A DNA stretch of 64,000 bases from Salinisphaera shabanensis E1L3A. GTDB taxonomy: Bacteria; Pseudomonadota; Gammaproteobacteria; Nevskiales; Salinisphaeraceae. Below, piece by piece: positions 1-64,000 of this stretch. The DNA lies in contig NZ_AFNV02000001.1 of the NCBI RefSeq assembly GCF_000215955.2, positions 186,001 to 250,000 of the forward strand, written 5' to 3'. Under the pieces are notes generated by a model. That model ran no database searches and was not told the DNA's origin. It saw only the letters and a list, made by a program, of their open reading frames with translations. Every line of letters begins with the position of its first letter. Within the stretch, counting starts at the first letter, position 1. The position numbers and the translations under genes are program-made.

Positions 1-77
1 TTCGAAAAATCGTCTATACGCTGCTTTCCCAGACACTCATTTTCAGTCCGGGAAAGGACATCAAAAGGAGTTGCATT

Positions 78-578
78 ATGCGTTCCATCAAGAATTTTAC
101 CCCGTCTGTACTCACCGCGCTTGTGGTCGCCGGCGTTGTCACGCTAACGCCTGCCGCGTTCGCTGCGGGAACGAGCGGTAGCACGGGCGCCAGCACATCG
201 GGTAGCGCGGATAGCAGCATCGCCACTGAAGCGGGCATGAGCAGCGACAGCGACATGGCCGTCGAAAGCGGCGTATCCAGCGATACCAGCACGAGCGGCC
301 AGAGCGGCGCAGGCGACGATAGCTACGGCAGCACCGAGGGCCAGCAGAGCAGCGAGGACTACAACGCCGATCAGTCTAACGAAGGCACCTTGTCGAACGA
401 CAACGGCATGCAGGGCCAGGGCTCGATGTCCAATGACAGCTCGATGGGCAGCCAGGATACGATGTCCGGCGGCAACACCATGGGCGACGGCAACAGCGTC
501 GGCGGCGAAACCGGCATGAGCCAGAGCGGCACGACCAGTGCGGACGAGCTTAACCAGCAGGACGATTCGAACATGTAA
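78..578 (+). CDS. Secreted Ser/Gly/Asp/Met-rich low-complexity protein
   Basis: No family recognised. The 166-residue product opens with a typical Sec signal peptide (basic MRSIK, hydrophobic core, likely cleavage after AFA near residue 30). The rest is low complexity: Ser, Gly, Asp, Met and Thr repeats, almost no aromatics or basic residues, hence strongly acidic and probably disordered in the periplasm or outside the cell. An AAAGGAG ribosome site lies at a good distance upstream of this ATG. A strong intrinsic terminator follows, so it is probably transcribed alone. It shares its acidic, Met/Asp-rich secreted character with the next gene, although the repeats differ. A stress or desiccation role would be a guess. 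Confidence 0.75.
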   Translation: MRSIKNFTPSVLTALVVAGVVTLTPAAFAAGTSGSTGASTSGSADSSIATEAGMSSDSDMAVESGVSSDTSTSGQSGAGDDSYGSTEGQQSSEDYNADQSNEGTLSNDNGMQGQGSMSNDSSMGSQDTMSGGNTMGDGNSVGGETGMSQSGTTSADELNQQDDSNM

Positions 579-614
579 TCGACCGGCTCGATGATCGATC
601 GCGATCATTCCTGC

Positions 615-642
615 AAAGGGCAGCCACGGGCTGCCCTTTTTT
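615..642 (+). terminator. Intrinsic terminator
   Basis: An 11-bp perfect stem (AAAGGGCAGCC with GGCTGCCCTTT) closes on a 3-base loop and runs into six T residues. It lies 37 bases after the stop of the Ser/Gly-rich protein gene. Confidence 0.85.
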
Positions 643-829
643 ATGGCCGTGATAACGAGGCAAACGCCGATGCCGGTCGTGCCAATGCAACCGAATTGCC
701 GATCATTACGTTGAGTATTAGATAGCGTCCGTATTGAACATCTATCCGGATTGCTACACGCAGCACTCGCTGCGGCGCCGCACGATCATTAAAACCATCG
801 CGGCGTTATCGTTAACGAGGAGATAGAAG

Positions 830-1159
830 ATGACCCAATTCTCGAACCGCGCTATCCGCTGGACCGGCGTACTGCTTTTCGCCTGTTCGCTGGGCTGGAC
901 CGCCAACGCGCTCGCCGCGGAAGACGACACCATGGCCCACGACAACGGCGCCATGTCACATGACAGTGAAATGAATCACGACCCGGCCATGAGCGACGAC
1001 AACATGGCAGCCAACCCGGGCGCAGACGGCCCCCAGGGCGATTCCACCTACCAGAACCAGCTCGATCCGGCGCATGACAAGTCACACGACGACATGAGCC
1101 ACGATACCGATATGGAAGCCGATGAAACGCATCACCAGGGCGATGACAGCGATATGTAG
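830..1159 (+). CDS. Small secreted His/Met/Asp-rich protein, possible metal binder
   Basis: 109 residues with a clear Sec signal peptide (likely cleavage after ALA near residue 29). The mature part is dominated by short repeats of His, Asp, Met and Asn of the type MSHDSEMNHD, with no Cys and a very acidic composition. A GAGGAGA ribosome site precedes the ATG. I do not recognise a family. His/Met/Asp repeats in periplasmic proteins are often associated with copper or other metal binding; that function is inferred from composition only. The following cytochrome b561 gene starts 73 bases after its stop on the same strand, so co-transcription is possible. Confidence 0.7.
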   Translation: MTQFSNRAIRWTGVLLFACSLGWTANALAAEDDTMAHDNGAMSHDSEMNHDPAMSDDNMAANPGADGPQGDSTYQNQLDPAHDKSHDDMSHDTDMEADETHHQGDDSDM

Positions 1160-1232
1160 GGTCGCCCGCCTTATCTGTCTCGCATCTACCGACCCCACTC
1201 GGCAGATGCGTTTCGCTATCGAGCGCTCGGGA

Positions 1233-2075
1233 ATGAAGATCTCAACAGGCACTACAAACACGCAGATCGTACGACGCCACAGCCTGTTCACCCGGCTCTG
1301 GCACTGGATTACGGTGGCCTGCCTGATCGTGCTCATGATGAGTGGCCTGCAGATTTTCAACGCGCATCCGGCGCTCTATTGGGGCCAGGACTCGAATTTC
1401 AGCGCCCCGGCATTGGAAATTACAGCGCGCCGCGGCGATGACGGCGCACCGCAAGGCATCGTGCGTATCGGCGATCATGTGTTCGATACCACTGGCGCCC
1501 TGGGTTTGTCACGTCGCGATGGCAGACTCGAACAGCGCGCCTTTCCTGCATGGTCGACCCTGCCCGGCCCACAGTGGCTGGCCATGGGCCGCTATTGGCA
1601 TTTTGCCGCCGCCTGGCTGTTTGCGCCGTTGCTGATCCTTTATTTGATCTACACGCCGGCGCGCCGCGAGCGCCGCCGGCAGATTTGGCCTAGCATCGCG
1701 CAGTGGCAGGCCCTGCCAAGAACCATAGCGGAGCACGCTCGCTTCAGATTCGACCAGAGCCGCGATTACAACGGTCTGCAGAAGCTGACTTATCTGGTCG
1801 TACTGTTCGCCCTGCTGCCGCTGATGGTGCTGACCGGGCTGACCATGTCGCCGACCATGAACGCCGCCTGGCCATGGTTACTGGATATCTTCGGTGGCCG
1901 CCAAAGTGCGCGCACGCTGCATTTCATCGTGGCGTTTTCGCTGCTCGTCTTCTTCTTTGTGCACACGGCACTCGTGCTGGTTTCCGGTGTATTCAACAAT
2001 CTGCGCTCGATGGTCACCGGTGGCTATCGCATAGACAAGGCCGCCTCGGACACTTCGGCCGATCGCCATGCCTGA
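1233..2075 (+). CDS. Cytochrome b561-family membrane subunit
   Basis: Membrane di-heme b-type cytochrome of the Ni-hydrogenase/thiosulfate-reductase cytochrome b family (about 280 residues). It starts with the family's RRHSLFTRLWHW segment, whose His is a probable heme ligand, followed by a hydrophobic helix (about residues 24-40). Further helices lie near residues 130-150, 190-215 and 235-255, with later His residues in TLHFI and FVHTALV. I chose the ATG at 1233 because it directly precedes the conserved N-terminus; ATG 1206 is an alternative. Its end overlaps the next gene by 8 bases, showing translational coupling to a molybdopterin oxidoreductase. Together they probably form a quinone-linked membrane/periplasmic redox pair. 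Confidence 0.85.
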   Translation: MKISTGTTNTQIVRRHSLFTRLWHWITVACLIVLMMSGLQIFNAHPALYWGQDSNFSAPALEITARRGDDGAPQGIVRIGDHVFDTTGALGLSRRDGRLEQRAFPAWSTLPGPQWLAMGRYWHFAAAWLFAPLLILYLIYTPARRERRRQIWPSIAQWQALPRTIAEHARFRFDQSRDYNGLQKLTYLVVLFALLPLMVLTGLTMSPTMNAAWPWLLDIFGGRQSARTLHFIVAFSLLVFFFVHTALVLVSGVFNNLRSMVTGGYRIDKAASDTSADRHA

Positions 2076-2853
2076 TTCGAAACTGATCCTTCCCGATCGC
2101 AGGCGCCGTCAGCTTCTCACCGGTCTCGGCGCGCTCGGCGCCAGCGCTGCACTGACCGGCTGCGACAACCTTTCGCGCAACGAAACCGTGCAGAACGTAC
2201 TCGGCGCGACCGACCGCCTTACGCGCGCTGCACAACGACTCGTGGCCTCGCGCCAATCGCTGGCTCGCGAATACAGCCCGGCAGATATTGCCGATACCTT
2301 CCGCCCCAATGGCACGACCAACCCGGACAACGACGCTTACCAGCGTCTGGCGGCCAACCGTTTTGCCGACTGGCGCCTGCATGTTGATGGCCTGGTGCGT
2401 CGCCCGGGCGATTTCTCGCTGGATGCGTTACGTGCCCTGCCTTCGCGTACACAGATCACCCGCCACGATTGTGTCGAAGGCTGGAGCTGTATCGGGCAGT
2501 GGACCGGCGTGCCGCTTGGCGACGTGCTTGACCGCGTACGCCCCACCGACAACGCTCGATTCGTGGTGTTTCACTGCGCTGACAATATCTACGGCGGACC
2601 GGTCAAATATTATGAAAGCCTGGATATGGTCGAGGCTTATCATCCGCAAACACTGCTCGCCTACGCTTTGAACGGTGCCCCACTCCCAGTCGCCAACGGC
2701 GCACCGCTGCGGCTACGCGCCGAGCGCCAGCTTGGCTACAAGATGGCGAAATACGTAATGCGTATCGAACTGGTCGACAGTTTTGCTTCGATTCAGGGCG
2801 GCAATGGCGGCTACTGGGAAGACCGCGGCTATGAATGGTGGGCGGGCATCTAG
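2068..2853 (+). CDS. Molybdopterin-dependent oxidoreductase, sulfite oxidase/MsrP-like, exported
   Basis: 261-residue protein of the oxidoreductase molybdopterin-binding fold (sulfite oxidase/YedY type). The N-terminus has an RRRRQLLTG motif resembling a Tat signal, then a hydrophobic stretch ending in LTGC, so it may be a Tat-exported lipoprotein with Cys32 lipidated. The RHDCVEGWSC segment supplies the likely Mo-ligating Cys135. The C-terminal part (GYKMAKYVMRIELVDSF) is typical of the fold. It overlaps the upstream cytochrome b561 gene, so electrons probably pass between the quinone pool, the b heme and the Mo centre. Substrate unknown: sulfoxides, sulfite or another S/N-oxide are all possible. 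It is not the standard MsrPQ pair, since the cytochrome is b561-like rather than MsrQ-like. Confidence 0.85.
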   Translation: MPDSKLILPDRRRRQLLTGLGALGASAALTGCDNLSRNETVQNVLGATDRLTRAAQRLVASRQSLAREYSPADIADTFRPNGTTNPDNDAYQRLAANRFADWRLHVDGLVRRPGDFSLDALRALPSRTQITRHDCVEGWSCIGQWTGVPLGDVLDRVRPTDNARFVVFHCADNIYGGPVKYYESLDMVEAYHPQTLLAYALNGAPLPVANGAPLRLRAERQLGYKMAKYVMRIELVDSFASIQGGNGGYWEDRGYEWWAGI

Positions 2854-3041
2854 CTTTTTTCGGGTTCGATCGCGGCGATAAAGCGCGTATTGCGGCTGGC
2901 CGGTTGTATGCTGAAGCGACACGGCGCGCCTGCATTCGTTCGCTGTACTGTGGTGTAATTCAGCTGCGTCGATGCGGGGGGCGGCAATCGCTTGAACGGC
3001 GTTTGCATCGCCGCGGGTCCGACGACGAAACGAGACAACCG

Positions 3042-4574
3042 ATGCACTCCGACGAAAACCCGCTCCGTGTGCTGATCATTCTTGCCCATCCGCGCCGGGA
3101 TTCACTTTGCGGCGCCTTGGCTACGGCCTATCGCGATGGCGCACAAAACACCGGCGTCGAGTTACGCTCGCTCGTACTCAGCGAGCTGGAATTCGCGCGC
3201 GATGTCAGTACCGATTCCCCCGAAAACCAGACACTGGAACCCGATCTGCTTGCTGCGCGCGATGATCTGGTCTGGGCCGATCACCTGGTGTTCGTGTATC
3301 CGACGTGGTGGGGCACCATGCCCGCACTGCTCAAGAGCTTTCTCGACCGGGTGGTGATGCCGGGCCTGGCGTTCCGATTCTATGGCCCGGGGGCCGCCGA
3401 TTGGGAAGGTCTATGGCGCGGCAAATCGGCCCAACTGATTACCACGATGGATACGCCGCCGCCGGTTTATAGATGGCTGTTCAAAGCGCCCGGCCACAAT
3501 GCCATGGCCCGAGCCACGTTGGGTTTTTGCGGCGTGCGTCCAACAAAAATCCTGTGTTTCGGCCCGGTACGCACCTCCACCCCCGATAAGCGCGCACGCT
3601 GGCTGGAAAAAGCGCGCCGGGCGGGCTTTGCGCTGCGTACCGGCGTACAGTCGCCTGTATCGCGTGGCTGGCACCGCATCAAGCCCTGGCTGACGGCACT
3701 GCGGCTACAGTTCTATCCCATGAGCTGGGCGGCTTATAGCCTGGGGGCCGTCGCCACCCGTTCAGCGCTGGATTGGAGCATATTCATGTGGGGGCTCGTA
3801 TGCGTTGCCCTGCTGGAAGCGGCCACCGTATTCAGCAACGAACGCCTGGATCTGGCCACCGACCGTGCCAATGCAAACTACGGCCCGTTCACGGGTGGTT
3901 CACGCGTCGCCGTGGAGGGCGCGATCCGCCCCTCTCAACTACGTTTTGCCACGGGTCTCCTGCTCATCGGCGTACTGGGCGCAGGCGTGGCGACGTTGAC
4001 CCTGGCGCCCGCGCCTTTGATCACAGCGCTATGGCTGCTGATTGCGGTCATCACCACGCTCGGCTACACCATGGCTCCACTCAAACTCAGCTATCGCAGC
4101 CTGGGCGAAATCGACGTCGCCTTCACGCATAGCGCGCTGGTAATTGTCCTTGGTGGACTACTACAAGGCGGGGCCGTATTCGAGCCAATCCTGTGGCTGC
4201 TCTCGGCACCGCTCGCACTGGCAATCCTGTGTTCGATCATTCTTGCCGGCGTGCCGGATCGCGCCGCGGATGCCAGTGTAGGCAAGCATACGTTGGCAGA
4301 GCGCTTTGGCAGTATGACGGCTTTCAAGCTTTCCGCGGCGAGCGTTATAGCGTCAGCGACGATAGCCGTCGTTTTCGAACGGCTGCAATGGGCGAACGAC
4401 GCCTTCGACGGGATACGCTGGTTCGTCTTGCCACATGCAGCACTCGGCCTGGGCCTGTTGTGGTGGTACGGACACAAGCCGAGGCAACGTCTTTGCCGTA
4501 TCGACGGCCTGCTCATCGCCATGCTGACCTATATGCTGTGGTTCGTACTCATTCCCTGGATCAATCTCGCGTAA
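3042..4574 (+). CDS. Fusion: NAD(P)H:quinone-reductase-like flavodoxin domain + UbiA-type prenyltransferase domain
   Basis: 510 residues with two unrelated domains. Residues about 8-190 look like a flavodoxin-fold NAD(P)H:quinone reductase: LIILAHPRRDSL at the start and VYPTWWGTMPALLKSF at the FMN loop. Residues about 215-505 are membrane-spanning and carry both Asp motifs of the UbiA superfamily: N266-E-R-L-D270-L-A-T-D274 and PDRAAD (D406, D410), plus the LGYTMAPLKLSYR loop. This suggests an enzyme that reduces and prenylates a quinone or aromatic acceptor, or acts on an existing isoprenoid quinone. The ATG at 3042 is chosen because homology begins there; the frame stays open upstream to 2835 but that part looks non-coding. 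An acetoacetate-decarboxylase-like gene follows 34 bases later. Confidence 0.8.
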   Translation: MHSDENPLRVLIILAHPRRDSLCGALATAYRDGAQNTGVELRSLVLSELEFARDVSTDSPENQTLEPDLLAARDDLVWADHLVFVYPTWWGTMPALLKSFLDRVVMPGLAFRFYGPGAADWEGLWRGKSAQLITTMDTPPPVYRWLFKAPGHNAMARATLGFCGVRPTKILCFGPVRTSTPDKRARWLEKARRAGFALRTGVQSPVSRGWHRIKPWLTALRLQFYPMSWAAYSLGAVATRSALDWSIFMWGLVCVALLEAATVFSNERLDLATDRANANYGPFTGGSRVAVEGAIRPSQLRFATGLLLIGVLGAGVATLTLAPAPLITALWLLIAVITTLGYTMAPLKLSYRSLGEIDVAFTHSALVIVLGGLLQGGAVFEPILWLLSAPLALAILCSIILAGVPDRAADASVGKHTLAERFGSMTAFKLSAASVIASATIAVVFERLQWANDAFDGIRWFVLPHAALGLGLLWWYGHKPRQRLCRIDGLLIAMLTYMLWFVLIPWINLA

Positions 4575-4608
4575 ACGTGGATCACGCGAGCAACGTACGA
4601 GAGCGCCA

Positions 4609-5298
4609 ATGAACGAGCCGAACCGTCATATACCTGCGCCCTGGCAGCTCACCGGCCGGGGTTATGTCATCGCCCTGTCCTGCTCGCGGAGCTTCGGTGA
4701 ACAATGCGGGGCGCACATACCCGAGTTGGCCGGTCGCGCCCGGGGCGGGCTGGGCGCATTGATGATGGTCGACTACGCCAGCTCGAACGTCGGTCCCTAC
4801 CGGGAACTGTTGCTGTGCCCGGGCCGGTTCGATTTCGGTGATAGAGAGGCGGCCACGATCACGCATATCTGGGTATCCACCCAGGCGAGCGTAGACAACG
4901 GCCAGCGCAACTGGGGGCTACCCAAACGTCTGGCATCTTTCGAGACCATCGAGCATAACGACAATAGCGAGGGCTTTCGTGTTCAGCTGCCAGACCATGC
5001 ACCGCTGACGTTGTCTTTCAGTCGACGCGGGCCACGCCTGCCATTGAGTACCGGCGTTCTGCCCCAAGCCTGGCGCACGCTCGAACAACCCTGGCAGGGG
5101 TACGACTACCGCACCGTTATTGGCGCGAAAACACGCTCTCGACTCGCGCGCCTCGACGACATCGATAATCCTGCAGACAGCGGCTTTCCGGACATCGCCG
5201 ATCAGAAAGCCAGAATCGGCCTGTATGCAGATCGTTTCGACCTGCATTTCCCGCCGGCAACGCGCCGGCCTGGCGATACCGCCAAACGCGCCGAATAA
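4609..5298 (+). CDS. Acetoacetate decarboxylase-like protein
   Basis: 229 residues of the acetoacetate decarboxylase (ADC) superfamily. The diagnostic segment is RNWGLPKRLASFE: Lys106 aligns with the Schiff-base lysine of classical ADC, while the neighbouring lysine that lowers its pKa is replaced by Arg107. Other family features are PYRELLLCPG and ITHIWVSTQASV. Many ADC-superfamily members are not decarboxylases but aldolase-dehydratases or proteins of unknown chemistry, so substrate is open. It lies 34 bases after the quinone-reductase/UbiA fusion on the same strand and may share its transcript and pathway. Confidence 0.75.
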   Translation: MNEPNRHIPAPWQLTGRGYVIALSCSRSFGEQCGAHIPELAGRARGGLGALMMVDYASSNVGPYRELLLCPGRFDFGDREAATITHIWVSTQASVDNGQRNWGLPKRLASFETIEHNDNSEGFRVQLPDHAPLTLSFSRRGPRLPLSTGVLPQAWRTLEQPWQGYDYRTVIGAKTRSRLARLDDIDNPADSGFPDIADQKARIGLYADRFDLHFPPATRRPGDTAKRAE

Positions 5299-5470
5299 CG
5301 CACCATTAACGCGGCCAGCGCGTGCTCACAATGGCACGAGCCTTGCTGAATTTCGGCTCGCCTTGTAACTCGGGGATAATACCGACCGGTTTGCGCCGTC
5401 CTGGTGCAGGCCGGGTTGTCGTGCTTGCTCGCAGTGCGCCGTATTTCCTCGCCAACTGAATCGCCTACCG

Positions 5471-6733
5471 ATGTCCCATACCGAACACGATTTTCAGGAT
5501 TACGAATTTTCCGCCGTTCCGGCAAGCGCGCGCCGTGGCTTCTGGACCATGCTCGCGGTCATGCTTGGCTTTACGTTCTTTTCGGCGAGCATGTGGGCCG
5601 GCGGTACGCTCGGCAAAGGCCTGACGCTGTTCGAATTCGCCTGGGTCGTGCTCGCGGGCAATCTCGTATTGGGCCTGTATGCCGTACTACTGGCCTTCAT
5701 TGCCAGTCGGACCGGCCTGTCTACGCATCTGCTCAGCCGTTATGCCTTTGGTGTGCGTGGCTCATGGCTGCCCTCGTTTCTGCTAGGCGGCACCCAGGTC
5801 GGCTGGTTCGGCGTCGGCGTGGTGATGTTCGCACTGCCGATCGAGGCGGCCACCGGAACCAATATCTATCTGTTGATCGCAATCGGCGGCGTGCTCATGA
5901 CCACCACCGCCTGGGTCGGCTTCAAGGCACTCACGATTCTGAGCTTCATCGCCGTACCGGCGATTTTCGTGCTCGGCAACATGTCGGTGGCGATGGCGGT
6001 CGGCGAAGCCGGCGGCATCAATGCGCTGGCCGCGATCACACCGGATGACCCGATCACGCTCGCCGTCGCGCTGACCGCCTGTATCGGCTCCTTCATCAGC
6101 GGCGCCACGCTGACCCCGGATTTCGTGCGCTTCGCTCGCAGCCCGAAGGTCGGCGTGAGCACGACGCTGATCGCATTCTTTCTCGGCAATTCGCTCATGT
6201 TCACTTTTGGTGCAGTGGGCGCACTCGTCTATAGCGAAGCCGACATATCTCAGGTCATGTTCGCCCAGGGGCTGATCCTGCCCGCCATTCTCGTACTCGG
6301 GCTCAATATCTGGACGACCAATGACAACGCGCTTTATGCCGCGTCGCTGGGCTTTGCCAATATCACGCGCCTGCCCAAGCACTGGATCGTGATCTTCAAC
6401 GGCCTGGTCGGCACGCTGGCTTCCATGTGGCTGTACAACAATTTCGTCGGCTGGCTGTCATTTCTCAGTTCGGCCCTGCCGCCCATCGGCGCGATTCTGA
6501 TCGCCGATTTCTTCATCGTCGCGCGTCGACACTACCCAATGCTCGAACAGGCTGCGCTCAAGCAGGTGAACTGGATCGCGGTGGGCGCCTGGGCCGTCGG
6601 TTTTGCCGCGGCGAATCTGTTACCCGGCATCCCGCCGCTCAACGCCGTGCTGAGCGCTTTCGTCGTTTATCTCGTGGCCAGCCGGGTCATGGGCGGCGCC
6701 AGCGCACGGCGTACGATCGCGGCCGACTCATGA
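5471..6733 (+). CDS. codB: Cytosine permease
   Basis: 420-residue NCS1-family permease with about 12 hydrophobic helices, and the family segments MLGFTFFSASMWAGG near the start and GGTQVGWFGVGVVMF in the third to fourth helix region. It imports cytosine with a coupling cation. The stop codon overlaps the start of the cytosine deaminase gene (ATGA), the same pairing as the codBA operon of E. coli. No strong ribosome site is visible ahead of the ATG. The 172 bases upstream contain a weak hairpin (GGCACGAGCC region) but no riboswitch that I can recognise. Confidence 0.9.
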   Translation: MSHTEHDFQDYEFSAVPASARRGFWTMLAVMLGFTFFSASMWAGGTLGKGLTLFEFAWVVLAGNLVLGLYAVLLAFIASRTGLSTHLLSRYAFGVRGSWLPSFLLGGTQVGWFGVGVVMFALPIEAATGTNIYLLIAIGGVLMTTTAWVGFKALTILSFIAVPAIFVLGNMSVAMAVGEAGGINALAAITPDDPITLAVALTACIGSFISGATLTPDFVRFARSPKVGVSTTLIAFFLGNSLMFTFGAVGALVYSEADISQVMFAQGLILPAILVLGLNIWTTNDNALYAASLGFANITRLPKHWIVIFNGLVGTLASMWLYNNFVGWLSFLSSALPPIGAILIADFFIVARRHYPMLEQAALKQVNWIAVGAWAVGFAAANLLPGIPPLNAVLSAFVVYLVASRVMGGASARRTIAADS

Positions 6734-8007
6734 ATTCCCTGTTGATCTGCAATGCCCGTCTGCCTGATCGAGAAGGCCTGTTCGATCTGCGCCTGGAAGG
6801 CCAGCAGATCGCGGCCATCGACACAGCCGGCAGCCGCAACGATGAGGCTGTCGAGCGCCTCGACGCCCACGGCGGGCTGGCGGTGCCGCCATTTGTCGAG
6901 CCGCACTGCCACCTCGACTATGCACTCACCGCCGGTGAGCCGCGCTGGAACGCCAGTGGCACGCTGTTCGAGGCCATCGATATCTGGGCAGAACGCAAAC
7001 GCGAGCTCAGCGTGGAGGACGTCAAACACCGCGCGCGTACGGCCATCGAATGGCAGATCGCGCAAGGCATTCAGTATGTGCGCACGCATGTCGATATCGG
7101 CGATCCGCAACTGCGCTCGTTGGATGCCTTGCTGGCGCTACGCGACGAATTCGCGCGCTTCATCGATATTCAGATCGTCGCGTTCCCACAGGACGGCATT
7201 CTTACCTACGCCGAAGGCCCGACCCAGCTTGAACGCGCCATGGAGCGCGGTGCCGATGCGGTGGGCGGCATTCCGCATGTCGAGTTCACCCGCGAAGATG
7301 CCGTGGCCTCGCTCGAGATCGTATTCGATCTAGCCGAACGTTATGGGCGCATGATCGATATCCACTGCGACGAGATCGACGACGATCAGGCGCGCAATCT
7401 GGAAGTCGTGGCTGCCCTGGCTTACCGACGCGGCCTTGGCGCGCGCGTGACCGCGAGCCATACCTGTGCGCTGTCGAGCTATAACAACGCCTACGCCAAC
7501 AAGCTGATGGGGCTGCTGGTGAAATCCGGCATCAATTTCGTGGCCAACCCGTTCGTGAATACGCACCTGCAGGGCCGCTACGACAGCCACCCTGTCCGCC
7601 GTGGCCTGACCCGTGTACGCGAACTACGCGATGCCGGGCTCGCGGTCGCTTTCGGGCACGACAATCTGGCCGATCCCTTTTACCCGCTGGTGCATACCAA
7701 CGTACTGCAAATCCTGCAGATGGGCCTGCACGTTACGCATCTCACCGGCTATGACGATATCGCCGGCGCACTCGCATTCGTAACCGACAACGGTGCTGCG
7801 GTCATGCAGCTGGGCAACGAATACGGCCTGGCCGAAGGCAAGCCGGCGCGCCTGAATATACTGGCCGCCGACAGTGTCTACGATGCCGTCAGGCGGGTCG
7901 CGCCGGTGCGCTATGCGATTCGCGACGCCGGCATGATCGCCGAGACCCAGCCGGCGACGAGCACGATCTTTCTAGACCACGAAAAGCCAATCGATTTCAG
8001 CTTCTAG
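6730..8007 (+). CDS. codA: Cytosine deaminase
   Basis: 425-residue amidohydrolase that converts cytosine to uracil and ammonia. All metal and catalytic residues of E. coli CodA (427 residues) are visible at nearly identical positions: H59-C-H61, H212, E215 in HCDEIDDDQ, H244 in TASHTC, and D311 in FGHDNLADPF. The ATG at 6730 overlaps the codB stop by four bases (ATGA), which fixes the start. With codB it forms a pyrimidine-salvage operon; the ammonia released also makes it a nitrogen-scavenging route. No terminator is apparent in the 206 bases before the convergent esterase gene. Confidence 0.93.
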   Translation: MNSLLICNARLPDREGLFDLRLEGQQIAAIDTAGSRNDEAVERLDAHGGLAVPPFVEPHCHLDYALTAGEPRWNASGTLFEAIDIWAERKRELSVEDVKHRARTAIEWQIAQGIQYVRTHVDIGDPQLRSLDALLALRDEFARFIDIQIVAFPQDGILTYAEGPTQLERAMERGADAVGGIPHVEFTREDAVASLEIVFDLAERYGRMIDIHCDEIDDDQARNLEVVAALAYRRGLGARVTASHTCALSSYNNAYANKLMGLLVKSGINFVANPFVNTHLQGRYDSHPVRRGLTRVRELRDAGLAVAFGHDNLADPFYPLVHTNVLQILQMGLHVTHLTGYDDIAGALAFVTDNGAAVMQLGNEYGLAEGKPARLNILAADSVYDAVRRVAPVRYAIRDAGMIAETQPATSTIFLDHEKPIDFSF

Positions 8008-8213
8008 CGGCGTTACGCGAGCCGTCTGACGACAAACTTGCCCGGCGTGGTGGCTGTGTCCGCAACTATACGTTGCATCGCCACATACCTGCCCAAACAC
8101 GGAATCGAACGCGAATCCGTACCGCCGGCCTGAAAAGCGCATCAACGCTATCGGACGACCGAACGACGCATCGGACGGTCACAACCGGCAGGCTGCGCCA
8201 GCCGGCCCTTGGC

Positions 8214-9143
8214 TTACGCGGACAGGAACCGACCTATTTCCTGGTAGGTTTGTACACAGGCGTCGGGCACCAACGCTTCCAGGTTCAGGTAGGCATGGAT
8301 CATGTCGGCGAAATGGCGATGGTGGTGCGGCACGCCGCTGGCGGCCAGGCGTTCGACATAGGCCAGTGCTTCGTCGCGTAGCGGACAGTAACCGGCGCTG
8401 ATCACCAGCGTGGGCGGCAGGTTGGGCGTTATCGGCATGTACAAGGGAGAAGCCGCATGCCGATCTTCGTATCGCTGGAAATAATGATCGAAATACCAGG
8501 CCATACGCGCCTGCTCCAGCAGGTAGCCCTGGCCATTCTCGCGAACGGACGCGTGATCCAGCGTGTAATCGAGGCTCGGGTAGATGAGCACCTGGCTATC
8601 GATATTCAGCAATGAGTCGTGCTGAGCGCTGGCGCTGATCGTCGCGGCCAACGCGCCGCCACCCGAGTCTCCGATGAGGGCGAGGCGACGTGTGAACAGG
8701 CGATGCTCGGCTTCCAGCAAAGGCCAAACATGTCGAGCCACATGCAGACAGTCGGCCAAACCTTGCGGGTAGGGATGTTCAGGGGTGAGGCGATATTCGA
8801 CCGACACAATCAGCCAACCACTGGCCTCGGCGATGCGTCGACAGATCGGATCGTAGACAGCAACGCTTCCGGCCATATGACCGCCACCGTGCAGAAACAG
8901 GGCCACCGGCTTCGAGCGCTCAGGCGCCGGATCGTACAACCGAACGCTCACCGACTTGCCCTGTGCGTCGACGGTACGGTCTTCGACCCACGGTAACGAC
9001 GGCCCGGCGCTTACGAACTGAGCCGTCATGGTTTCCAGGCTGCTGCGCACGACCGCCGGATCGGCCACGACATCGTTCGCGGCCAAATCCAGTTTTTGCT
9101 GGTTCACCTGTTCCAGCCAGGCCTTGAGTTGGGCGTTTAGCAT
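8214..9143 (-). CDS. Alpha/beta hydrolase, HSL (hormone-sensitive lipase) family esterase
   Basis: 309 residues. The oxyanion-hole motif HGGG (residues 85-88) and nucleophile elbow GDSGGG (Ser160) place it in the HSL/family IV esterases. The acid and His are likely in the PLRDEA and MIHAYLN segments near the C-terminus. No signal peptide, so cytoplasmic. The start at 9143 is chosen because the frame upstream is only the shadow of the MaoC-like gene, whose stop lies four bases away. As the last gene of the TetR-ligase-MaoC operon it probably hydrolyses an ester or lactone feeding, or produced by, that pathway. Confidence 0.88.
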   Translation of the reverse strand: MLNAQLKAWLEQVNQQKLDLAANDVVADPAVVRSSLETMTAQFVSAGPSLPWVEDRTVDAQGKSVSVRLYDPAPERSKPVALFLHGGGHMAGSVAVYDPICRRIAEASGWLIVSVEYRLTPEHPYPQGLADCLHVARHVWPLLEAEHRLFTRRLALIGDSGGGALAATISASAQHDSLLNIDSQVLIYPSLDYTLDHASVRENGQGYLLEQARMAWYFDHYFQRYEDRHAASPLYMPITPNLPPTLVISAGYCPLRDEALAYVERLAASGVPHHHRHFADMIHAYLNLEALVPDACVQTYQEIGRFLSA

Positions 9144-9147
9144 CCGA

Positions 9148-9528
9148 TCAGCACGCAAACAGAACCAGCGCGCGGCCGGCACAGATCGTGCGCCCGTCGC
9201 TGCCGGTGCATGTGGTATCCAGATCGACGAGTGCCTTGTCGCGACGCAGGCGGCTGATGCGCACCTCCACGGTGAGCGTTTCGCCGATACGGCCCATGTC
9301 CTCGAATTGCATATCCTGCTTGAGATAGTTCGTGCCGTGGCCCGGCAGCTGCTCTCCCAACAAATACGAAAACAAGGCGGCGACAAGTGGCTCGGGCACC
9401 TGCGCGGGCGCTTGATCGAGCGACATCATGTCGCACCACTGCGCCATGTCTGTCGCACTGAAACAGCGAGTCGTCGTCGCACGATCGCCCACGGCCAGGG
9501 CATCGAAGCGCGGCATCTGTTCGCTCAT
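9148..9528 (-). CDS. MaoC-like hot-dog protein, catalytic motif degenerate
   Basis: 126 residues of the hot-dog fold, related to MaoC dehydratases. The usual hydratase signature (Asp-x4-His, as in GDHNPIHVD of the neighbouring gene) is not present; the equivalent region reads SLDQAPAQVPEPL. The C-terminal half (GETLTVEVRISRLRRDKALVDL) is typical of the fold. It therefore looks like a non-catalytic or structurally supportive partner. The start at 9528 overlaps the stop of the next MaoC gene by four bases (ATGA). The adjacent pair suggests a heteromeric dehydratase, as known for paired MaoC proteins in steroid side-chain degradation. Confidence 0.78.
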   Translation of the reverse strand: MSEQMPRFDALAVGDRATTTRCFSATDMAQWCDMMSLDQAPAQVPEPLVAALFSYLLGEQLPGHGTNYLKQDMQFEDMGRIGETLTVEVRISRLRRDKALVDLDTTCTGSDGRTICAGRALVLFAC

Positions 9529-9962
9529 CGGCTGTCCTTTGTCGACGGCAACACCTGGCATAGGCCGTCCAGACACAGCTGCCCGTCCGTCTTCAAAACG
9601 CGTGTCGAAAGCTCCAGAACACCGGCGTCGGCATGGCCCTCGCTGACGAGTTCGATCCGCAGCGGCTCATCGGCATAGGCGGGCGCCGGAAACTTGAGCG
9701 TCTGTGCCTGCAACCGACCGTCCGCACATAGAGAGTCGACGAAAACACGTACCGCGCTGAACAAAAGCATGCCGTGCGATACGGTAGCGCCAAAGCGGCT
9801 GTGTGCCGCATAAGCCGGATCGACATGGATCGGATTATGGTCGCCGCTCAATTCGGCGAACTTATCGAAGTCCGCCTGTGTGAGCACAAGCTCGCGCTCG
9901 AACCGCCGACCGGCATATAAATCGGCGCGAGCCTGATTGCTCACGTTGTCACGTATTTTCAC
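9525..9962 (-). CDS. MaoC-family (R)-specific enoyl-CoA hydratase-like protein
   Basis: About 145 residues. The N-terminal half carries the complete hydratase-2 motif SGDHNPIHVDPAYA followed by FGATVSHGMLL, with the catalytic Asp and His. It should hydrate or dehydrate an enoyl/3-hydroxyacyl-CoA. There is no ATG before the motif; GTG at 9962 (preceded by AGGTG) gives a normal N-terminus and overlaps the end of the acyl-CoA ligase gene by 14 bases. GTG at 9944 is an alternative. It is translationally coupled to the degenerate MaoC protein downstream and probably acts as its catalytic partner. Confidence 0.82.
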   Translation of the reverse strand: MKIRDNVSNQARADLYAGRRFERELVLTQADFDKFAELSGDHNPIHVDPAYAAHSRFGATVSHGMLLFSAVRVFVDSLCADGRLQAQTLKFPAPAYADEPLRIELVSEGHADAGVLELSTRVLKTDGQLCLDGLCQVLPSTKDSR

Positions 9963-11466
9963 GTAGCACCTGTTTGGTGACCTTGCCGAGGGCATTGCGT
10001 GGCAGTGCGTCCACCTGCGTGAACGTCTTGGGTACCTTGTAAGCGGCAAGACGATCACGACAGAACGCGCGCAGCGTATCCGCATCCGGTATCGGTCCAT
10101 CCGGCCTTACACCATAGAAGGCGGCGCCAACCTCGCCCCATCGCTCGTCGGACGCCGCGACCACCGCGACTTCCGTGATCGCCTCGTGCTGGCCGAGCAC
10201 ATACTCAACTTCTGCGGGATATACGTTTTCACCGCCGGAGATATACATATCCTTCAAGCGATCGACGATGAAATAGTCGCCATCCGCATCGCAGCGGGCG
10301 ATATCGCCGCTATGAAGCCAGCCCTGTTCGTCGATAGCCTGTGCGGTCGCGTCAGGCTGGCCCCAGTAGCCGGGGGTGATATTCGGCCCGCGAATCCATA
10401 GTTCCCCCGCCTCACCAGCGTCGACATCGTCCCCGGCCAGATCGACGACCCTAACTTCGGTCAGCAGCTGCGGGCGGCCAACCGAGCCGATCTTTTCGAT
10501 CACCTTGTCTTCGTCGAGCAGAAAGACGGTCGGGCCGGTTTCGGTCATACCCATGCCGGTACGCACATGAATGCCCGCCTCCACATACTGTTTGGCGACA
10601 GCCAAAGACAGCGCTGCGCCACCACAGGCCCAGGAGCGCACACGCTTGAGCCGCTCACCACTGAAGCCGGGTTGGGCCAGAAGGGTCTGATAGACCGCGG
10701 GCACGCCGAAGAAAACCGTGGCCCTTTCCTCGAGCGCCTGTAGTGCCTGCTCGGGCTCGAAGCTGCGTGGCACCAGCACGCAGCCGCCGGCCAGAAATAC
10801 CGCCGACGAATAGAGATTGATACCGGCGGTATGAAACAGAGGCAACACGTTGAGCAACACGTCTCTGCTGGTGAGCTCTACCGCCAGGCCGATATTGAAA
10901 TAGTTGGCCATCATCATGCGGAAGGTCTGAATCACGCCCTTGGGCTTGCCCGTGGTGCCCGAGGTGTAGAGCAGATACCAGGGCGTGTCGGGATCTTTAT
11001 CCGGGTGGGCGCTCAAATCCGGATCAACATTAGCCAGGTCGCGCTGATAGTCGCGCTGATCGCCCGCTGCCGCGTCCAGAGCGACCAGGGTCAAACCAGG
11101 CTGGTCTTGCGCCAGCGTGGTAGCCGCATCGTTGAACTCCGTACCGAAAATCAATGCACGCGGCTCGCAGTCTGCGAGCAGCACAGCCAGCTCCGGCACG
11201 GCCAGACGCCAGTTCAATGGCACGAGGATCAGGCCAGCCTTGGCACAGCCGAACAACATGGCGAAGAACTCTGCCCGGCTGTGCCCCAGATAGGCCAGCC
11301 GGTCGCCTTCTGCAAGGCCCCAGTGCTGACGCGCAGCTGCGGCCAGACGCGCCGCCCGCTCGTTCAAGCCGGCATAGTCGTAGCGTTCGCCGCTGTCCAG
11401 ATCCTCCAACGCGGGCCGATCCGGCGTTACCCGCGCCCGATGGGCAAGCAGATCGAACATCTGCAT
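9949..11466 (-). CDS. AMP-forming acyl-CoA ligase
   Basis: 505-residue member of the ANL adenylate-forming superfamily, which activates a carboxylic acid with ATP and CoA. Visible motifs in order: P-loop YTSGTTGKPKGV (about residues 167-178), GMGMTETGP (about 305-313), the hinge region HSGDIARCDADGDYFIVDRLKDMYISGGENVYP, and the C-terminal lysine in NALGKVTKQ. A strong AAGGAGG site five bases ahead of the ATG fixes the start. The acid substrate cannot be read from sequence; the company of enoyl-CoA hydratase and MaoC genes indicates that the CoA ester is then beta-oxidised. Confidence 0.92.
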   Translation of the reverse strand: MQMFDLLAHRARVTPDRPALEDLDSGERYDYAGLNERAARLAAAARQHWGLAEGDRLAYLGHSRAEFFAMLFGCAKAGLILVPLNWRLAVPELAVLLADCEPRALIFGTEFNDAATTLAQDQPGLTLVALDAAAGDQRDYQRDLANVDPDLSAHPDKDPDTPWYLLYTSGTTGKPKGVIQTFRMMMANYFNIGLAVELTSRDVLLNVLPLFHTAGINLYSSAVFLAGGCVLVPRSFEPEQALQALEERATVFFGVPAVYQTLLAQPGFSGERLKRVRSWACGGAALSLAVAKQYVEAGIHVRTGMGMTETGPTVFLLDEDKVIEKIGSVGRPQLLTEVRVVDLAGDDVDAGEAGELWIRGPNITPGYWGQPDATAQAIDEQGWLHSGDIARCDADGDYFIVDRLKDMYISGGENVYPAEVEYVLGQHEAITEVAVVAASDERWGEVGAAFYGVRPDGPIPDADTLRAFCRDRLAAYKVPKTFTQVDALPRNALGKVTKQVLRENT

Positions 11467-11536
11467 TGGTGCCTCCTTTTTCTTTCTTTACGCCTCCGCG
11501 CCCACGGCCGACTCTTCGGCAAGGCGTACAGAACAG

Positions 11537-12292
11537 TCATCGCTTCAGAAAGGCAGCCATGCCCTGGTCTGCCTCGTCGCTATCGATCTGTTCGAGGAAA
11601 TGCTGATATTCAGCTTCCAGGCCCACCACCACCGTGGTTCTGTTCGGGCGGGTCAGCGCAAGCGTATGGCCGACGCTGGCCGGACGCGCGTCACGCACGG
11701 TACGCGCCACATCCAAGGCGCGTGTGCCCGTGTCGTCGGCGCCCGCTCGGTACTGCGCCAGCCCCAGGCGGTAGGCCTCGTCTGCGTCCACGACACGATT
11801 GGTAAGCTGGATATCCAGCGCCCGCGCGCGGCCGATGCGTTCCGGCATCAGCGTCGTCCAGCCCCCGTCCGGGCTAAAGCCCACCACGGTATACCAGGGC
11901 GCGAAGCGGGCCCCGTCGCCTACCACGGCGATATCGCAGGCCAACACCAGCCCTACCGAGCCACCGGTAACCAGGCCGTGTACGGCGGCCACGGTGGGTA
12001 TCGGCATATCGAGCAAATCCAGCAGTGCAGCGTTGAGCTCACCGACCACACGCTGCGCATAGCGCTTTCGGTCTGAACGATCCGTATCGTAGAAGCCGGC
12101 CACGTCCCCACCGGTAGAAAAAGAGGGGCCGCTGCCTTCCAGGATCAGCACTGTGGCGTCGGATTCGCGAATTTCGGCCAGCCCGTCTCGTATGGCACGA
12201 AGCAGTTCCGGCACGAGTGCGTTGTGGCGTTCCGGACGATTGAGCGTCAGGTGCGCGATACGGTCTTCGATACGAATACGCACCGCACTCAT
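11537..12292 (-). CDS. Enoyl-CoA hydratase/isomerase family protein
   Basis: 251 residues of the crotonase family, acting on acyl-CoA esters in the cytoplasm. Motifs: LNRPERHNAL at the start, the oxyanion-hole segment SFSTGGDVAGF near residue 56, and AAVHGLVTGGSVGLVLACD near residue 100. The usual hydratase Glu pair is not obvious, so isomerase, hydratase or another crotonase activity is possible. Its ATG overlaps the stop of the TetR regulator gene (ATGA). The acyl-CoA ligase gene follows 70 bases downstream, making this the first enzyme gene of the operon. Confidence 0.88.
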   Translation of the reverse strand: MSAVRIRIEDRIAHLTLNRPERHNALVPELLRAIRDGLAEIRESDATVLILEGSGPSFSTGGDVAGFYDTDRSDRKRYAQRVVGELNAALLDLLDMPIPTVAAVHGLVTGGSVGLVLACDIAVVGDGARFAPWYTVVGFSPDGGWTTLMPERIGRARALDIQLTNRVVDADEAYRLGLAQYRAGADDTGTRALDVARTVRDARPASVGHTLALTRPNRTTVVVGLEAEYQHFLEQIDSDEADQGMAAFLKR

Positions 12293-12930
12293 GGCTTTCT
12301 TTCCTGGCCATCAATGGCCAGGCCATGACGAAACAGATCGGAAATGGTGGCCACGACATCGTCGAAAGGCACGTCGCCCTCCCACAATGCATAGCGCAAT
12401 CCCAGAAAGTTCGACATGCCCATCAAGGCCCAGACCCGGACTTCGTTGTTACCCGAACGGATCTCGCCCTTGCGGGTAGCATCGGCGAGCATGCGCAGGT
12501 AGCCGCGACCGAAGGCCTCATAATATTCGCGGTAAATCGACTCATCCACGAACTGCGCCTCCTGCAGCACGCGATACAGGTACGGGTTCTCGTGCAGGTA
12601 TTCGAGAAATGCACGAAGCCCTTTTTCTTCCGCCTCCAGGCGGTCGCGTGCACCGACAACTTCCGCGGCCAGCCGGGCACGCACCTGATGGCCCATATCT
12701 CGGACCAGTTCGCGAAGAATCTCTTCCTTGCCTGCGAAGTAGTTATAAAACGTCCCTTGTGCGACCCCGGCCTCACGCGTGATGTCGCTGATGCCGGCAC
12801 GGTGATACCCCATCGCGCCGAAGGTCGATTCCGCCGCCTTGAGTACGCGAGCGCGCGTACGCGCACCGCGCGCTGTTTTCGGCGCGCCCGGGCCTGGGTG
12901 GGCCGCGGCACTGGCATAGCGGTTAGACAT
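12289..12930 (-). CDS. TetR-family transcriptional regulator
   Basis: 213 residues with an N-terminal helix-turn-helix typical of TetR (about residues 25-70): RVLKAAESTFGAMGYH, then GISDITREAGVAQGTFYNYF. The C-terminal half is a helical ligand-binding domain with no clear subfamily. It is the first gene of the minus-strand operon that it probably represses, with the acyl-CoA ligand of the pathway as likely inducer. An inverted repeat AGTGA-N8-TCACT lies 15 bases upstream of the start and is a reasonable autoregulatory site. Confidence 0.92.
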   Translation of the reverse strand: MSNRYASAAAHPGPGAPKTARGARTRARVLKAAESTFGAMGYHRAGISDITREAGVAQGTFYNYFAGKEEILRELVRDMGHQVRARLAAEVVGARDRLEAEEKGLRAFLEYLHENPYLYRVLQEAQFVDESIYREYYEAFGRGYLRMLADATRKGEIRSGNNEVRVWALMGMSNFLGLRYALWEGDVPFDDVVATISDLFRHGLAIDGQERKP

Positions 12931-12944
12931 CGGCGATAACCTTT

Positions 12945-12969
12945 AGTGAATTATGACTCACTCGTCACT
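12945..12969. promoter_or_regulatory. Candidate TetR operator
   Basis: Two overlapping inverted repeats, AGTGA-N8-TCACT (12945-12962) and TGAC-N6-GTCA (12954-12967), lie directly upstream of the tetR start in the region between tetR and the Liv-type transporter operon. Position and symmetry suit a TetR-family operator; binding is inferred. Confidence 0.45.
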
Positions 12970-13121
12970 TATAACGTAGGCCAGCGAGTCTAGCTACGTC
13001 AATAATTTACCACCGCCACGCCAGAACGTCGCCATCGTATATACATAAGGTTTTGATATTAATATATTTTAAATCAAATCGCGGCGCATGAGCTGCCCTA
13101 CACGGCAGGCGTGAAAACCGC

Positions 13122-13150
13122 TTGATCAAACGTGACTGAGGTGTCATATT
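13122..13150 (+). promoter_or_regulatory. Candidate sigma-70 promoter for the ABC importer operon
   Basis: TTGATC (13122-13127), 17 bases, then CATATT (13145-13150), 63 bases ahead of the substrate-binding protein start. An AT-rich block with a TTTGAT/ATCAAA inverted repeat (13052-13078) lies just upstream. Both boxes match consensus only in part. Confidence 0.35.
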
Positions 13151-13213
13151 CAGTTTCAACGCTTTTCGATACAACACAGCGCCCTGGCGGGGCCAATAAA
13201 TTAAGGAGATCCG

Positions 13214-14437
13214 ATGAAGCGTTCCATAACAGCGATTGCGTTCGCCTTCGCCTCGATCGTCGCCACGCCGGCGGCGCTGGCAGCCGATTCCATTCGTATT
13301 GCCCATGTCACCGGCTTTACCGGTCCGTTATCGGCTTATGCAGAACAGCTTCGTGTAGGCATGAAGATGGGCTTCGAATATGCCACCGACGGCTCGATGG
13401 AAATCGAGGGGCGTTCGATCGAGATCATCGACAAGGACACACAGCTCGACCCGGCTCGCGCCCGTGCGCTCGTTGAAGAAGCCTATGCCGAAGATGATGC
13501 GCATATCGTCGTCGGGCCGGTGTCCTCCGGTGTGGCTCTGGCCACGCTGCCGATCGCGCAGATGTACGAGCGCGTGATCATGCCGGAAGGCGTCGCCGAC
13601 GCGATTACCGGTAAGGACTGGAATCGCTATGTGTTCCGGGTGGGCCGCAACTCGTCGCAGGACGCGGTCTCCAATGCGGTTGCACTCGGCGCGCCGGGCG
13701 TGTGTGTTGCAACGATCGCGCAGGACTACGCATTCGGACGCGACGGCGTCGCCGCCTACAAGGAAGCCATGGAAGCCCAGGGCGGCCAGGTCGTGCACGA
13801 AGAGTATATGCCCACGGATGCGACCGATTTCACAGCGGCCGCACAACGCCTGTTCGGTGCACTGAAAGATCGCGACGGCTGCGACGAAGGCAAATACATC
13901 TTTGCAATCTGGGCCGGCAGTGCGAACCCGCTCAGTCGTATTCAGGATCTCAAGCCGGGCCGCTTCGGCATCAAGCTCGCGACGGGCGGCAATATCCTGC
14001 CGGCGCTGGTGAGTTACGCCGAATTCCCTGGCATGGAAGGTGCCGGCTTCTATTATTTCGAATCACCGGATAACAAGATCAACGACTGGTTCGTCGACGA
14101 GCATATGAAGCGCTTCGATGCCGCCCCGGATTTCTTTACCGCCCAGGGTTTTGCCCAGGCCATGGCCATCACCGCCGCAATCCGTAAAACAAACGGATCC
14201 ACCGAAACCGAAGACCTCATCGAGGCACTGGAAGGCCTGGGCTTCGACACGCCGAAGGGCCCGATGAACATCCGTTCTGCCGACCATCAGGCCATGCAAC
14301 AGATGTATCACTTCCGGATCGACGTGGAAGAGCGCGACGACTGGTTGGCCGATCGCACGGTCGAGGCGGGTGTCCCCACTCTGGTGCGCATTATCGATAC
14401 CGACGAAATGGATATCCCGGTGCGCAACAGTCGCTGA
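13214..14437 (+). CDS. ABC importer substrate-binding protein, branched-chain amino acid/amide (LivJ) family
   Basis: 407-residue periplasmic type I binding protein. A signal peptide ends at ALA-AD (about residue 23), followed by the family opening SIRIAHVTGFTGPLSAYAEQL. AAGGAG precedes the ATG. Two alpha/beta lobes fill the rest, as in LivJ-type receptors. These receptors bind amino acids but also urea, short acids and aromatic compounds; since the neighbouring genes activate and oxidise organic acids, a non-amino-acid ligand is plausible. A perfect 24-base palindrome after the stop separates it from the transporter genes and could keep the receptor in excess. Confidence 0.9.
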   Translation: MKRSITAIAFAFASIVATPAALAADSIRIAHVTGFTGPLSAYAEQLRVGMKMGFEYATDGSMEIEGRSIEIIDKDTQLDPARARALVEEAYAEDDAHIVVGPVSSGVALATLPIAQMYERVIMPEGVADAITGKDWNRYVFRVGRNSSQDAVSNAVALGAPGVCVATIAQDYAFGRDGVAAYKEAMEAQGGQVVHEEYMPTDATDFTAAAQRLFGALKDRDGCDEGKYIFAIWAGSANPLSRIQDLKPGRFGIKLATGGNILPALVSYAEFPGMEGAGFYYFESPDNKINDWFVDEHMKRFDAAPDFFTAQGFAQAMAITAAIRKTNGSTETEDLIEALEGLGFDTPKGPMNIRSADHQAMQQMYHFRIDVEERDDWLADRTVEAGVPTLVRIIDTDEMDIPVRNSR

Positions 14438-14460
14438 ATCAGTACAGCAACGGCGAACCA

Positions 14461-14484
14461 GCGAAGGCGCCATGGCGCCTTCGC
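14461..14484 (+). terminator. Hairpin attenuator after the binding-protein gene
   Basis: A perfect palindrome of two 12-base arms (GCGAAGGCGCCA and its complement) is followed by TTTGCG. The short T run suggests partial termination or 3'-end protection of the binding-protein message rather than full termination, since the transporter genes follow on the same strand. Confidence 0.6.
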
Positions 14485-14513
14485 TTTGCGACACCGCTAT
14501 CGGCAGGCCAGGC

Positions 14514-15365
14514 ATGCAACGAAACGATCTTGACGTGGCGACCGACACATCCACTGTCGACTCGCGAGCCGAGCCGGCGAACCGGTCCGGCCTCGAAATT
14601 CGCGATCTCAGCATCACGTTTGGCGGGCATACCGCAGTCGATCGGGTGTCCTGTGCTTTTCATGCCGGTACGCTGACATCGATCGTCGGCCCGAACGGCG
14701 CCGGCAAGACCACCCTGTTCAATCTCATCTCCGGCCAGCTGAACGCCACTGCGGGCAGCGTCAGGCTCTTTGATGAAGACATCACGGCACTCGGCGCACC
14801 CGCACGGGCCGACAAGGGCCTGGGACGCGCGTTCCAGCTTACGAATCTGTTCCCGGGTCTGACCGCCTTGGAGAACGTACGCCTGGCGGTGGCATCGCGT
14901 TACCGCATCGGCCATATCTTCTGGCAGATGGCTGCCCGACGACGCGATATCAGTGATCGCGCCGCCGCCTATCTCGAACAGGTGAACCTGGGTAAACGCG
15001 CCGACACGCCGGTCGCCAATCTTCCCCACGGTGATCAACGCAAGCTGGAAGTCGCACTGCTGCTCGCACTCGAACCGGAAGTATTCATGTTCGATGAGCC
15101 CACAGCCGGCATGAGCGTCGACGAGGTGCCGGTCATTCTCGACTTGATTGCCGACATCAAGAAACACCAGAACAAGATCATCCTGCTGGTCGAACACAAG
15201 ATGGACGTGGTGCGTTCGTTATCGGACCGCATCGTGGTGCTGCATAACGGCGAACTGGTCGCCGACGGCGAACCTGCACAGGTGATCGCCTCGCCCGTCG
15301 TGCAGCAGGTCTATCTGGGCACCAGTCCGGACCAACCCGCCGCAGCCGGGAGCGCTGTGTCATGA
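14514..15365 (+). CDS. livG: ABC importer ATP-binding protein, LivG family
   Basis: 283 residues. Walker A GPNGAGKTT (about residues 57-65), a Q-loop region GRAFQLTNLFPGLTALEN, Walker B EVFMFDEPTAGMS with the LivG-typical AGM after the catalytic Glu, and a switch His in LLVEHKMD. The signature motif is unusual: where LSGGQ is expected this protein has LPHGDQRKLEVA, which is normal for LivG. I chose the ATG at 14514; ATG 14472 lies inside the palindromic hairpin and is unlikely. The stop overlaps the start of the second ATPase gene (ATGA). Confidence 0.9.
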   Translation: MQRNDLDVATDTSTVDSRAEPANRSGLEIRDLSITFGGHTAVDRVSCAFHAGTLTSIVGPNGAGKTTLFNLISGQLNATAGSVRLFDEDITALGAPARADKGLGRAFQLTNLFPGLTALENVRLAVASRYRIGHIFWQMAARRRDISDRAAAYLEQVNLGKRADTPVANLPHGDQRKLEVALLLALEPEVFMFDEPTAGMSVDEVPVILDLIADIKKHQNKIILLVEHKMDVVRSLSDRIVVLHNGELVADGEPAQVIASPVVQQVYLGTSPDQPAAAGSAVS

Positions 15366-16087
15366 GCGAAGCCCTGCTTTCTTTGACACGGGTCTGCGCG
15401 GATATCGACCAGTACCATATCCTGCACGGCGTCGATCTCGCCGTGCCCAAAGGCGAGTTGACGATGCTGCTCGGCCGCAACGGGGCCGGCAAGAGTACGA
15501 CGCTGCGCACGATCATGGGGCTGACCACCGTCACCGGCGGCGATATCCGCTTCCAGGGCCAGCCCATCACCGGCCAGAGCACGCCGCGTATCGTGCGCCG
15601 CGGCATTGCCTTCGTGCCGGAAAACATGGGCATCTTCAGCCTGCTTACGGTACGCGAGAACATGGTTCTTGCGGCGATCGGCGGCACCATGGACCCGGCC
15701 CGGCTCGAATGGATTGTCGATCTGTTTCCGCCGCTGAAGCGGTTCTGGGACAAACCGGCCGGCAATCTGTCCGGGGGTCAGAAACAGATGCTCGCAATCG
15801 CCCGCGCCATCATCGAGCCGCGGGAACTGCTGTTGATCGATGAGCCCACCAAGGGGCTCGCACCCGCGATCATCGACGACCTCGCCGACGCGTTCGAACA
15901 GCTCAAGCGCCAGCAGGTGACCATTCTGCTGGTGGAACAGAACTTCAACTTCTCGCGCCGGCTCGGGCAATCGGCCGCGGTCATGAACGACGGTCGCGTG
16001 GTCTGGTCCGGCTCGATGACCGAACTCGCGCAAGACGACAATCTGCAGCATCAGCTATTGGGGCTGGGCATGGGCGAACATCAATGA
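15362..16087 (+). CDS. livF: ABC importer ATP-binding protein, LivF family
   Basis: 241 residues. Walker A GRNGAGKST, signature LSGGQKQMLAIARA, Walker B LLLIDEPTKGLAP and switch His replaced by Gln in LLVEQNFNF, as usual in LivF. It pairs with the LivG-like ATPase to power the two permeases that follow. Start fixed by the four-base overlap with the preceding gene; the first permease begins 16 bases after its stop. Confidence 0.92.
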   Translation: MSEALLSLTRVCADIDQYHILHGVDLAVPKGELTMLLGRNGAGKSTTLRTIMGLTTVTGGDIRFQGQPITGQSTPRIVRRGIAFVPENMGIFSLLTVRENMVLAAIGGTMDPARLEWIVDLFPPLKRFWDKPAGNLSGGQKQMLAIARAIIEPRELLLIDEPTKGLAPAIIDDLADAFEQLKRQQVTILLVEQNFNFSRRLGQSAAVMNDGRVVWSGSMTELAQDDNLQHQLLGLGMGEHQ

Positions 16088-16103
16088 AGACAGGAGCCTA
16101 GGC

Positions 16104-17165
16104 ATGGCGGCTGACGACGCGCGCATCGACGAACCCACCGGCCGCGCGGGCCCCATCGCCCGCTTTCATGCCTTTCGACGCGACAAACCGCATATTTTCG
16201 TTCTGCTGACGATGATGCTCGCGGCCCTCGCGATGATGGAACCGAGAATCTGGGTTGTGCTCACCATCAGCGGCCTGGCCATGGGCGCCATGGTCTTTCT
16301 CATGGCGTCCGGCATGACGCTCACCTTCGGCCTGATGAATGTGCTCAATCTGGCCCACGGCGCCTTTATTTCGCTGGGCGCATTCGCCGGCGCGAGCGTG
16401 CTGCTGTGGCTGAGCACACAGGCCAATCAGCCGTCGCTATGGACGAACCTGATCGCGATCCTGCCGGCGTTCTGTTTTGCGCTGCTTGTAGCGGGCCTGC
16501 TCGGGCTGGTGTTCGAGCGCCTGATCATCCGGCCGGTCTACGGCGATCATCTCAAGCAGATCCTGGTCACGGTGGGCGGCTCGATCATCATCATGGAGTT
16601 GATCCAGGTCGTCTGGGGCCCGAACGAACTGCCTGTCCCACGCCCCGACGCGCTCAAGGGCGCGGTGTTCCTGCCGGAATGGCTGCCGGTGGCCGGCGGT
16701 ATTGCCCTGGAGAAATACCGCCTGATCGCGGTCGTGCTCGGTCTGGCCATTTATGGACTGTTGAGCTGGATCATCGAACGCACGCGTGTGGGCATTCTCA
16801 TTCGTGCCGGCGTGGAAAGTCGCGAGATGGTTGAAATTCAGGGCTATCGCATTCGCCTGCTGTTTCTTGGCGTATTCATCGCCGGCTCTGCCCTGGCCGG
16901 CCTGGGCGGCACCCTGTGGGCGATGTATCGCGAAATCATCACCGCGCATATGGGAGATGAACTGATGATATCCGTGATCGTCGTCATCATTCTCGGCGGG
17001 CTGGGCTCGATCAAGGGGTGTTTCTACGGCTCCGTGCTCGTCGGGCTGATCAACCTCTATGTCGGTTATCTCGAGCCCCGTCTTGCGGCCGTCGCAACAG
17101 TGGCGCTGATGGTCGCCGTGTTGATGTGGCGCCCGCAAGGCCTGATCCCGGTCATCAAACTCTAG
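16104..17165 (+). CDS. livH: ABC importer permease, LivH family
   Basis: 353-residue integral membrane protein with about eight or nine hydrophobic helices. Family segments: GLMNVLNLAHGAFISLGAF in the second helix region, and GLGSIKGCFYGSVLVGL near the C-terminus. The N-terminus (about 35 residues, polar) is longer than in E. coli LivH. Gene order binding protein-ATPase-ATPase-permease-permease forms a complete importer. A good AGAGGAG site for the next gene overlaps its stop. Confidence 0.9.
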   Translation: MAADDARIDEPTGRAGPIARFHAFRRDKPHIFVLLTMMLAALAMMEPRIWVVLTISGLAMGAMVFLMASGMTLTFGLMNVLNLAHGAFISLGAFAGASVLLWLSTQANQPSLWTNLIAILPAFCFALLVAGLLGLVFERLIIRPVYGDHLKQILVTVGGSIIIMELIQVVWGPNELPVPRPDALKGAVFLPEWLPVAGGIALEKYRLIAVVLGLAIYGLLSWIIERTRVGILIRAGVESREMVEIQGYRIRLLFLGVFIAGSALAGLGGTLWAMYREIITAHMGDELMISVIVVIILGGLGSIKGCFYGSVLVGLINLYVGYLEPRLAAVATVALMVAVLMWRPQGLIPVIKL

Positions 17166-17178
17166 AGGAGCCGCCGTT

Positions 17179-18339
17179 TTGAACCGCTTGTTTTCCGGCG
17201 ACTACCCGCGCAGCCGGCTGCTCAGCGCGGCACTGCTGCTCATATTTCTCGCCCTGGCTCTGGGGCCATTCCTGTTCGACGGCATTCGCACATTTTCCAT
17301 GCTGGGCATGATGTGCGTGTTCATCATCGTCGTCGCATCCTACGACCTGATGCTCGGCTATACCCATATCGTATCGTTCGCCCATACGATGTTCTTCGGC
17401 ATCGGCGCCTACGGCATCGCGATTGCCAGCGATCATTACGGCAGCGGCTATGGCGCACTCTTCGCAGGCATCGTCGGCGCGCTGCTGGCAAGCGTGCTGC
17501 TATCGCTTCTGCTGGGCCTGTTGTCGTTGCGCGTGAAAGCCATTTTCTTCGCGCTGGTGACGCTTGCCGTGGCATTCGCGTTTCTGAGCCTGGTGACCCA
17601 GCTCTATAACGTGACCGGCGGTGAAGATGGTCTGGCGGTACGCAGCCCGCGCGAACTGGGGCCGGCGTTCCGCCCGTTCGATTTCCAGGTGCCCGGATTC
17701 AATATCTTTGGCTTTCTCGTCGCCGCTGTTTCCAGCCCGGGCGAGATCGGCCAGGCGTTCCAAGAGGCGCTGTTCAGCGTGCGACTCAGCGGGCGACATC
17801 TGACCTACTACATCACGTTCGTGACCATGGTCGCGATATTCTTCTTCCTGCTGCGCATGGTCAATTCGCCGTTCGGTCGGGTACTTCAGGCGATTCGCGA
17901 GAACGAATTCCGGGCCCAGGCGCTGGGCTATCGCACCGTGTTGTACCGAACCGCCGTTGTCGTCGTTTCAGCCCTGCTGGCCACTGTGGCCGGCATACTT
18001 TTCGCGTTGCTGAACCGCTACGTGAACCCGGAGAACACGCTCAATTTCGAGCTGATGATCTTCATTCTCCTGATGTGTGTCATCGGCGGCATGGGCACGC
18101 TTTATGGCGCAGTCATTGGCACGGTGCTCTTCCTGCTGGCCCAGAACTACCTCCAGGACCTGCTCAAGCAGCTCGATGCGCTCGTACCTGCCGATACGCT
18201 CATCGCCGAACTCATCAACCCGGATCGCTGGCTGCTGTGGTTCGGGCTGCTGTTCATCCTCAGCGTCTATTTCTTCCCGTCGGGTATCGTCGGCCAATTG
18301 CGGATCTGGTCCGCGAAGCGATCGTCGGGCCAAGACTGA
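17179..18339 (+). CDS. livM: ABC importer permease, LivM family
   Basis: 386-residue integral membrane protein, second permease of the importer. It shows the LivM pattern: SYDLMLGYTHIVSFAHTMFFGIGAY, a central loop, NEFRAQALGYRTVLYRTAVVVVSA (the ATPase-contact EAA-like loop) and GGMGTLYGAVIGT. The start is a TTG, chosen because AGAGGAG (17164-17170) sits at the right distance and no ATG is available before the first helix. It ends the operon; a bidirectional terminator lies between it and convergent adhP. Confidence 0.9.
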   Translation: MNRLFSGDYPRSRLLSAALLLIFLALALGPFLFDGIRTFSMLGMMCVFIIVVASYDLMLGYTHIVSFAHTMFFGIGAYGIAIASDHYGSGYGALFAGIVGALLASVLLSLLLGLLSLRVKAIFFALVTLAVAFAFLSLVTQLYNVTGGEDGLAVRSPRELGPAFRPFDFQVPGFNIFGFLVAAVSSPGEIGQAFQEALFSVRLSGRHLTYYITFVTMVAIFFFLLRMVNSPFGRVLQAIRENEFRAQALGYRTVLYRTAVVVVSALLATVAGILFALLNRYVNPENTLNFELMIFILLMCVIGGMGTLYGAVIGTVLFLLAQNYLQDLLKQLDALVPADTLIAELINPDRWLLWFGLLFILSVYFFPSGIVGQLRIWSAKRSSGQD

Positions 18340-18400
18340 ACACAGACGATGCCCAGTCGCCAAAGCAGGCGCAGTGTTCGCAGATCAACCCGCGCCTGAA

Positions 18401-18433
18401 AAAAGGCCGGGCGCTTTTGCAGCGCCCGGCTTT
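18401..18433. terminator. Bidirectional intrinsic terminator
   Basis: A 10-bp perfect stem (GCCGGGCGCT/AGCGCCCGGC, 18406-18415 and 18421-18430) with a 5-base loop. T residues follow on the plus strand, and A residues precede it, giving a U run on the minus strand. It can end both the importer operon and adhP. Confidence 0.75.
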
Positions 18434-18468
18434 CCCTCTCTTCCCCCCCCGCCCCCAAGGCGAACGCG

Positions 18469-19494
18469 TTAGAACTTGATCACGATACGGCCGTCGACCC
18501 GCCCGTGCTCGAGATCCTCGAAGATGCTGTTGATGTCTTCCAGGCGCTTTTCGTGCAAATGCGTCTTGACCTTGCCCTCGGCGGCAAAGGCGAGCGCTTC
18601 GCTCAAATCCTTGCGACTACCGACGATCGAGCCGCGCAAGGTGATGCGCTTGAGCACCACATCGAAGATCGGCGTGGGAAATTCGCCCGGCGGCAGGCCG
18701 ACCATGGCGACCGTGCCCTTGCGTCGCACCATATGCAGCGCCTGCGAAAATGCGGGCGGCGAAACAGCCGTCACCAGCATGCCGTGCGCGCCGCCGCCGG
18801 TGGCAGCCATGACCTGTTCCACGGCGTCTTCATCGCGGGCGTTGATGGCCACGTCGGCGCCCAGTTCGCGCGCCAGGGCCAGCTTGTCAGCCGCCACATC
18901 GAGTGCCACCACCTTGAAGCCCATCGCCTTGGCGTATTGCACGGCGACATGGCCGAGCCCGCCGATACCGGAAATGGCAACCCATTCGCCGGGTTTGGCA
19001 TCGGTTTCCTTGAGGCCTTTGTAGGTGGTCACGCCCGCACACAGAATCGGCGCGATCTGTACATAGTCTACGTTGTCGGGTAGGCGCCCTACATAATCGG
19101 CATGGCCGATTGCGTATTCGGCAAAGCTGCCGTTGACGCTATAGCCACTGTCGTTCTGCTGTTCGCAGAGCGTTTCCCACCCGGTGATGCAGTATTCGCA
19201 AGCGCCACAGGCATCGTGCAGCCAGGCAATACCAACCGAATCCCCTTCCTTGAGATGGGTGACGCCTTCACCGACCTTAACGACCACGCCCGCACCTTCA
19301 TGACCTGGAATCAACGGCAGGTTCGGCTTGACCGGCCAGTCGCCATTGGCGGCGTGTAGATCGGTATGGCACACGCCGGTCGCCTTGATCTGAACCAGGA
19401 CCTCGTCGCGACCCGGGGTGGGGATATCGACCTCTTCAATCGTCAAAGGCTCGCCAAAGCGGTGAACAACAGCTGCTTTCATTTTCTGGGTCAT
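18469..19494 (-). CDS. adhP: Zinc-dependent alcohol dehydrogenase, AdhP type
   Basis: 341-residue NAD-dependent medium-chain alcohol dehydrogenase. Catalytic zinc ligands in [14 protein letters not shown] and the later Cys of [14 protein letters not shown]; structural zinc cysteines in [15 protein letters not shown]; nucleotide-binding [19 protein letters not shown] followed by ALDV. Very close in pattern to E. coli AdhP (ethanol/propanol oxidation). It is divergent from an aldehyde dehydrogenase gene, so together they would oxidise a primary alcohol to the acid. A perfect 8-bp inverted repeat lies just upstream of its start. Confidence 0.93.
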
Positions 19495-19508
19495 GACTTT
19501 GCCTTTCG

Positions 19509-19531
19509 GATTCGAAACATAGCTTCGAATC
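19509..19531. promoter_or_regulatory. Inverted repeat upstream of adhP
   Basis: GATTCGAA (19509-19516), seven bases, TTCGAATC (19524-19531): a perfect 8-bp inverted repeat 15 bases upstream of the adhP start in the adhP/aldehyde dehydrogenase divergent region. It may be an operator or a 5'-leader hairpin; which one cannot be decided from sequence. Confidence 0.45.
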
Positions 19532-19678
19532 TAACGTGCTCACATACAGGCACCATGATCTATATCAACTACTCCGCCCTTCGGGCTGCGCGATAGTCAT
19601 GATTGCCTGTTCGTGCCACCACACCGATCAGTAACCGGTATGTAGTGCACGAATCATCTACAGCCTCGGAGTGAAGTC

Positions 19679-21199
19679 ATGGACGAAAAAGTCGATCCCA
19701 GCGCATTGGAAAGCCATAGCTTGCGTAGCCGCTACGACAACTTCATCGGTGGCGAATGGCGCGCGCCGACACAAGGCCGATACTTCAGCAACAAGAGCCC
19801 GATCGACGAAAGCGTGCTCTGCGAAGTCGCCCAGTCCGATGCCAGCGATGTCGAACGTGCACTCGACGCGGCCCACGGCGCACGCGAGGCGTGGGCACGC
19901 ACGTCGCCGGCAGAGCGTGCGGAACTGCTCTACAAGATCGCCCAGCGTATCGACGACAACCTCGAGCTGCTCGCGCGCGTGGAAACCCGCGATAACGGCA
20001 AGCCGATTCGCGAAACGCTGGGCGCGGACATACCGCTGGCAGCAGATCATTTCCGTTATTTCGCCGGCTGCATACGTGCCGAGGAAGGCTCGATCGGCGA
20101 AATCGACCACGATACGGTGGCTTATCACTTTCGCGAGCCGTTGGGCGTGGTCGGCCAGATTATCCCCTGGAACTTCCCGCTGCTGATGGGCGCCTGGAAA
20201 CTCGCACCGGCGCTGGCCGCAGGCAACTGCGTGGTCATCAAACCGGCATCGAATACGCCAATGAGCCTGGCCGTACTCATGGATCTGGTCGGCGACCTGT
20301 TGCCGGCGGGCGTGCTCAACGTGGTGTTCGGCCCCGGTGGCGAGGTAGGCAATGCGTTGGCCGCCAGCCCGCGTATCGCCAAGATCGCGTTTACCGGCGA
20401 AACCACCACCGGCCGCCGCATCATGCACGCCGCGGCGGACAACCTCATCCCACAGACCATGGAGCTGGGCGGCAAATCGCCGAACATCTTCTTCGCCGAT
20501 GTAATGGACGCCGACGACGACTTCCTCGACAAGGCACTGGAAGGCCTCGCGCTGTTCGCCTTCAACAAGGGCGAAGTCTGTACCTGCCCATCGCGCGCGC
20601 TGGTACAGGAATCGATCTTTGATGCGTTCATGGAGCGTGCGGTCGAACGCGTGGCCAATATCCGTGTGGGCGATCCGCTGGATCCCGAAACCCAGATGGG
20701 GCCGCAGTGCTCGAGCAGCCAGTACCACAAGATTCTCGAATATATCGATATCGGCAACAACGAAGGCGCCCAATGCCTGACCGGCGGCGAGCGCGCACAG
20801 CTCGACGGCCATCTGGAAAACGGCTATTTCCTGCAGCCGACGGTGTTCTCCGGCAATAACAAGATGCGTGTCTTCCAGGAAGAGATCTTCGGGCCGGTGC
20901 TATCGGTGACCACCTTCAAGGACATCGATGAAGCCATCGAAATCGGCAACGACACGCCCTATGGCCTCGGCGCCGGCGTATGGTCACGCAGCGTTCACAA
21001 CACCTATCGCGTAGGCCGCGCCATTCAGGCCGGGCGCGTCTGGACGAACTGCTATCACCAGTACCCGGCCCATGCGGCCTTCGGCGGCTACAAGGAATCC
21101 GGCTTTGGGCGCGAGACCCACAAGATGATTCTGGACCACTACCAGCAGACCAAGAACCTGTTGGTGAGCTATTCGACCCAGGCCCAGGGCCTGTTCTAG
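19679..21199 (+). CDS. NAD-dependent aldehyde dehydrogenase, AldB/ExaC type
   Basis: 506 residues. Conserved segments: [21 protein letters not shown], the NAD-binding [12 protein letters not shown], the catalytic Glu in [11 protein letters not shown], and catalytic Cys in [11 protein letters not shown] (the second position of the Cys pair is usual in this subfamily). The C-terminal [17 protein letters not shown] is typical of AldB/ExaC enzymes, which oxidise acetaldehyde and other short aldehydes. It lies divergently from adhP, 184 bases apart, suggesting shared control and a two-step alcohol oxidation. Confidence 0.93.
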
Positions 21200-21213
21200 T
21201 CCTTAGCACGACC

Positions 21214-21252
21214 GGGTGCGATCGAGCGTAGCCACCGCGCTCGATCGCACCC
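21214..21252. repeat. Long GC-rich inverted repeat
   Basis: A perfect 15-bp inverted repeat (GGGTGCGATCGAGCG at 21214-21228 and its complement at 21238-21252) 14 bases after the aldehyde dehydrogenase stop. It is strong enough to end or protect that transcript but has no T run, so I do not call it a standard terminator. Confidence 0.55.
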
Positions 21253-21369
21253 CGGCCCGCGGCTGAGCACTGCCGAGGAGGGCCGAACCCGCGACGGCTG
21301 CCGACACAACGACCATACGCTAGACTGGCGCGCCTTTCGCAACCCGGCGCCTTGTCGCCCCGTTCGCCC

Positions 21370-23232
21370 ATGTTTGGTCTGTTCGAACGCCTGGTCGCAC
21401 CCTTTCCGGACGACGGCCGTACGCCGCCACGCGACAGCCTGCTGCGTTATATCGCTTTCTATGCAAAGCCCGTATGGCCGCTACTTTTGGCCATGGCTCT
21501 GCTGACTGCAGCGATTTCCGTGATCGAAGTGTCGCTGTTCGCCTTTCTCGGCCATATCATCGACTGGTTCGCGACATCGCCGCGCGAGACGTTCGTCTCC
21601 GACAACGCCCTGGCGCTGACCTGCATGGCGCTGGTGATACTGGTCGTACTGCCGCTGCTGGTATTTATTGAAGGGCTGGTGACGTTTCAGGCGCTCTCGG
21701 GCAACTTCCCGATGCGTTTTCGCTGGTCGGTGCATCGCTGGCTGTTGAGCCAGTCGCTGACGTTCTTTCAGGATGAATTCGCCGGTCGGATTGCCACCAA
21801 GCTCATGCAGACCGCGCTCGCCGTGCGTGAGACGGTGATGAAGTTTCTGGACGTCATGCTCTACGTGGCGGTGTATTTCACCGGCATCGTGGTGCTTGTC
21901 GCCGGTGCCGACTGGCGTCTGGCGGTACCGTTCATGTTCTGGCTGGTGGGCTATATCGCCCTGCTTCGCTATTTCGTGCCACGGCTGGGCAGGGTGGCCG
22001 AACGCCAGGCCGATGCACGTGCAGCGATGACCGGGCGTGTGGTGGATGCCTATACCAATATCGCCACCGTGAAGCTGTTCGCCCATACCGAACGCGAAGG
22101 CGATTACGCCCGCCAGAGCATGCAGGCGTTCCTGAGCACCGTGTATGCGCAGATGCGCAAGGTGAACGGCTTTTATGCCAGCCTGTATCTGCTCAATTCA
22201 TTACTGCTGATCGCGGTGGCCGCCCTCGGCATCACGCTGTGGCAATCGAGCCTGATCAGCGCCGGCGCAATTGCGGCCGCCCTCGGGCTGGTGCTGCGTA
22301 TCAACGGCATGGCGCAATGGATCATGTGGGAAGTCTCGCAGCTGTTCGAGAATATCGGCACGCTGCGTGACGGCATGGGCACCTTCTCCAAAACCCAGGC
22401 GCTGGTGGACGCGCCCGACGCAACGCGTCTCGCCGTCCCCAAGGGCGCAATTGCCTTCGACAACATCGGCTTTCACTACGGCCGCGGCGCGGGCGTGATC
22501 GAGAATTTTTCTTTGCAGATCGCACCCGGCGAAAAGATCGGCCTGGTCGGGCGCTCGGGTGCTGGCAAGTCCACGCTGCTGTCGCTACTGCTGCGTTTTC
22601 ACGATGTGGAATCCGGCACGATCACGATCGACGGCCAGAACATCGCCCAGGTCACCCAGTCGTCGCTGCGTGAAAACATCGGCATGGTCACCCAGGACAC
22701 GGCCCTGCTGCACCGCTCGGTCGGCGACAATGTCCGTTATGGCCGGCCCGACGCCAGCGACGCCGAGGTCGAAGCGGCGCTGACCGCTGCGCATGCACGT
22801 GCTTTCATCGACGATCTGGTCGATGCCCAGGGCCAGCGCGGGCTCGATGCCATGGTCGGCGAGCGCGGGGTGAAGCTCTCCGGCGGCCAACGCCAGCGTA
22901 TTGCGCTGGCACGCGTCATGCTCAAGAACGCGCCGATTCTGCTGCTCGACGAGGCCACCTCGGCGCTGGATTCCGAAGTCGAGGCCGCGATCACCGAAAA
23001 TCTGCAGCAGCTTATGCAGAACAAGACGGTGATCGCGATCGCCCATCGGCTGTCCACCATCGCCGAACTGGATCGGCTGATCGTGATCGATGAAGGCGCC
23101 ATCGTGGAGGCCGGCACGCACGCCGAACTCATCGCCGCAGACGGTCTTTATGCCCGCCTCTGGCGGATGCAGTCCGGCGGTTTTCTGGCCGACGCGCCAG
23201 CGCCGACAAGCCACAAACAAAGCGCCGGCTGA
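21370..23232 (+). CDS. ABC exporter, fused permease-ATPase
   Basis: 620 residues: a six-helix exporter membrane domain (about 30-330) followed by an ATPase domain with Walker A GRSGAGKST, signature LSGGQRQRIALARV, Walker B ILLLDEATSALD and switch His in IAHRLSTIAELD. This is a half-transporter of the MsbA/multidrug/lipid exporter type and should work as a homodimer in the inner membrane. Substrate unknown. I use the ATG at 21370; a TTG six codons earlier is less likely. The stop shares one base with the ATG of the next transporter gene. Confidence 0.92.
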   Translation: MFGLFERLVAPFPDDGRTPPRDSLLRYIAFYAKPVWPLLLAMALLTAAISVIEVSLFAFLGHIIDWFATSPRETFVSDNALALTCMALVILVVLPLLVFIEGLVTFQALSGNFPMRFRWSVHRWLLSQSLTFFQDEFAGRIATKLMQTALAVRETVMKFLDVMLYVAVYFTGIVVLVAGADWRLAVPFMFWLVGYIALLRYFVPRLGRVAERQADARAAMTGRVVDAYTNIATVKLFAHTEREGDYARQSMQAFLSTVYAQMRKVNGFYASLYLLNSLLLIAVAALGITLWQSSLISAGAIAAALGLVLRINGMAQWIMWEVSQLFENIGTLRDGMGTFSKTQALVDAPDATRLAVPKGAIAFDNIGFHYGRGAGVIENFSLQIAPGEKIGLVGRSGAGKSTLLSLLLRFHDVESGTITIDGQNIAQVTQSSLRENIGMVTQDTALLHRSVGDNVRYGRPDASDAEVEAALTAAHARAFIDDLVDAQGQRGLDAMVGERGVKLSGGQRQRIALARVMLKNAPILLLDEATSALDSEVEAAITENLQQLMQNKTVIAIAHRLSTIAELDRLIVIDEGAIVEAGTHAELIAADGLYARLWRMQSGGFLADAPAPTSHKQSAG

Positions 23233-24128
23233 TGCAGCGCGCTGCCTCCAAGGCCGCGCTCGCCTACCCGCTGCTGGTTGCCACCACGCTGGCCTGGGGG
23301 CTGAATGCGGTCGCCGGCAAATTCGCGGTGGGCCATATCAGCCCGCTGCTGCTCACGCATCTACGCTGGGGCGGCGCATTTCTGGCGGCACTGCCGTTTG
23401 CCTGGCCCTATCTCAAACAGGACTGGCCCGTCATTCGTCGCCATGCGCCACTGCTGATCGCCTATGGCGCGATCGGTTTTTCCGGCTTCAACGCGGCTCT
23501 TTACAGCGCGCTCAATCATACGAGTGCGATCAATGTGGTGATCGAACAGGCCGGCATGCCGGGCGTGATCTTCGCGCTCAATTTTCTTGTGCTGCGTGAG
23601 TACATCACGGCGCGCCAGCTGTTGGGATTTGTCATCACGGTGGCCGGCGTCGCGCTGATCGTATCCGGCGGCCAGCTCTCCCGCCTGCTCGCGCTCGATC
23701 TCAATCGCGGCGATGCGCTGATGCTGGTCGCCATCACCTGCTACGGCGGCTATACCGCGGCGCTGCGGATCAAGCCGCCCATGCACTGGCTGAGCTTCAT
23801 CGCCGTGATTTCGTTTACCGCCTGGCTCGGCTCGTTTCCATTCGCTGCCTGGGAATATGCCAGCGATACGATCATCTGGCCGGATGCGATCGGCCTGTCC
23901 GTGGTCGGGTTTGCTGCCCTGGTGCCCGGCCTGATCGCGCAGACCGCTTTCATCCGCGGCAACGAACTGATTGGCGGCAACCGGGCCGGCATATTCCTGA
24001 ACCTGGTACCCATCTTTGGCACGTTACTGTCGGTCGTGTTGCTTGGCGAAACCTTGCACCTCTTTCATGTGGTAGCGCTAACACTGGTGCTTGGCGGCAT
24101 CGCACTGGCCGAACGTGGCGGTCGTTGA
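23232..24128 (+). CDS. EamA/DMT-family transporter
   Basis: 298 residues with about ten hydrophobic helices in two repeated EamA halves; the first opens with VATTLAWGLNAVAGKFAVG, the second has GGYTAALRIKPPMHW followed by helices ending in LGGIALAERG. Such proteins export amino acids or other metabolites; the substrate cannot be predicted. Translationally coupled to the ABC exporter (TGATG) and followed after about 85 bases by the redox sensor kinase gene on the same strand. Confidence 0.9.
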   Translation: MQRAASKAALAYPLLVATTLAWGLNAVAGKFAVGHISPLLLTHLRWGGAFLAALPFAWPYLKQDWPVIRRHAPLLIAYGAIGFSGFNAALYSALNHTSAINVVIEQAGMPGVIFALNFLVLREYITARQLLGFVITVAGVALIVSGGQLSRLLALDLNRGDALMLVAITCYGGYTAALRIKPPMHWLSFIAVISFTAWLGSFPFAAWEYASDTIIWPDAIGLSVVGFAALVPGLIAQTAFIRGNELIGGNRAGIFLNLVPIFGTLLSVVLLGETLHLFHVVALTLVLGGIALAERGGR

Positions 24129-24212
24129 CCCCGATGCGACCGATTGTCGCAGCGACGGCGTTCAACCGGCGCGACCGTTATCCTGACCTGGCGATTCGAT
24201 CGACCTGAACGC

Positions 24213-25469
24213 ATGCAGGCTGTTTTCCGACTGACGCCAATCCGGCTACTCACCTGGCTCTACTGGCTGCGCTGGGCCACGATTGCCTGCGTCTTGCTAG
24301 CCGTGGCAGCCGCACCGGCTTTATCGAGCATCACGCTGGCCACGCGCACGCTGCTCGCCGTGACCGTAATCGTGGCAGCAATCAACGCCTTGATCGGCTG
24401 GAGTCTGCGCCGGGCGCGCCCCGCCACGGAGGTGGAGCTGCTCGCACATCTGGTACTGGATGTCGCCGCACTCACGGCATGGCTTGCCTGTACCGGCGGT
24501 TCGGCCAGCGCTTTCGTATCCATGTACCTGCTGCCGATCGCGATCGCCGCAGCCGCACTGCCGCGCGCCCAGGCGTGGCTGGTCGCAGCGCTGGCCGGCG
24601 GTGCGTATACGGCGCTGTTGCTGCGTTTTCTCTATCCGCGGCCGATGGGCCACCACGGCGATTTCGCCCTGCATGTGCTCGGCATGTGGGCGACGTTCAT
24701 CGTCAGCGCTGCCCTGCTGGTGGTATTCGTCGGCAGCATGGCGTCGGCGGTACGCCGGCGAGATCGTTCGCTGGCAGCCGCACGCGAGCAGATGCTGCGA
24801 AACGAACAGATCACCGCGATCGGCGCGCTCGCCGCAGGCGCTGCTCACGAACTGAGCACGCCGTTATCGACCATGTCGGTGATCGTATCCGAACTGCGTG
24901 ACACCGAGCCGCCGGATACGCCGTTACAAGCCGATCTTGCTGTGCTGAATCAACAACTGGCCCTCTGTGCGCATCAAATCGATCAGCTCCTAGGCGCTGC
25001 CGAACCCACTGGTACGGCGCAAACGCCGGTTTCCGTGGTCGACGCCTTGCATCAGATCGTTTCACGCTGGCGGCTGATGCGCCCGGATATCCATGCCTCG
25101 GTGAGTGTCGATCCCGCCCTGGAGACGGCGAGTCTCGAAGACGAGGTTGCCTTCGGCCAGGCGCTGACGAACGTGCTCAACAATGCGGCCGATGCGTCCC
25201 TGAGCAACGACAGCGACCGGGTCGACATCGCCGCTCAGCGATACGATGACCGTCTGGATATAACCATCGACGATGCCGGCACCGGGATTGCGGATGCCGA
25301 TACCGCCCGCGCCGGCCGTTTGCGATTTTCGACCAAGCGCGAGGGGCGCGGGCTGGGGCTGATCGTGTCGCACGTGAGCCTCGATCGACTGGGCGGCGAA
25401 ATCAGCCTCAAACGCCGGCCCGAGGGCGGCACGCGCACGCGCGTTGTCGTACCGCTTTCGCCCCAATGA
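24213..25469 (+). CDS. regB: Membrane sensor histidine kinase, RegB/PrrB family
   Basis: 418 residues: six hydrophobic helices (to about residue 175), a dimerisation/H-box AIGALAAGAAHELSTPLSTM with His212, and an ATPase domain (N box NVLNNAADASL, then DAGTGI and GRGLGLIVSHVSL). The AHELSTPL box is diagnostic for RegB/PrrB/ActS redox kinases. The quinone-sensing GGxxNPF loop of this family is degenerate here, reading GGSASAF (residues 95-101). A Cys just after the H-box region (LALCAHQI) is where family members carry their redox Cys. ATG 24213 is preferred over an upstream TTG. It overlaps regA by four bases. Confidence 0.9.
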   Translation: MQAVFRLTPIRLLTWLYWLRWATIACVLLAVAAAPALSSITLATRTLLAVTVIVAAINALIGWSLRRARPATEVELLAHLVLDVAALTAWLACTGGSASAFVSMYLLPIAIAAAALPRAQAWLVAALAGGAYTALLLRFLYPRPMGHHGDFALHVLGMWATFIVSAALLVVFVGSMASAVRRRDRSLAAAREQMLRNEQITAIGALAAGAAHELSTPLSTMSVIVSELRDTEPPDTPLQADLAVLNQQLALCAHQIDQLLGAAEPTGTAQTPVSVVDALHQIVSRWRLMRPDIHASVSVDPALETASLEDEVAFGQALTNVLNNAADASLSNDSDRVDIAAQRYDDRLDITIDDAGTGIADADTARAGRLRFSTKREGRGLGLIVSHVSLDRLGGEISLKRRPEGGTRTRVVVPLSPQ

Positions 25470-26005
25470 GCAAGTCCATGCGCGTACTGCTTATCGACGA
25501 CGATCCGGTTTTTGCTGCCACCCTCGCCCGCGCCCTGGGCCGTCGCCGTATCGATACCGCCCTCGCCCACAACGCCGACACCGCGCTCGAGCAAGCCGTA
25601 CAGTGGCAACCCAGCCATGTGCTGCTGGACCTGAATCTTGGCGGCGATATATCTGGCCTGGATCTGATCGCACCGCTATGCGAGCGCGTCGCCGATGTTC
25701 GCATCACCGTGCTGACCGGCTATGCCAGTATCGCCACGACCGTGACCGCCATGCAGCGCGGCGCCGTCGGCTATCTGGCCAAACCGGTCGACGCGCCCAC
25801 CGTGCTGGCGGCACTAGCCGGCGAGAACGACAGCACGGCAAGCGACACGCCCGGCAAGCGTATGTCGCTCAAACGGCTGGAGTGGGAACATATCCAGCGC
25901 GTACTCGCCGAACACGACGGCAATATCTCGGAAGCCGCGCGCAGCCTGGGGCTGCATCGGCGCACGCTCCAGCGCAAGCTCGACAAGAAACCCGTGAAGT
26001 TCTAG
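25466..26005 (+). CDS. regA: Response regulator, RegA/PrrA/ActR family
   Basis: 179 residues. Receiver domain with the acidic triplet LLIDDDP, phospho-acceptor D55 in LLDLNLGGDISGLDL, Thr in VLTGYASI and Lys in YLAKPVD. The C-terminal Fis-type helix-turn-helix (LEWEHIQRVLAEHDGNISEAARSLG then HRRTLQRKL) is the RegA hallmark. RegB/RegA systems adjust respiration, carbon and nitrogen pathways to redox state. The last bases overlap convergently with the stop of the PepSY gene: the two stop codons share CTAG, so there is no terminator between them. Confidence 0.93.
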   Translation: MSKSMRVLLIDDDPVFAATLARALGRRRIDTALAHNADTALEQAVQWQPSHVLLDLNLGGDISGLDLIAPLCERVADVRITVLTGYASIATTVTAMQRGAVGYLAKPVDAPTVLAALAGENDSTASDTPGKRMSLKRLEWEHIQRVLAEHDGNISEAARSLGLHRRTLQRKLDKKPVKF

Positions 26006-27438
26006 ATACGAACCGCGCGCAACGTCTGCAGCAGCCAATCCGCAACTAGAGCCACGAGCAAACTGACACCGGCCAGCGGAAACACGATCGCCATGGCAAT
26101 GACGATTACACCCAGATATCGCATACGCAGTGGCGCGCGCCGTGGCGGTGCGCCCAGCCTGCCGGCCGGGCGTCGACGCCACCACATCACGAAGCCGGTG
26201 AGCACGAGCAGCGCAATCGCGATACAAGTCGCCAGCATGACCAGTTGATTGGCCAGACCGAAATAATTGCCCATATGCAAAGCAACGCCTAGCTCGATAG
26301 TCTTGCCGGCCACGCCGTAATCGTCGAATGCGATATCGCGCAGTACCGCCCCGCTATAACGGTCGATAAACAAGGTGCGCTGGCCTTGCGGGCGATCGGG
26401 GTAAGTCTGGGCCTTGTACACACCCGTCGCGCCGACTGGCAGCATGAGCCAGTAATCCTCGGCCAGGCCCTGTTGGGCGATGATCCGACGAACCCGATCC
26501 ACGCCGATATCGGGCGCGGGCAGCGCGCTTTCGTCACGGGAGGCGCTAGCGCCGTGATGGGCATGCCCGGCCGATGAATTCGGCGGCGCGACGTTTTCCA
26601 GCGCCCAGGGTGTACCGCGGCCCCGTTCGGCCGGCGTCGTCAGGGGCGCTTTGGCCACCGACGCCGGCGGCGTACGTGCGCCCGAATAACCCAGTCCCAG
26701 CGCTTCGACGGCGGGCGTAAACAACTGTCCGCCCCAGATACCGGCCCACGGCAAGCCGGTGAAGATCAGAAACAGAATAAGCGCCGCCGCGTAGATGCCG
26801 GTAATGGCATGCACATCCCGCCAGAAGCGCCGGCCACGAGCAGCAAGCCGGGGATACCACACGCCGGCTTTGCCCGACCGGCGCGGCCACCATAGATAGA
26901 GACCGGTCACGATCAGAATCGCGGCCCAGCAGGCGGCAAGCTCTACGACCGCATCGCCGATCCAGCCCAGCATCAGCGACCCATGGACGGTATCGGCGAT
27001 ACCGACCAGCGTGCGTTCATAAACGAACGAACCCAGCACGGCAGCGCTCGCGGGGTCTACAAACACACGCCGCGGCATGCCCTGCTCGGGCGTAACGAAC
27101 AGCATGGCGCTGCGTCCGGCATCGGTCGGCATATTGATACGCGTGACCGTGGCATCAGGGAATGCCTGTTCAGCGCTGGCCACCCAACGGCTGGCCGGCA
27201 CGGCCGGGCCAGCGCTGTCGACGAACATCAGATCGGGATAGATGATGTCGTTGAGTTCGGTATTGAACAGATAGATCGCGCCGGTCACGGCCAGGATCAA
27301 CAGGAACGGCGCCACCACCAGGCCGGCATAGAAATGCCAGCGCCAGACGGTCGCATACCAGCGCCCCGCCGGACGCACTTTGGACGCGGTCACGGCCCCA
27401 TCGTGCTGGTCGGTCGCGCTCAAAAGGCCCCCGTCCAT
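26002..27438 (-). CDS. PepSY-associated transmembrane protein, probable ferric-siderophore reductase
   Basis: 478 residues. A first helix (WHFYAGLVVAPFLLILAVTGAIYLF), a periplasmic PepSY-type region, further helices near residues 140-160, 190-215 and two at the C-terminus, with His residues inside or near helices (WRWHFY, DVHAITGIY, ALHMGNYF) that may bind heme. PepSY-TM proteins next to TonB-dependent receptors reduce ferric siderophores in the periplasm. The gene starts inside the end of the receptor gene (19-base overlap), so the two are translationally coupled. A His-rich insert (GHAHHGAS) lies near residue 290. Confidence 0.88.
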   Translation of the reverse strand: MDGGLLSATDQHDGAVTASKVRPAGRWYATVWRWHFYAGLVVAPFLLILAVTGAIYLFNTELNDIIYPDLMFVDSAGPAVPASRWVASAEQAFPDATVTRINMPTDAGRSAMLFVTPEQGMPRRVFVDPASAAVLGSFVYERTLVGIADTVHGSLMLGWIGDAVVELAACWAAILIVTGLYLWWPRRSGKAGVWYPRLAARGRRFWRDVHAITGIYAAALILFLIFTGLPWAGIWGGQLFTPAVEALGLGYSGARTPPASVAKAPLTTPAERGRGTPWALENVAPPNSSAGHAHHGASASRDESALPAPDIGVDRVRRIIAQQGLAEDYWLMLPVGATGVYKAQTYPDRPQGQRTLFIDRYSGAVLRDIAFDDYGVAGKTIELGVALHMGNYFGLANQLVMLATCIAIALLVLTGFVMWWRRRPAGRLGAPPRRAPLRMRYLGVIVIAMAIVFPLAGVSLLVALVADWLLQTLRAVRI

Positions 27439-29618
27439 GCCAGTTCCGCGCGCCGGGGCGCACCGATATAGATCTGGCTGGAACTGTAGCCCGACCAGTC
27501 GCCATAGAACTCGTCGGTCAGATTACGACCGCGCAGCGTGAGCGTGCCTTCAGCCCCGGCCATGTTCAGGGGCATGCTCACCCACGCACCGAACACCGTA
27601 TGGCCATCGACCCGAATCGTGTTGGCCTGGTCGGTATAGAAATCGCCGGCATGCTGCGCGTCCGCACCCAGCGTGAACGGCAACTGCGCGAGTGTGTAAT
27701 AACTGCTCAGATTGGCCACCCGTTCCGGTACGTTCACGGGCGTATTGCCCGACAGATTGCGTCCACTGCGATCGACAAGTGTGGCGTACTCGGCATCGAG
27801 CACAGCCAGATTGGCGTCCACTTGCCAGCGCTCGGTCAACGCCAGGCCCAGATCGAGTTCGACACCGCGCGATTGCAGGCTACCGCCCTGTCGCGTCTGC
27901 TGTGGATTGGCCGGGTCCTGCGTCAGAATGTCGTTCTGTTTGATCTGGTAGAGCGACGTGGTCAGCGTGGCGCGGTCGTCCCAGAAGCGATTACGCATGC
28001 CGATCTCGATGGCATCGCCTTCGGACAGATCAAACTCGGCGCGCGCGGTATTCGACAGCAACAGACTGCCGACAGGCGATACCGCATGATTGAACTGGGC
28101 ATAGACCTGATCGCTGGCGCTGAGTTCATACACCGCGCCCACGCGCCAGGACACCGGATCGAACGAGCGGCCGAACCTGGTACGCGTATTGGCCACGAGA
28201 TCGTCGATACGGCGATCCAGATCGATATGCTCGTAGCGCGCGCCGGCCACCACAATGAAGTCGTCCGTGAGGTTGAGCGCATTCTCGGCAAACACGCCGA
28301 CGGTATCGACCTGGCTATCGTAGTTCACCCGGGTGCTGAAGTTTGCCGGGGTATCGTCCGGTACACGGCCACGATCCGGATTGGCCACCGTGACCGAGGT
28401 GGCACTGCCAAAGCGCCGGGGCGTAGCGAAGTTGCTGTGCTTGTATTCGCCGCCGAGGGTGAACCGGTTGCGATGACCCGCCAACTCGCCATCGAAATGC
28501 GTATAGGCCCGCTCGCTGACGAAATCCTGATCGTGGGCGATACGGCCGGTTGAACGATCAAGCAGCCCGGTCGCCGGATTGAACGTATAACTGTCGGTTT
28601 CCACCCAGTTACGGTCGGCGCTGTAATAGGACAGTTCGTTGATGAACTCCCACTGATCGCTCAGCGTGTAGGCAAGCCGAGTGCGGAGCCAGTGGCTGTC
28701 GGACTCCATCAGCGCGTTGCGCGGGTTGTAGTTGGTATCGCGTTCGGCCTTGTCGAGTACGAGATCACCCGGCGCACTAACGATGTTCGACGGGTCACGC
28801 GCCGCTGAGCGAGCCACCAACGGTGCGCCGTAATAAGTCGCTGCATAGTTGTCGCGAAAATAATCATAGGACGCCGACAGCGACAGACGATCCGTGGCTT
28901 CGAAGAGAACGCCGGTGGTGAGCTGGGTGGTCCGCGAATCGTTGTCGTCGATGAAGCCGTCCGAACGGCGATGCGACAGATCCGCCCGTACCGCCACCCG
29001 ATCCGAGAGCACGCGATTGCCGCCAATGCCGGCACGCAGCGTATTGAAACGGCCCACGCTCGCTAGCCCTTCTGCCGAGTTGCCCTCGAGCGAGGGTTTC
29101 TTGGTCACCAGATTTACCGTGCCAGCCAAACCGCCGTCGCCGTGCAGTACCGAAGCCGGCCCCTTCAGGATTTCGATGCGTTCGAAGTTGAAGGTGTCGA
29201 AATCACGGATGACCAGTTCTGAATCGGCCGCGCGCATGCCGTCGAAAAGATAGTTCACGTTGCCGCGCGGAAAGCCGCGCATCGACAAGGACGCAGGCGA
29301 ACCCGGAATATTGCCGCCGGTCACCCCCGGCAGCGTGCGTGCGGCCTCGGTAAAAGTCCCCAGCCCGCGCCGCTGCATGGTCTCGCTGCTGAGCGTTTCG
29401 ACCGTGGCGGGCAACTCCTTGGGCGCGAGATTCAATCGATTGCTGACCTCGGTTTCGCCAGCGATCGCCGGCACGAGCGCGCTGTCTTCGATGGTCAACG
29501 GCGCCAGCGTTTCGCGTGCATCGCCGCCCGGTTGGGCCATACTCGGCGCGGCAACGAAAGACAGGCCGATGGCCATGAAACCGGCACGCGGCAGTGCCGC
29601 GACAATACGAATCCGCAT
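27420..29618 (-). CDS. TonB-dependent siderophore receptor
   Basis: 732-residue outer membrane receptor: signal peptide (cleavage near SMA-QP), a TonB-box-like acidic segment (ETLAPLTIED), a plug domain (about 60-170; RRGLGTFTEAARTLPGV, FERIEILKGPASVLHGDGG), and a 22-strand beta-barrel ending in a C-terminal Phe (ELAWTGAF), as outer membrane proteins do. There is no secretin-like N-terminal signalling domain. Ligand probably a ferric siderophore. It forms an operon with the PepSY reductase. I see no good Fur box in front, unlike the second receptor in this window. Confidence 0.92.
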   Translation of the reverse strand: MRIRIVAALPRAGFMAIGLSFVAAPSMAQPGGDARETLAPLTIEDSALVPAIAGETEVSNRLNLAPKELPATVETLSSETMQRRGLGTFTEAARTLPGVTGGNIPGSPASLSMRGFPRGNVNYLFDGMRAADSELVIRDFDTFNFERIEILKGPASVLHGDGGLAGTVNLVTKKPSLEGNSAEGLASVGRFNTLRAGIGGNRVLSDRVAVRADLSHRRSDGFIDDNDSRTTQLTTGVLFEATDRLSLSASYDYFRDNYAATYYGAPLVARSAARDPSNIVSAPGDLVLDKAERDTNYNPRNALMESDSHWLRTRLAYTLSDQWEFINELSYYSADRNWVETDSYTFNPATGLLDRSTGRIAHDQDFVSERAYTHFDGELAGHRNRFTLGGEYKHSNFATPRRFGSATSVTVANPDRGRVPDDTPANFSTRVNYDSQVDTVGVFAENALNLTDDFIVVAGARYEHIDLDRRIDDLVANTRTRFGRSFDPVSWRVGAVYELSASDQVYAQFNHAVSPVGSLLLSNTARAEFDLSEGDAIEIGMRNRFWDDRATLTTSLYQIKQNDILTQDPANPQQTRQGGSLQSRGVELDLGLALTERWQVDANLAVLDAEYATLVDRSGRNLSGNTPVNVPERVANLSSYYTLAQLPFTLGADAQHAGDFYTDQANTIRVDGHTVFGAWVSMPLNMAGAEGTLTLRGRNLTDEFYGDWSGYSSSQIYIGAPRRAELAWTGAF

Positions 29619-29678
29619 GAATCATTCCCCTGAGCAAGCGTTGGCAAGCTTAGGGGCGGCGCGGGCCGTTGCCCATGA

Positions 29679-29689
29679 GACAAATTGTC
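29679..29689. promoter_or_regulatory. Short palindrome upstream of the receptor gene
   Basis: GACAA-A-TTGTC, a perfect 5-1-5 inverted repeat 60 bases ahead of the receptor start. It does not resemble a Fur box. Possible operator of another regulator; weak evidence. Confidence 0.25.
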
Positions 29690-29751
29690 GCAGGCATGCC
29701 CCAAACAACTGACACGGCTCGAAAAAATGACGCCGAGTCGGCGTGTGCCCG

Positions 29752-30465
29752 TCAGCCGTGCGGTGCGATACCGCTTTCGCCCAAGGTAACGACATCGGTG
29801 ATCCGGGCGCCGTCCCAGATATAGCCGAAGTGCTGGCCCTGTACGGCAGGCGACAGCACCCGCGCGCGCATCGCCGCCACGCATTCACCTCCCGGATCGC
29901 GCACGCTGGGATAAACGATACCGCTCTCGCCGGCCGCATACACCTGCACGCCGTAGCGTTGCGAGGCGGCATAGTTTTGGGCGTCGAGCAGCGGCTGTGC
30001 GGCCACCGAATCGTCACGCAAATCACGCAGATCGCCGTCGAGCTCGACCTGATAGACGCGCATTTCGATCGTCATCGGCGGCTGCTGGCTGTCGGCAAGA
30101 AAGCGCTCGCGATGAAACACCGTCTCGCGCACCGCGGTGGCTTCGCTTTTCGCGGCATAGAACACGCCGAAACTGCCGTCGGAAAACCGCGATCCGGCGG
30201 GATTGACGTGGGTGAACGCCGCCATCACCGGCGTCGCGCCCGGGCCTGTCATACGCTCGTCGACCGGCACTCGCGACAGCTCGCCAACTTCGTCGCGCAG
30301 ACGGTCGTTGGTGAGCGACTCGACCGCGAAAGTGGCCTCCAGATCGGCTGCGTCGGCTACACGATCGAACAATCCGCGCGGCGGAAAACGCGAGGGCACG
30401 AGCCGATAGCTGGGCTGCCAGCGCACAGGTCGGCGCGCAAAATCGTCGACAGCCAGCCCACTCAT
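29752..30465 (-). CDS. RES-domain toxin (NAD+-degrading type)
   Basis: 237 residues of the RES family, whose characterised toxins break down NAD+ in the cytoplasm. Family residues are visible: Arg in YRLVPSRFPPRGLF near the start, Glu in EATAVRETVFHRE, and the C-terminal Ser-containing region GGECVAAMRARVL. The gene follows an Xre/MbcA-type antitoxin gene with an ATGA overlap, the standard order for RES-Xre toxin-antitoxin loci. The ATG at 30465 is chosen for that overlap. Confidence 0.88.
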   Translation of the reverse strand: MSGLAVDDFARRPVRWQPSYRLVPSRFPPRGLFDRVADAADLEATFAVESLTNDRLRDEVGELSRVPVDERMTGPGATPVMAAFTHVNPAGSRFSDGSFGVFYAAKSEATAVRETVFHRERFLADSQQPPMTIEMRVYQVELDGDLRDLRDDSVAAQPLLDAQNYAASQRYGVQVYAAGESGIVYPSVRDPGGECVAAMRARVLSPAVQGQHFGYIWDGARITDVVTLGESGIAPHG

Positions 30466-30887
30466 GCCCAACCGCCCCGCTCGGCATCGAGATGGCGCCG
30501 CACCACCGACAGATCTTCGATATGGCCGGCCAGCATGCGTTCCAGCGGTGTCTTGCCGCCGAAAAGCGGATTGCTGTTGGGCTGCTTGATCCAGCCGTCG
30601 GCCGCATCGGCGCGCGGCAGGAGCATTTCCAGGCTTTTATAGACACCCAGCAGCAGCGACAAACGCTCCATCTGCCCCACATCGAGGGTGATATTCGGCG
30701 CGCGTTTCCAGCGCCGGTATGTGCTCACCGGCGTACCCAGCAAACGCGCGGCCTGAATATCGGTCAGTCCCCACTGGCGGGCGATACCGAACCAGGTACG
30801 TAACGCACCCGGACTGATCCGGCGCCGCAGTTCGGCGTCGTGAATATCCGCACGAGCATCCTGTTGGGCGGCAGCAGCTGATGTCAT
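30462..30887 (-). CDS. Xre/MbcA/ParS-type antitoxin
   Basis: 141 residues. An N-terminal helix-turn-helix (GLTDIQAARLLGTPVSTYRRWKR, about residues 40-62) and a C-terminal toxin-binding region of the MbcA/ParS type (LLGVYKSLEMLL, then NPLFGGKTPLERML), which includes the usual short helix that plugs the RES active site. It should neutralise the downstream RES toxin and repress the operon. Two near-identical 10-base palindromes lie directly upstream. TGGAG at a suitable distance supports the start. Confidence 0.88.
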   Translation of the reverse strand: MTSAAAAQQDARADIHDAELRRRISPGALRTWFGIARQWGLTDIQAARLLGTPVSTYRRWKRAPNITLDVGQMERLSLLLGVYKSLEMLLPRADAADGWIKQPNSNPLFGGKTPLERMLAGHIEDLSVVRRHLDAERGGWA

Positions 30888-30902
30888 GACTGGCTCCAGG
30901 TA

Positions 30903-30941
30903 ATCATATGATCACTTTAAACTATTTTACGATCATTTGAT
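30903..30941. promoter_or_regulatory. Paired palindromic operators of the RES/Xre locus
   Basis: ATCATATGAT (30903-30912) and ATCATTTGAT (30932-30941) differ in one base and have centres 29 bases apart, close to three helical turns, upstream of the antitoxin gene. A TAAAAT (-10-like, minus strand) lies between them. The arrangement fits cooperative autorepression by the antitoxin and may also affect the divergent hydrolase gene. Confidence 0.65.
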
Positions 30942-31024
30942 AATTAGTAAGATTGGACACTCGTTTGGCCTGCGTCGATCGCTGCCCGATAATGCGCCAT
31001 CGTTGTATGAGCCAAGCAGTAGTT

Positions 31025-32275
31025 ATGACCGCCAACACTATCCAGATCGACGCCCCCGATGGCAGCCGTTTCAGCGCCTATCGCGCCCTGCCGGAAGCCG
31101 GCAATGGGCCGGCGGTGATCGTGCTGCAGGAAATCTTCGGCGTGAACCGGCATATCCGTGAGGTGTGCGATTTCTATGCCGAGGAAGGCTATATCGCGAT
31201 CGCGCCCGATCTGTTTCATCAGTTCAAGCCGGGTATCGAGCTTGGCTATGAACCCGAAGACTTCGAGCAGGCCTTCGGCTATTTCCAGAATCTGGATATC
31301 GACCGCACGATGGCCGATATCGGCGCGACCGTAGCCGCCGCGCGGGCCATGGATGAAGTCGTGGCCGAACCCAAACGCGGCGATGTGGGCGTCGTCGGTT
31401 TCTGCCTGGGCGGCAAGCTCGCCTATCTGGCCGCGGCGCAATGCGACGTGGACTGCGCAGTCGGCTATTACGGCGTGGGTATCGACGAATCATTGGATCT
31501 CGCCGACGCCATCGATTGCCCCATGGCGCTGCATTTCGGCGGCCTGGACAAGTTCTCGCCGCCCGAAACCATCGAAAAGATTCGCAGCGTCTTTGCCGGC
31601 AACCCCGACGTGCAGGTGTTCGTCTACGACAACGCCGATCATGCCTTCAACCGCTGGGGCAACGATCACTACAACCCCGGCGCCGCCCGGCTGGCCCACA
31701 CGCGCACGCTGGCCGTACTGCGCGGCGCACTCGGCCCGCGCTACGATCTGGCAGCCATTGCCGACCACCACTTCGAGCTGGAATTCGCGGCCCGCGATGT
31801 CGACGCAACCATGACGACCATGGTCGCCGAGCCCTATGTGAATCATGTGCCGACTATGACCGGCGGCACCGGCCACGACTATCTCAAACGCTTCTACAAG
31901 CACCACTTCATTCCGAAGAACCCGGCCGATCTTCAGATGAAGCCGATTTCGCGCACGGTCGGCGTGGACCGCATGGTCGACGAATTCGTGCTGTGCTTTA
32001 CCCACGACTGCGAAATCGACTGGCTGCTGCCGGGCATCGAGCCCACCGGAAAATACGTCGAGATTCCTTTCGTGGCGATCGTGACCTTTCGTGGCAACAA
32101 GCTCTACAACGAGCATATCTACTGGGATCAGGCCTCGCTGCTGGTCCAGATCGGCAAGCTCGACCCCACCGGCCTGCCCGTCGCCGGCGTCGAAACTGCC
32201 CAGAAACTGCTGGACAAGAACCAGCCCAGCAACGACCTGATGCGCAATTGGGCCACCAGCGCCGATCTCGACTGA
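31025..32275 (+). CDS. Fusion: dienelactone hydrolase + NTF2/SnoaL-like domain
   Basis: 416 residues. Residues about 1-235 are a dienelactone hydrolase (carboxymethylenebutenolidase) domain with the complete triad: Cys127 in GFCLGG, Asp175 in GGLDKF and His206 in DNADHAF. Residues about 250-416 form a separate NTF2/SnoaL-like alpha+beta domain (MVAEPYVNHVPTMTGG, FVLCFTHDCEIDWLLPG, YWDQASLLVQIGKLDP). The natural substrate is probably a lactone or ester; the second domain may bind or shield it. The start is uncertain between ATG 31025 and ATG 31007. The gene faces away from the RES/Xre locus. Confidence 0.85.
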   Translation: MTANTIQIDAPDGSRFSAYRALPEAGNGPAVIVLQEIFGVNRHIREVCDFYAEEGYIAIAPDLFHQFKPGIELGYEPEDFEQAFGYFQNLDIDRTMADIGATVAAARAMDEVVAEPKRGDVGVVGFCLGGKLAYLAAAQCDVDCAVGYYGVGIDESLDLADAIDCPMALHFGGLDKFSPPETIEKIRSVFAGNPDVQVFVYDNADHAFNRWGNDHYNPGAARLAHTRTLAVLRGALGPRYDLAAIADHHFELEFAARDVDATMTTMVAEPYVNHVPTMTGGTGHDYLKRFYKHHFIPKNPADLQMKPISRTVGVDRMVDEFVLCFTHDCEIDWLLPGIEPTGKYVEIPFVAIVTFRGNKLYNEHIYWDQASLLVQIGKLDPTGLPVAGVETAQKLLDKNQPSNDLMRNWATSADLD

Positions 32276-32330
32276 TGACGACGTGCCGTCGACGACGCCA
32301 CCGTAGCAACATCGCGCCAGGCCTGCCGTG

Positions 32331-33209
32331 ATGCTGGCGCGTGCGCTGCCGCTGTTCTTCGTGCTTATCTGGTCAACCGGCTTCATCGCCGCGCGTCTGG
32401 TTACGCCCTACGCCGATCCGCTGACGTTTCTGTGTTATCGCTACCTGCTGACGGCCGCCGCATTCGTAGTCATCGCGATCGCGGTGGGCGCGCCCTGGCC
32501 GCACGGCCTACGCGCGTGGACGAATGCGCTGGTCGCCGGCGTGCTGCTGCAGGGAATTTATCTCGGCGGTGTCTTCTGGGCGGTCAACGAGGGCCTGCCC
32601 GCCGGCGTGGCCGCCCTCGTGGTCGGCCTGCAGCCGCTGCTCACCGCGGCGCTGGCGTTCCCCCTGCTCGGTGAAACGGTGGGCACACGCAAGTGGGTGG
32701 GCATTGCTCTGGGCTTTGGCGGTGCCATGCTGGTACTCGAACCGCGCCTGGCCGTGGATATGGCCGAGCTCAGCCCGGGCCCGCTGCTGGCAGTGTTTGC
32801 CGCCATGCTCGGCATCACCCTGGGCACGATCTGGCAGAAACGCACCGGCGCGGCGGCCGATATTCGCACGAATGCCGCCGTGCAGTTCATTGGCGCGGCC
32901 CTCATGACTACGCCTGTCGCGCTATGGCTCGAAAGCGGACGTTTCGAGACGACCTGGCAAGCCTGGACCGGCTTGCTGTGGTCGTCGCTGGGTTTATCGG
33001 TGGGCGCGATTTCGCTGCTGCTTTTTCTCATTCGCCGCGGCTCGGTGGCCAGCGTGGCATCGCTGTTCTATCTGGTGCCGCCGGTTGTCGCTGTCTTCGC
33101 GTATCTGTTGTTCAACGAAACGCTCAATACGCTGCAGATCATCGGCATGGGCGTGGCGGTGGCGGGCGTGGCCATAGCCAGCCGAACCGGACGCGCGGCG
33201 GTCGCGTAG
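32331..33209 (+). CDS. EamA/DMT-family transporter
   Basis: 292 residues with ten hydrophobic helices in two EamA halves; LFFVLIWSTGFIAARLVTPYADP at the start is typical, and the second half has LGITLGTIWQKRTGAAADIR followed by helices. It is a second, distant paralogue of the transporter at 23.2 kb. Substrate unknown. It begins 55 bases after the dienelactone hydrolase fusion on the same strand. ATG 32331 is preferred over the adjacent GTG. Confidence 0.9.
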   Translation: MLARALPLFFVLIWSTGFIAARLVTPYADPLTFLCYRYLLTAAAFVVIAIAVGAPWPHGLRAWTNALVAGVLLQGIYLGGVFWAVNEGLPAGVAALVVGLQPLLTAALAFPLLGETVGTRKWVGIALGFGGAMLVLEPRLAVDMAELSPGPLLAVFAAMLGITLGTIWQKRTGAAADIRTNAAVQFIGAALMTTPVALWLESGRFETTWQAWTGLLWSSLGLSVGAISLLLFLIRRGSVASVASLFYLVPPVVAVFAYLLFNETLNTLQIIGMGVAVAGVAIASRTGRAAVA

Positions 33210-33305
33210 CAGCCTCACTGCGAATCGGACCACCGCCGCTCAAAGCCATTGCATTATGCACATGATATCGTGTCGTGCTTTTATGACGTTGATCCGGAGC
33301 GATCC

Positions 33306-34202
33306 ATGAAAACAGCCTTTCTCGGGCTCGGCACGATGGGCGCGCCCATGGCGAGAAATCTTGTCGCCGGCGGCGTCGATCTCACGGTCTGGAACCGGTC
33401 CAGACAAACGGTCGACTCGCTGTGTGAGGCCGGTGCGCACGCGGCGGATTCACCTGAAGCCGCGGTGGCGGACGCCGATGTGGTGTTCTCGATACTCGCC
33501 GACGATGCTGTCAGCGAGAAGGTGGTCGTCGAATCCGGCGCGCTTGCCAGGATGAAGCGCGGCGCTATTCACGTGAACATGGCGACGGTGTCCGTACCCT
33601 TTGCCCAACGCATGGCCGCCCTGCACGCCGAACATGGCGTGCAGTACGTGGCCGCGCCGGTGATGGGCCGTGCCGATGTCGCGGCAGCGGCCAAGCTCAA
33701 TATCCTCGCCGCCGGCGACGATCACGCGATTGAAACCGTCACCCCGCTGCTTGAAAATATGGGCCAGAAAGTGTGGCCGGTAGGCGCGTCGGCCGAGATG
33801 GCCAACGTGGTCAAGATCCAGGTCAACTTCATGCTGGCCGTGGCGATCGAATCCATGGGCGAAGCCTGTGCGCTGGGCGAGGTGTACGGCATCGAAACCG
33901 GCAAGTTCCTGGATATCGTTACCAATACCCTGTTCGCCTGCCTCGGCTATCAAAGCTACGCCAGGCTGATTCGCGAATCCCGATACAAGCCTGCGAACAT
34001 GCCGGCGACACTGGGCAACAAGGATGTGGGCCTGGCGTTATCGGCGGCCAACGACCGCCAGGTGCCGCTGCCGCTGGGTGGCGTGCTGCGCGACAGCCTG
34101 AACGAGATCATTGCCAACGGCGACGGCGACAAGGACTGGGGTGCGCTGGCCGAATACGCGGCCAAACGCGCGCGTATCGACCGCTCGCGGGAGCGTTCTT
34201 AA
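33306..34202 (+). CDS. NAD(P)-dependent beta-hydroxyacid dehydrogenase (3-hydroxyisobutyrate dehydrogenase family)
   Basis: 298 residues. N-terminal Rossmann motif FLGLGTMGAPMARNLVAGG, then the substrate-binding VAAPVMGRADVAAAAKL and catalytic Lys in MANVVKIQVNFMLA. Members reduce or oxidise beta-hydroxyacids such as 3-hydroxyisobutyrate, tartronate semialdehyde or succinic semialdehyde. The exact substrate cannot be set from sequence. A GGAG site precedes ATG 33306, which also directly precedes the Rossmann motif, so the longer open frame upstream is disregarded. Confidence 0.9.
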   Translation: MKTAFLGLGTMGAPMARNLVAGGVDLTVWNRSRQTVDSLCEAGAHAADSPEAAVADADVVFSILADDAVSEKVVVESGALARMKRGAIHVNMATVSVPFAQRMAALHAEHGVQYVAAPVMGRADVAAAAKLNILAAGDDHAIETVTPLLENMGQKVWPVGASAEMANVVKIQVNFMLAVAIESMGEACALGEVYGIETGKFLDIVTNTLFACLGYQSYARLIRESRYKPANMPATLGNKDVGLALSAANDRQVPLPLGGVLRDSLNEIIANGDGDKDWGALAEYAAKRARIDRSRERS

Positions 34203-34401
34203 CTCGCCAAGAAATAGCGTTAATTGTGTATGAGGTCGGCCGCGTTCATACAAGCATGCTGTCCGCAAATGAACGCCAAGAAGCGCAAATAAGGCATCAA
34301 AACGCGAGATCGAAGTAACTGAAATCGGCGTCGCGGACCTGGTGCCGGACTTTGTACATCAGAAATGACGCTGCGGTGCCTGATTGTTAAGGCGTGCGCG
34401 A

Positions 34402-35085
34402 TTACGAGCGAGCGCGAAGCAGACGCTCGAGCAACCGGTCGGCCTCGGCCTGTAGCGCGGCGCGCTGGCCGGCCAGCTGGCGCCGCTCGGCTTCGTCTTC
34501 GAGCCCGTCGATGTTGGTATCCACGTTGATCAACACCATCGACAGGCCGGCATGGACGAGCCGCGCGCCGGCACGGGCATCGCTTTGCAGGGCCGGCTTG
34601 ATGTCGCCCATGGCCTGCTCGGTGTATTCGAGTGGCTCAAGACAGCAACGCGCCGTCTCCAACGGCACCTGATTGATGCGTTCGACGGCGCGATCCAGCC
34701 GCTTGTCCGCATCGTTTTCGTCTGCGTGTTTCTTCGCGGCCAGATAGGCCTTGAAGGCGGCGATATCTTCGTCCGCATAGCCACTGAGCTGGGTTACCAA
34801 CTGCTGGGCCTGCGCGATCAAACGCGCACAGCGCGTATCCTGATCTTTCGACTGCGTGAGCCGCAGTCCCTTGAGTACCAGTGCAAGCCCGTCGGCGGCG
34901 GCGTTGGCGGCCACCGCCCCGCAGCCGGGCATGGCGCGGGATTGGATATCGTCGCGAAACGCGCCCAGCGTCATTTGCGTGGTGCTTGGTGTGGCCATGC
35001 CAATCGGCTCGTGTCGAATCAGATCGCCGAGTGTCGCACGGGCGGCCCGGCGCACCTCGCCCCGTGTCATCGAAACGCCGGCCAT
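34402..35085 (-). CDS. Orphan cyclodeaminase/cyclohydrolase-family (FTCD C-terminal-like) protein
   Basis: Up to 227 residues, nearly all helical. The pattern resembles the formiminotransferase-cyclodeaminase C-terminal family: FRDDIQSRAMPGCGAVAANAAADGLALVLKG (the family normally has PGGGSVAA), the DEDIAAFKAYLAAKK helix, PLETARCCLEP, and LVHAGLSMVLINVDTNI. Family members act on formimino- or methenyl-tetrahydrofolate or serve as serine-cycle cyclohydrolases. Here it stands alone, with no folate or histidine genes nearby. The middle Gly of PGGG is Cys, so function may differ. The start is uncertain; ATG 34998 would trim a 29-residue leader. Confidence 0.7.
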   Translation of the reverse strand: MAGVSMTRGEVRRAARATLGDLIRHEPIGMATPSTTQMTLGAFRDDIQSRAMPGCGAVAANAAADGLALVLKGLRLTQSKDQDTRCARLIAQAQQLVTQLSGYADEDIAAFKAYLAAKKHADENDADKRLDRAVERINQVPLETARCCLEPLEYTEQAMGDIKPALQSDARAGARLVHAGLSMVLINVDTNIDGLEDEAERRQLAGQRAALQAEADRLLERLLRARS

Positions 35086-35129
35086 CTCTGATAGCGTGAC
35101 GGTTCATTTCGAAACCGTAGAGCTACACG

Positions 35130-35492
35130 ATGCTGCGTATTGCCCCGTTCAAGCCCGATGTCGACTACGTCGTGCCCATCGAAATCGACGGCGAAATCAA
35201 CGCCCGCGATTTTTCGAACGTGTTGTCGAAGATGGAAGAACAGCTCGCCAAACACGACAAGCTACGCCTTTATATCGACATCAAGTCGCTGGGCGGCATG
35301 TCGGCTTCGACCGTGTTCAACGAGCTCAAGGACGCGATCAAGCACTGGGAGCGCTTCGACAAGCTGGCCGTGGTCTCGGATGTGGAAGGTATTCGTACCG
35401 CCACCACTGTGATCGACAAGCTCTCGCCGAATACCGAATGCGAAACCTTCCGCGCGGCCGATCGCGACTCGGCCCAGGCCTGGGTGGCCTAG
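35130..35492 (+). CDS. SpoIIAA-like (STAS-fold) protein
   Basis: 120 residues of the SpoIIAA-like family: a central KLRLYIDIKSLGGMSASTVFNELKDAIKH strand-helix unit, then KLAVVSDVEGIRTATTVIDKLSP and a final ETFRAADRDSAQAWVA. The family is common in proteobacteria, small and cytosolic, with poorly known function; membrane association or binding of hydrophobic ligands has been suggested for relatives. It is divergent from the cyclodeaminase-like gene and convergent with the siderophore operon. Confidence 0.85.
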   Translation: MLRIAPFKPDVDYVVPIEIDGEINARDFSNVLSKMEEQLAKHDKLRLYIDIKSLGGMSASTVFNELKDAIKHWERFDKLAVVSDVEGIRTATTVIDKLSPNTECETFRAADRDSAQAWVA

Positions 35493-35507
35493 GCCAACTG
35501 CGCGCAG

Positions 35508-35541
35508 GCGCCGCGGCCGGATTTCAGCCTGGCCGTGGCGC
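35508..35541. repeat. Inverted repeat at the end of the siderophore operon
   Basis: GCGCCGCGGCC and GGCCGTGGCGC form an 11-bp arm pair with one mismatch around a 12-base loop, between the convergent SpoIIAA-like and NIS synthetase genes; the last bases lie inside the latter. No T run. It could be a weak bidirectional transcription end. Confidence 0.35.
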
Positions 35542-37323
35542 AATCGGATTGACCAGCGTACCCGCAAACTGCAGATTGCCGGCCGGATCGTCGAGGTCAA
35601 TCATCTGGGCGTTGTTGCGCAGCTGCAGTCGGTTCAGGCAGGAGCGCTTGAACTCGGGCGCGAACAGGTCGTAGCGCGCGAACTTGTCGGCGAATTCCGG
35701 ATGGGCGACCTGATAATTACGTACACAGTCGGCCACCTGCTGCCAGAACGCCTGCTGCGAATAGCCGCGTTCGGTGTGCAGACTCGCGCCGATATACCGA
35801 AAGATCAGATCGAACAGATCGGTAAACAGGCTGAGCACCTTCAGCTCTTCGGGCACCTCCACCGATAACCGGGCAACCTCACCGGGCAGCTCGATCTCGG
35901 TATTCATGATGCCGACCTCTTCGGCGATATCCTTCATGATCGCGCGTACCGGCACGTTGTCTTCCAGCACCAGAATGATGTTCTCGCCGTGCGGCATGAA
36001 CACCAGATCGTGGGCGTAGAAACAGTGCAGCAGCGGGCTCATGTAGGCGTCCAGATAGCGCGCCAGCCAGCTGTCGATATCCAGCGGTGAGGCATCGATG
36101 AGCGCGCCGATCACGGACGCATCACTGGCGTCGCGATGCAGCAGCGCGGCCATGGTCATCAGGCGCTGACCTTTCTCGATCTGGTTGATCGGGCTTTCCC
36201 GCCAGAGCGCGGCCAGCATCTTGTTGTAGGCGTCGGTTTTGGGTGCTGCGGCTTCGAACTGCGGATGCCGATAACCGATCGACGCGACCTCACGCAGAAT
36301 AGAAAACCCCTTGTTCTGCAGATAGGCATCACCACGAATGAGCTGGTCTATCCAATCGTTGATTTCCGGCGTGCCACGCATGTAGTAAGGCGATAGCCCG
36401 CGGGTAAAGCCCATATTGAGGATCGACAGCGCCATCTTCACGTAGCAGCGCTCAGTGTTGTCACGATTGAACAGCGTACGGATGGACTGCTGAGCCTGAT
36501 AGGTGTCCTGGCCAAAACCGAGATACACCAGATGCTGGGACGCGATCTCGCCCGCGAACAAATAGACAAGCTTGTTGTGCCATTGCCACGGATGAACCGG
36601 CATGAACAGATAGTCGGCGGGATCGAGGCCTTGTGCGACCAGACGATCGATAAATGCCTCGTGATTCGCCCCGTCCAACTCGGCGGTAATATGTTCGCCG
36701 TAGCTGCGGTCGGCGCTGCAGGCGAACTCGGCTCGATCAATGTGTGCGGCCACCCACACCAACCGGATGGGCGCGGCGGCTTCGGGTGTATAGGCACGAT
36801 AGTCGACGCTATCGAAACCGATACGCCCGCTGTTGGCCACAAAAGCCGGATGGCCTTCCATCATCGCCGCTTCGATCTGCTGGAAATCGCCGTCGACGAA
36901 ATTCGCGGCTGCGGGGCCGCCGTGAGCGAGCTTGTAGGCCATGCTGTAAAGCGTGGCCGTAATTTCCTCCAGATAGATCGGCAGCGCGGCGGGACCGATG
37001 CCGAGCACCTCACGCAGCTCGGTGATCAGGGTGACCGCATCCAGTGGCGCAGGCGCGCCGCCAACGGTTCTTTCCAGCGTACCGGCCTCGATATGCCAAT
37101 GCTCGAGTTCGAGCACACGCGCGGCAAAGCGATAGCGCACGCCGTGATCGAGCGACAGCGTATAGACGTTATCGTCGCCGCCGTCTTTCACGGGGGTGAT
37201 CAACAATTCATGGCTGAACTCGCTGATCATCTTCGTGACCATACGGGTATTCGCCGCGGCCCAGGTTCGGGCATCGAGATGGGCAACGGCCTGTTCGGTC
37301 GCGCTGATGGGCATACGGGTCAT
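35524..37323 (-). CDS. desD: NIS siderophore synthetase (IucA/IucC family, DesD-like)
   Basis: 599-residue NRPS-independent siderophore synthetase that adenylates a carboxylate and joins it to an amine. Conserved segments: GHPAFVANSGRIGF (substrate/ATP site), FMPVHPWQWHNKL, the ATP-binding KMALSILNMGFTRGLSPYYM, and HGENIILVLED with the catalytic-site residues. The NMGFxRGLSPxYM pattern suits the DesD/AlcC/PubC type, which oligomerises and cyclises N-hydroxy-N-succinyl diamines into desferrioxamine, bisucaberin or putrebactin. The start shares one base with the acyltransferase stop (TGATG). Fourth gene of the desABCD-like operon. Confidence 0.9.
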   Translation of the reverse strand: MTRMPISATEQAVAHLDARTWAAANTRMVTKMISEFSHELLITPVKDGGDDNVYTLSLDHGVRYRFAARVLELEHWHIEAGTLERTVGGAPAPLDAVTLITELREVLGIGPAALPIYLEEITATLYSMAYKLAHGGPAAANFVDGDFQQIEAAMMEGHPAFVANSGRIGFDSVDYRAYTPEAAAPIRLVWVAAHIDRAEFACSADRSYGEHITAELDGANHEAFIDRLVAQGLDPADYLFMPVHPWQWHNKLVYLFAGEIASQHLVYLGFGQDTYQAQQSIRTLFNRDNTERCYVKMALSILNMGFTRGLSPYYMRGTPEINDWIDQLIRGDAYLQNKGFSILREVASIGYRHPQFEAAAPKTDAYNKMLAALWRESPINQIEKGQRLMTMAALLHRDASDASVIGALIDASPLDIDSWLARYLDAYMSPLLHCFYAHDLVFMPHGENIILVLEDNVPVRAIMKDIAEEVGIMNTEIELPGEVARLSVEVPEELKVLSLFTDLFDLIFRYIGASLHTERGYSQQAFWQQVADCVRNYQVAHPEFADKFARYDLFAPEFKRSCLNRLQLRNNAQMIDLDDPAGNLQFAGTLVNPIAPRPG

Positions 37324-37913
37324 CAAGCAGAATCCTTTGCTATGGCATCGCGAAGCGCGGCGTCGTAATCGACCCGCGTACAGGTTGCAAACCAGGCGGT
37401 CTTGCCGGGCAGCTCGATCTGACGGTGATAGACAAAGCCGGCGCGGCGGTTGATCGGATGAATCGCATCGTTGCTTACATCCGGCTCGACCACGACACGC
37501 TCGACGCGCTCGTCGCTGAACAGAAAATCCATGATCTGGACGAACACGGCCCAGGTGAAACCGGGGATACGTTTGTCGGCCGGGGCGACCAGCACGTGCA
37601 TGCCCACGTCGCCCGGCTGCACATCGTAGTGATCGCCAATGGCCTCTGCGGTCGGCGCATAACGCTCGATCAGAAACGTGGGTCGGTCGTCGTGCAGGCC
37701 GATGAAGGCATCGAAATCGGGCGACGCGGCAAGTTCGGTGAAGTAGTCATGGATCTGGCCGGCACTGAACGACTGCATGCCCCAGAAGTGGGCATGGTCG
37801 CTGCGCAGCCAGGCGTGGGCTGTGGCGACGTGACGCTCGATATCCAACGGCGTGATCGCCAGTTCGCCGATACCGGGAATCATGCGTGCCTGAAGCACAG
37901 GTCTAGCGTTCAA
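37323..37913 (-). CDS. desC: Siderophore acyltransferase (GNAT, DesC/IucB-like)
   Basis: 196 residues. The pattern HFWGMQSFSAGQIHDYF, then HVLVAPADKRIPGFTWAVFVQIMDFLF and PDVSNDAIHPINRRAGFVYHRQIELPGKTA is that of AlcB/IucB/DesC acyltransferases, which acylate N-hydroxylated diamines with acetyl- or succinyl-CoA. The start is a TTG with AAGGAC eight bases upstream; ATG 37883 is a shorter alternative that would still keep the domain. It sits between the N-hydroxylase and the synthetase, in DesABCD order. Confidence 0.88.
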   Translation of the reverse strand: MNARPVLQARMIPGIGELAITPLDIERHVATAHAWLRSDHAHFWGMQSFSAGQIHDYFTELAASPDFDAFIGLHDDRPTFLIERYAPTAEAIGDHYDVQPGDVGMHVLVAPADKRIPGFTWAVFVQIMDFLFSDERVERVVVEPDVSNDAIHPINRRAGFVYHRQIELPGKTAWFATCTRVDYDAALRDAIAKDSA

Positions 37914-37946
37914 AGTGATGTCCTTGTCGAAAAATAAAGACGCTTT

Positions 37947-39281
37947 TCAGGCTGAGGTGCGTTGTTGCCGGGCGGCGGATGGTGCCGATTCGTCGACCGC
38001 GAAATGCTGAAAGGCGATCCGCCGCTCGATCTTGTAGTGCTCGATGCCAGTCAGCGCACGCAGAATGCAGGCGTTGCGATAACAGGCCATGCCCAGATCG
38101 GGGGTCGCGAAGCCGTGGGTATGAATCTCGGCGTTCTGCACGAAGATATCGGCGTTGTCGTGATCCACGGCGTAATAACGCGAGGCATCGAAGCGACCCT
38201 GCGCATCCCAACGAATACGCTCGGCAATTCCCTCGATATAGTCCGGCACGCGGTAGGCGAACCCGGTGGCCAGTACCACTGACGCACTGCGATGGGTGAA
38301 GCCAGCGCCCTGCTCGTGCTGGAAAAAATCCAGTTCGATGGCGTCTGCGCTCTGACGAGCATCGCGCAGCTCAACGTTCGCCTGTAGGCCGACATCGAGC
38401 GTACCCGCCACGTCACGCTCGTACATGAGATCGTAGATGGCGTTGATCAACGACTCGTCGATACCTTTGTAGAGTGCCTTGTGCTCCTCTCCAAGTTTGT
38501 GCCGTCGATGTTCCGAGAGCCCGTGAAAATAGTCGACATACTCGGGCGAGGTCATCTCCAGCGTGAGCTTGTCGTAGTTGAGCGCGAAAAAACGCGGAGA
38601 ACGGGTGAACCAGTCCAGCCGATAGCCGTGGCGTTCCTGGTCGAGCAATAGCTCGTGGAAGACCTCGGCCGCACTTTGGCCACTGCCGACCACGGTGATC
38701 GAAGCGCTGGCCTGTATTGCGTTGCGGGCATGGGCGAATTCGCAGGCATGGATGGCACGATCGCCGAGGTCGCGACAACAGTCCGGCACATACATACTCG
38801 GCCCGCTGCCCAGCACCAGTGCGCGGGCGCGTAGTTCGCGCTGGGCGCCGCTGGCCGTGTCTTCGAGCGTAAGCACATAGAACCCGGCGGATTCATCGTA
38901 GTCCGTGGCCACGACTCGCGTGCCGAATACGAGGCTGTCCAGACGTTCTGCCACCCAGCGGCAGTACTGGTTGTATTCACGCCGCAGCATGAAAAAGTTC
39001 TCGCGGATATAGAACGCGTAGATACGACCCGTCTGCTTGAGGTAGTTGAGAAAGCTGTATTCGCTGGTGGGATCGGCCAGCGTGACCAGATCGGCCATGA
39101 ACGGAGTTTGTAACGTCGCACCGTCCAACAGCAGGCCTGGATGCCAGTCGAATCGGTCGTTTTCGTCGATGAATACGGCGTCGAGATCGTCGATCGGCGC
39201 GGCGAGTGCGGCCAGCCCGAGATTGAACGGCCCAATGCCGATGCCGGCCACGTCGTGAATAGGCAGCGCGCGCTTATCCAT
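37947..39281 (-). CDS. desB: Diamine N-hydroxylase (lysine/ornithine N-monooxygenase family, DesB-like)
   Basis: 444-residue FAD- and NADPH-dependent monooxygenase: N-terminal FAD motif GIGIGPFNLGLAAL, then FDWHPGLLLDGATLQTPFMADLVTL (typical of IucD/PvdA/DesB), NADPH-binding VVGSGQSAAEVFHELL, and the C-terminal LATGFAYRVP and HTHGFATPDLGMACYRNA. It should hydroxylate the primary amine of cadaverine or putrescine to make the hydroxamate precursor. The ATG at 39281 overlaps the end of the decarboxylase gene by 8 bases. Confidence 0.92.
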   Translation of the reverse strand: MDKRALPIHDVAGIGIGPFNLGLAALAAPIDDLDAVFIDENDRFDWHPGLLLDGATLQTPFMADLVTLADPTSEYSFLNYLKQTGRIYAFYIRENFFMLRREYNQYCRWVAERLDSLVFGTRVVATDYDESAGFYVLTLEDTASGAQRELRARALVLGSGPSMYVPDCCRDLGDRAIHACEFAHARNAIQASASITVVGSGQSAAEVFHELLLDQERHGYRLDWFTRSPRFFALNYDKLTLEMTSPEYVDYFHGLSEHRRHKLGEEHKALYKGIDESLINAIYDLMYERDVAGTLDVGLQANVELRDARQSADAIELDFFQHEQGAGFTHRSASVVLATGFAYRVPDYIEGIAERIRWDAQGRFDASRYYAVDHDNADIFVQNAEIHTHGFATPDLGMACYRNACILRALTGIEHYKIERRIAFQHFAVDESAPSAARQQRTSA

Positions 39282-40860
39282 GATGACGATACGTCCGGTT
39301 CGCGGCCGGAGCCGCGGCAATCGATTGCCAACTACAGTGGTTGGCCACGCCATATGCAACGATCAAATCCACAATCTCGCCCATCTGTTCGACCGTGGTC
39401 GCCGGGTTGAGCAGGGTAAACTTGAGATAGCGGCTGCCATCGACTCGGGTCGCCGCGATCATGGCTTCGCCGTCGCGGGCAAGCTGTGAACGGATCGCCG
39501 TATTGAGCGTATCCAGCTCGTCTTCCGGGGTTGTCAGACAGGGCCGGTAGCGAAACACGATGGTGCTCAATGCCGGTCGGTGCAGCAATTCCAGACGTGG
39601 CTCGGCCAGCATGAGCTCGTAGGTCGCACGCGCAAGCGCGACCGCGCCATCGAAAGCCTCGCCGATCGCCTCGGCGCCGATGGTGCGTAGCGTCAGCCAC
39701 AGCTTGAGCGCATCGAAACGCTTGGTGGTCTGCAACGACTTGTTGACCTGATCCGGCGTGCCGGCGGCCGCCGCCTCGCGGGGGTTGAGATAATCCGCGT
39801 GATGGGTAATCAGCCCCAAATCGGCGCCGCGACGCACGATAAACGCACTGCAGCTGACCGGCTGAAAGAATGACTTGTGATAATCCACGGTCAGCGAATC
39901 GGCGTTCTCGATGCCGGCCAGCTTGTGCGCATGACGGTTCGACACCAGCAACCCGCATCCATAGGCGGCATCGACATGCATCCACAGCTGTTCGGCGCGA
40001 CAGACAGCACCGATGGCGTGCATGTCGTCGACGCTACCGAAGTCGGTCGTGCCACAGGTCGCAGCCACGGCAATCGGAATATTGCCGTTGGCACGACAAT
40101 CAGCGATCGCCGCGCTCAAGGCAGCGATATCCATGCGCTTGGCCTTGTCACAGGCCACGCCCACGATCGCATCGTGGCCTAGCCCCAACAGCGCTGCCGC
40201 CTTGGACAGACTGAAATGGCTGATTTCGGACACGAACACCCTTAGCTTCGAGGCCTCCGCCGGCAGGCCTTGCTTTTGTACCGTGCCGTGACCGTATTCG
40301 CGGGCACACCAGGCATCGCGCATGAGCAGCATCGCCATCAGGTTCGACTGCGTTCCACCACTGGTAAATACGCCGTCGGCGGCGGCACCCAACCCGGCAC
40401 GTTGTGCGGTCCAGGCAATCAACTTCTGTTCGATGAACGTGGCACCCGCGCTTTGATCCCAGGTATCCAGTGACGAATTGATCGCGCTTAGCACGACCTC
40501 GGCCGCGATCGACGGCACCAGGACCGGACAGTTCAGATGCGCCGCATAGCACGGGTGATGAAAATATACCGCGTGGTCGAGATAGAGCCGGCGCAGCTCG
40601 GCCAACGCCTCGGGCATATCGCCGCAAGCATCATCAAGATCGATGGCTTCGAATTCCGGTGCGAGTTCGCTGGGCCGCACCCCGCTATGTACGCGTTTGG
40701 CCCGCCGTATCGCCGCGGCGACCGCATCGACAGCCTGATCGACCTGATCCCGATACAGATCGAGATTGTGCTCGTTGAACAGCTGCGCCCGGCGGGCGAT
40801 GTCGATGCTATCGCCCGGCGCATCGCCGTATAAGGCCGCGGCCTGGTTCGAGGTGCGCAT
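39274..40860 (-). CDS. desA: PLP-dependent decarboxylase of the DesA/2,4-diaminobutyrate decarboxylase family
   Basis: 528 residues, fold type I group II decarboxylase. PLP features: substrate-side HPCYAAHLNCPVL, VFTSGGTQSNLMAM, the Asp of MHVDAAYGCGLL and the Schiff-base Lys in TVDYHKSFFQPVSCSAF. DesA homologues decarboxylate lysine to cadaverine; relatives act on ornithine or 2,4-diaminobutyrate, so the diamine is not certain. ATG 40860 is chosen for the strong AAAGGAGG just upstream; an open frame continues further but is not coding-like. First biosynthetic gene; the receptor gene lies 132 bases upstream in the same direction. Confidence 0.9.
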   Translation of the reverse strand: MRTSNQAAALYGDAPGDSIDIARRAQLFNEHNLDLYRDQVDQAVDAVAAAIRRAKRVHSGVRPSELAPEFEAIDLDDACGDMPEALAELRRLYLDHAVYFHHPCYAAHLNCPVLVPSIAAEVVLSAINSSLDTWDQSAGATFIEQKLIAWTAQRAGLGAAADGVFTSGGTQSNLMAMLLMRDAWCAREYGHGTVQKQGLPAEASKLRVFVSEISHFSLSKAAALLGLGHDAIVGVACDKAKRMDIAALSAAIADCRANGNIPIAVAATCGTTDFGSVDDMHAIGAVCRAEQLWMHVDAAYGCGLLVSNRHAHKLAGIENADSLTVDYHKSFFQPVSCSAFIVRRGADLGLITHHADYLNPREAAAAGTPDQVNKSLQTTKRFDALKLWLTLRTIGAEAIGEAFDGAVALARATYELMLAEPRLELLHRPALSTIVFRYRPCLTTPEDELDTLNTAIRSQLARDGEAMIAATRVDGSRYLKFTLLNPATTVEQMGEIVDLIVAYGVANHCSWQSIAAAPAANRTYRHHG

Positions 40861-40896
40861 GGCGCAATCCTCCTTTTCGAGATAAAACGCATTGCC

Positions 40897-40916
40897 CCGC
40901 GCACGCCCGTGCGCGG
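40897..40916 (-). terminator. Hairpin between receptor and desA
   Basis: A perfect 8-bp stem (CCGCGCAC/GTGCGCGG) with a 4-base loop in the 132-base gap between the receptor and desA. No T run follows on the minus strand, so it is more likely a processing or partial attenuation point within one operon than a full terminator. Confidence 0.4.
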
Positions 40917-40992
40917 ACTCTTTCCCCTCGCTTTTATTTCGATTCCTCAACGACCCGTCGTCGCTGAAACAACGGGCCGAACGCAATAGCTT

Positions 40993-43371
40993 CTAGAACT
41001 GATAGTCGAGCGTCGCGATCACCTCACGCGAATAGCCGTAGTAGCAGTTGTTGGTACTGAAGCAGGCCTCGACGTATTCCTTGTCGAACACGTTGTTGGC
41101 ATTCAGGCGCAGCGTCGCGCCGTCCAGCGACGGCGCGAACTCGCCCAGTTTCACGCTGACCATGGCGTCGGCCAAGGTGTAGTCCGGCACTTCGACGGTA
41201 TTCGCGGCGTCGGCGTAGCTTTCGCCGACATAGCGCACGCCCGCGCCCACGTCGATGGCGGACGTGAGGTCGTATTTCGCCCAGGCCGAGGCCAGCTGAT
41301 CCGGCGTACGCGTGAAGGTATTGCCTTCGATCACGCCCTGAGCCGGAAAGTTGTCCTGATATTCGACATCGCTGTTCGAATAGGACGCGATCACGTTGAG
41401 GCGATCAGTGATATCCGCCCGTGCAGACAACTCGATGCCGGTCGATTCCACGTCGCCCACGCTGTCGAAGCGCGCCGGCCTCACGCCGAATCGCTGGAGA
41501 ACGTTTTCTTGAGTGAGATCGTAGACGGCCAGCGTGAACATCGCATCCACGCCGGGCGGCTGGTATTTCAAGCCGGCTTCGTACTGATGGCTTTCGACCG
41601 GCGGCGCGACTTCACCACTGGCATCACCTTCAGCATCGGTATACGCGGTGGGATTGAAGCCCTCGCTATACGAAACATAGGGCGATAGACCGAAACGGGA
41701 CTGATACAGCAGCGCCGCGCGGCCGGTGAACGCGCTGTCGCTGCGATCGGCCTGGTCACCAGTGGTGCCGTTCGTGTACTCGCGCTTGAGATAGTCCTGA
41801 CGCCCGCCCAGCACCAGATGGAAACGATTCCATTCCATCTGATCCTGCAGGTAGAACCCCACCTGGCGGGTCTGGCGGTTGTTGGGCGCCAGTAGGCTAT
41901 CGTCATCAAGAATGGGATCGCCGCCATAATTTGGATCGAAGGCCTCGAGAGGCGTCGCCAGATACCCGCCGGCGTAGCGCACCGAATTGTCGCGCTCTTC
42001 GTAACCGAAGCCGGCGACCATGCGATGCTCGATAGCGCCGGTATCGAAACCGAACTCGGCGTAATTGTCGAAGGTCAACGCGGTGAGGTTCTCTTCGGCC
42101 CGCGAATAGAACCGATCGAGCGCGTTGGGGGAAAACTGGTCGTAGTAGCCCGTCGGGATGCCCGGCGACTGCTCGCGGAAATCGATGGTCGCCTGCGGTA
42201 CATCGGCAAGAAAACCGTTCTGGTAAACCTGTTTGAGCGAGGTGTCGACGTCGGCATAACGGCCTTTCGAGGTGAGCCTGACGTTGTCGTTCACTTCGTG
42301 ATCGAGCTGGTACGAGAACAGGTTGATATCGCGGTCGAACTCTTCGTAGTTACGCGCGCTGTCCACCCATTCATCATCGACCGTACGACGGAATCGATCG
42401 CCGTTCACACTGATGTCGTAGGGCACCGAACCGTGGAAACCGCCTTCGGGATCACGCTGGACATAGGCCTGCAACAGCAGCGAGGTATCGTCGGCGAGAT
42501 TGAAGCTCACCTGCGGCATGATCGTGAAACGTTCGCGCTCGACCACGTCGTACTGGGTATCGCTGGTCTCGCCGCTGACCGTGACGCGATAGTTGCCGAT
42601 CTCCGGGTCGGGCAAGGGCCCGGTTACGTCCAGCCCAGCGCCATAGGTACCAAAGCTGCCGCCATAGACACTGACCATCCGTCGCGGCTCGTCGAGCGGC
42701 TTCTTGGTCACGTAATTGACCAACCCGCCCGGCTGCGCGCGGCCATAGAGCGCCGACAGCGCACCCTTGATCACGTCGATGCGTTCGATGAAAAACGGGT
42801 CGATCTGAATATTGGAATAGCCACCCGGGTCGTTGGCCAGACGCAGGCCGTCCATGAAGGTGTTGTTCACGTCGCCACCCGGAAAACCACGCAGCGCGAT
42901 GGTCGTCTGTCGCGACGAGGAACCAGCGAGGCCGGTGAACACGCCCGGCGTATAGCGCAACGCGTTGTTGACAGTACGCGCGCCTTGGTCTTCGACTTGC
43001 TCACGCGGCACGACGTCGATGGCCTGCGGCGTGGTGATCAGCGGCGTGTCGGTCTTGGTGGCCGCACGCGTGGCGTCGGCAGAATAACCCACGGTCGGTG
43101 CGTCCGCACTGTTGATCGCCTCACCTTCCACCATCAGCGGCGCGAGTGTCTGCGAGCCGAGGCGCTCGTTACGCTGAGGCGCGGAGCTGCCCGCATCGAT
43201 CGCGGGCAGCGCTTCGGCGCGCTGGCCTGCGTCTTGTGAGTCGGCAGACTGGGCGAACACGATCGCCGGCAGCCAAGACATGCTCAACCCCAGCGCACTG
43301 CATACCCCGATACGCGTCAAAACACGACTGCTAGCGCCTGCGCGCGCTCGATTGAATTCAAACTTCGACAT
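40993..43371 (-). CDS. TonB-dependent ferric hydroxamate siderophore receptor
   Basis: 792-residue outer membrane receptor of the FhuA/FoxA-like group: signal peptide (cleavage near VFA-QS), a TonB-box-like LAPLMVEGEA, plug domain with ALRYTPGVFTGLAGSS, FFIERIDVIKGALSALYGRAQPGGLVNYVTKKP, and a long barrel ending in Phe (ATLDYQF). AGGTGG precedes the ATG. Its position ahead of desABCD and behind a Fur-controlled promoter makes uptake of the siderophore made by that operon its likely role. A pair of Cys near the end (EACFSTNNCYYG) may form a disulfide in an outer loop. Confidence 0.93.
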   Translation of the reverse strand: MSKFEFNRARAGASSRVLTRIGVCSALGLSMSWLPAIVFAQSADSQDAGQRAEALPAIDAGSSAPQRNERLGSQTLAPLMVEGEAINSADAPTVGYSADATRAATKTDTPLITTPQAIDVVPREQVEDQGARTVNNALRYTPGVFTGLAGSSSRQTTIALRGFPGGDVNNTFMDGLRLANDPGGYSNIQIDPFFIERIDVIKGALSALYGRAQPGGLVNYVTKKPLDEPRRMVSVYGGSFGTYGAGLDVTGPLPDPEIGNYRVTVSGETSDTQYDVVERERFTIMPQVSFNLADDTSLLLQAYVQRDPEGGFHGSVPYDISVNGDRFRRTVDDEWVDSARNYEEFDRDINLFSYQLDHEVNDNVRLTSKGRYADVDTSLKQVYQNGFLADVPQATIDFREQSPGIPTGYYDQFSPNALDRFYSRAEENLTALTFDNYAEFGFDTGAIEHRMVAGFGYEERDNSVRYAGGYLATPLEAFDPNYGGDPILDDDSLLAPNNRQTRQVGFYLQDQMEWNRFHLVLGGRQDYLKREYTNGTTGDQADRSDSAFTGRAALLYQSRFGLSPYVSYSEGFNPTAYTDAEGDASGEVAPPVESHQYEAGLKYQPPGVDAMFTLAVYDLTQENVLQRFGVRPARFDSVGDVESTGIELSARADITDRLNVIASYSNSDVEYQDNFPAQGVIEGNTFTRTPDQLASAWAKYDLTSAIDVGAGVRYVGESYADAANTVEVPDYTLADAMVSVKLGEFAPSLDGATLRLNANNVFDKEYVEACFSTNNCYYGYSREVIATLDYQF

Positions 43372-43439
43372 TCCCCACCTATTTCCCTGATGAAATTAAA
43401 GCCCGCCGCGCATGAATCGGCTCGACTCTGCTCCTGAAT

Positions 43440-43458
43440 GAGAATGATTGTCATTTAT
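43440..43458. promoter_or_regulatory. Fur box
   Basis: GAGAATGATTGTCATTTAT contains the inverted repeat AATGA-TTG-TCATT, close to the Fur consensus (GATAATGATAATCATTATC). It lies about 70 bases ahead of the receptor start and overlaps the -10 box of the candidate promoter, so iron-loaded Fur would block transcription of the receptor and siderophore genes. Confidence 0.85.
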
Positions 43459-43475
43459 ATTCGCCAAAGGGTCAA
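43447..43475 (-). promoter_or_regulatory. Sigma-70-type promoter for the receptor/desABCD operon
   Basis: On the minus strand TTGACC (43475-43470) is followed after exactly 17 bases by GACAAT (43452-43447). The -10 box is inside the Fur site. The start codon is about 75 bases downstream. Confidence 0.6.
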
Positions 43476-43512
43476 TCGGTTTTAGCAACCGATGTCGTGC
43501 GACGCTTGAAAC

Positions 43513-43548
43513 AAAAAAGCCCGGCACACGTCGCGCGTGCCGGGCTTT
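43513..43548 (-). terminator. Intrinsic terminator of the SDR gene
   Basis: A 10-bp stem (AGCCCGGCAC/GTGCCGGGCT) with a run of six T on the minus strand, about 60 bases beyond the SDR gene stop. It also keeps SDR transcription out of the siderophore promoter. Confidence 0.85.
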
Positions 43549-43606
43549 CGGTTGATACCGGTTCTGGTGTCAGGCGCAATCGATAAAGCGCCCGGGCGAG
43601 GGCGGA

Positions 43607-44461
43607 TCAGGTGTTGAGAATCACCCCACCGTTGAGGTGTAGCGTCTGGCCACTCATGTAGGACGACTCCTCACAGGCGAGATACACATACGCCGGGCCG
43701 ATCTCGCTGGGCTGGGCGGGCCGGTCCATGGGCGCCTGGCCGCCGAAGTGCGCCGTTTTCTCCTTATCGAAACTGGCCGGGATCAGCGGCGTCCAGACCG
43801 GCCCAGGCGCGACCGCGTTGACACGAATGCCGCGCCCCACGAGCGATTGCGCCAGCGAGCGAACCAGCCCCTGTATCGCTCCCTTGGTGGCCGAATAATC
43901 GATGAGCGTGTCGTTGCCCTTGAACGCATTCACCGACGAGGTGGCGATGATCGTGTCGCCCTCGCCCATCTGTGCCGACAACGCCTTGCACAGGTAGAAA
44001 TGGCTGAAGATGTTGGTCTGGAACGTGCGCTCGAGCTGGTCGTCCGGGATCTCGGTGATGTCGTCCCAGTCGTATTGCTCGGCGGCGTTGTTGACCAGAA
44101 TATTGACGCGGCCGAACGCGGCGAGCACATCGTCGGCCATCTGGTAACAGAACGTGGGATCTCCCACATCGCCCGCATAGACCTCGCAGCGCGCACCACG
44201 CTCTTCGACCAGTCGTTTCGTCTCGGCGGCGTCGTCGTGTTCCTCGAGATGCGCGATCGCCACATCCGCGCCTTCGGCGGCATAGTGCACCGCCACCGCG
44301 CGGCCGATGCCGCTATCTCCGCCGGTAATGAGCGCGACCTTGCCCTTGAGCCGGTCCGTCGCGCGATAACTGTCGCGGATGTATTCCGGCTCGGGGCGCA
44401 TGGCCGATTCATCGCCGGGCTGTTCGGACTGGGATTGCTTGGGTTGTTTCTGATCACTCAT
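43607..44461 (-). CDS. Short-chain dehydrogenase/reductase, YghA-like
   Basis: 284 residues. Hydrophilic N-terminal tail (about 35 residues rich in Gln, Ser, Glu, Pro), then a classical Rossmann domain: ALITGGDSGIGRAVAV, NILVNNAAEQ, catalytic Ser in IIATSSVNAF and YSATK (Tyr and Lys), ending with the YMSGQTLHLNGG motif. Members with this leader are NADP-linked aldehyde/aldose reductases often tied to general stress. It has its own terminator and looks monocistronic. Confidence 0.9.
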   Translation of the reverse strand: MSDQKQPKQSQSEQPGDESAMRPEPEYIRDSYRATDRLKGKVALITGGDSGIGRAVAVHYAAEGADVAIAHLEEHDDAAETKRLVEERGARCEVYAGDVGDPTFCYQMADDVLAAFGRVNILVNNAAEQYDWDDITEIPDDQLERTFQTNIFSHFYLCKALSAQMGEGDTIIATSSVNAFKGNDTLIDYSATKGAIQGLVRSLAQSLVGRGIRVNAVAPGPVWTPLIPASFDKEKTAHFGGQAPMDRPAQPSEIGPAYVYLACEESSYMSGQTLHLNGGVILNT

Positions 44462-44565
44462 GGCGGCAGAACTCCTTCGGAATAGACGCTCCCGACTCTA
44501 GTTCCGCCGCCCGCCTGCAACCATCCGGTTAAATGCCGAGACCTGGCGCCTGACCCAACGCGTAG

Positions 44566-45381
44566 TTAGTGGAAGATCGCGACGTTCTGGCGCCCGACCA
44601 CGATCGGCTGCCCCGCGCGGTTCCACACGCGCATCGCCTGCGAGGAATAACCGTCGCCGCTATGCTCGGCCACGCTCTGGCTTAGCCACCAGCCATCCTC
44701 GGTACGGGGATCGTCGTCGAGCACGTCGAACATCCACGTCATAGTGCTGATCGGCGCAACTTCGGAAAAACTCGCCATCGCGGCCGGCGGCAATGCATCG
44801 GCCAACGCGGCCAGGCCGACCACGACCGGGTCGATATCGCTATCGCGATGGCGTAGCCAGACAACGTATTCCGGCTCGTCGGACTGCGTCACTGGCATGG
44901 AACCGCGGGCGAAACGGCCTTCGAAATGCTGGGTGAAGTTGGGGGCAGTCTGGCCGGCGCGCTGAAAGAACGATTCGTACTCATCGGGCCCGGCGACTTG
45001 CGGCGCTTGCAAATCGGCATGGGCGATCTTCGAATCCCGTGCCTTGCCAAAACAAAAAGTACCGCGCGCCGCGATCTTGTCGCCGCTGAGCATGTCGACG
45101 GTAATGAACGCGGTGGACTTACCCTGGCGCACCACCACGGGGCGCAATGCGACGTCGGGGCCCGCGGGGCCGATGAAACTCAGCAATACGCTGCGCAGCG
45201 GCGGCAAATCGCGGCCGTGCTGATCGTAGATCGACTGCAGGCAAAGTGCCGCGGTAAGCCCGCCGTAGATCGCCCGGCCCTGCAGCCAGTCATCGGGTAC
45301 ATGTACATGCGAGACGTCGTTATCGAGCGTCATGCTCGCCAGCAGTTGCGATAGCGGCGTGCGCGCATCGGCATCGGTCAT
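44566..45381 (-). CDS. Acyl-CoA thioesterase family protein (double hot-dog)
   Basis: 271 residues with two hot-dog halves, as in TesB-like thioesterases: DDWLQGRAIYGGLTAALCLQSI in the first half (the GRAIYGG loop is typical) and EVAPISTMTWMFDVL and WLSQSVAEHSGDGYSSQAMRVWN in the second. It should hydrolyse acyl-CoA esters in the cytosol. ATG 45381 has AAGGAT at good spacing; an in-frame ATG eight codons earlier is less supported. Confidence 0.87.
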   Translation of the reverse strand: MTDADARTPLSQLLASMTLDNDVSHVHVPDDWLQGRAIYGGLTAALCLQSIYDQHGRDLPPLRSVLLSFIGPAGPDVALRPVVVRQGKSTAFITVDMLSGDKIAARGTFCFGKARDSKIAHADLQAPQVAGPDEYESFFQRAGQTAPNFTQHFEGRFARGSMPVTQSDEPEYVVWLRHRDSDIDPVVVGLAALADALPPAAMASFSEVAPISTMTWMFDVLDDDPRTEDGWWLSQSVAEHSGDGYSSQAMRVWNRAGQPIVVGRQNVAIFH

Positions 45382-45455
45382 CGTTAAAATCCTTGCGAAA
45401 AACAAACACGAAGATTAGCGCAATACGCCAGCGTATGGAAAAGCAGCAGACGCTG

Positions 45456-46112
45456 TCAGGCGCGACAGGACAACAGCGTGTTCTGCATATCGGCCAGCGT
45501 GGGAAAATAATAGTCGGGCGCCTGGGCTTCGAGTTCGGCCCGGCTGCCATAGCCATAGCCCACCGCGGCATTGGCCACGCCGTTGTGGCGTGCGCCCATC
45601 AGATCGAAGCAGCGATCGCCAATCATCAGGGCATCGCCGGCGGCGATCTTCTCTTCGCGCAGGATATGCGCGATCAGGGCATGTTTTTCGGTACGCGTGC
45701 CATCGAGCTCACTGCCATAGACGCTGCAAAAGTAGGCGTCGAGACCGAAATGCTGCACGATCTGGCGCGCATAGAACCAGGGCTTGGATGTCGCCACGAA
45801 CAGCTGGCGCCCGCTGCCTTTCAACGCGCGCAGCAGCTCTACGATGCCGTCGTAGAGCATGTTCTCGAACATGCCGACGCGCCCGAAACGTACGCGGTAA
45901 TCGTCGACCGCTGTTTGCGCCTGGGTCGCATCGAAGTCGTAAAAGTCGATGAAGGACTGCTTGAGCGGCGGCCCGATAAAACGCTCCAGGCGCGACAGAT
46001 CGTCGACCTGTATACCCTGGCGCGACAGCGCATACTGCACACAACGCGTGATGCCCTCACGCGGATCGGTGAGCGTGCCGTCCAGATCAAAAAGTAGAAC
46101 CTTGTGGCGCAT
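45456..46112 (-). CDS. HAD-family phosphatase, phosphoglycolate phosphatase-like
   Basis: 218 residues. HAD motif I LLFDLDGTLTDP with nucleophile and acid Asp, motif II Thr/Ser in FVATSKPW, motif III Lys in RTEKHALI, motif IV MIGDRCFDL. The cap (about 17-90) is the helical C1 type. Members dephosphorylate phosphoglycolate, 5'-nucleotides or pyrophosphate; the substrate is open. AGGAGAGAGG precedes ATG 46112. The much longer frame upstream is shadow sequence over the rlpA promoter region. Confidence 0.9.
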   Translation of the reverse strand: MRHKVLLFDLDGTLTDPREGITRCVQYALSRQGIQVDDLSRLERFIGPPLKQSFIDFYDFDATQAQTAVDDYRVRFGRVGMFENMLYDGIVELLRALKGSGRQLFVATSKPWFYARQIVQHFGLDAYFCSVYGSELDGTRTEKHALIAHILREEKIAAGDALMIGDRCFDLMGARHNGVANAAVGYGYGSRAELEAQAPDYYFPTLADMQNTLLSCRA

Positions 46113-46194
46113 AAACGACCTCTCTCCTGCCCCTCGCACCGCTTTAATACTTATACGAGCCGCACCGTTGAGGCGGGGCCTGTAGTCGTTATGC

Positions 46195-46233
46195 AAAAAC
46201 CCCGCCGCACGCGCCGTGCAAAGCGGTGGCGGG
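46195..46233 (-). terminator. Candidate terminator upstream of the HAD gene
   Basis: CCCGCC (46201-46206) pairs with GGCGGG (46228-46233) and encloses a GCACG/CGTGC hairpin; on the minus strand the structure is followed by TTTTT. It would stop antisense transcription through rlpA before the phosphatase gene. Confidence 0.45.
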
Positions 46234-46256
46234 CAGTCAATGCTAGCGTGTGACTC

Positions 46257-46676
46257 ATGATCCAAGACAAACAATTGGTCTTGCGCCCTGCCACGCACAG
46301 GCCGATCGCAGTGATTGGCGTGCTGCTGATCGGCACGCTGGTGGCGTTGCTCGGCGGCTGTGCTGCCATGCATGGCAGCGCCGATGTCTACCAACGCGGC
46401 GAAGCGGCCTACTATGCCCGCAGCTTTGACGGCCGGCGCACGGCAAGCGGCGAGCGCTTCGACTCGAACCGCCTTACCGCGGCGCATCGCCGCCTGGCAT
46501 TCGGCACGCGCGTCGAGGTCACCAACGAAAACAACGGCCGTCGCGTGGTCGTCACCATCAACGACCGCGGGCCTTATACCCGCGGACGCATCATCGACCT
46601 GTCGCGCCGCGCGGCCGAAAAGATCGGCATGATTCGTAGCGGCGTAGCGCCGGTGACATTACGCGTGCTTGATTAA
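46257..46676 (+). CDS. rlpA: RlpA-family septal ring lipoprotein
   Basis: 139 residues. Lipoprotein signal with LLGGC (Cys35 lipidated) and a double-psi beta-barrel with YYARSFDGRRTASGERFD, LAFGTRVEVTN and the catalytic-type VTINDRGPYTRGRIIDLSR. RlpA proteins are peptidoglycan lytic transglycosylases or binders at the division site. No C-terminal SPOR domain is present, so this is a short form. The last bases overlap the stop of the convergent flavoprotein gene (TTAA). Confidence 0.92.
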   Translation: MIQDKQLVLRPATHRPIAVIGVLLIGTLVALLGGCAAMHGSADVYQRGEAAYYARSFDGRRTASGERFDSNRLTAAHRRLAFGTRVEVTNENNGRRVVVTINDRGPYTRGRIIDLSRRAAEKIGMIRSGVAPVTLRVLD

Positions 46677-48331
46677 ACCACCCTCGCCGCATGCCGGCCC
46701 GCACAACGCCCCGAGAAAATACAACCGCCCAGAAACGTGCCTTCCAGCGCGTTGTAGCCGTGATAGCCACCGCCGCCAAAGCCGGCCACTTCGCCGGCCG
46801 CATACAGTCCGGCGATCGGCGTGCCCGAGGCATCGAGCACCTGGCCGTCCAGATTGGTATGCAGTCCGCCCAGCGTCTTGCGGGTGAGAATATGCAGACG
46901 CACCGCGATCAGCGGGCCGTTGGCCGGATCGAGCATCTTGTGTGGCGTGGCGGTACGAAACAGCTTGTCGCCGAGGTACTTGCGCGCGCCGTGAATGGCG
47001 GTGACCTGCGCGTCCTTTGAATAAGCGTTGTCGATCTGGGCATCGCGGGCGACGATCTGGGCTTCGAGCGTGGCGTGATCGACCAACTCGTTGCCGGCCA
47101 GCCGGTTCATACCGGCGACCAGCTCGTTGAGGTTGTCGGCCACGACGAAGTCCTCGCCGTGCTGTTTGAAGGCCTCGACCGGCGGCGGTGCGCCTTTCGA
47201 AAGGCGGCTCTTGAGCACTTCGCGCCACTGCTGCGAGGTCATGTCCGGGTTCTGTTCGGAGCCGGACAACGCAAACTCTTTTTCAATAATCTTCTGGGTA
47301 AGCACGAACCAGGAATAATCGTGGCCGGTCGCCAGAATTTCGCGCAGCGTAGCCAGCGTATCGAAACCCGGCAGGCATGGTGCCGGCAGGCGTTTGCCCG
47401 TGGCATCGAACCATAGCGACGACGGCCCCGGAATGATGCGAATACCGTGCATGGGCCAGATCGGATCCCAGTTCTTGATGCCTTCGGTGTAGTGCCACAT
47501 GCGATCGCTGTTGATGACCGCCGCCCCCGCGTCCTGCGTGATGCCGAGCATGCGTCCATCCACGTGATGGGGCACACCGGAAATCATGTGCGCAGGGGCA
47601 GGTCCCAGCCGTTCGACCGGCCAGTTGGCGCGCACGCGGTCATGGTTGCCGCCGATACCGCCGGCCGTGACCAGCACCGCGCCCGCACTGAATTCGAACT
47701 CGCCGGCGATATCGCGGCTGGATTGCTGGCCGCGCTCGACCGTGCTCGGCGCGAGAATCTCGCCGGCCACGCCGGTCGCGGCCCCGTCGGTCATCACCAC
47801 GCGGCTGACCTGGTGGCGGCATTTGAGCGTGATACGCCCGGTGGCCATATGCTCGCGTACGCGGCGCTCGAAAGGCGCAACCGTGCCCGGCCCGGTGCCC
47901 CAGGTCAGATGAAAACGCGGCACCGAGTTGCCATGGCCATCGGCCAGCGAGCCGCCGCGCTCGGCCCAGCCCACCACCGGAAACCAGCGCATGCCCTGCT
48001 CGTACAGCCAGGGTCGCATCTCACCGGCTGAAAATTCGATGAAGGCTTCAGCCACCTTGCGCGGCCAGTAATCCGCGTCGCGATCGAAACCGGCCGAGCC
48101 CAGCCAATCGTTGAGCGCGAGCTCGGGGCTGTCCTTGATACGCATACGCCGCTGTTCGGGGGTATCGATCATGAACAACCCGCCGAGCGACCAGAAGGCC
48201 TGGCCGCCAACCGAATTCTCGCCTTCCTGTTCGACGATGAGCACCGACTTGCCGGCATCGGCCAGCTCGGCGGCTGCGACCAGCCCGGCCAGGCCCGCAC
48301 CGACCACGATACTGTCTGCTTTTTCAGTCAT
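46673..48331 (-). CDS. FAD-binding dehydrogenase (fumarate reductase/3-ketosteroid dehydrogenase-like)
   Basis: 552 residues. N-terminal FAD site IVVGAGLAGLVAAAELADAG with Glu of VLIVEQE, GGQAFWSLGGLF, and a C-terminal GLYAAGEVAGFGGGGYHGYNALEG that closes the FAD site. The group includes KstD-like and fumarate-reductase-like flavoproteins (the predicted FAD-binding dehydrogenases of actinobacteria and proteobacteria); substrate unknown. No signal peptide or heme domain, so a soluble cytosolic enzyme. Standing alone next to a PhaC-like hydrolase. Confidence 0.87.
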   Translation of the reverse strand: MTEKADSIVVGAGLAGLVAAAELADAGKSVLIVEQEGENSVGGQAFWSLGGLFMIDTPEQRRMRIKDSPELALNDWLGSAGFDRDADYWPRKVAEAFIEFSAGEMRPWLYEQGMRWFPVVGWAERGGSLADGHGNSVPRFHLTWGTGPGTVAPFERRVREHMATGRITLKCRHQVSRVVMTDGAATGVAGEILAPSTVERGQQSSRDIAGEFEFSAGAVLVTAGGIGGNHDRVRANWPVERLGPAPAHMISGVPHHVDGRMLGITQDAGAAVINSDRMWHYTEGIKNWDPIWPMHGIRIIPGPSSLWFDATGKRLPAPCLPGFDTLATLREILATGHDYSWFVLTQKIIEKEFALSGSEQNPDMTSQQWREVLKSRLSKGAPPPVEAFKQHGEDFVVADNLNELVAGMNRLAGNELVDHATLEAQIVARDAQIDNAYSKDAQVTAIHGARKYLGDKLFRTATPHKMLDPANGPLIAVRLHILTRKTLGGLHTNLDGQVLDASGTPIAGLYAAGEVAGFGGGGYHGYNALEGTFLGGCIFSGRCAGRHAARVV

Positions 48332-48463
48332 CCGCTGCCCCTCGTCGCACAGGCCCGTGGTACACGGGCTATAGAAATCGTTGTTGTGCGTCCGAGTGTA
48401 GCCACCCGGTTGGTAGGCGGCCAGTCGGTTGGGATCGGCCGGACCGCGTCGGGCGCGGCGCCA

Positions 48464-49609
48464 TCAATCCCGGGCAATCAGCCAGTCCGCGATCTCGCCC
48501 CAGGTTTCAGCAAGCGCGGTTTCACTGGAGACAATCCCGACATGACCGCCCCGAATCGTGCGACAGGTGACGTCGTCACTGGATACGAACCGGGTCATCG
48601 CCTGGCTGCAGGACGGCGTGACGATCGGATCGCCGCGACCGCTGATATTGAGAATCGGCGCCTGCACGTTCGACAGATCGGCCGGCGGGTCGGGCATGGG
48701 CAGACGGCCTTCGCCGAGCATATTGTCGATCCACAGGTAATCGATGAAGTCGGCGACCACGCCGCCCGGGTAGGCCACCATGTCGTCCAGAAACGCGGCG
48801 TTGGTCGCGTGATTGCTGACATAGTCTTCGTCGTGAAGATTCGCGGCCAGCCCGGCATAGCTGCGAATCGCTGCCATTGGACTGGTGGCCTTGAACACCA
48901 GCGAATTGAGCACGCCGGGCGAGCGCAACAACGTCGGCGGCATGTTGTGGGCGGTCAGCCCGGTCTTGTCGTGTGTCCAGTGGCCCGCCCGCGCCAGCGC
49001 CTTGTAACGCTCACCGAGCACGCCGTTGTCGTGATAATCCACCGGCGCGCCCACCAGCACGAGATTGGCAATACCCTCGGGCGCGATCGCCGCATGGCAC
49101 AGGCTGAACAGCCCACCGAAACTCCAGCCGTGCAGGTTCAGCCGCTCGACACCGCTATGTGCGCGCACGCGATCGAGCGCCGCCGGCAGGAAACGATCGA
49201 AATAATCCGCCAGCTGCAGATCGTCCTGGGCACGGGTCGGCCGGCCCCAGTCGACCAGATAAAGCTCGAAGCCGCGCGCCCGCAGATAGCGCACGAGGCT
49301 GCGCTGGGGAAACAGATCGTAGATGAGCATGTTTACCGCCAGCGGCGGCACGATTACCAGCGGCGTGCGCTGTGGCGTTTGGGCAACGTCGACGCGTGTG
49401 CCGTCGGCCAGCTCGATTTCACTCTCGGCGAGCGGCGGGTAATAGCGCAACGAGACCAGGCCATCCGTGTGGATGACTTCGAACGGCGTATGCCCGGCCT
49501 GTACGAGCGCTTCGCGATCGAAAACACGCTGGCGCAGATGCCGCAGGCGTGCCCGGCTGCGGGCGATCTCGCGGCCGAGACGGTCACGGGTAGCAGATAG
49601 CAGGGACAT
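48464..49609 (-). CDS. PhaC-like alpha/beta hydrolase with Ser nucleophile
   Basis: 381 residues with the architecture of class III polyhydroxyalkanoate synthase-like proteins: PLVIVPPLAVNMLIYDLFPQRSLVRYL, RGFELYLVDWGRPT, and C-terminal ILNISGRGDPIVTPSCS (Asp) and RGGHVGIVSS (His). The nucleophile elbow, however, is HGWSFGG with Ser163 where true PHA synthases have Cys. It is therefore more likely an esterase, depolymerase-like or acyltransferase enzyme than a polymer synthase. No phaE, phasin or phaAB gene is seen nearby. Confidence 0.82.
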   Translation of the reverse strand: MSLLSATRDRLGREIARSRARLRHLRQRVFDREALVQAGHTPFEVIHTDGLVSLRYYPPLAESEIELADGTRVDVAQTPQRTPLVIVPPLAVNMLIYDLFPQRSLVRYLRARGFELYLVDWGRPTRAQDDLQLADYFDRFLPAALDRVRAHSGVERLNLHGWSFGGLFSLCHAAIAPEGIANLVLVGAPVDYHDNGVLGERYKALARAGHWTHDKTGLTAHNMPPTLLRSPGVLNSLVFKATSPMAAIRSYAGLAANLHDEDYVSNHATNAAFLDDMVAYPGGVVADFIDYLWIDNMLGEGRLPMPDPPADLSNVQAPILNISGRGDPIVTPSCSQAMTRFVSSDDVTCRTIRGGHVGIVSSETALAETWGEIADWLIARD

Positions 49610-49674
49610 GAACGATAAAGCCTCGATCTCGAAAGAAGCCGAAGTCTAGGCGATTTTGCTGCGCTGCAACAACT

Positions 49675-49709
49675 CGGCTACGCAGCCGAAATCGGGTTTG
49701 AAACCCGAT
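49675..49709. promoter_or_regulatory. Paired inverted repeats upstream of the aldo/keto reductase gene
   Basis: CGGCT-N4-AGCCG (49675-49688) followed by a near-perfect 19-base palindrome ATCGGGTTT-G-AAACCCGAT (49691-49709), between the divergent PhaC-like and aldo/keto reductase genes. The second repeat looks like a dimeric operator. Confidence 0.5.
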
Positions 49710-49754
49710 CCCGTCATACCAAACTTCAGCTTACATCTATAGACGGAGCCCGAC

Positions 49755-50819
49755 ATGCAGTACCGCACGCTCGGCAACAGCGGCCTGAAAATCTCCAGGC
49801 TCACCCTCGGCACCATGACCTTCGGCGGCGAGGGCTTCATGTCCAAGCTGGGTAACACCGGCGTCAAGGACGCACGCAAGCTCATCGACATGAGTATCGA
49901 TCACGGCGTGAACCTGTTCGATACCGCCAATATGTATTCCGCCGGCGTATCCGAGGAAATCCTCGGCAAAGCGCTCGGCGACAAGCGCAACGATGTGCTC
50001 GTGACCACCAAGGTACGTTTCCCCATGGGCGACGGGCCCAACGAGGGTGGGCTGTCGCGCCTGCATATTCGCGAACAGGTCGAAGCCAGCCTCAAGCGGC
50101 TGAACACCGGCCATATCGATCTCTACCAGCTGCATATGTGGGATGGCACCACCCCGCTCGAAGAAACGCTGCAGCTCATGGACACGCTCGTCGGCCACGG
50201 CAAGATCCGCTACTACGGCATCTCCAACTTCTCGGCCTGGCAGGCGATGAAGGTGATGCAGGTCTGCGAACGCGAAGGCTTTACCAAGCCGATCAGCCAG
50301 CAGATTCACTACACGCCGCAGGCGCGTGAAGCCGAATACGAGCTCATGCCCATGGCGCACGATGCCGGCCTGGGCACCATGATCTGGAGCCCGCTGGCAG
50401 GCGGCCTGCTCTCGGGCAAGTATCGCCGCGACAAGGATGCGCCCGAAGGCACGCGCTTTTCCGAAGGCTGGCAGGAACCGCCGATTCACGACGAAAAAAG
50501 GCTGTTCGACCTGATCGAAACCCTCGTCGAAGTCGGCGATGCCCACGGCGTATCAGCCGCCCAGGTGGCACTGGCCTGGATCACCGAACGTCCGGGCGTA
50601 ACCACGGCCGTGATCGGTGCCCGCAAGGCACACCAGCTCGAAGACAACCTTGCCAGCGCGCAGCTCGAACTGAGCGCCGACGAGCACGCGGCAATCGAAC
50701 GCGTCAGCCGCCCGCGGCTGATCTATCCGTACTGGCACCAGGCCATGAACGCCAACGACCGCTTCGGCGCGGCCGACTGGGTTCTGCACGCCGATCATGC
50801 CGAGGATTATCAGGACTGA
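49755..50819 (+). CDS. Aldo/keto reductase
   Basis: 354 residues. TIM-barrel NADPH-dependent reductase: LTLGTMTFGG at the start, catalytic Asp/Tyr in NLFDTANMYSAG, Lys in VLVTTKVRF, His in LYQLHMWD, and the cofactor-binding VIGARKAHQLEDN. The type resembles YajO/general stress AKRs that reduce aldehydes. GGAG lies seven bases before the ATG. A strong intrinsic terminator follows, so it is monocistronic; its palindromic upstream site suggests a dedicated regulator located elsewhere. Confidence 0.92.
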   Translation: MQYRTLGNSGLKISRLTLGTMTFGGEGFMSKLGNTGVKDARKLIDMSIDHGVNLFDTANMYSAGVSEEILGKALGDKRNDVLVTTKVRFPMGDGPNEGGLSRLHIREQVEASLKRLNTGHIDLYQLHMWDGTTPLEETLQLMDTLVGHGKIRYYGISNFSAWQAMKVMQVCEREGFTKPISQQIHYTPQAREAEYELMPMAHDAGLGTMIWSPLAGGLLSGKYRRDKDAPEGTRFSEGWQEPPIHDEKRLFDLIETLVEVGDAHGVSAAQVALAWITERPGVTTAVIGARKAHQLEDNLASAQLELSADEHAAIERVSRPRLIYPYWHQAMNANDRFGAADWVLHADHAEDYQD

Positions 50820-50870
50820 TAGTCGGTAGACTCGCCTGAGGATCGGCCGTGAATTACGGCCGACAGACTG

Positions 50871-50904
50871 CCCCGCGGCATGGGAACGTGCCGTGGGGTT
50901 TTTT
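50871..50904 (+). terminator. Intrinsic terminator of the aldo/keto reductase gene
   Basis: A 10-bp stem CCCCGCGGCA/TGCCGTGGGG with one G:T pair, an 8-base loop and six T residues directly after. Confidence 0.88.
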
Positions 50905-51088
50905 GTTTCAGTCACCGTCTCGGAGCGGGATGCTCGCCGCACGTTCCCAATCGACGCTGAGTTCAAGCTTAGATGGGTTTTTCTCGCTGCGCCGCGGGAA
51001 AAATTCGAGCAATGGGTCAAGGCTTGAAGACTTAAAATCCGAACCGTTCGCTTGCGGAATCGACGTTGCGGGTTAATTTCGGCTTGGG
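50905..51088. other. Non-coding stretch
   Basis: First part of a 987-base interval without a gene. I see no ribosome site, conserved protein or clear structure here; the repeat elements begin at about 51089. Confidence 0.5.
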
Positions 51089-51308
51089 GTTTCGCGCTGC
51101 TGCGCGAGTGACTTTCATTTGCTTGTCCAAATGAAAGTCACCAAAGCAAAGGACACCCTGTCTTGCGTCGGCGCTACGCGCCGATACCCTCCCATCGCAG
51201 CCGGCAAGCGGGACGGCCGGAAACTCGCTGCGCTCAAACATCCGGCCGTCTTTTCCGCTTGCCGGCTGCGCTGCTCGGCGCTGCGCCCAAGGGGCCCTAA
51301 TACAGGCA
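51089..51308 (+). repeat. Dispersed intergenic repeat element, copy A
   Basis: About 220 bases. It opens with GTTTCGCGCTGC, then a perfect 14-bp inverted repeat GTGACTTTCATTTG (51108-51121)/CAAATGAAAGTCAC (51128-51141), AAGCAAAGGA, GTCGGCGCT-N-CGCGCCGA, CTCAAACAT and ends at AATACAGGCA. The same landmarks occur in the same order in copy B on the opposite strand. I recall similar sequences scattered between genes in various high-GC proteobacteria, often mis-called as short proteins; that is from memory and unchecked. Confidence 0.7.
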
Positions 51309-51342
51309 AGCGTCGCTATCGCTCGCTCAAGGTCACGTCTTC

Positions 51343-51374
51343 TGTAGGTCGGCTTAGCGAAGCGTAAGCCGACA
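51343..51374. repeat. REP-like palindromic hairpin
   Basis: GTCGGCTTA-GCGAAGCG-TAAGCCGAC, a perfect 9-bp stem preceded by TGTAG. This is very like the REP (repetitive extragenic palindromic) sequences of gammaproteobacteria, which RAYT transposases recognise. It lies between the two inverted repeat copies. Confidence 0.65.
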
Positions 51375-51437
51375 AGAACGCAGCCACAGCCCCAGCATCA
51401 AGTACATGGTTGTATGGACGCGACGCTACGGGCTAGC

Positions 51438-51683
51438 TGCCTGTATTCGGACCCCGTGTGGAGCGAACGAGAAGCACAGGACCGAAGGGTGTGCGGCGCA
51501 CTGCGCCGGTGCGCGTAGCATGTTTGAGGATCGCCAAAGCGATCCGAGTTCTGCGCGCATCCCTTCGGACCGAGCATCGCAGTGGTTCGGCGCGCAGCGC
51601 CGACGCGTAACCCGGGCGTCTTTTCCTTTGCTTCCTTTCGTTTGGACGAGCAAACGAAAGGGAGTCACGCTGCAGCGCGAAAC
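51438..51683 (-). repeat. Dispersed intergenic repeat element, copy B (inverted)
   Basis: About 246 bases, oriented opposite to copy A. Read on the minus strand it has GTTTCGCGCTGC, a hairpin CCTTTCGTTTG/CAAACGAAAGG (51634-51661), AAGCAAAGGA, GTCGGCGCTGCGCGCCGA, CTCAAACAT and AATACAGGCA at 51447-51438. The hairpin arms differ from copy A but keep pairing, which points to selection or to an older duplication. From 51684 to 51806 I see nothing further. Confidence 0.7.
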
Positions 51684-51806
51684 GGAAGGTTCGACGAACT
51701 TGTGAGCGCCGAAAGACGCCCGGCCCTATCCGTTCACATCTTGAATCAACTCGCGGCGAATTCTTGCTTGAGGTTTCGCATCGCCGGCCGTGCGACCATA
51801 CAACCC

Positions 51807-52640
51807 GTGATCGATCTCCACTCCCATTCCACCCGCTCCGACGGCCGCCTGACGCCGACCGAACTGGTCGCCCGTGCAGCCGAGGCCGGTGTCGAAACAC
51901 TGGCGCTGACCGACCACGACACCATCGACGGGCTGGCCGAAGCACGCACCGCCGCGCAGGCCCACGGCATCCGCCTGATCAACGGCGTCGAGATTTCGGT
52001 GACCTGGCAGAAACGCACGCTGCATGTCGTGGGCCTGGCCTTCGACCAAACCCACGCCGGTCTTGCCGGTGGTCTGGCCGCCCTTCAGCAGGTCCGGCGT
52101 GAACGGGCCGAACGCATCGCCGCGAAGATCGAAAAACAGGGTGTTGAGAACGCGCTGGAACGCGCCCAGGCGCTGGCCGGCGATGGACAGATCACGCGCC
52201 CGCATTTTGCCCGACTGCTGATCGAGGACGGCATCTGTCGCGACAACGCCCAGGCGTTCAAGCGCTATCTACGCCCCGGCCGCGACGGGCACGTGACCGT
52301 CGAATGGACGACGCTGATCCGTGCCGTGCAATGGATTCAGGGCGCCGGCGGTATGGCCGTACTGGCGCATCCGTTTGGCTACGGTTTTTCCGGCGCCTGG
52401 CGCCAGCGCGCGGTGACCGCGTTCGCCGCCGCCGGCGGCGATGGCCTGGAAATCTGTACCGGGACCACCGATCGCCAACAGGAAGTCACCGCCGCACGCG
52501 ATGCCGACCAGCACGGGCTGGCCGGATCCGTTGGCTCGGATTTCCATGCGCCGGAACAATTCTGGCTCGCCCTCGGCCGACTGCGCGCGCTGCCGGGCGG
52601 CATGCACAGCGTCTGGGACGATCCGCGTTTCGACACCTGA
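51807..52640 (+). CDS. PHP-domain phosphoesterase (RNase AM/TrpH-like)
   Basis: 277 residues. Metal-binding PHP motifs in order: DLHSHSTRSDGRL at the N-terminus, LTDHDTIDGL, NGVEIS, the later HPFG, and SDFHAPEQ near the end. Close in layout to E. coli YciV (RNase AM), which removes nucleotides from RNA 5' ends and hydrolyses 3',5'-bisphosphates. There is no ATG; GTG 51807 places the metal motif at residues 3-7 as in the family. The open frame upstream passes through repeat copy B and is not coding. Its stop lies two bases from that of the convergent reductase gene. Confidence 0.87.
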   Translation: MIDLHSHSTRSDGRLTPTELVARAAEAGVETLALTDHDTIDGLAEARTAAQAHGIRLINGVEISVTWQKRTLHVVGLAFDQTHAGLAGGLAALQQVRRERAERIAAKIEKQGVENALERAQALAGDGQITRPHFARLLIEDGICRDNAQAFKRYLRPGRDGHVTVEWTTLIRAVQWIQGAGGMAVLAHPFGYGFSGAWRQRAVTAFAAAGGDGLEICTGTTDRQQEVTAARDADQHGLAGSVGSDFHAPEQFWLALGRLRALPGGMHSVWDDPRFDT

Positions 52641-52642
52641 CC

Positions 52643-54208
52643 TCAGTACACGTCGCGCAGATAGCGATGTTCCGACGATAGCGTTTCCACGTAGCGCTTG
52701 GCCTGGGCCTCGCTCATCTGGCCCTGCTCCATCACGATATCGTGCAAGGCCTTGTCCACGTCCTTGGCCATACGCTCGGCATCGCCACAGATATAAATCA
52801 CAGCACCGGCTTCCAGCCAGGCCCAGAATTCGCGTGCCTGTTCGCGCATACGGTTCTGCACGTACACCTTTTCCTTCTGATCGCGCGAAAACGCGAGCGT
52901 CAGCCGGCTGATCAGCCCGCTGCTGCGCCATTGCTCGAGTTGGTCCTTGTAGATATGGTCCTTGGCCGATTCCGGGTTGCCGAAGAACACCCAGTTTCTG
53001 CCGGCGTCACCGCGCGCCTCGCGTTCCTGAAGAAACGCCATCAACGGCGCGATGCCGGTACCGGGGCCGATCATGATGGCCGGGTGGTCGCCATCGGCGT
53101 TCACCCGGAACTCCTGGCTGGGCTGGATATACATCGGCACTTCGCCATGCCGCGACAGACGCTTGGCCAGAAAGGTCGATGCCACGCCCTTGTAACCACG
53201 CCCGTAGACGGCCGTTTTCACCACGGCGACGGTGGTATGGATCTCCGTGGGATACGGGCGTGACGACGAGGCAATCGAATATAGCCGCGGCTGGAGCGGG
53301 CTAAGCGCATCGATGAGATCCTGCAGCTTCGGCCGCGCGCTCGGATAAACGCGTACGATCTCGAGCAGCGTCTGGCCCTCTTCCACGCCGCGCTCGGCAA
53401 GCATGCGCAGGTCCTCGGCCTCGTCCGCATCGCTCGCCGATTCAGCCAATACCGATACCACGTCGTCGCTGGGCTTGGTGATATCCACCTCCTTGAGCAG
53501 CACCTGTCGCAGCAACTTGTTTTCGCCGTCGTGCGATTTCACCTTTTCGCCGCCGGAGCAATCGATATCCGCGAGAATCGCGTCTACGGAGCGCGGGTCG
53601 TTCTCGGGATAAATGCCCATCGAGTCGCCGGCCTCGTACTCGATGCCGGAGTCGCCCAGGTCAATGACCACATGGCGCGTATCCTTGCTCGAGCCTTCGG
53701 CGTTGAGCGGCGTACTCGATTTGAGTTTGGCCATATACGGATTGTCGCGCGTGCCCAGCGGCGCTTTTTTCTTCGGTTTCGGCTTGGGTTCGGGTTTTTC
53801 TTCTTCGCCCCCACCGCTATTCGCCGCTTCGTGTTCGGCGACGAGTTCCTTGAGCTTGCGCTCGGTTTCCTTGGCGCCGGGCACACAGCGGTTGAGGTCC
53901 TCGCCTTCGAAAGCGATGGCTTCTGCATAGGTCTTGCACAGATAGCCGCATTGACCACAGTCGAGCTGCGCCATGGCCGCCATGAGTTGGCGCTCGTGGG
54001 GCTTGCCTTCGGCCAGCTCCATGCGTTCTTCCATTTCCATGCCCGGATCGTGCCAGGGGAAGGATTCCTTGGCTTCGCCGCCGCCCTGCTCGGCGCCGCC
54101 CAGCGAGCCTTCCCAACCGGCCAGCGCGGAAATCAGGCCATTGAGCCATTCGCGCTGTTCGACTTCGAACGGCGCGTCTTCGGGAATCAGATCGACTTGT
54201 GTGGGCAT
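52643..54208 (-). CDS. Fe-S/FAD/NADPH reductase (CysJ-like without flavodoxin domain), putative nitrite reductase electron donor
   Basis: 521 residues. About 60-130: a four-Cys Fe-S segment (LDCGQCGYLCKTYAEAI plus a later Cys, NRCVPGA). A charged Pro/Lys/Glu linker (EKPEPKPKPKKKAPLG) follows, then a CysJ-type FAD domain with RLYSIASSS and GVASTFLAKRL and an NADPH domain with MIGPGTGIAPLMAFLQER and YICGDAERMAKDV, ending in the usual aromatic RDVY. The flavodoxin domain of CysJ is missing; the Fe-S module presumably replaces it. Placed 81 bases after the siroheme reductase gene, it probably feeds it electrons from NADPH. Confidence 0.87.
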   Translation of the reverse strand: MPTQVDLIPEDAPFEVEQREWLNGLISALAGWEGSLGGAEQGGGEAKESFPWHDPGMEMEERMELAEGKPHERQLMAAMAQLDCGQCGYLCKTYAEAIAFEGEDLNRCVPGAKETERKLKELVAEHEAANSGGGEEEKPEPKPKPKKKAPLGTRDNPYMAKLKSSTPLNAEGSSKDTRHVVIDLGDSGIEYEAGDSMGIYPENDPRSVDAILADIDCSGGEKVKSHDGENKLLRQVLLKEVDITKPSDDVVSVLAESASDADEAEDLRMLAERGVEEGQTLLEIVRVYPSARPKLQDLIDALSPLQPRLYSIASSSRPYPTEIHTTVAVVKTAVYGRGYKGVASTFLAKRLSRHGEVPMYIQPSQEFRVNADGDHPAIMIGPGTGIAPLMAFLQEREARGDAGRNWVFFGNPESAKDHIYKDQLEQWRSSGLISRLTLAFSRDQKEKVYVQNRMREQAREFWAWLEAGAVIYICGDAERMAKDVDKALHDIVMEQGQMSEAQAKRYVETLSSEHRYLRDVY

Positions 54209-54289
54209 GTGCTACCTCGTGCTCGTTCGGACTTCTACGTCCTTCTCAAACGACTTTTCGCCAATGACTGGTTTCGAAACAACGGGACT

Positions 54290-56227
54290 TCAGCCCGTGC
54301 GTTGGCCGTCCTGAGCGGCTTCGGCCTCGTCCGGCGTGCGGTCGTAATCGTCTGTGGCGGCATCGTCGCGTTCGGTTTTGACTTCTTCCGGCGTATCCGC
54401 CTGTGCTTCGGCCTCGGAATAGGCTTTTTCTTCGGATTCTCTTTGCGCTGCTGCCGCTTTATCCGAGCGCTCGGCCAAACGCTTGCGAAGATCATCGATC
54501 TCCTGGCGGCGCGCGAAGGCAACAAAACGCTCGCCGTCCTGGCGTTCTTCGAGATACAACCCCAGCAGGTTTTCCAGATAAGCGTTCAGATGCACGACGG
54601 GGATCGAGGTCGCCAGCTCGCGGGCGATGCCTTCCTCGCTTTCGTAGCCGCCGCCGATATAGACATGAAAACCGTCGACCTGGTCGGCCTCTTCTGGATC
54701 GTCGGCCTCCGGGTCGGCCACGCGCGCACCGAGCAGGCCGATATCGCCGACATAATGCTGGGCACAGGAGTTCGGACAGCCGGTCATATGAATATTGAGC
54801 GGCTCGTCCAGGTCGAGCGTGGCTTCGAGATGGTCGACCAGCTTGAGCGCGTTGCCCTTGGTTTCGGCGTTGGCGAACTTGCAGCCGAAGCTGCCGGTAC
54901 AGGCCACCATGCCGGTACGCGCGGGGCTGGCGTTCACATGCAGGCCGAGTTGCTCGATACCGCTGACCAGCGCGTTCATGTCGGACTTGTCGACGTTGCC
55001 CAGCAACAGGTTCTGCCAGACCGTCGTGCGCATCTTGGAATCGGCATAGCGGTCGGCCAGATCGGCCAGGCCGTGCATCTGGGGAATGGTCAGCTTGCCG
55101 ACCGGCAATACGATGCCGGCGTATTGCTTGTCGTCGCCGTGATCGTGGATGCTGATATGGCCGGCTTTTTCGACCGGATGCCGGGCTTCGCAACGCGATA
55201 GCGGATAGCGCCGCAGCGTGAACGGCAGCTGTTTCTGCACTTCGCGCATGAACTTGTCGAAACCCCAGCGATCGAGCACGTATTTCAGGCGGGCCTTGTC
55301 GCGGCTGGTGCGATCGCCGTTGGCAAGAAAGACATGCAGCACGGCATGGGCCACCGGTACACATTCCTCGGGCTTGAGCATGACGCCGGTATCGCGGGCG
55401 AAATCCTTGTGGCCGGTGATACCGCCCAGACCCATACGAAAATACGGCCGGCGCGGCAGTGGACCGTCGGCTTTGGGCATGACGGCCGAAAAACCGATGT
55501 CGTTGGTGCCTTCCAGGGCGCTGATGCGCCCGCCGCCGTCGAAGGCGATATTGAACTTGCGCGGCAGGCCGTAGAGCTCGCGGTGGTTGAGAATATGGTG
55601 GTGCATCTGCTTGCAGTACGGCGTGACATCGATCAGCTCATCCGGATCGATACCGGCGAGCGGGCTGCCGGTGATGTTGCGAATGTTGTCGCCGCCCGAA
55701 CCCTGAACCACCAGACCGACATCGGCGAGGCCGGTGAGCACGTTGATCGGGTCTTTCGGGCCGATCTCGCGAATCTGCAGGTTCGCGCGGGTGGTGACAT
55801 GGGTATAGCCACCGCCGTAGGTGTCGGCAAGATCGGCCACGGCCCGGAACTGGTGCGACGAGAAAATACCGCCCGGCATACGCAGCCGGCACATATAGCT
55901 GTCCTGATTGGGGGCGACATAGAACATGCCCCGCCCTTTCATCAGAAATACGTCGTCACCCTTGGGATATTCGCCGGCGTTGGCGAACTGCACCATCTCG
56001 TTCCACATGTCGTTGGGGTTGAGATCGGCCTTGGCTTGTTCCTGGCTGGTCAGCTCGCCGCCCATCGCCTGGGCACGAATACGCGCCTGCGAATGGAAAT
56101 CGTCCGGTCGCAGCCGCTTGCCGGTGGTCAGCCCGGTCATCCCGGGCACGCCCCGGGCAATATGCAGCCCGGCGGTCACGCCCTTGAGATAGCGCTGCTG
56201 TTCTTCATCAAACGTGTTGTCGGTCAT
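54290..56227 (-). CDS. NirA-type siroheme/[4Fe-4S] nitrite (or sulfite) reductase
   Basis: 645 residues with two-fold ferredoxin-like plus siroheme-binding repeats. The coupled cluster/siroheme cysteines are visible as CTGSFGC (about 440 and 446) and TGCPNSC (about 481 and 485). GGGYTHVTTRANLQIREI and similar segments fit the substrate pocket. Sequence style matches the NirA family, and the nitrate genes next to it favour six-electron reduction of nitrite to ammonium. The last 75 or so residues form a very acidic Glu/Ala/Asp tail not found in most relatives. ATG 56227 is supported by CCGGAG seven bases ahead. Confidence 0.88.
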   Translation of the reverse strand: MTDNTFDEEQQRYLKGVTAGLHIARGVPGMTGLTTGKRLRPDDFHSQARIRAQAMGGELTSQEQAKADLNPNDMWNEMVQFANAGEYPKGDDVFLMKGRGMFYVAPNQDSYMCRLRMPGGIFSSHQFRAVADLADTYGGGYTHVTTRANLQIREIGPKDPINVLTGLADVGLVVQGSGGDNIRNITGSPLAGIDPDELIDVTPYCKQMHHHILNHRELYGLPRKFNIAFDGGGRISALEGTNDIGFSAVMPKADGPLPRRPYFRMGLGGITGHKDFARDTGVMLKPEECVPVAHAVLHVFLANGDRTSRDKARLKYVLDRWGFDKFMREVQKQLPFTLRRYPLSRCEARHPVEKAGHISIHDHGDDKQYAGIVLPVGKLTIPQMHGLADLADRYADSKMRTTVWQNLLLGNVDKSDMNALVSGIEQLGLHVNASPARTGMVACTGSFGCKFANAETKGNALKLVDHLEATLDLDEPLNIHMTGCPNSCAQHYVGDIGLLGARVADPEADDPEEADQVDGFHVYIGGGYESEEGIARELATSIPVVHLNAYLENLLGLYLEERQDGERFVAFARRQEIDDLRKRLAERSDKAAAAQRESEEKAYSEAEAQADTPEEVKTERDDAATDDYDRTPDEAEAAQDGQRTG

Positions 56228-56362
56228 ATCGAACTCCGGTTCTCGGTCCGGCTTTGAGTCGTAAACGGAAGCGATCCGCACTGCGTGAATGGCGTTGTCG
56301 CGCCCAACGGCTGTGCTTGCTCTGCGTGCATCTGCGCCAACCGGCGAGCGTGTGTGTCGGTG

Positions 56363-59041
56363 CTATTCATCTGCCTGGGTCTCGGCGATGAGCGCCGCGA
56401 TTTCAGGCTTGCAGGAGCCACAATTGGTGCCGGCTTCGAGGGCCTCGCCCACGGCGGCGACCGAGTCCAGGCCCTGCTCGTCGATCGCACGGAGGATCGT
56501 GTTGCGCGCGACGCCGAAACAGGAACACACCTGCGGACCCGGATCGGCGCCCGGATCGGCCGGGCGGCCGGCCAGCAGGCCGATGCGCTCGGTCTCGTCG
56601 ACGGGCTCGCCGGTGAACAGGTTGGCCAGCCAGCTGCGCTCGGGCAGCGCTGCCGGTTCGGGGGCGACGAACACACAGGCCTCGATATGGCCGGCGTCCA
56701 TATGCGCCGCGCGATAGCGCCCGGCGGCGGAATCCACGGCTTCCAGCCAGTCCGCCGTGCGCTCGCCCACGCCGAGCCAGCTGCGCGCGGTTGTAGCCCA
56801 GGCGTCCGGCGTTGTCAGGCCGGCGATCTCGTAGCGATAGAAACGCTCGCCCGGCACTTTCACCCAGTAATCGATGCTCGACTCGGCCGCCAGCTGCAAC
56901 GGTCGGCTGGCCAGAATGAAGCCATGCCAGGCTGCGTCGAACGGTGCGATGGCGGCCGGCGTGTGCTTGAACTCGGGTTCGCCCGAAATCGGACAGACCG
57001 CCGGATTGGCGAGCGCGCCCACGCGCGCACGGGCTGCGAACTGGTCGTTCCAGTGCATGGGCACGAACAGCGTGCCTTCGCGCTGGCCGGCCGTGACAAT
57101 CACGCGAACATGCGCTTCGCCCAGCGCGGTCGACACCGTGGCGATGGCGCCATCGGCTACCCCGTAGCGCTTGGCATCTTCGGGATGCACTTCCACGAAT
57201 GGCTCGGGAATATGCGCAGCAAGCCGCGCGGACTTGGCGGTGCGCGTCATCGTATGCCAGTGGTCGCGTATGCGCCCGGTATTGAGCGCCAACGGCCACT
57301 CATTGCTGACCGCGTTGGCCGGCCCGCGCGGCGTGACCGCCACCAGATGGGCCTGGCCGTCGCGGGTGGGATACACGCTGTCGGTAAACAGACGCCGGCT
57401 ATCCTGTGCGACCGGCATTGCCCCCGCAGCGCGCAGGGTCTGCGGCGCGAATATCGGCCAGCGCACCGGCTTGAGTGTGTCGTATTCGCTATCGGTGAGA
57501 TCCGTCAGACCGGCGAGGTTGAGCACGCGCTCGCCATCGTTTTCGAACGCGGTGAGCGCGGCATGCTCGCGAAAGATTGCGGCGGCGCTATCGAAATCGA
57601 AGCCGTCAGCGAAGCCCATCCGACGTGCCACATCGCAGATGATGTCCCAGTCGGCGCGCGTATCGCCGGGCATCGGCAGGAACGACCGCTGGCGCGAAAT
57701 GACGCGTTCGGAGTTGGTCACCGTGCCGCTTTTCTCGGCCCAGGCCGCGGCCGGCAGCAGCACATGGGCCCGGTCGACCGTATCGGTATGGCGCATGCAG
57801 TCCGACACGGCCACGAACTCGCAGGCTTCAAGTGCGCGCTTGGCGCGATCGGCATGCGGCAGGCTCACCAGCGGATTGGTGGCCATGATCCAGACCGCCT
57901 TGACCTCACCCCGCTCGATCGCCTCGAACAGTTCGACGGCTTTGAGTCCCGGTTCGTCAGCAATGGCCGGCGAGCCCCAGAAGCGTTGCACCCGCTCGGC
58001 CGCGTCGAAGCCCATATGCGCGGCCAGCGTGCTGGACAGCCCGCCGACCTCGCGCCCGCCCATGGCATTGGGCTGGCCGGTGATCGAGAACGGACAGGCG
58101 CCCGGCTTGCCGATCCGATCGGTCAGCAAATGGCAATTGAGAATGGCGTTGACCTTGTCCGTGCCCGCCGAGGACTGATTCACGCCCTGGGAGAACACCG
58201 TCACCGTACGCTCGGTTTGAGCGAACAGCTCGAAGAAGGCGGCGACGGTGTCGCGATCCACGCCACAGGCCTCGGCCACGGCATCGATATCGCCGATCTT
58301 GTGCGCCTCGGCGACGGCGTCCTGCGTGCCGGGCAGATCGCTGGCAACACCGTTCTCGGCCAGATAGCCCAGCAGGCCGTTGAACAGATGCACGTCCGTG
58401 CCGGGCGCTATGGGCAAATGCAGGTCCGCGCCTTCGGCGGTGGCCGTACGACGCGGATCGATCACCACGAGTTTCTTGTTCGGATCGTTTTCCTGGGCGG
58501 CGACGATGCGCTGATAGACCACTGGATGGCACCAGGCGGTGTTCGAACCAACCAGCACGACGAGGTCGGCGACTTCGAGATCCTCGTAGCAGCCGGGCAC
58601 CACGTCCTCGCCGAAGGCGCGCTTGTGGCCGGCTACTGCCGACGACATGCACAGCCGCGAGTTGGTATCGATATTCGCCGAACCGATATAGCCCTTCATC
58701 AGCTTGTTGGCGACGTAGTAGTCCTCGGTGAGCAGCTGGCCCGAGACATAGAACGCGACAGCGTCCGGGCCGTGTTCGGCGATGATCTGGCCGAAGCGGG
58801 CGGCGACCTCGTCCAACGCGTCGTCCCAGCTCGCGCGCCGGCCATCGACCACCGGATGCAGCAATCGGCCTTGCAGCCCCACGGTGTCCGCCAGTGCCGT
58901 GCCCTTCGAACACAGGCTGCCGAGATTCGAGGGATGCGCGCTGTCGCCCGCCACGCTGACCGCGTCGTTATCGACCACGGCATTCACGCCACAGCCGACA
59001 CCGCAATACGGGCAGGTGGTACGGGTGGTCACCGCGTTCAT
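56363..59041 (-). CDS. nasA: Assimilatory nitrate reductase catalytic subunit
   Basis: 892-residue cytosolic molybdopterin enzyme reducing nitrate to nitrite. N-terminal [4Fe-4S] cysteines C10, C13, C17 and C44 (TCPYCGVGCG, LCSKG); then Mo-bisMGD domains with the active-site Cys region LCMSSAVAGHKRAFG, GSNTAWCHPV, QGVNQSSAGTDKVNAI, and a C-terminal dinucleotide-binding domain. The final 60 residues are a BFD-like [2Fe-2S] domain (VCSCFGVARNTI, GTNCGSCKPEI), as in Klebsiella NasA. ATG 59041 shares one base with the stop of the reductase subunit gene (TGATG). Confidence 0.93.
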   Translation of the reverse strand: MNAVTTRTTCPYCGVGCGVNAVVDNDAVSVAGDSAHPSNLGSLCSKGTALADTVGLQGRLLHPVVDGRRASWDDALDEVAARFGQIIAEHGPDAVAFYVSGQLLTEDYYVANKLMKGYIGSANIDTNSRLCMSSAVAGHKRAFGEDVVPGCYEDLEVADLVVLVGSNTAWCHPVVYQRIVAAQENDPNKKLVVIDPRRTATAEGADLHLPIAPGTDVHLFNGLLGYLAENGVASDLPGTQDAVAEAHKIGDIDAVAEACGVDRDTVAAFFELFAQTERTVTVFSQGVNQSSAGTDKVNAILNCHLLTDRIGKPGACPFSITGQPNAMGGREVGGLSSTLAAHMGFDAAERVQRFWGSPAIADEPGLKAVELFEAIERGEVKAVWIMATNPLVSLPHADRAKRALEACEFVAVSDCMRHTDTVDRAHVLLPAAAWAEKSGTVTNSERVISRQRSFLPMPGDTRADWDIICDVARRMGFADGFDFDSAAAIFREHAALTAFENDGERVLNLAGLTDLTDSEYDTLKPVRWPIFAPQTLRAAGAMPVAQDSRRLFTDSVYPTRDGQAHLVAVTPRGPANAVSNEWPLALNTGRIRDHWHTMTRTAKSARLAAHIPEPFVEVHPEDAKRYGVADGAIATVSTALGEAHVRVIVTAGQREGTLFVPMHWNDQFAARARVGALANPAVCPISGEPEFKHTPAAIAPFDAAWHGFILASRPLQLAAESSIDYWVKVPGERFYRYEIAGLTTPDAWATTARSWLGVGERTADWLEAVDSAAGRYRAAHMDAGHIEACVFVAPEPAALPERSWLANLFTGEPVDETERIGLLAGRPADPGADPGPQVCSCFGVARNTILRAIDEQGLDSVAAVGEALEAGTNCGSCKPEIAALIAETQADE

Positions 59042-60309
59042 CAGGCAGCCTCCGCGTCCACGGGTTCTGCGCCGGGTAGATAGGCCTGACCGAACAACAG
59101 CAGATCGCGAAAAGCCGAGACGTCCGCGCCCTCGCGCATGAGCTTGAAATACCAGCCGCCGTCGCGGGTGTCGCCATAGAGCACGACGCCGACAATGCGA
59201 TCGTCGCGCAGCACGATGCGCTTGTAGACGCCACGGCGCACATCGGAAAACGTCAGCGTTTCGCTGCCCTCGGCGTCGGAAAAATCGCCGGCGGAATAGA
59301 CATCGATGCCGGTAACCTTGAGCTGGGTGGCGGTCACCGAGCCTTCGTACTGGGTATGGCCGCGGTAGGCCAGATGATTGGCACAGACGCTGGCCTGATC
59401 CCACAGCGGCGCGACCAGGCCATAGACCGAATGGCGATGCTCGACGCATTCGCCGACCGCATAGATACGCGGATCGTAGGTCTGCATCGTGTCGTTGACG
59501 ACGATGCCTTTTTCGCAGTGCAGACCGGCGGTCTTCGCCAGTTCGACATTCGGGCGGATGCCCACGGCCATGACCACGATATCGGCATCGATCTCGGAGT
59601 CGTCGGCATCGTCGAAGCGCAGGCCGGTCACACGGCCGGCTTCGTCGCCGAGGATGGCGGCAGTCTTCGCGCCCATGCGAAACGACAGCCCGCGCTGGGT
59701 AAGCGAGTACTGCAGCAGATCGGCCGCGGTGGGGTCGAGCTGGCGCTCCATGAGCGTGTCCATGAGATGGACGATGGTCACGTCCATGCCGCGCTTGTGC
59801 AGACCATAGCCGGCTTCCAGACCGAGCAAGCCACCGCCGATGACCACGGCCTTGCCGCCTTTTTCGCTGGCCTCGACCATGCGATGCACATCGCCGATAT
59901 CGCGAAAGCTGATCACGCCGTCGAGCGTATGGCCGGGCACGGGCAGTATGAACGGCGTGGAACCGGTGGCCAGCAATAGCCGGTCATAGCCGATCTCGCG
60001 CCCCGACTCGGAAACGACCATGCGCCGACGGCGGTCGATTTCAACAACCGCTTCGCCCGTGTAGAGCGCGATATCGTTGTCGACATACCACTCGCGCCCA
60101 TGCGTTTCGATTTCGGCGAAATCCTTGTCCCCGGCCAGCACCGGCGAAAGCATGATGCGGTTGTAGCTGGCATGGGGCTCGGCGCCGAAAACCGTGATGC
60201 TGTAGCGTTCCGGTGCCGCCTCGAGCAGGTCCTCGATCACGCGGACACCGGCCATACCGTTACCGATGACCACCAGATCGAGTTTCGGTTGTGTCGCGTT
60301 ATCGCTCAC
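59041..60309 (-). CDS. NAD(P)H/FAD nitrate reductase electron-transfer subunit (NasC/NirB N-terminal-like)
   Basis: 422 residues. Two dinucleotide-binding motifs (VVIGNGMAGVRVIEDLL for FAD, VVIGGGLLGLEAGYGLHKRG for NAD(P)H), then AVGIRPNVELAKTAGL and a third domain with VYAVGECVEHR-type and SGVVLYGDTRDGGWYF-like segments, as in NirB N-termini and Klebsiella NasC. No [2Fe-2S] cysteines are left at the end. It passes electrons from NAD(P)H to NasA. GTG 60309 is chosen for TAGGAGCAGG just ahead and because the FAD motif begins at residue 12. Confidence 0.9.
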   Translation of the reverse strand: MSDNATQPKLDLVVIGNGMAGVRVIEDLLEAAPERYSITVFGAEPHASYNRIMLSPVLAGDKDFAEIETHGREWYVDNDIALYTGEAVVEIDRRRRMVVSESGREIGYDRLLLATGSTPFILPVPGHTLDGVISFRDIGDVHRMVEASEKGGKAVVIGGGLLGLEAGYGLHKRGMDVTIVHLMDTLMERQLDPTAADLLQYSLTQRGLSFRMGAKTAAILGDEAGRVTGLRFDDADDSEIDADIVVMAVGIRPNVELAKTAGLHCEKGIVVNDTMQTYDPRIYAVGECVEHRHSVYGLVAPLWDQASVCANHLAYRGHTQYEGSVTATQLKVTGIDVYSAGDFSDAEGSETLTFSDVRRGVYKRIVLRDDRIVGVVLYGDTRDGGWYFKLMREGADVSAFRDLLLFGQAYLPGAEPVDAEAA

Positions 60310-60319
60310 GAACCTGCTC

Positions 60320-61687
60320 CTACGCCGGTTCCGGCGAATCGCTGCCACGGGCCTTGATCGGGTCGTCACCGGCCGAAGCCGTATCGAAAACGGCTTTCTC
60401 TTCGGCCAGCACATCGGCCGAGAAGCGCACGAAAAACGCGAAGAACGAACACACGAGCACGGCACAGCCGAGAATCATCAGCCCCTGGCCGTAAGACAGC
60501 GACTCTGTCTTGAATAGAAAACCGGCCAACACCGCGCCGGCGTTACCGCCCGCGCCGACGATGCCGTTCACCCCGCCCAGCGCTTTCTTGTTCATGAACG
60601 GCACCAGGCCGAAGGTCGCGCCTTCCGACATCTGCACGAACAGACTGAATACGATCATGGTCGCGATTGCAGCCGTCAGCACTTCCATCTGGGAGAATGC
60701 GATGAGCGCGATGCCTTCAATGAACATGGCCGCGAACAGGAATCTCACCCGCCCGTTCAGGCCCATAAAACGCGCTGACAGATCCGAAAAGAAACCGCCC
60801 ATGGTGCGCGCGAAGATGTTCATCAAGCCGAACAGGCCAGCGATCAGCCCTGCGGTCTTCAGATCGACGTCGAAGTTGTCGAAAAAGTAGATTGCGGCCA
60901 CATTGTTGATGGTCAGCTCAACGCCAAAGCAGCCGGCATACACCACGAACAGTGCCCAAACCCGATAGTCCTTGGCGGCATTGCGAAAGCTCGACCAGCC
61001 GCTGTTTTCGTTTTTGGCTTCAGGAATCTTGCCGGCGGCACGCAGATCCGAATAGTTGCCGTCGGGCGCATCCTGGGTGAACTTCCAGTACGCGATACCC
61101 AGCGCAAACAAAATCACGCCCGGCACCACCATGGCCAGGCGCCAGCCCAGCGTTTCGCTGATGCCCAGCGACACGATCGCGGTAAAGATCAGCGGCATGA
61201 CGATCTGGGTGGTCCCGCCACCGAGATTGCCCCAGCCCGCGGTGGTGGCATTTGCCGTACCCACGATATTGGGCGCGAACATCACCGACGTGTGGTACTG
61301 GGTAATCACGAACGACGCGCCGATCGCGCCGATACACAATCGCGCCAGCAGAAAGCTCTCGAAGCTGTCGGCAAAGCCGATACACATCACCGGAATCGAG
61401 CCCAGAATCAACAGCGACGAATAGGTCTTGCGCGGGCCAAATTTGTCGCACAGCGGGCCGATGAGCAGACGCACCAGCACCGTGATCGCGACCGAGGCAA
61501 TGATGGTCGAGCCGACCTGCGACTTGTCGAGGTTCAGATCCTCGCGCACCACCGCCATGAGCGGCGCAATACCGAACCAGCCGAAAAAGCATAGATGAAA
61601 GGCCAGCCAGCTCATGTGGAAGGCCCGCATCTGTACCGATTTGAAATCGAACAAGCGAATACGGGTCGCTTTGTTGGCAAGTTCCAT
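60320..61687 (-). CDS. narK: Nitrate/nitrite transporter, MFS NarK/NasA family
   Basis: 455 residues with 12 hydrophobic helices. The two nitrate signature segments are visible: AGWGNLGGGTTQIVMP in the fifth helix region and GIVGAGGNAGAVLAGF in the eleventh; the substrate-binding Arg residues likely lie in ARLCIGAIGA and NIFARTMGG. It imports nitrate or exchanges it with nitrite. Ten bases before the electron-transfer subunit gene, in the middle of the assimilation operon. Confidence 0.93.
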   Translation of the reverse strand: MELANKATRIRLFDFKSVQMRAFHMSWLAFHLCFFGWFGIAPLMAVVREDLNLDKSQVGSTIIASVAITVLVRLLIGPLCDKFGPRKTYSSLLILGSIPVMCIGFADSFESFLLARLCIGAIGASFVITQYHTSVMFAPNIVGTANATTAGWGNLGGGTTQIVMPLIFTAIVSLGISETLGWRLAMVVPGVILFALGIAYWKFTQDAPDGNYSDLRAAGKIPEAKNENSGWSSFRNAAKDYRVWALFVVYAGCFGVELTINNVAAIYFFDNFDVDLKTAGLIAGLFGLMNIFARTMGGFFSDLSARFMGLNGRVRFLFAAMFIEGIALIAFSQMEVLTAAIATMIVFSLFVQMSEGATFGLVPFMNKKALGGVNGIVGAGGNAGAVLAGFLFKTESLSYGQGLMILGCAVLVCSFFAFFVRFSADVLAEEKAVFDTASAGDDPIKARGSDSPEPA

Positions 61688-61746
61688 GGTCTAGGCGCTC
61701 CTGCAGAGAAATTCGGTAACGAAAGACGACGAATCGAAGCGACGCA

Positions 61747-63123
61747 TCACGGCGTCATGGCGCCATGCCGGCTGCCGGCTACAGGCGCGTCGAGCGAGGC
61801 GTTGAGAGTTTCCAGGCGGCGATAGAGCGTAGGGCTGAAACGCGCGCGATCCGGCGCGAGATACGCCATCACAGCGCTCGGGTCGAAGATCGCGTGGTCA
61901 AGGAACCGATCGGACGCCATCGCGATCGAGCCACCGCCGGACGCCTGCAGCGACCACGGCCCTTCGTGGGCACCCTCGGTCTTGTGATCGGCGGCCGGAC
62001 ACGCCACGCCGAGCGGCTCTACCGCTGCACGATAGATATCCGGGCGATAGACACAGTCGGCGGTAGCAGCGATATCGACCGCCTCGCCGATCTGCCCCCA
62101 GCGCAACATCTGGGCGATGAACCACATCGCATGCGAGCGCCAGGTAAACGTAGCTGCATGACGATGAAACACGTTGAAATACGGCGCCGGCCGCGGTGCC
62201 GCGCCCGGCTGGTAGCAAAAGCGCCCGGACAGCGTGCGCCGGATGACTTCGGCTGGCGCGCCCACGTACTCGGGTGCGGCGATGGTGTCGGCAGCAAATT
62301 CGCGATTTTCGTGACTATCCAGCCACGCGGCGGTACGCACGACGGCCCTTACCAGCGCGCGGTGGGTACGCGGATAGGCCTCGGCCCATTCGCGGGTCAC
62401 GCCCAGAACCTTTTCCGGCGCGTTGTTCCAGATCTCGTAGCCGGTAATCAACGCACGCCCCAATCCGGCGCGTACTGCCATCTGATTCCACGGCTCGCCG
62501 ACGCAATAACCCGCCAGTCGGCCAGCCTGGAGATTAGCGACCATGCGCGCCGGCGGCACGACGATCAGTCGAGCATCGCGGTCGGGATCGATACCGCCCG
62601 CGGCCAGCCAGTACCGTAGTTGATAGTTATGCGCCGAGGTCGGATGCACCATGCCGAACGTCAGCGGCGCGAGCCCCGCTTCCCGATCGGCTTCGATTAC
62701 CTGGCGTAGTGCCTGCGCGCTGCACGGGCGTGCCGCAGCCGCCTGCGGGTCGAGCGCTTGCATTCGCTCGTAGAGGGCATTGGATACAGTGATCGCGTTG
62801 CCGTTAAGACCCAGCGATACCGCCGTGACCATGGCATGCGGCGCCGCGCCCACGCCGAGCGTGGACGCGATCGGCATGCCGGCCAGCATCTGGGCGCCGT
62901 CGAGCAGTCCGAGCGCCACCTTGTCGCGAATCGCTGCCCACGACGATTCGCGCGAGAGAGTCACATCAAGACCTTCGGCCGCGAAGAATCCGGCTTCCTT
63001 GGCCATGACCAACGGCGCGCAGTCATTGAGCGCAATGAAGCCCAATTTGAGCCAGGGCCGCTCCACGGCCGGATCGACCGCATAGGGCATACGTCCGAAT
63101 GTTGCTTCGTGCCAGTTGGTCAT
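61747..63123 (-). CDS. nasS: Nitrate sensor NasS (NrtA/CmpA family, cytosolic)
   Basis: 458 residues of the NrtA/CmpA nitrate-binding family: WLKLGFIALNDCAPLVMAKEAGFF at the start, MLAGMPIASTLGVG, TFGMVHPTSAHNYQLRYWLAAGGIDP and GYCVGEPWNQMAV. There is no signal peptide or lipobox, so it is cytosolic; with nasT upstream and no ABC permease/ATPase genes, it fits NasS, which holds NasT inactive until nitrate binds, rather than a transport receptor. ATG 63123 has AAAGGA upstream. It is the first gene behind the ANTAR-type leader; whether its own expression is also controlled by that leader would be a feedback. Confidence 0.87.
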   Translation of the reverse strand: MTNWHEATFGRMPYAVDPAVERPWLKLGFIALNDCAPLVMAKEAGFFAAEGLDVTLSRESSWAAIRDKVALGLLDGAQMLAGMPIASTLGVGAAPHAMVTAVSLGLNGNAITVSNALYERMQALDPQAAAARPCSAQALRQVIEADREAGLAPLTFGMVHPTSAHNYQLRYWLAAGGIDPDRDARLIVVPPARMVANLQAGRLAGYCVGEPWNQMAVRAGLGRALITGYEIWNNAPEKVLGVTREWAEAYPRTHRALVRAVVRTAAWLDSHENREFAADTIAAPEYVGAPAEVIRRTLSGRFCYQPGAAPRPAPYFNVFHRHAATFTWRSHAMWFIAQMLRWGQIGEAVDIAATADCVYRPDIYRAAVEPLGVACPAADHKTEGAHEGPWSLQASGGGSIAMASDRFLDHAIFDPSAVMAYLAPDRARFSPTLYRRLETLNASLDAPVAGSRHGAMTP

Positions 63124-63172
63124 CGCGTTGCGTCCTTTTTCCACCCTCACTGCGGGCCCGTTTTTCGCGCAT

Positions 63173-63226
63173 AAAAAAAGCCCGGCTGCCTGCGTGGCGA
63201 GATGCGCCACGCGACATGCCGGACTT
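63173..63226 (-). terminator. Leader terminator ahead of nasS
   Basis: On the minus strand AAGTCCGGC (63226-63218) pairs with GCCGGGCTT (63186-63178), enclosing GCGTGGCG/CGCCACGC, and is followed by seven T. The 5' arm is part of hairpin P2 (63234-63221), so both cannot form at once: the basis of antitermination. Confidence 0.85.
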
Positions 63227-63278
63227 CGTTGTCCTGATCGAGTTGTGTCGTGCGTCGCGATCGTTCGCGCTATCGCAC
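63221..63278 (-). promoter_or_regulatory. ANTAR-type antiterminator: two hexaloop hairpins (P1, P2)
   Basis: P1: GCGCG-AACGAU-CGCG core (63269-63256) within a longer stem GTGCG/CGCAC (63278-63250). P2: GGAC-AACGAA-GUCC (63234-63221). Both loops are six bases with A at 1 and G at 4, the known ANTAR target pattern, and P2 overlaps the terminator stem. NasT binding P1/P2 should prevent termination when NasS releases it. Confidence 0.8.
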
Positions 63279-63292
63279 TCAGGGCTTATCCA

Positions 63293-63309
63293 AGCTAAAA
63301 CCGTGCCAC
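63293..63309 (-). promoter_or_regulatory. Candidate sigma-54 promoter of the nas operon
   Basis: On the minus strand GTGGCACGGTTTTAGCT: it matches the consensus TGGCACG-N4-TTGCW at all but one base and has the exact GG-N10-GC spacing. Transcription would start about 12 bases downstream of the GC, just before hairpin P1. Confidence 0.65.
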
Positions 63310-63428
63310 CTAATACCGGCGGCGTCCGCATCCATTTCAGTTCATGCACTTGCCCATCGAACGCAATGCGCCAGCCGAAGCAAACACGGCGCCCCTACGA
63401 CCCGCATCGACGTTTCGCAGTGCACAAT

Positions 63429-63445
63429 CGCACTCTATTCGTGCA
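63429..63445. promoter_or_regulatory. Candidate NtrC-binding site
   Basis: CGCAC-TCTATTC-GTGCA keeps the GCAC-N7-GTGC half-sites of the NtrC consensus, about 135 bases upstream of the sigma-54 promoter and just beyond the nasT stop. Enhancer role inferred from position. Confidence 0.5.
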
Positions 63446-63454
63446 GCCGCGGCG

Positions 63455-64000
63455 TCACTCGTTGGCGGCATGAACCATGAGCTGGCGCGCAATTTCGGGC
63501 AATGGCAGGCCGCGGTCCATCGCCGTCTTGCGCAGGCGCGTATAGGCCTGTTTTTCGCTGATCGCACTACGCTCCATGAGCAGGCATTTGGCACGATTGA
63601 CCACCTGACGATCCGCCAGGGTTTCGCGAGTTTCCGCCAGTTCGCGCTTGAGCGACTCCATCTGCTGGTACTGGCGCATGGCCACGTCCACGAGCGAGCG
63701 CACCAGCGCCGGTGACAGTCCTTCCATCACATAGGCGCTTATACCGGCCTCGGACGCCTGCGCCATGAGCCGGCGATCGTCTTTCGAAGACAACATCAAC
63801 AGTGGTTTGGGATAACGCTCGCCGAACGTGGCCAGATCCTCGAGCACGTCGCGCGAGGGCGACTCCGCACCCACCACGATCGCATCGGGCGCATGACGAT
63901 CGACCGCCGCATACAGATCGGCGTCCTCGTCGAGCACATCGACGACCTCGAAGCCGGCCTGCTCGATGACTGCACGAAGCGTCGACAAGCGAGCCGAATG
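63455..64000 (-). CDS. nasT: NasT antitermination regulator (receiver-like + ANTAR domain), 5' end cut off
   Basis: About 181 residues visible; the frame runs off the window end without a good start. The TTG at 63988 is internal: the residues before it (HSARLSTLRAVIEQAGFEVV) continue the usual NasT N-terminus. A receiver-like domain (about 1-115; no obvious phosphoryl site in what is visible, but the start is missing) and a coiled-coil linker precede the ANTAR domain: RQVVNRAKCLLMERSAISEKQAYTRLRKTAM near the C-terminus. NasT is the RNA-binding partner of NasS and acts on leader hairpins like those between it and nasS. Confidence 0.88.
   Translation of the reverse strand, partial: HSARLSTLRAVIEQAGFEVVDVLDEDADLYAAVDRHAPDAIVVGAESPSRDVLEDLATFGERYPKPLLMLSSKDDRRLMAQASEAGISAYVMEGLSPALVRSLVDVAMRQYQQMESLKRELAETRETLADRQVVNRAKCLLMERSAISEKQAYTRLRKTAMDRGLPLPEIARQLMVHAANE

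Follow-up and report, generated by a model that had tools for sequence, protein, structure and literature searches.

A putative nitrate-responsive NasT leader with its own candidate sigma54/NtrC promoter in front of nasS in Salinisphaera shabanensis

Antitermination by NasT and related ANTAR proteins in combination with Ntr control is a known mechanism, and the locus described here is a variant of its wiring. In Paracoccus the nasA leader is a binding target of NasT, and the NasS-NasT complex falls apart in the presence of nitrate (PMC3795266). Both leader hairpins have been mutated there, and an NtrC site controls nasT (PMC5424462). Paracoccus denitrificans thus shares with our locus the ANTAR protein NasT, the sensor NasS, the leader hairpins and the NtrC input (PMC5424462, PMC3795266), but there a common transcript covers nasT and nasS, with the leader following both of them in front of nasA, whereas in Salinisphaera nasS lies behind the leader and nasT outside. 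The nasF leader of Klebsiella oxytoca also combines Ntr control with nitrate antitermination and has P1 and P2 loops with A1 and G4 (PMC3369936, PMC5424462). It differs in using the one-component protein NasR, with no NasS. In the amiE operon of Pseudomonas aeruginosa the sensor is encoded within the gated operon, and so is AmiR. The amiE leader (AmiC/AmiR; PMC3369936 for the operon name) resembles ours in its ANTAR antitermination and its separate ligand-binding sensor but, unlike AmiR, the Salinisphaera ANTAR protein is encoded outside the operon. The EutV leaders of Enterococcus faecalis show the same dual hexaloops with P2 inside the terminator (PMC3369931, PMC8934654), but they are controlled by phosphorylation and have linkers of 5–12 nt compared to 15–21 nt in Salinisphaera. 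Different from the NasS-NasT cases considered are a gated sensor with an ungated antiterminator and, in this lineage, a loose P1 hairpin. No description of a leader preceding nasS was found among the titles, abstract beginnings and passages that the literature survey covered.

The window, meaning the whole 64,000-nt stretch of contig NZ_AFNV02000001.1 from S. shabanensis E1L3A that was analysed, carries the locus on the minus strand (Table 1). As originally predicted, nasT and nasS lie on either side of the leader. NasT has 189 amino acids, the first 24 bases of its gene falling past the window end, and is the only ANTAR protein found in a genome-wide match search of the 3.76-Mb draft genome. 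A receiver-like and ANTAR protein next to a homologue of nitrate-binding proteins, in which inspection of the N-terminus by eye revealed no signal peptide, is the combination by which a NasS-NasT pair is recognised, and we assign the two proteins to this type from their sequences. Behind the leader the order is nasS-narK-NirB-like oxidoreductase-nasA-nirA-CysJ-like, in which the NirB-like and CysJ-like genes accompany the originally predicted narK, nasA and nirA. The 331-nt gap between nasT and nasS contains, from 5' to 3', the NtrC-type dyad, the sigma54 site, P1, P2 and the terminator.

Table 1: Features of the nasT-nasS locus in window coordinates.
Feature	Position	Strand	Evidence
nasT, receiver-like + ANTAR antiterminator	63455..~64024 (window ends 64000)	minus	PF03861 65 bits, PF00072 32.5 bits
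NtrC-type dyad TGCAC-N7-GTGC, directly past nasT stop	63430..63445	minus	GCAC-N7-GTGC in 9/10 genus loci
sigma54 -24/-12 site TGGCACGGTTTTAGC	63294..63308	minus	pattern + genus conservation
P1 hairpin, marginal (outer stem 63278-63274/63254-63250; inner stem CGCG 63269-63266/63259-63256; loop AACGAU 63265-63260)	63250..63278	minus	letters, folding, shuffles, genus comparison
ACAAC box	63242..63246	minus	ACAAC or ACAAU shortly 5' of P2 in 10/10 genus leaders
P2 antiterminator hairpin GGAC-AACGAA-GUCC (GGAC 63234-63231; loop 63230-63225; GUCC 63224-63221)	63221..63234	minus	A1/G4 hexaloop in 10/10 genus leaders
Intrinsic terminator, overlaps P2 3' arm + loop positions 4-6	63173..63227	minus	folding
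nasS, NMT1-like nitrate sensor, gene 1 after leader	61747..63123	minus	PF13379 292 bits
narK, NarK-family nitrate/nitrite transporter	60320..61687	minus	TIGR00886 307.8 bits, slightly below cut-off 311.7
NirB N-terminal-like FAD/NAD oxidoreductase	59041..60465	minus	TIGR02374 partial, 451 bits, below cut-off
nasA, nitrate reductase-like molybdopterin enzyme, BFD [2Fe-2S] domain C-terminal	56363..59041	minus	family matches; none of the NCBIfam models above its own cut-off
nirA-family nitrite reductase	54290..56281	minus	NF007126 789 bits, above cut-off
CysJ-like flavoprotein	52643..54208	minus	NF004859 597.7 bits, above cut-off

The letters of the two predicted loops, AACGAU and AACGAA with A1 and G4 in both, their coordinates and the minus strand were all confirmed. 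The same is true for the terminator sharing an arm with the second hairpin, as its 5' arm holds the entire 3' arm of P2. This terminator folds with −37.8 kcal/mol (z −7.7, equalled by 0 of 200 shuffles), ends in seven U and also forms in a free fold of the full 181-nt stretch; of the seven U, the first is paired with the G-A-A of the P2 loop. A P2-like hairpin with an overlapping terminator is not a rare geometry in the window, where it occurs eight times compared to a mean of 1.45 in 20 shuffled sequences (range 0–7), but the P2 upstream of nasS is the only one of these eight with an AANG loop. To follow its conservation we searched 17 genomes of the family, 14 of them from the same genus, ten of which have a clear nasT. 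All ten carry the A1/G4 hexaloop of P2 between nasT and nasS, with the stem GGAC/GUCC becoming GGGC/GCCC in some relatives, and in all nine genus leaders that were folded the 3' arm of P2 lies within the terminator; in the tenth (G013), which was not detected by our leader scan, the terminator as judged by eye includes only part of the arm. Loop positions 4–6 of P2 are inside the terminator stem in 39 of 40 leaders (31 from the class and 9 from the genus, the exception being L060), and thus the G4 that ANTAR proteins read would be hidden in the terminated form. Across the whole genome the genus-type P2 pattern matches exactly in the nasS leader alone and at five further places with a single mismatch (2 in the control), and this narrow search revealed no further target of NasT among the exact matches. 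The original prediction of a NasT antitermination leader before nasS is thus supported by P2 in ten of ten genomes, the overlapping terminator in nine folded leaders and the single ANTAR protein; its weak points are P1 and the noise-level covariance-model score described below.

A promoter between nasT and the leader had not been part of the original prediction. Promoters of the sigma54/NtrC type have a GG-N10-GC element at −24/−12 and an NtrC dyad upstream, and the gap contains both, with NtrC (above cut-off) and RpoN encoded in the genome. From the site the leader RNA is predicted to start near 63283. The pattern TGGCACGGN5GCT, which was composed after the site had been seen, occurs once in the window compared to 0.05 expected. 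Genome-wide, sites with one mismatch, the leader's own included, are not enriched (126 compared to 117 for the reversed-pattern control), and therefore the leader site counts by its conservation and place: it is found in the nasT-nasS gap of all ten genus loci, in nine by pattern and in G013 by inspection of the sequence. The evidence for the dyad is likewise its conservation, with G015 as the one exception in the genus, and not its rarity, since TGCACN7GTGC occurs twice in the window where 1.11 are expected. One of the seven exact sigma54 sites in the genome lies 35 nt upstream of nasT, the start of which was taken from the proteins of relatives. The leader and the operon thus seem to have a nitrogen-starvation promoter of their own with nasT outside, and nasT and the leader seem to be served by separate nitrogen-regulated promoters. 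With a promoter in this position, transcription of the leader would not have to come through nasT, and nasT itself would escape the gate. Two of the genus loci show further changes. In G013 (L090) roughly 256 bp with the inverted ends GGCCTGTTGATGTTTCGT are inserted between its NtrC-type dyads and the sigma54 site, and the leader is retained. In G015 (L092) the nasT and nasS frames are interrupted and the 8.2-kb contig gave no match to narK or nasA, which reflects either a decayed locus or assembly errors.

We consider it likely that this region acts as a two-input switch, in which NtrC and sigma54 start transcription, NasT freed by nitrate allows the passage of the terminator and NasS is itself made by read-through. 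Under nitrogen limitation phosphorylated NtrC would bind the dyad past nasT and activate the sigma54 promoter in the gap, and the resulting RNA would meet the intrinsic terminator about 100 nt further on. In the absence of nitrate NasS would hold NasT and transcription would stop there. With nitrate or nitrite present NasS would release NasT, which would stabilise P2 with P1 helping, so that the terminator could not close and read-through would transcribe nasS-narK-nirB-like-nasA-nirA-cysJ-like. With nasT having a sigma54 site of its own and lying outside the leader, only NasS of the two regulators would be made through the gate, and it would build up until NasT is titrated. The promoter site, the dyad, P2, the terminator, the gene order and their conservation are visible in the sequences, from which NasT binding, its release by nitrate, the operon extent and the feedback are inferred. 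If this is right, a dedicated nitrogen-starvation promoter and a nitrate-responsive terminator are combined under the control of NasT, and the sensor gene is itself among the gated genes, an arrangement shared by roughly half of the gammaproteobacterial loci sampled. A clear and testable prediction would follow for the NasS:NasT stoichiometry, the threshold and the shut-off.

A negative feedback that may set the response threshold, as originally predicted, is plausible and in line with the behaviour of a toy steady-state model of gated NasS with arbitrary parameters. The wiring behind it is not special to this genome. In the model gated NasS kept the NasS:NasT ratio between 1.1 and 5.0 across a tenfold range of NasT and three leak values, and the half-inducing nitrate was shifted up. 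The loop is not the best solution in every respect, because constitutive NasS exceeded gated NasS in fold induction in most settings when NasT was low or intermediate (97 and 90 compared to 35 and 25 at the lowest leak). The model also bears on a different reading, somewhat doubtful in our view, by which most NasS comes from leaky termination, the feedback hardly matters and gating by the leader chiefly concerns the enzymes: a leak of 5% at low NasT already resulted in a fivefold excess of NasS, but read-through out of nasT would hit the same terminator.

The weak part of the leader is P1, which is marginal. The predicted distance of 15 bases between the hairpins holds when it is measured from the outer stem of P1 and becomes 21 nt from the inner stem, and when folded freely the P1 loop is reduced to a tetraloop by an A1-U6 pair. 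Among 5000 shuffles of the 49-nt stretch an ANNGNN hairpin with at least 4 bp appeared at this place in 3.0% and one with AANG in 0.8%. An uninterrupted A1/G4 hexaloop of this kind is present in six of the ten genus leaders, including those of distant members, which suggests from the sequence comparison that P1 is ancestral. It is absent in G011, G009, G014 and G016, the first two of which have the NasT proteins nearest to that of the window (94 and 93% identity). Of the 'both hexaloop hairpins' in the original prediction P2 thus stands in every genus leader and P1 only in part. Both possible linkers also lie outside the 5–12 nt of the E. faecalis eut leaders. For EutV, A1 and G4 of both loops and their spacing matter and a 14-nt linker drastically reduces induction (PMC3369931), while 20 added linker nucleotides abolish antitermination; one hexaloop is bound at a time and Met172 may exclude tetraloops (PMC8934654). 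In the class, however, linkers range from 4 to 72 nt (29 leaders in which a P1 was located), so a length of 5–12 nt may not be a defining feature of NasT leaders.

These properties of P1 raise the question whether the switch works from P2 alone, or from P2 and the ACAAY box, with the AACGAU hairpin being decayed or a chance structure in this lineage. We regard this as unlikely. In its favour are the four leaders without an uninterrupted P1, the tetraloop, a chance frequency of 3% for such a hairpin and the ACAAY box in all ten genus leaders, and the minimal ANTAR binding motif described for EutV is one hexaloop (PMC8934654). However, EutV must contact both hexaloops to prevent termination (PMC8934654) and NasR needs P1 too (PMC3369936), and the six leaders retaining an A1/G4 P1 speak against it. 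The natural P1 variants in the lineage should be useful for asking whether NasT needs both hexaloops. Rather improbable as a whole is an extended form of the two-input switch: a recurrent self-titrating circuit in which the antiterminator drives the gated synthesis of its inhibitor and NasS stays at or somewhat above NasT across widely differing NasT levels, together with a NasT in this genus that uses only P2 strictly, with P1 under relaxed constraint or substituted, possibly by the ACAAY box. Two relatives, G006 (L013, G006:C34) and G007 (L012, G007:C84), encode a second NasT-like protein with 40–41% identity to the window NasT.

The covariance-model search, the outcome of which had been named as decisive against the original prediction if negative, was negative. 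Rfam gave no match in the whole window at the gathering score and none in 63000–63460 up to an E value of 5. We also built a model (R1) from 15 leaders of other gammaproteobacterial families (alignment A3), all with short linkers and taken from the 31 class leaders listed, two of the 31 being without a P1 found; a first alignment of 24 leaders (A2) had been dropped for A3 as its P1s were misaligned. In these 15 leaders seven of nine P1/P2 pairs are changed on both sides, a covariation biased by the choice of the P1s in a hairpin search. R1 scored the window element with 10.7 bits (second among 39 at E 1.2), which is noise level and below a 16.0-bit match within nirA. Three matches were obtained in the whole genome up to an E value of 10, the nasS leader not among them; the best (24.2 bits, C29:67804-67843), on visual inspection a P2-like hairpin lacking a U-tract, was judged to be a chance match. 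In the genus R1 covered P2 in three of ten leaders (L092, L090, L085) and as the top match in none. A visible reason for the low score is that the genus loops end with GAA or GAU and most class loops with GGC. With the score at noise level, the case for the leader rests on P2, the terminator, the promoter and their conservation. That the terminator merely ends the nasT transcript, with nasS read from its own downstream promoter and the hexaloop a coincidence, would fit a strong terminator in the gap past nasT and the frequent P2-with-terminator geometry, but is highly improbable given a conserved sigma54 site directed into the terminator, the P2 arm inside it in the nine folded leaders with an A1/G4 loop in all ten, and only 49 nt from the U-tract to nasS.

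In order to see how common a gated nasS is we surveyed 369 gammaproteobacterial genomes, 99 of which have a NasS match at E 1e-40 or better. Outside the genus of the window 38 matches extend at least to query residue 410, and the corresponding loci were examined for all but G178. A tree of 179 NasS/NrtA-like proteins separated an NrtA clade of 75 with a support of 100; from the 37 loci five NrtA (L079-L083) were removed, and from the other 32 (31 surveyed and L076) six with Tat-exported or ambiguous proteins, leaving 26. Five of these six (L048-L051, L054), with Tat-exported, NrtA-like N-termini, had belonged to an initial count of nine loci with the leader directly before nasS, and L052 was removed along with them for its ambiguous N-terminus. 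By the leader calls of our own script, part of which were checked by eye, the NasS domain is behind a NasT-type leader in 14 of the 26 loci: directly behind it in four (L056, L059, L062, L074), as the gene after nrtABC in five (L047, L053, L060, L061, L065) and as the C-terminal half of NrtC in five (L063, L066, L069, L073, L075). From the other 12, eight have nasT and nasS adjacent with no leader between and one has nasS before nasT; for L055, L070 and L071 no leader was found in the stretch searched. The class leaders before nas and nrt genes are of similar design, with mostly AANGGC loops and an overlapping terminator, and 25 of the 31 listed have a sigma54-like pattern within 200 nt. Among 80 named loci the order nasT-leader-nasS with an apparently non-exported NasS occurs in Inquilinus limosus DSM 16000 (L120), a Rhizobium MAG (L112) and a Chromatiales MAG (L101; leader by eye), while adjacent nasT and nasS are the larger class (23 of 61 NasS-side proteins). 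The arrangement with NasS behind the leader is thus recurrent, neither peculiar to the S. shabanensis genome nor universal.

In seven loci (L055, L063, L066, L069, L071, L073 and L075) NrtC, the ATPase of the nitrate transporter, carries a NasS domain fused to its C-terminus, with open reading frames of 693–761 amino acids. A literature search for NrtC together with NasT gave nothing relevant. The fused transporter may itself sense nitrate and hold NasT. An ANTAR protein is encoded in six of the seven genomes with such a fusion and none in G189, and in G179, G170, G323, G368 and G357 the NasS profile has, apart from the fusion, a single match, which is at the level of NrtA.
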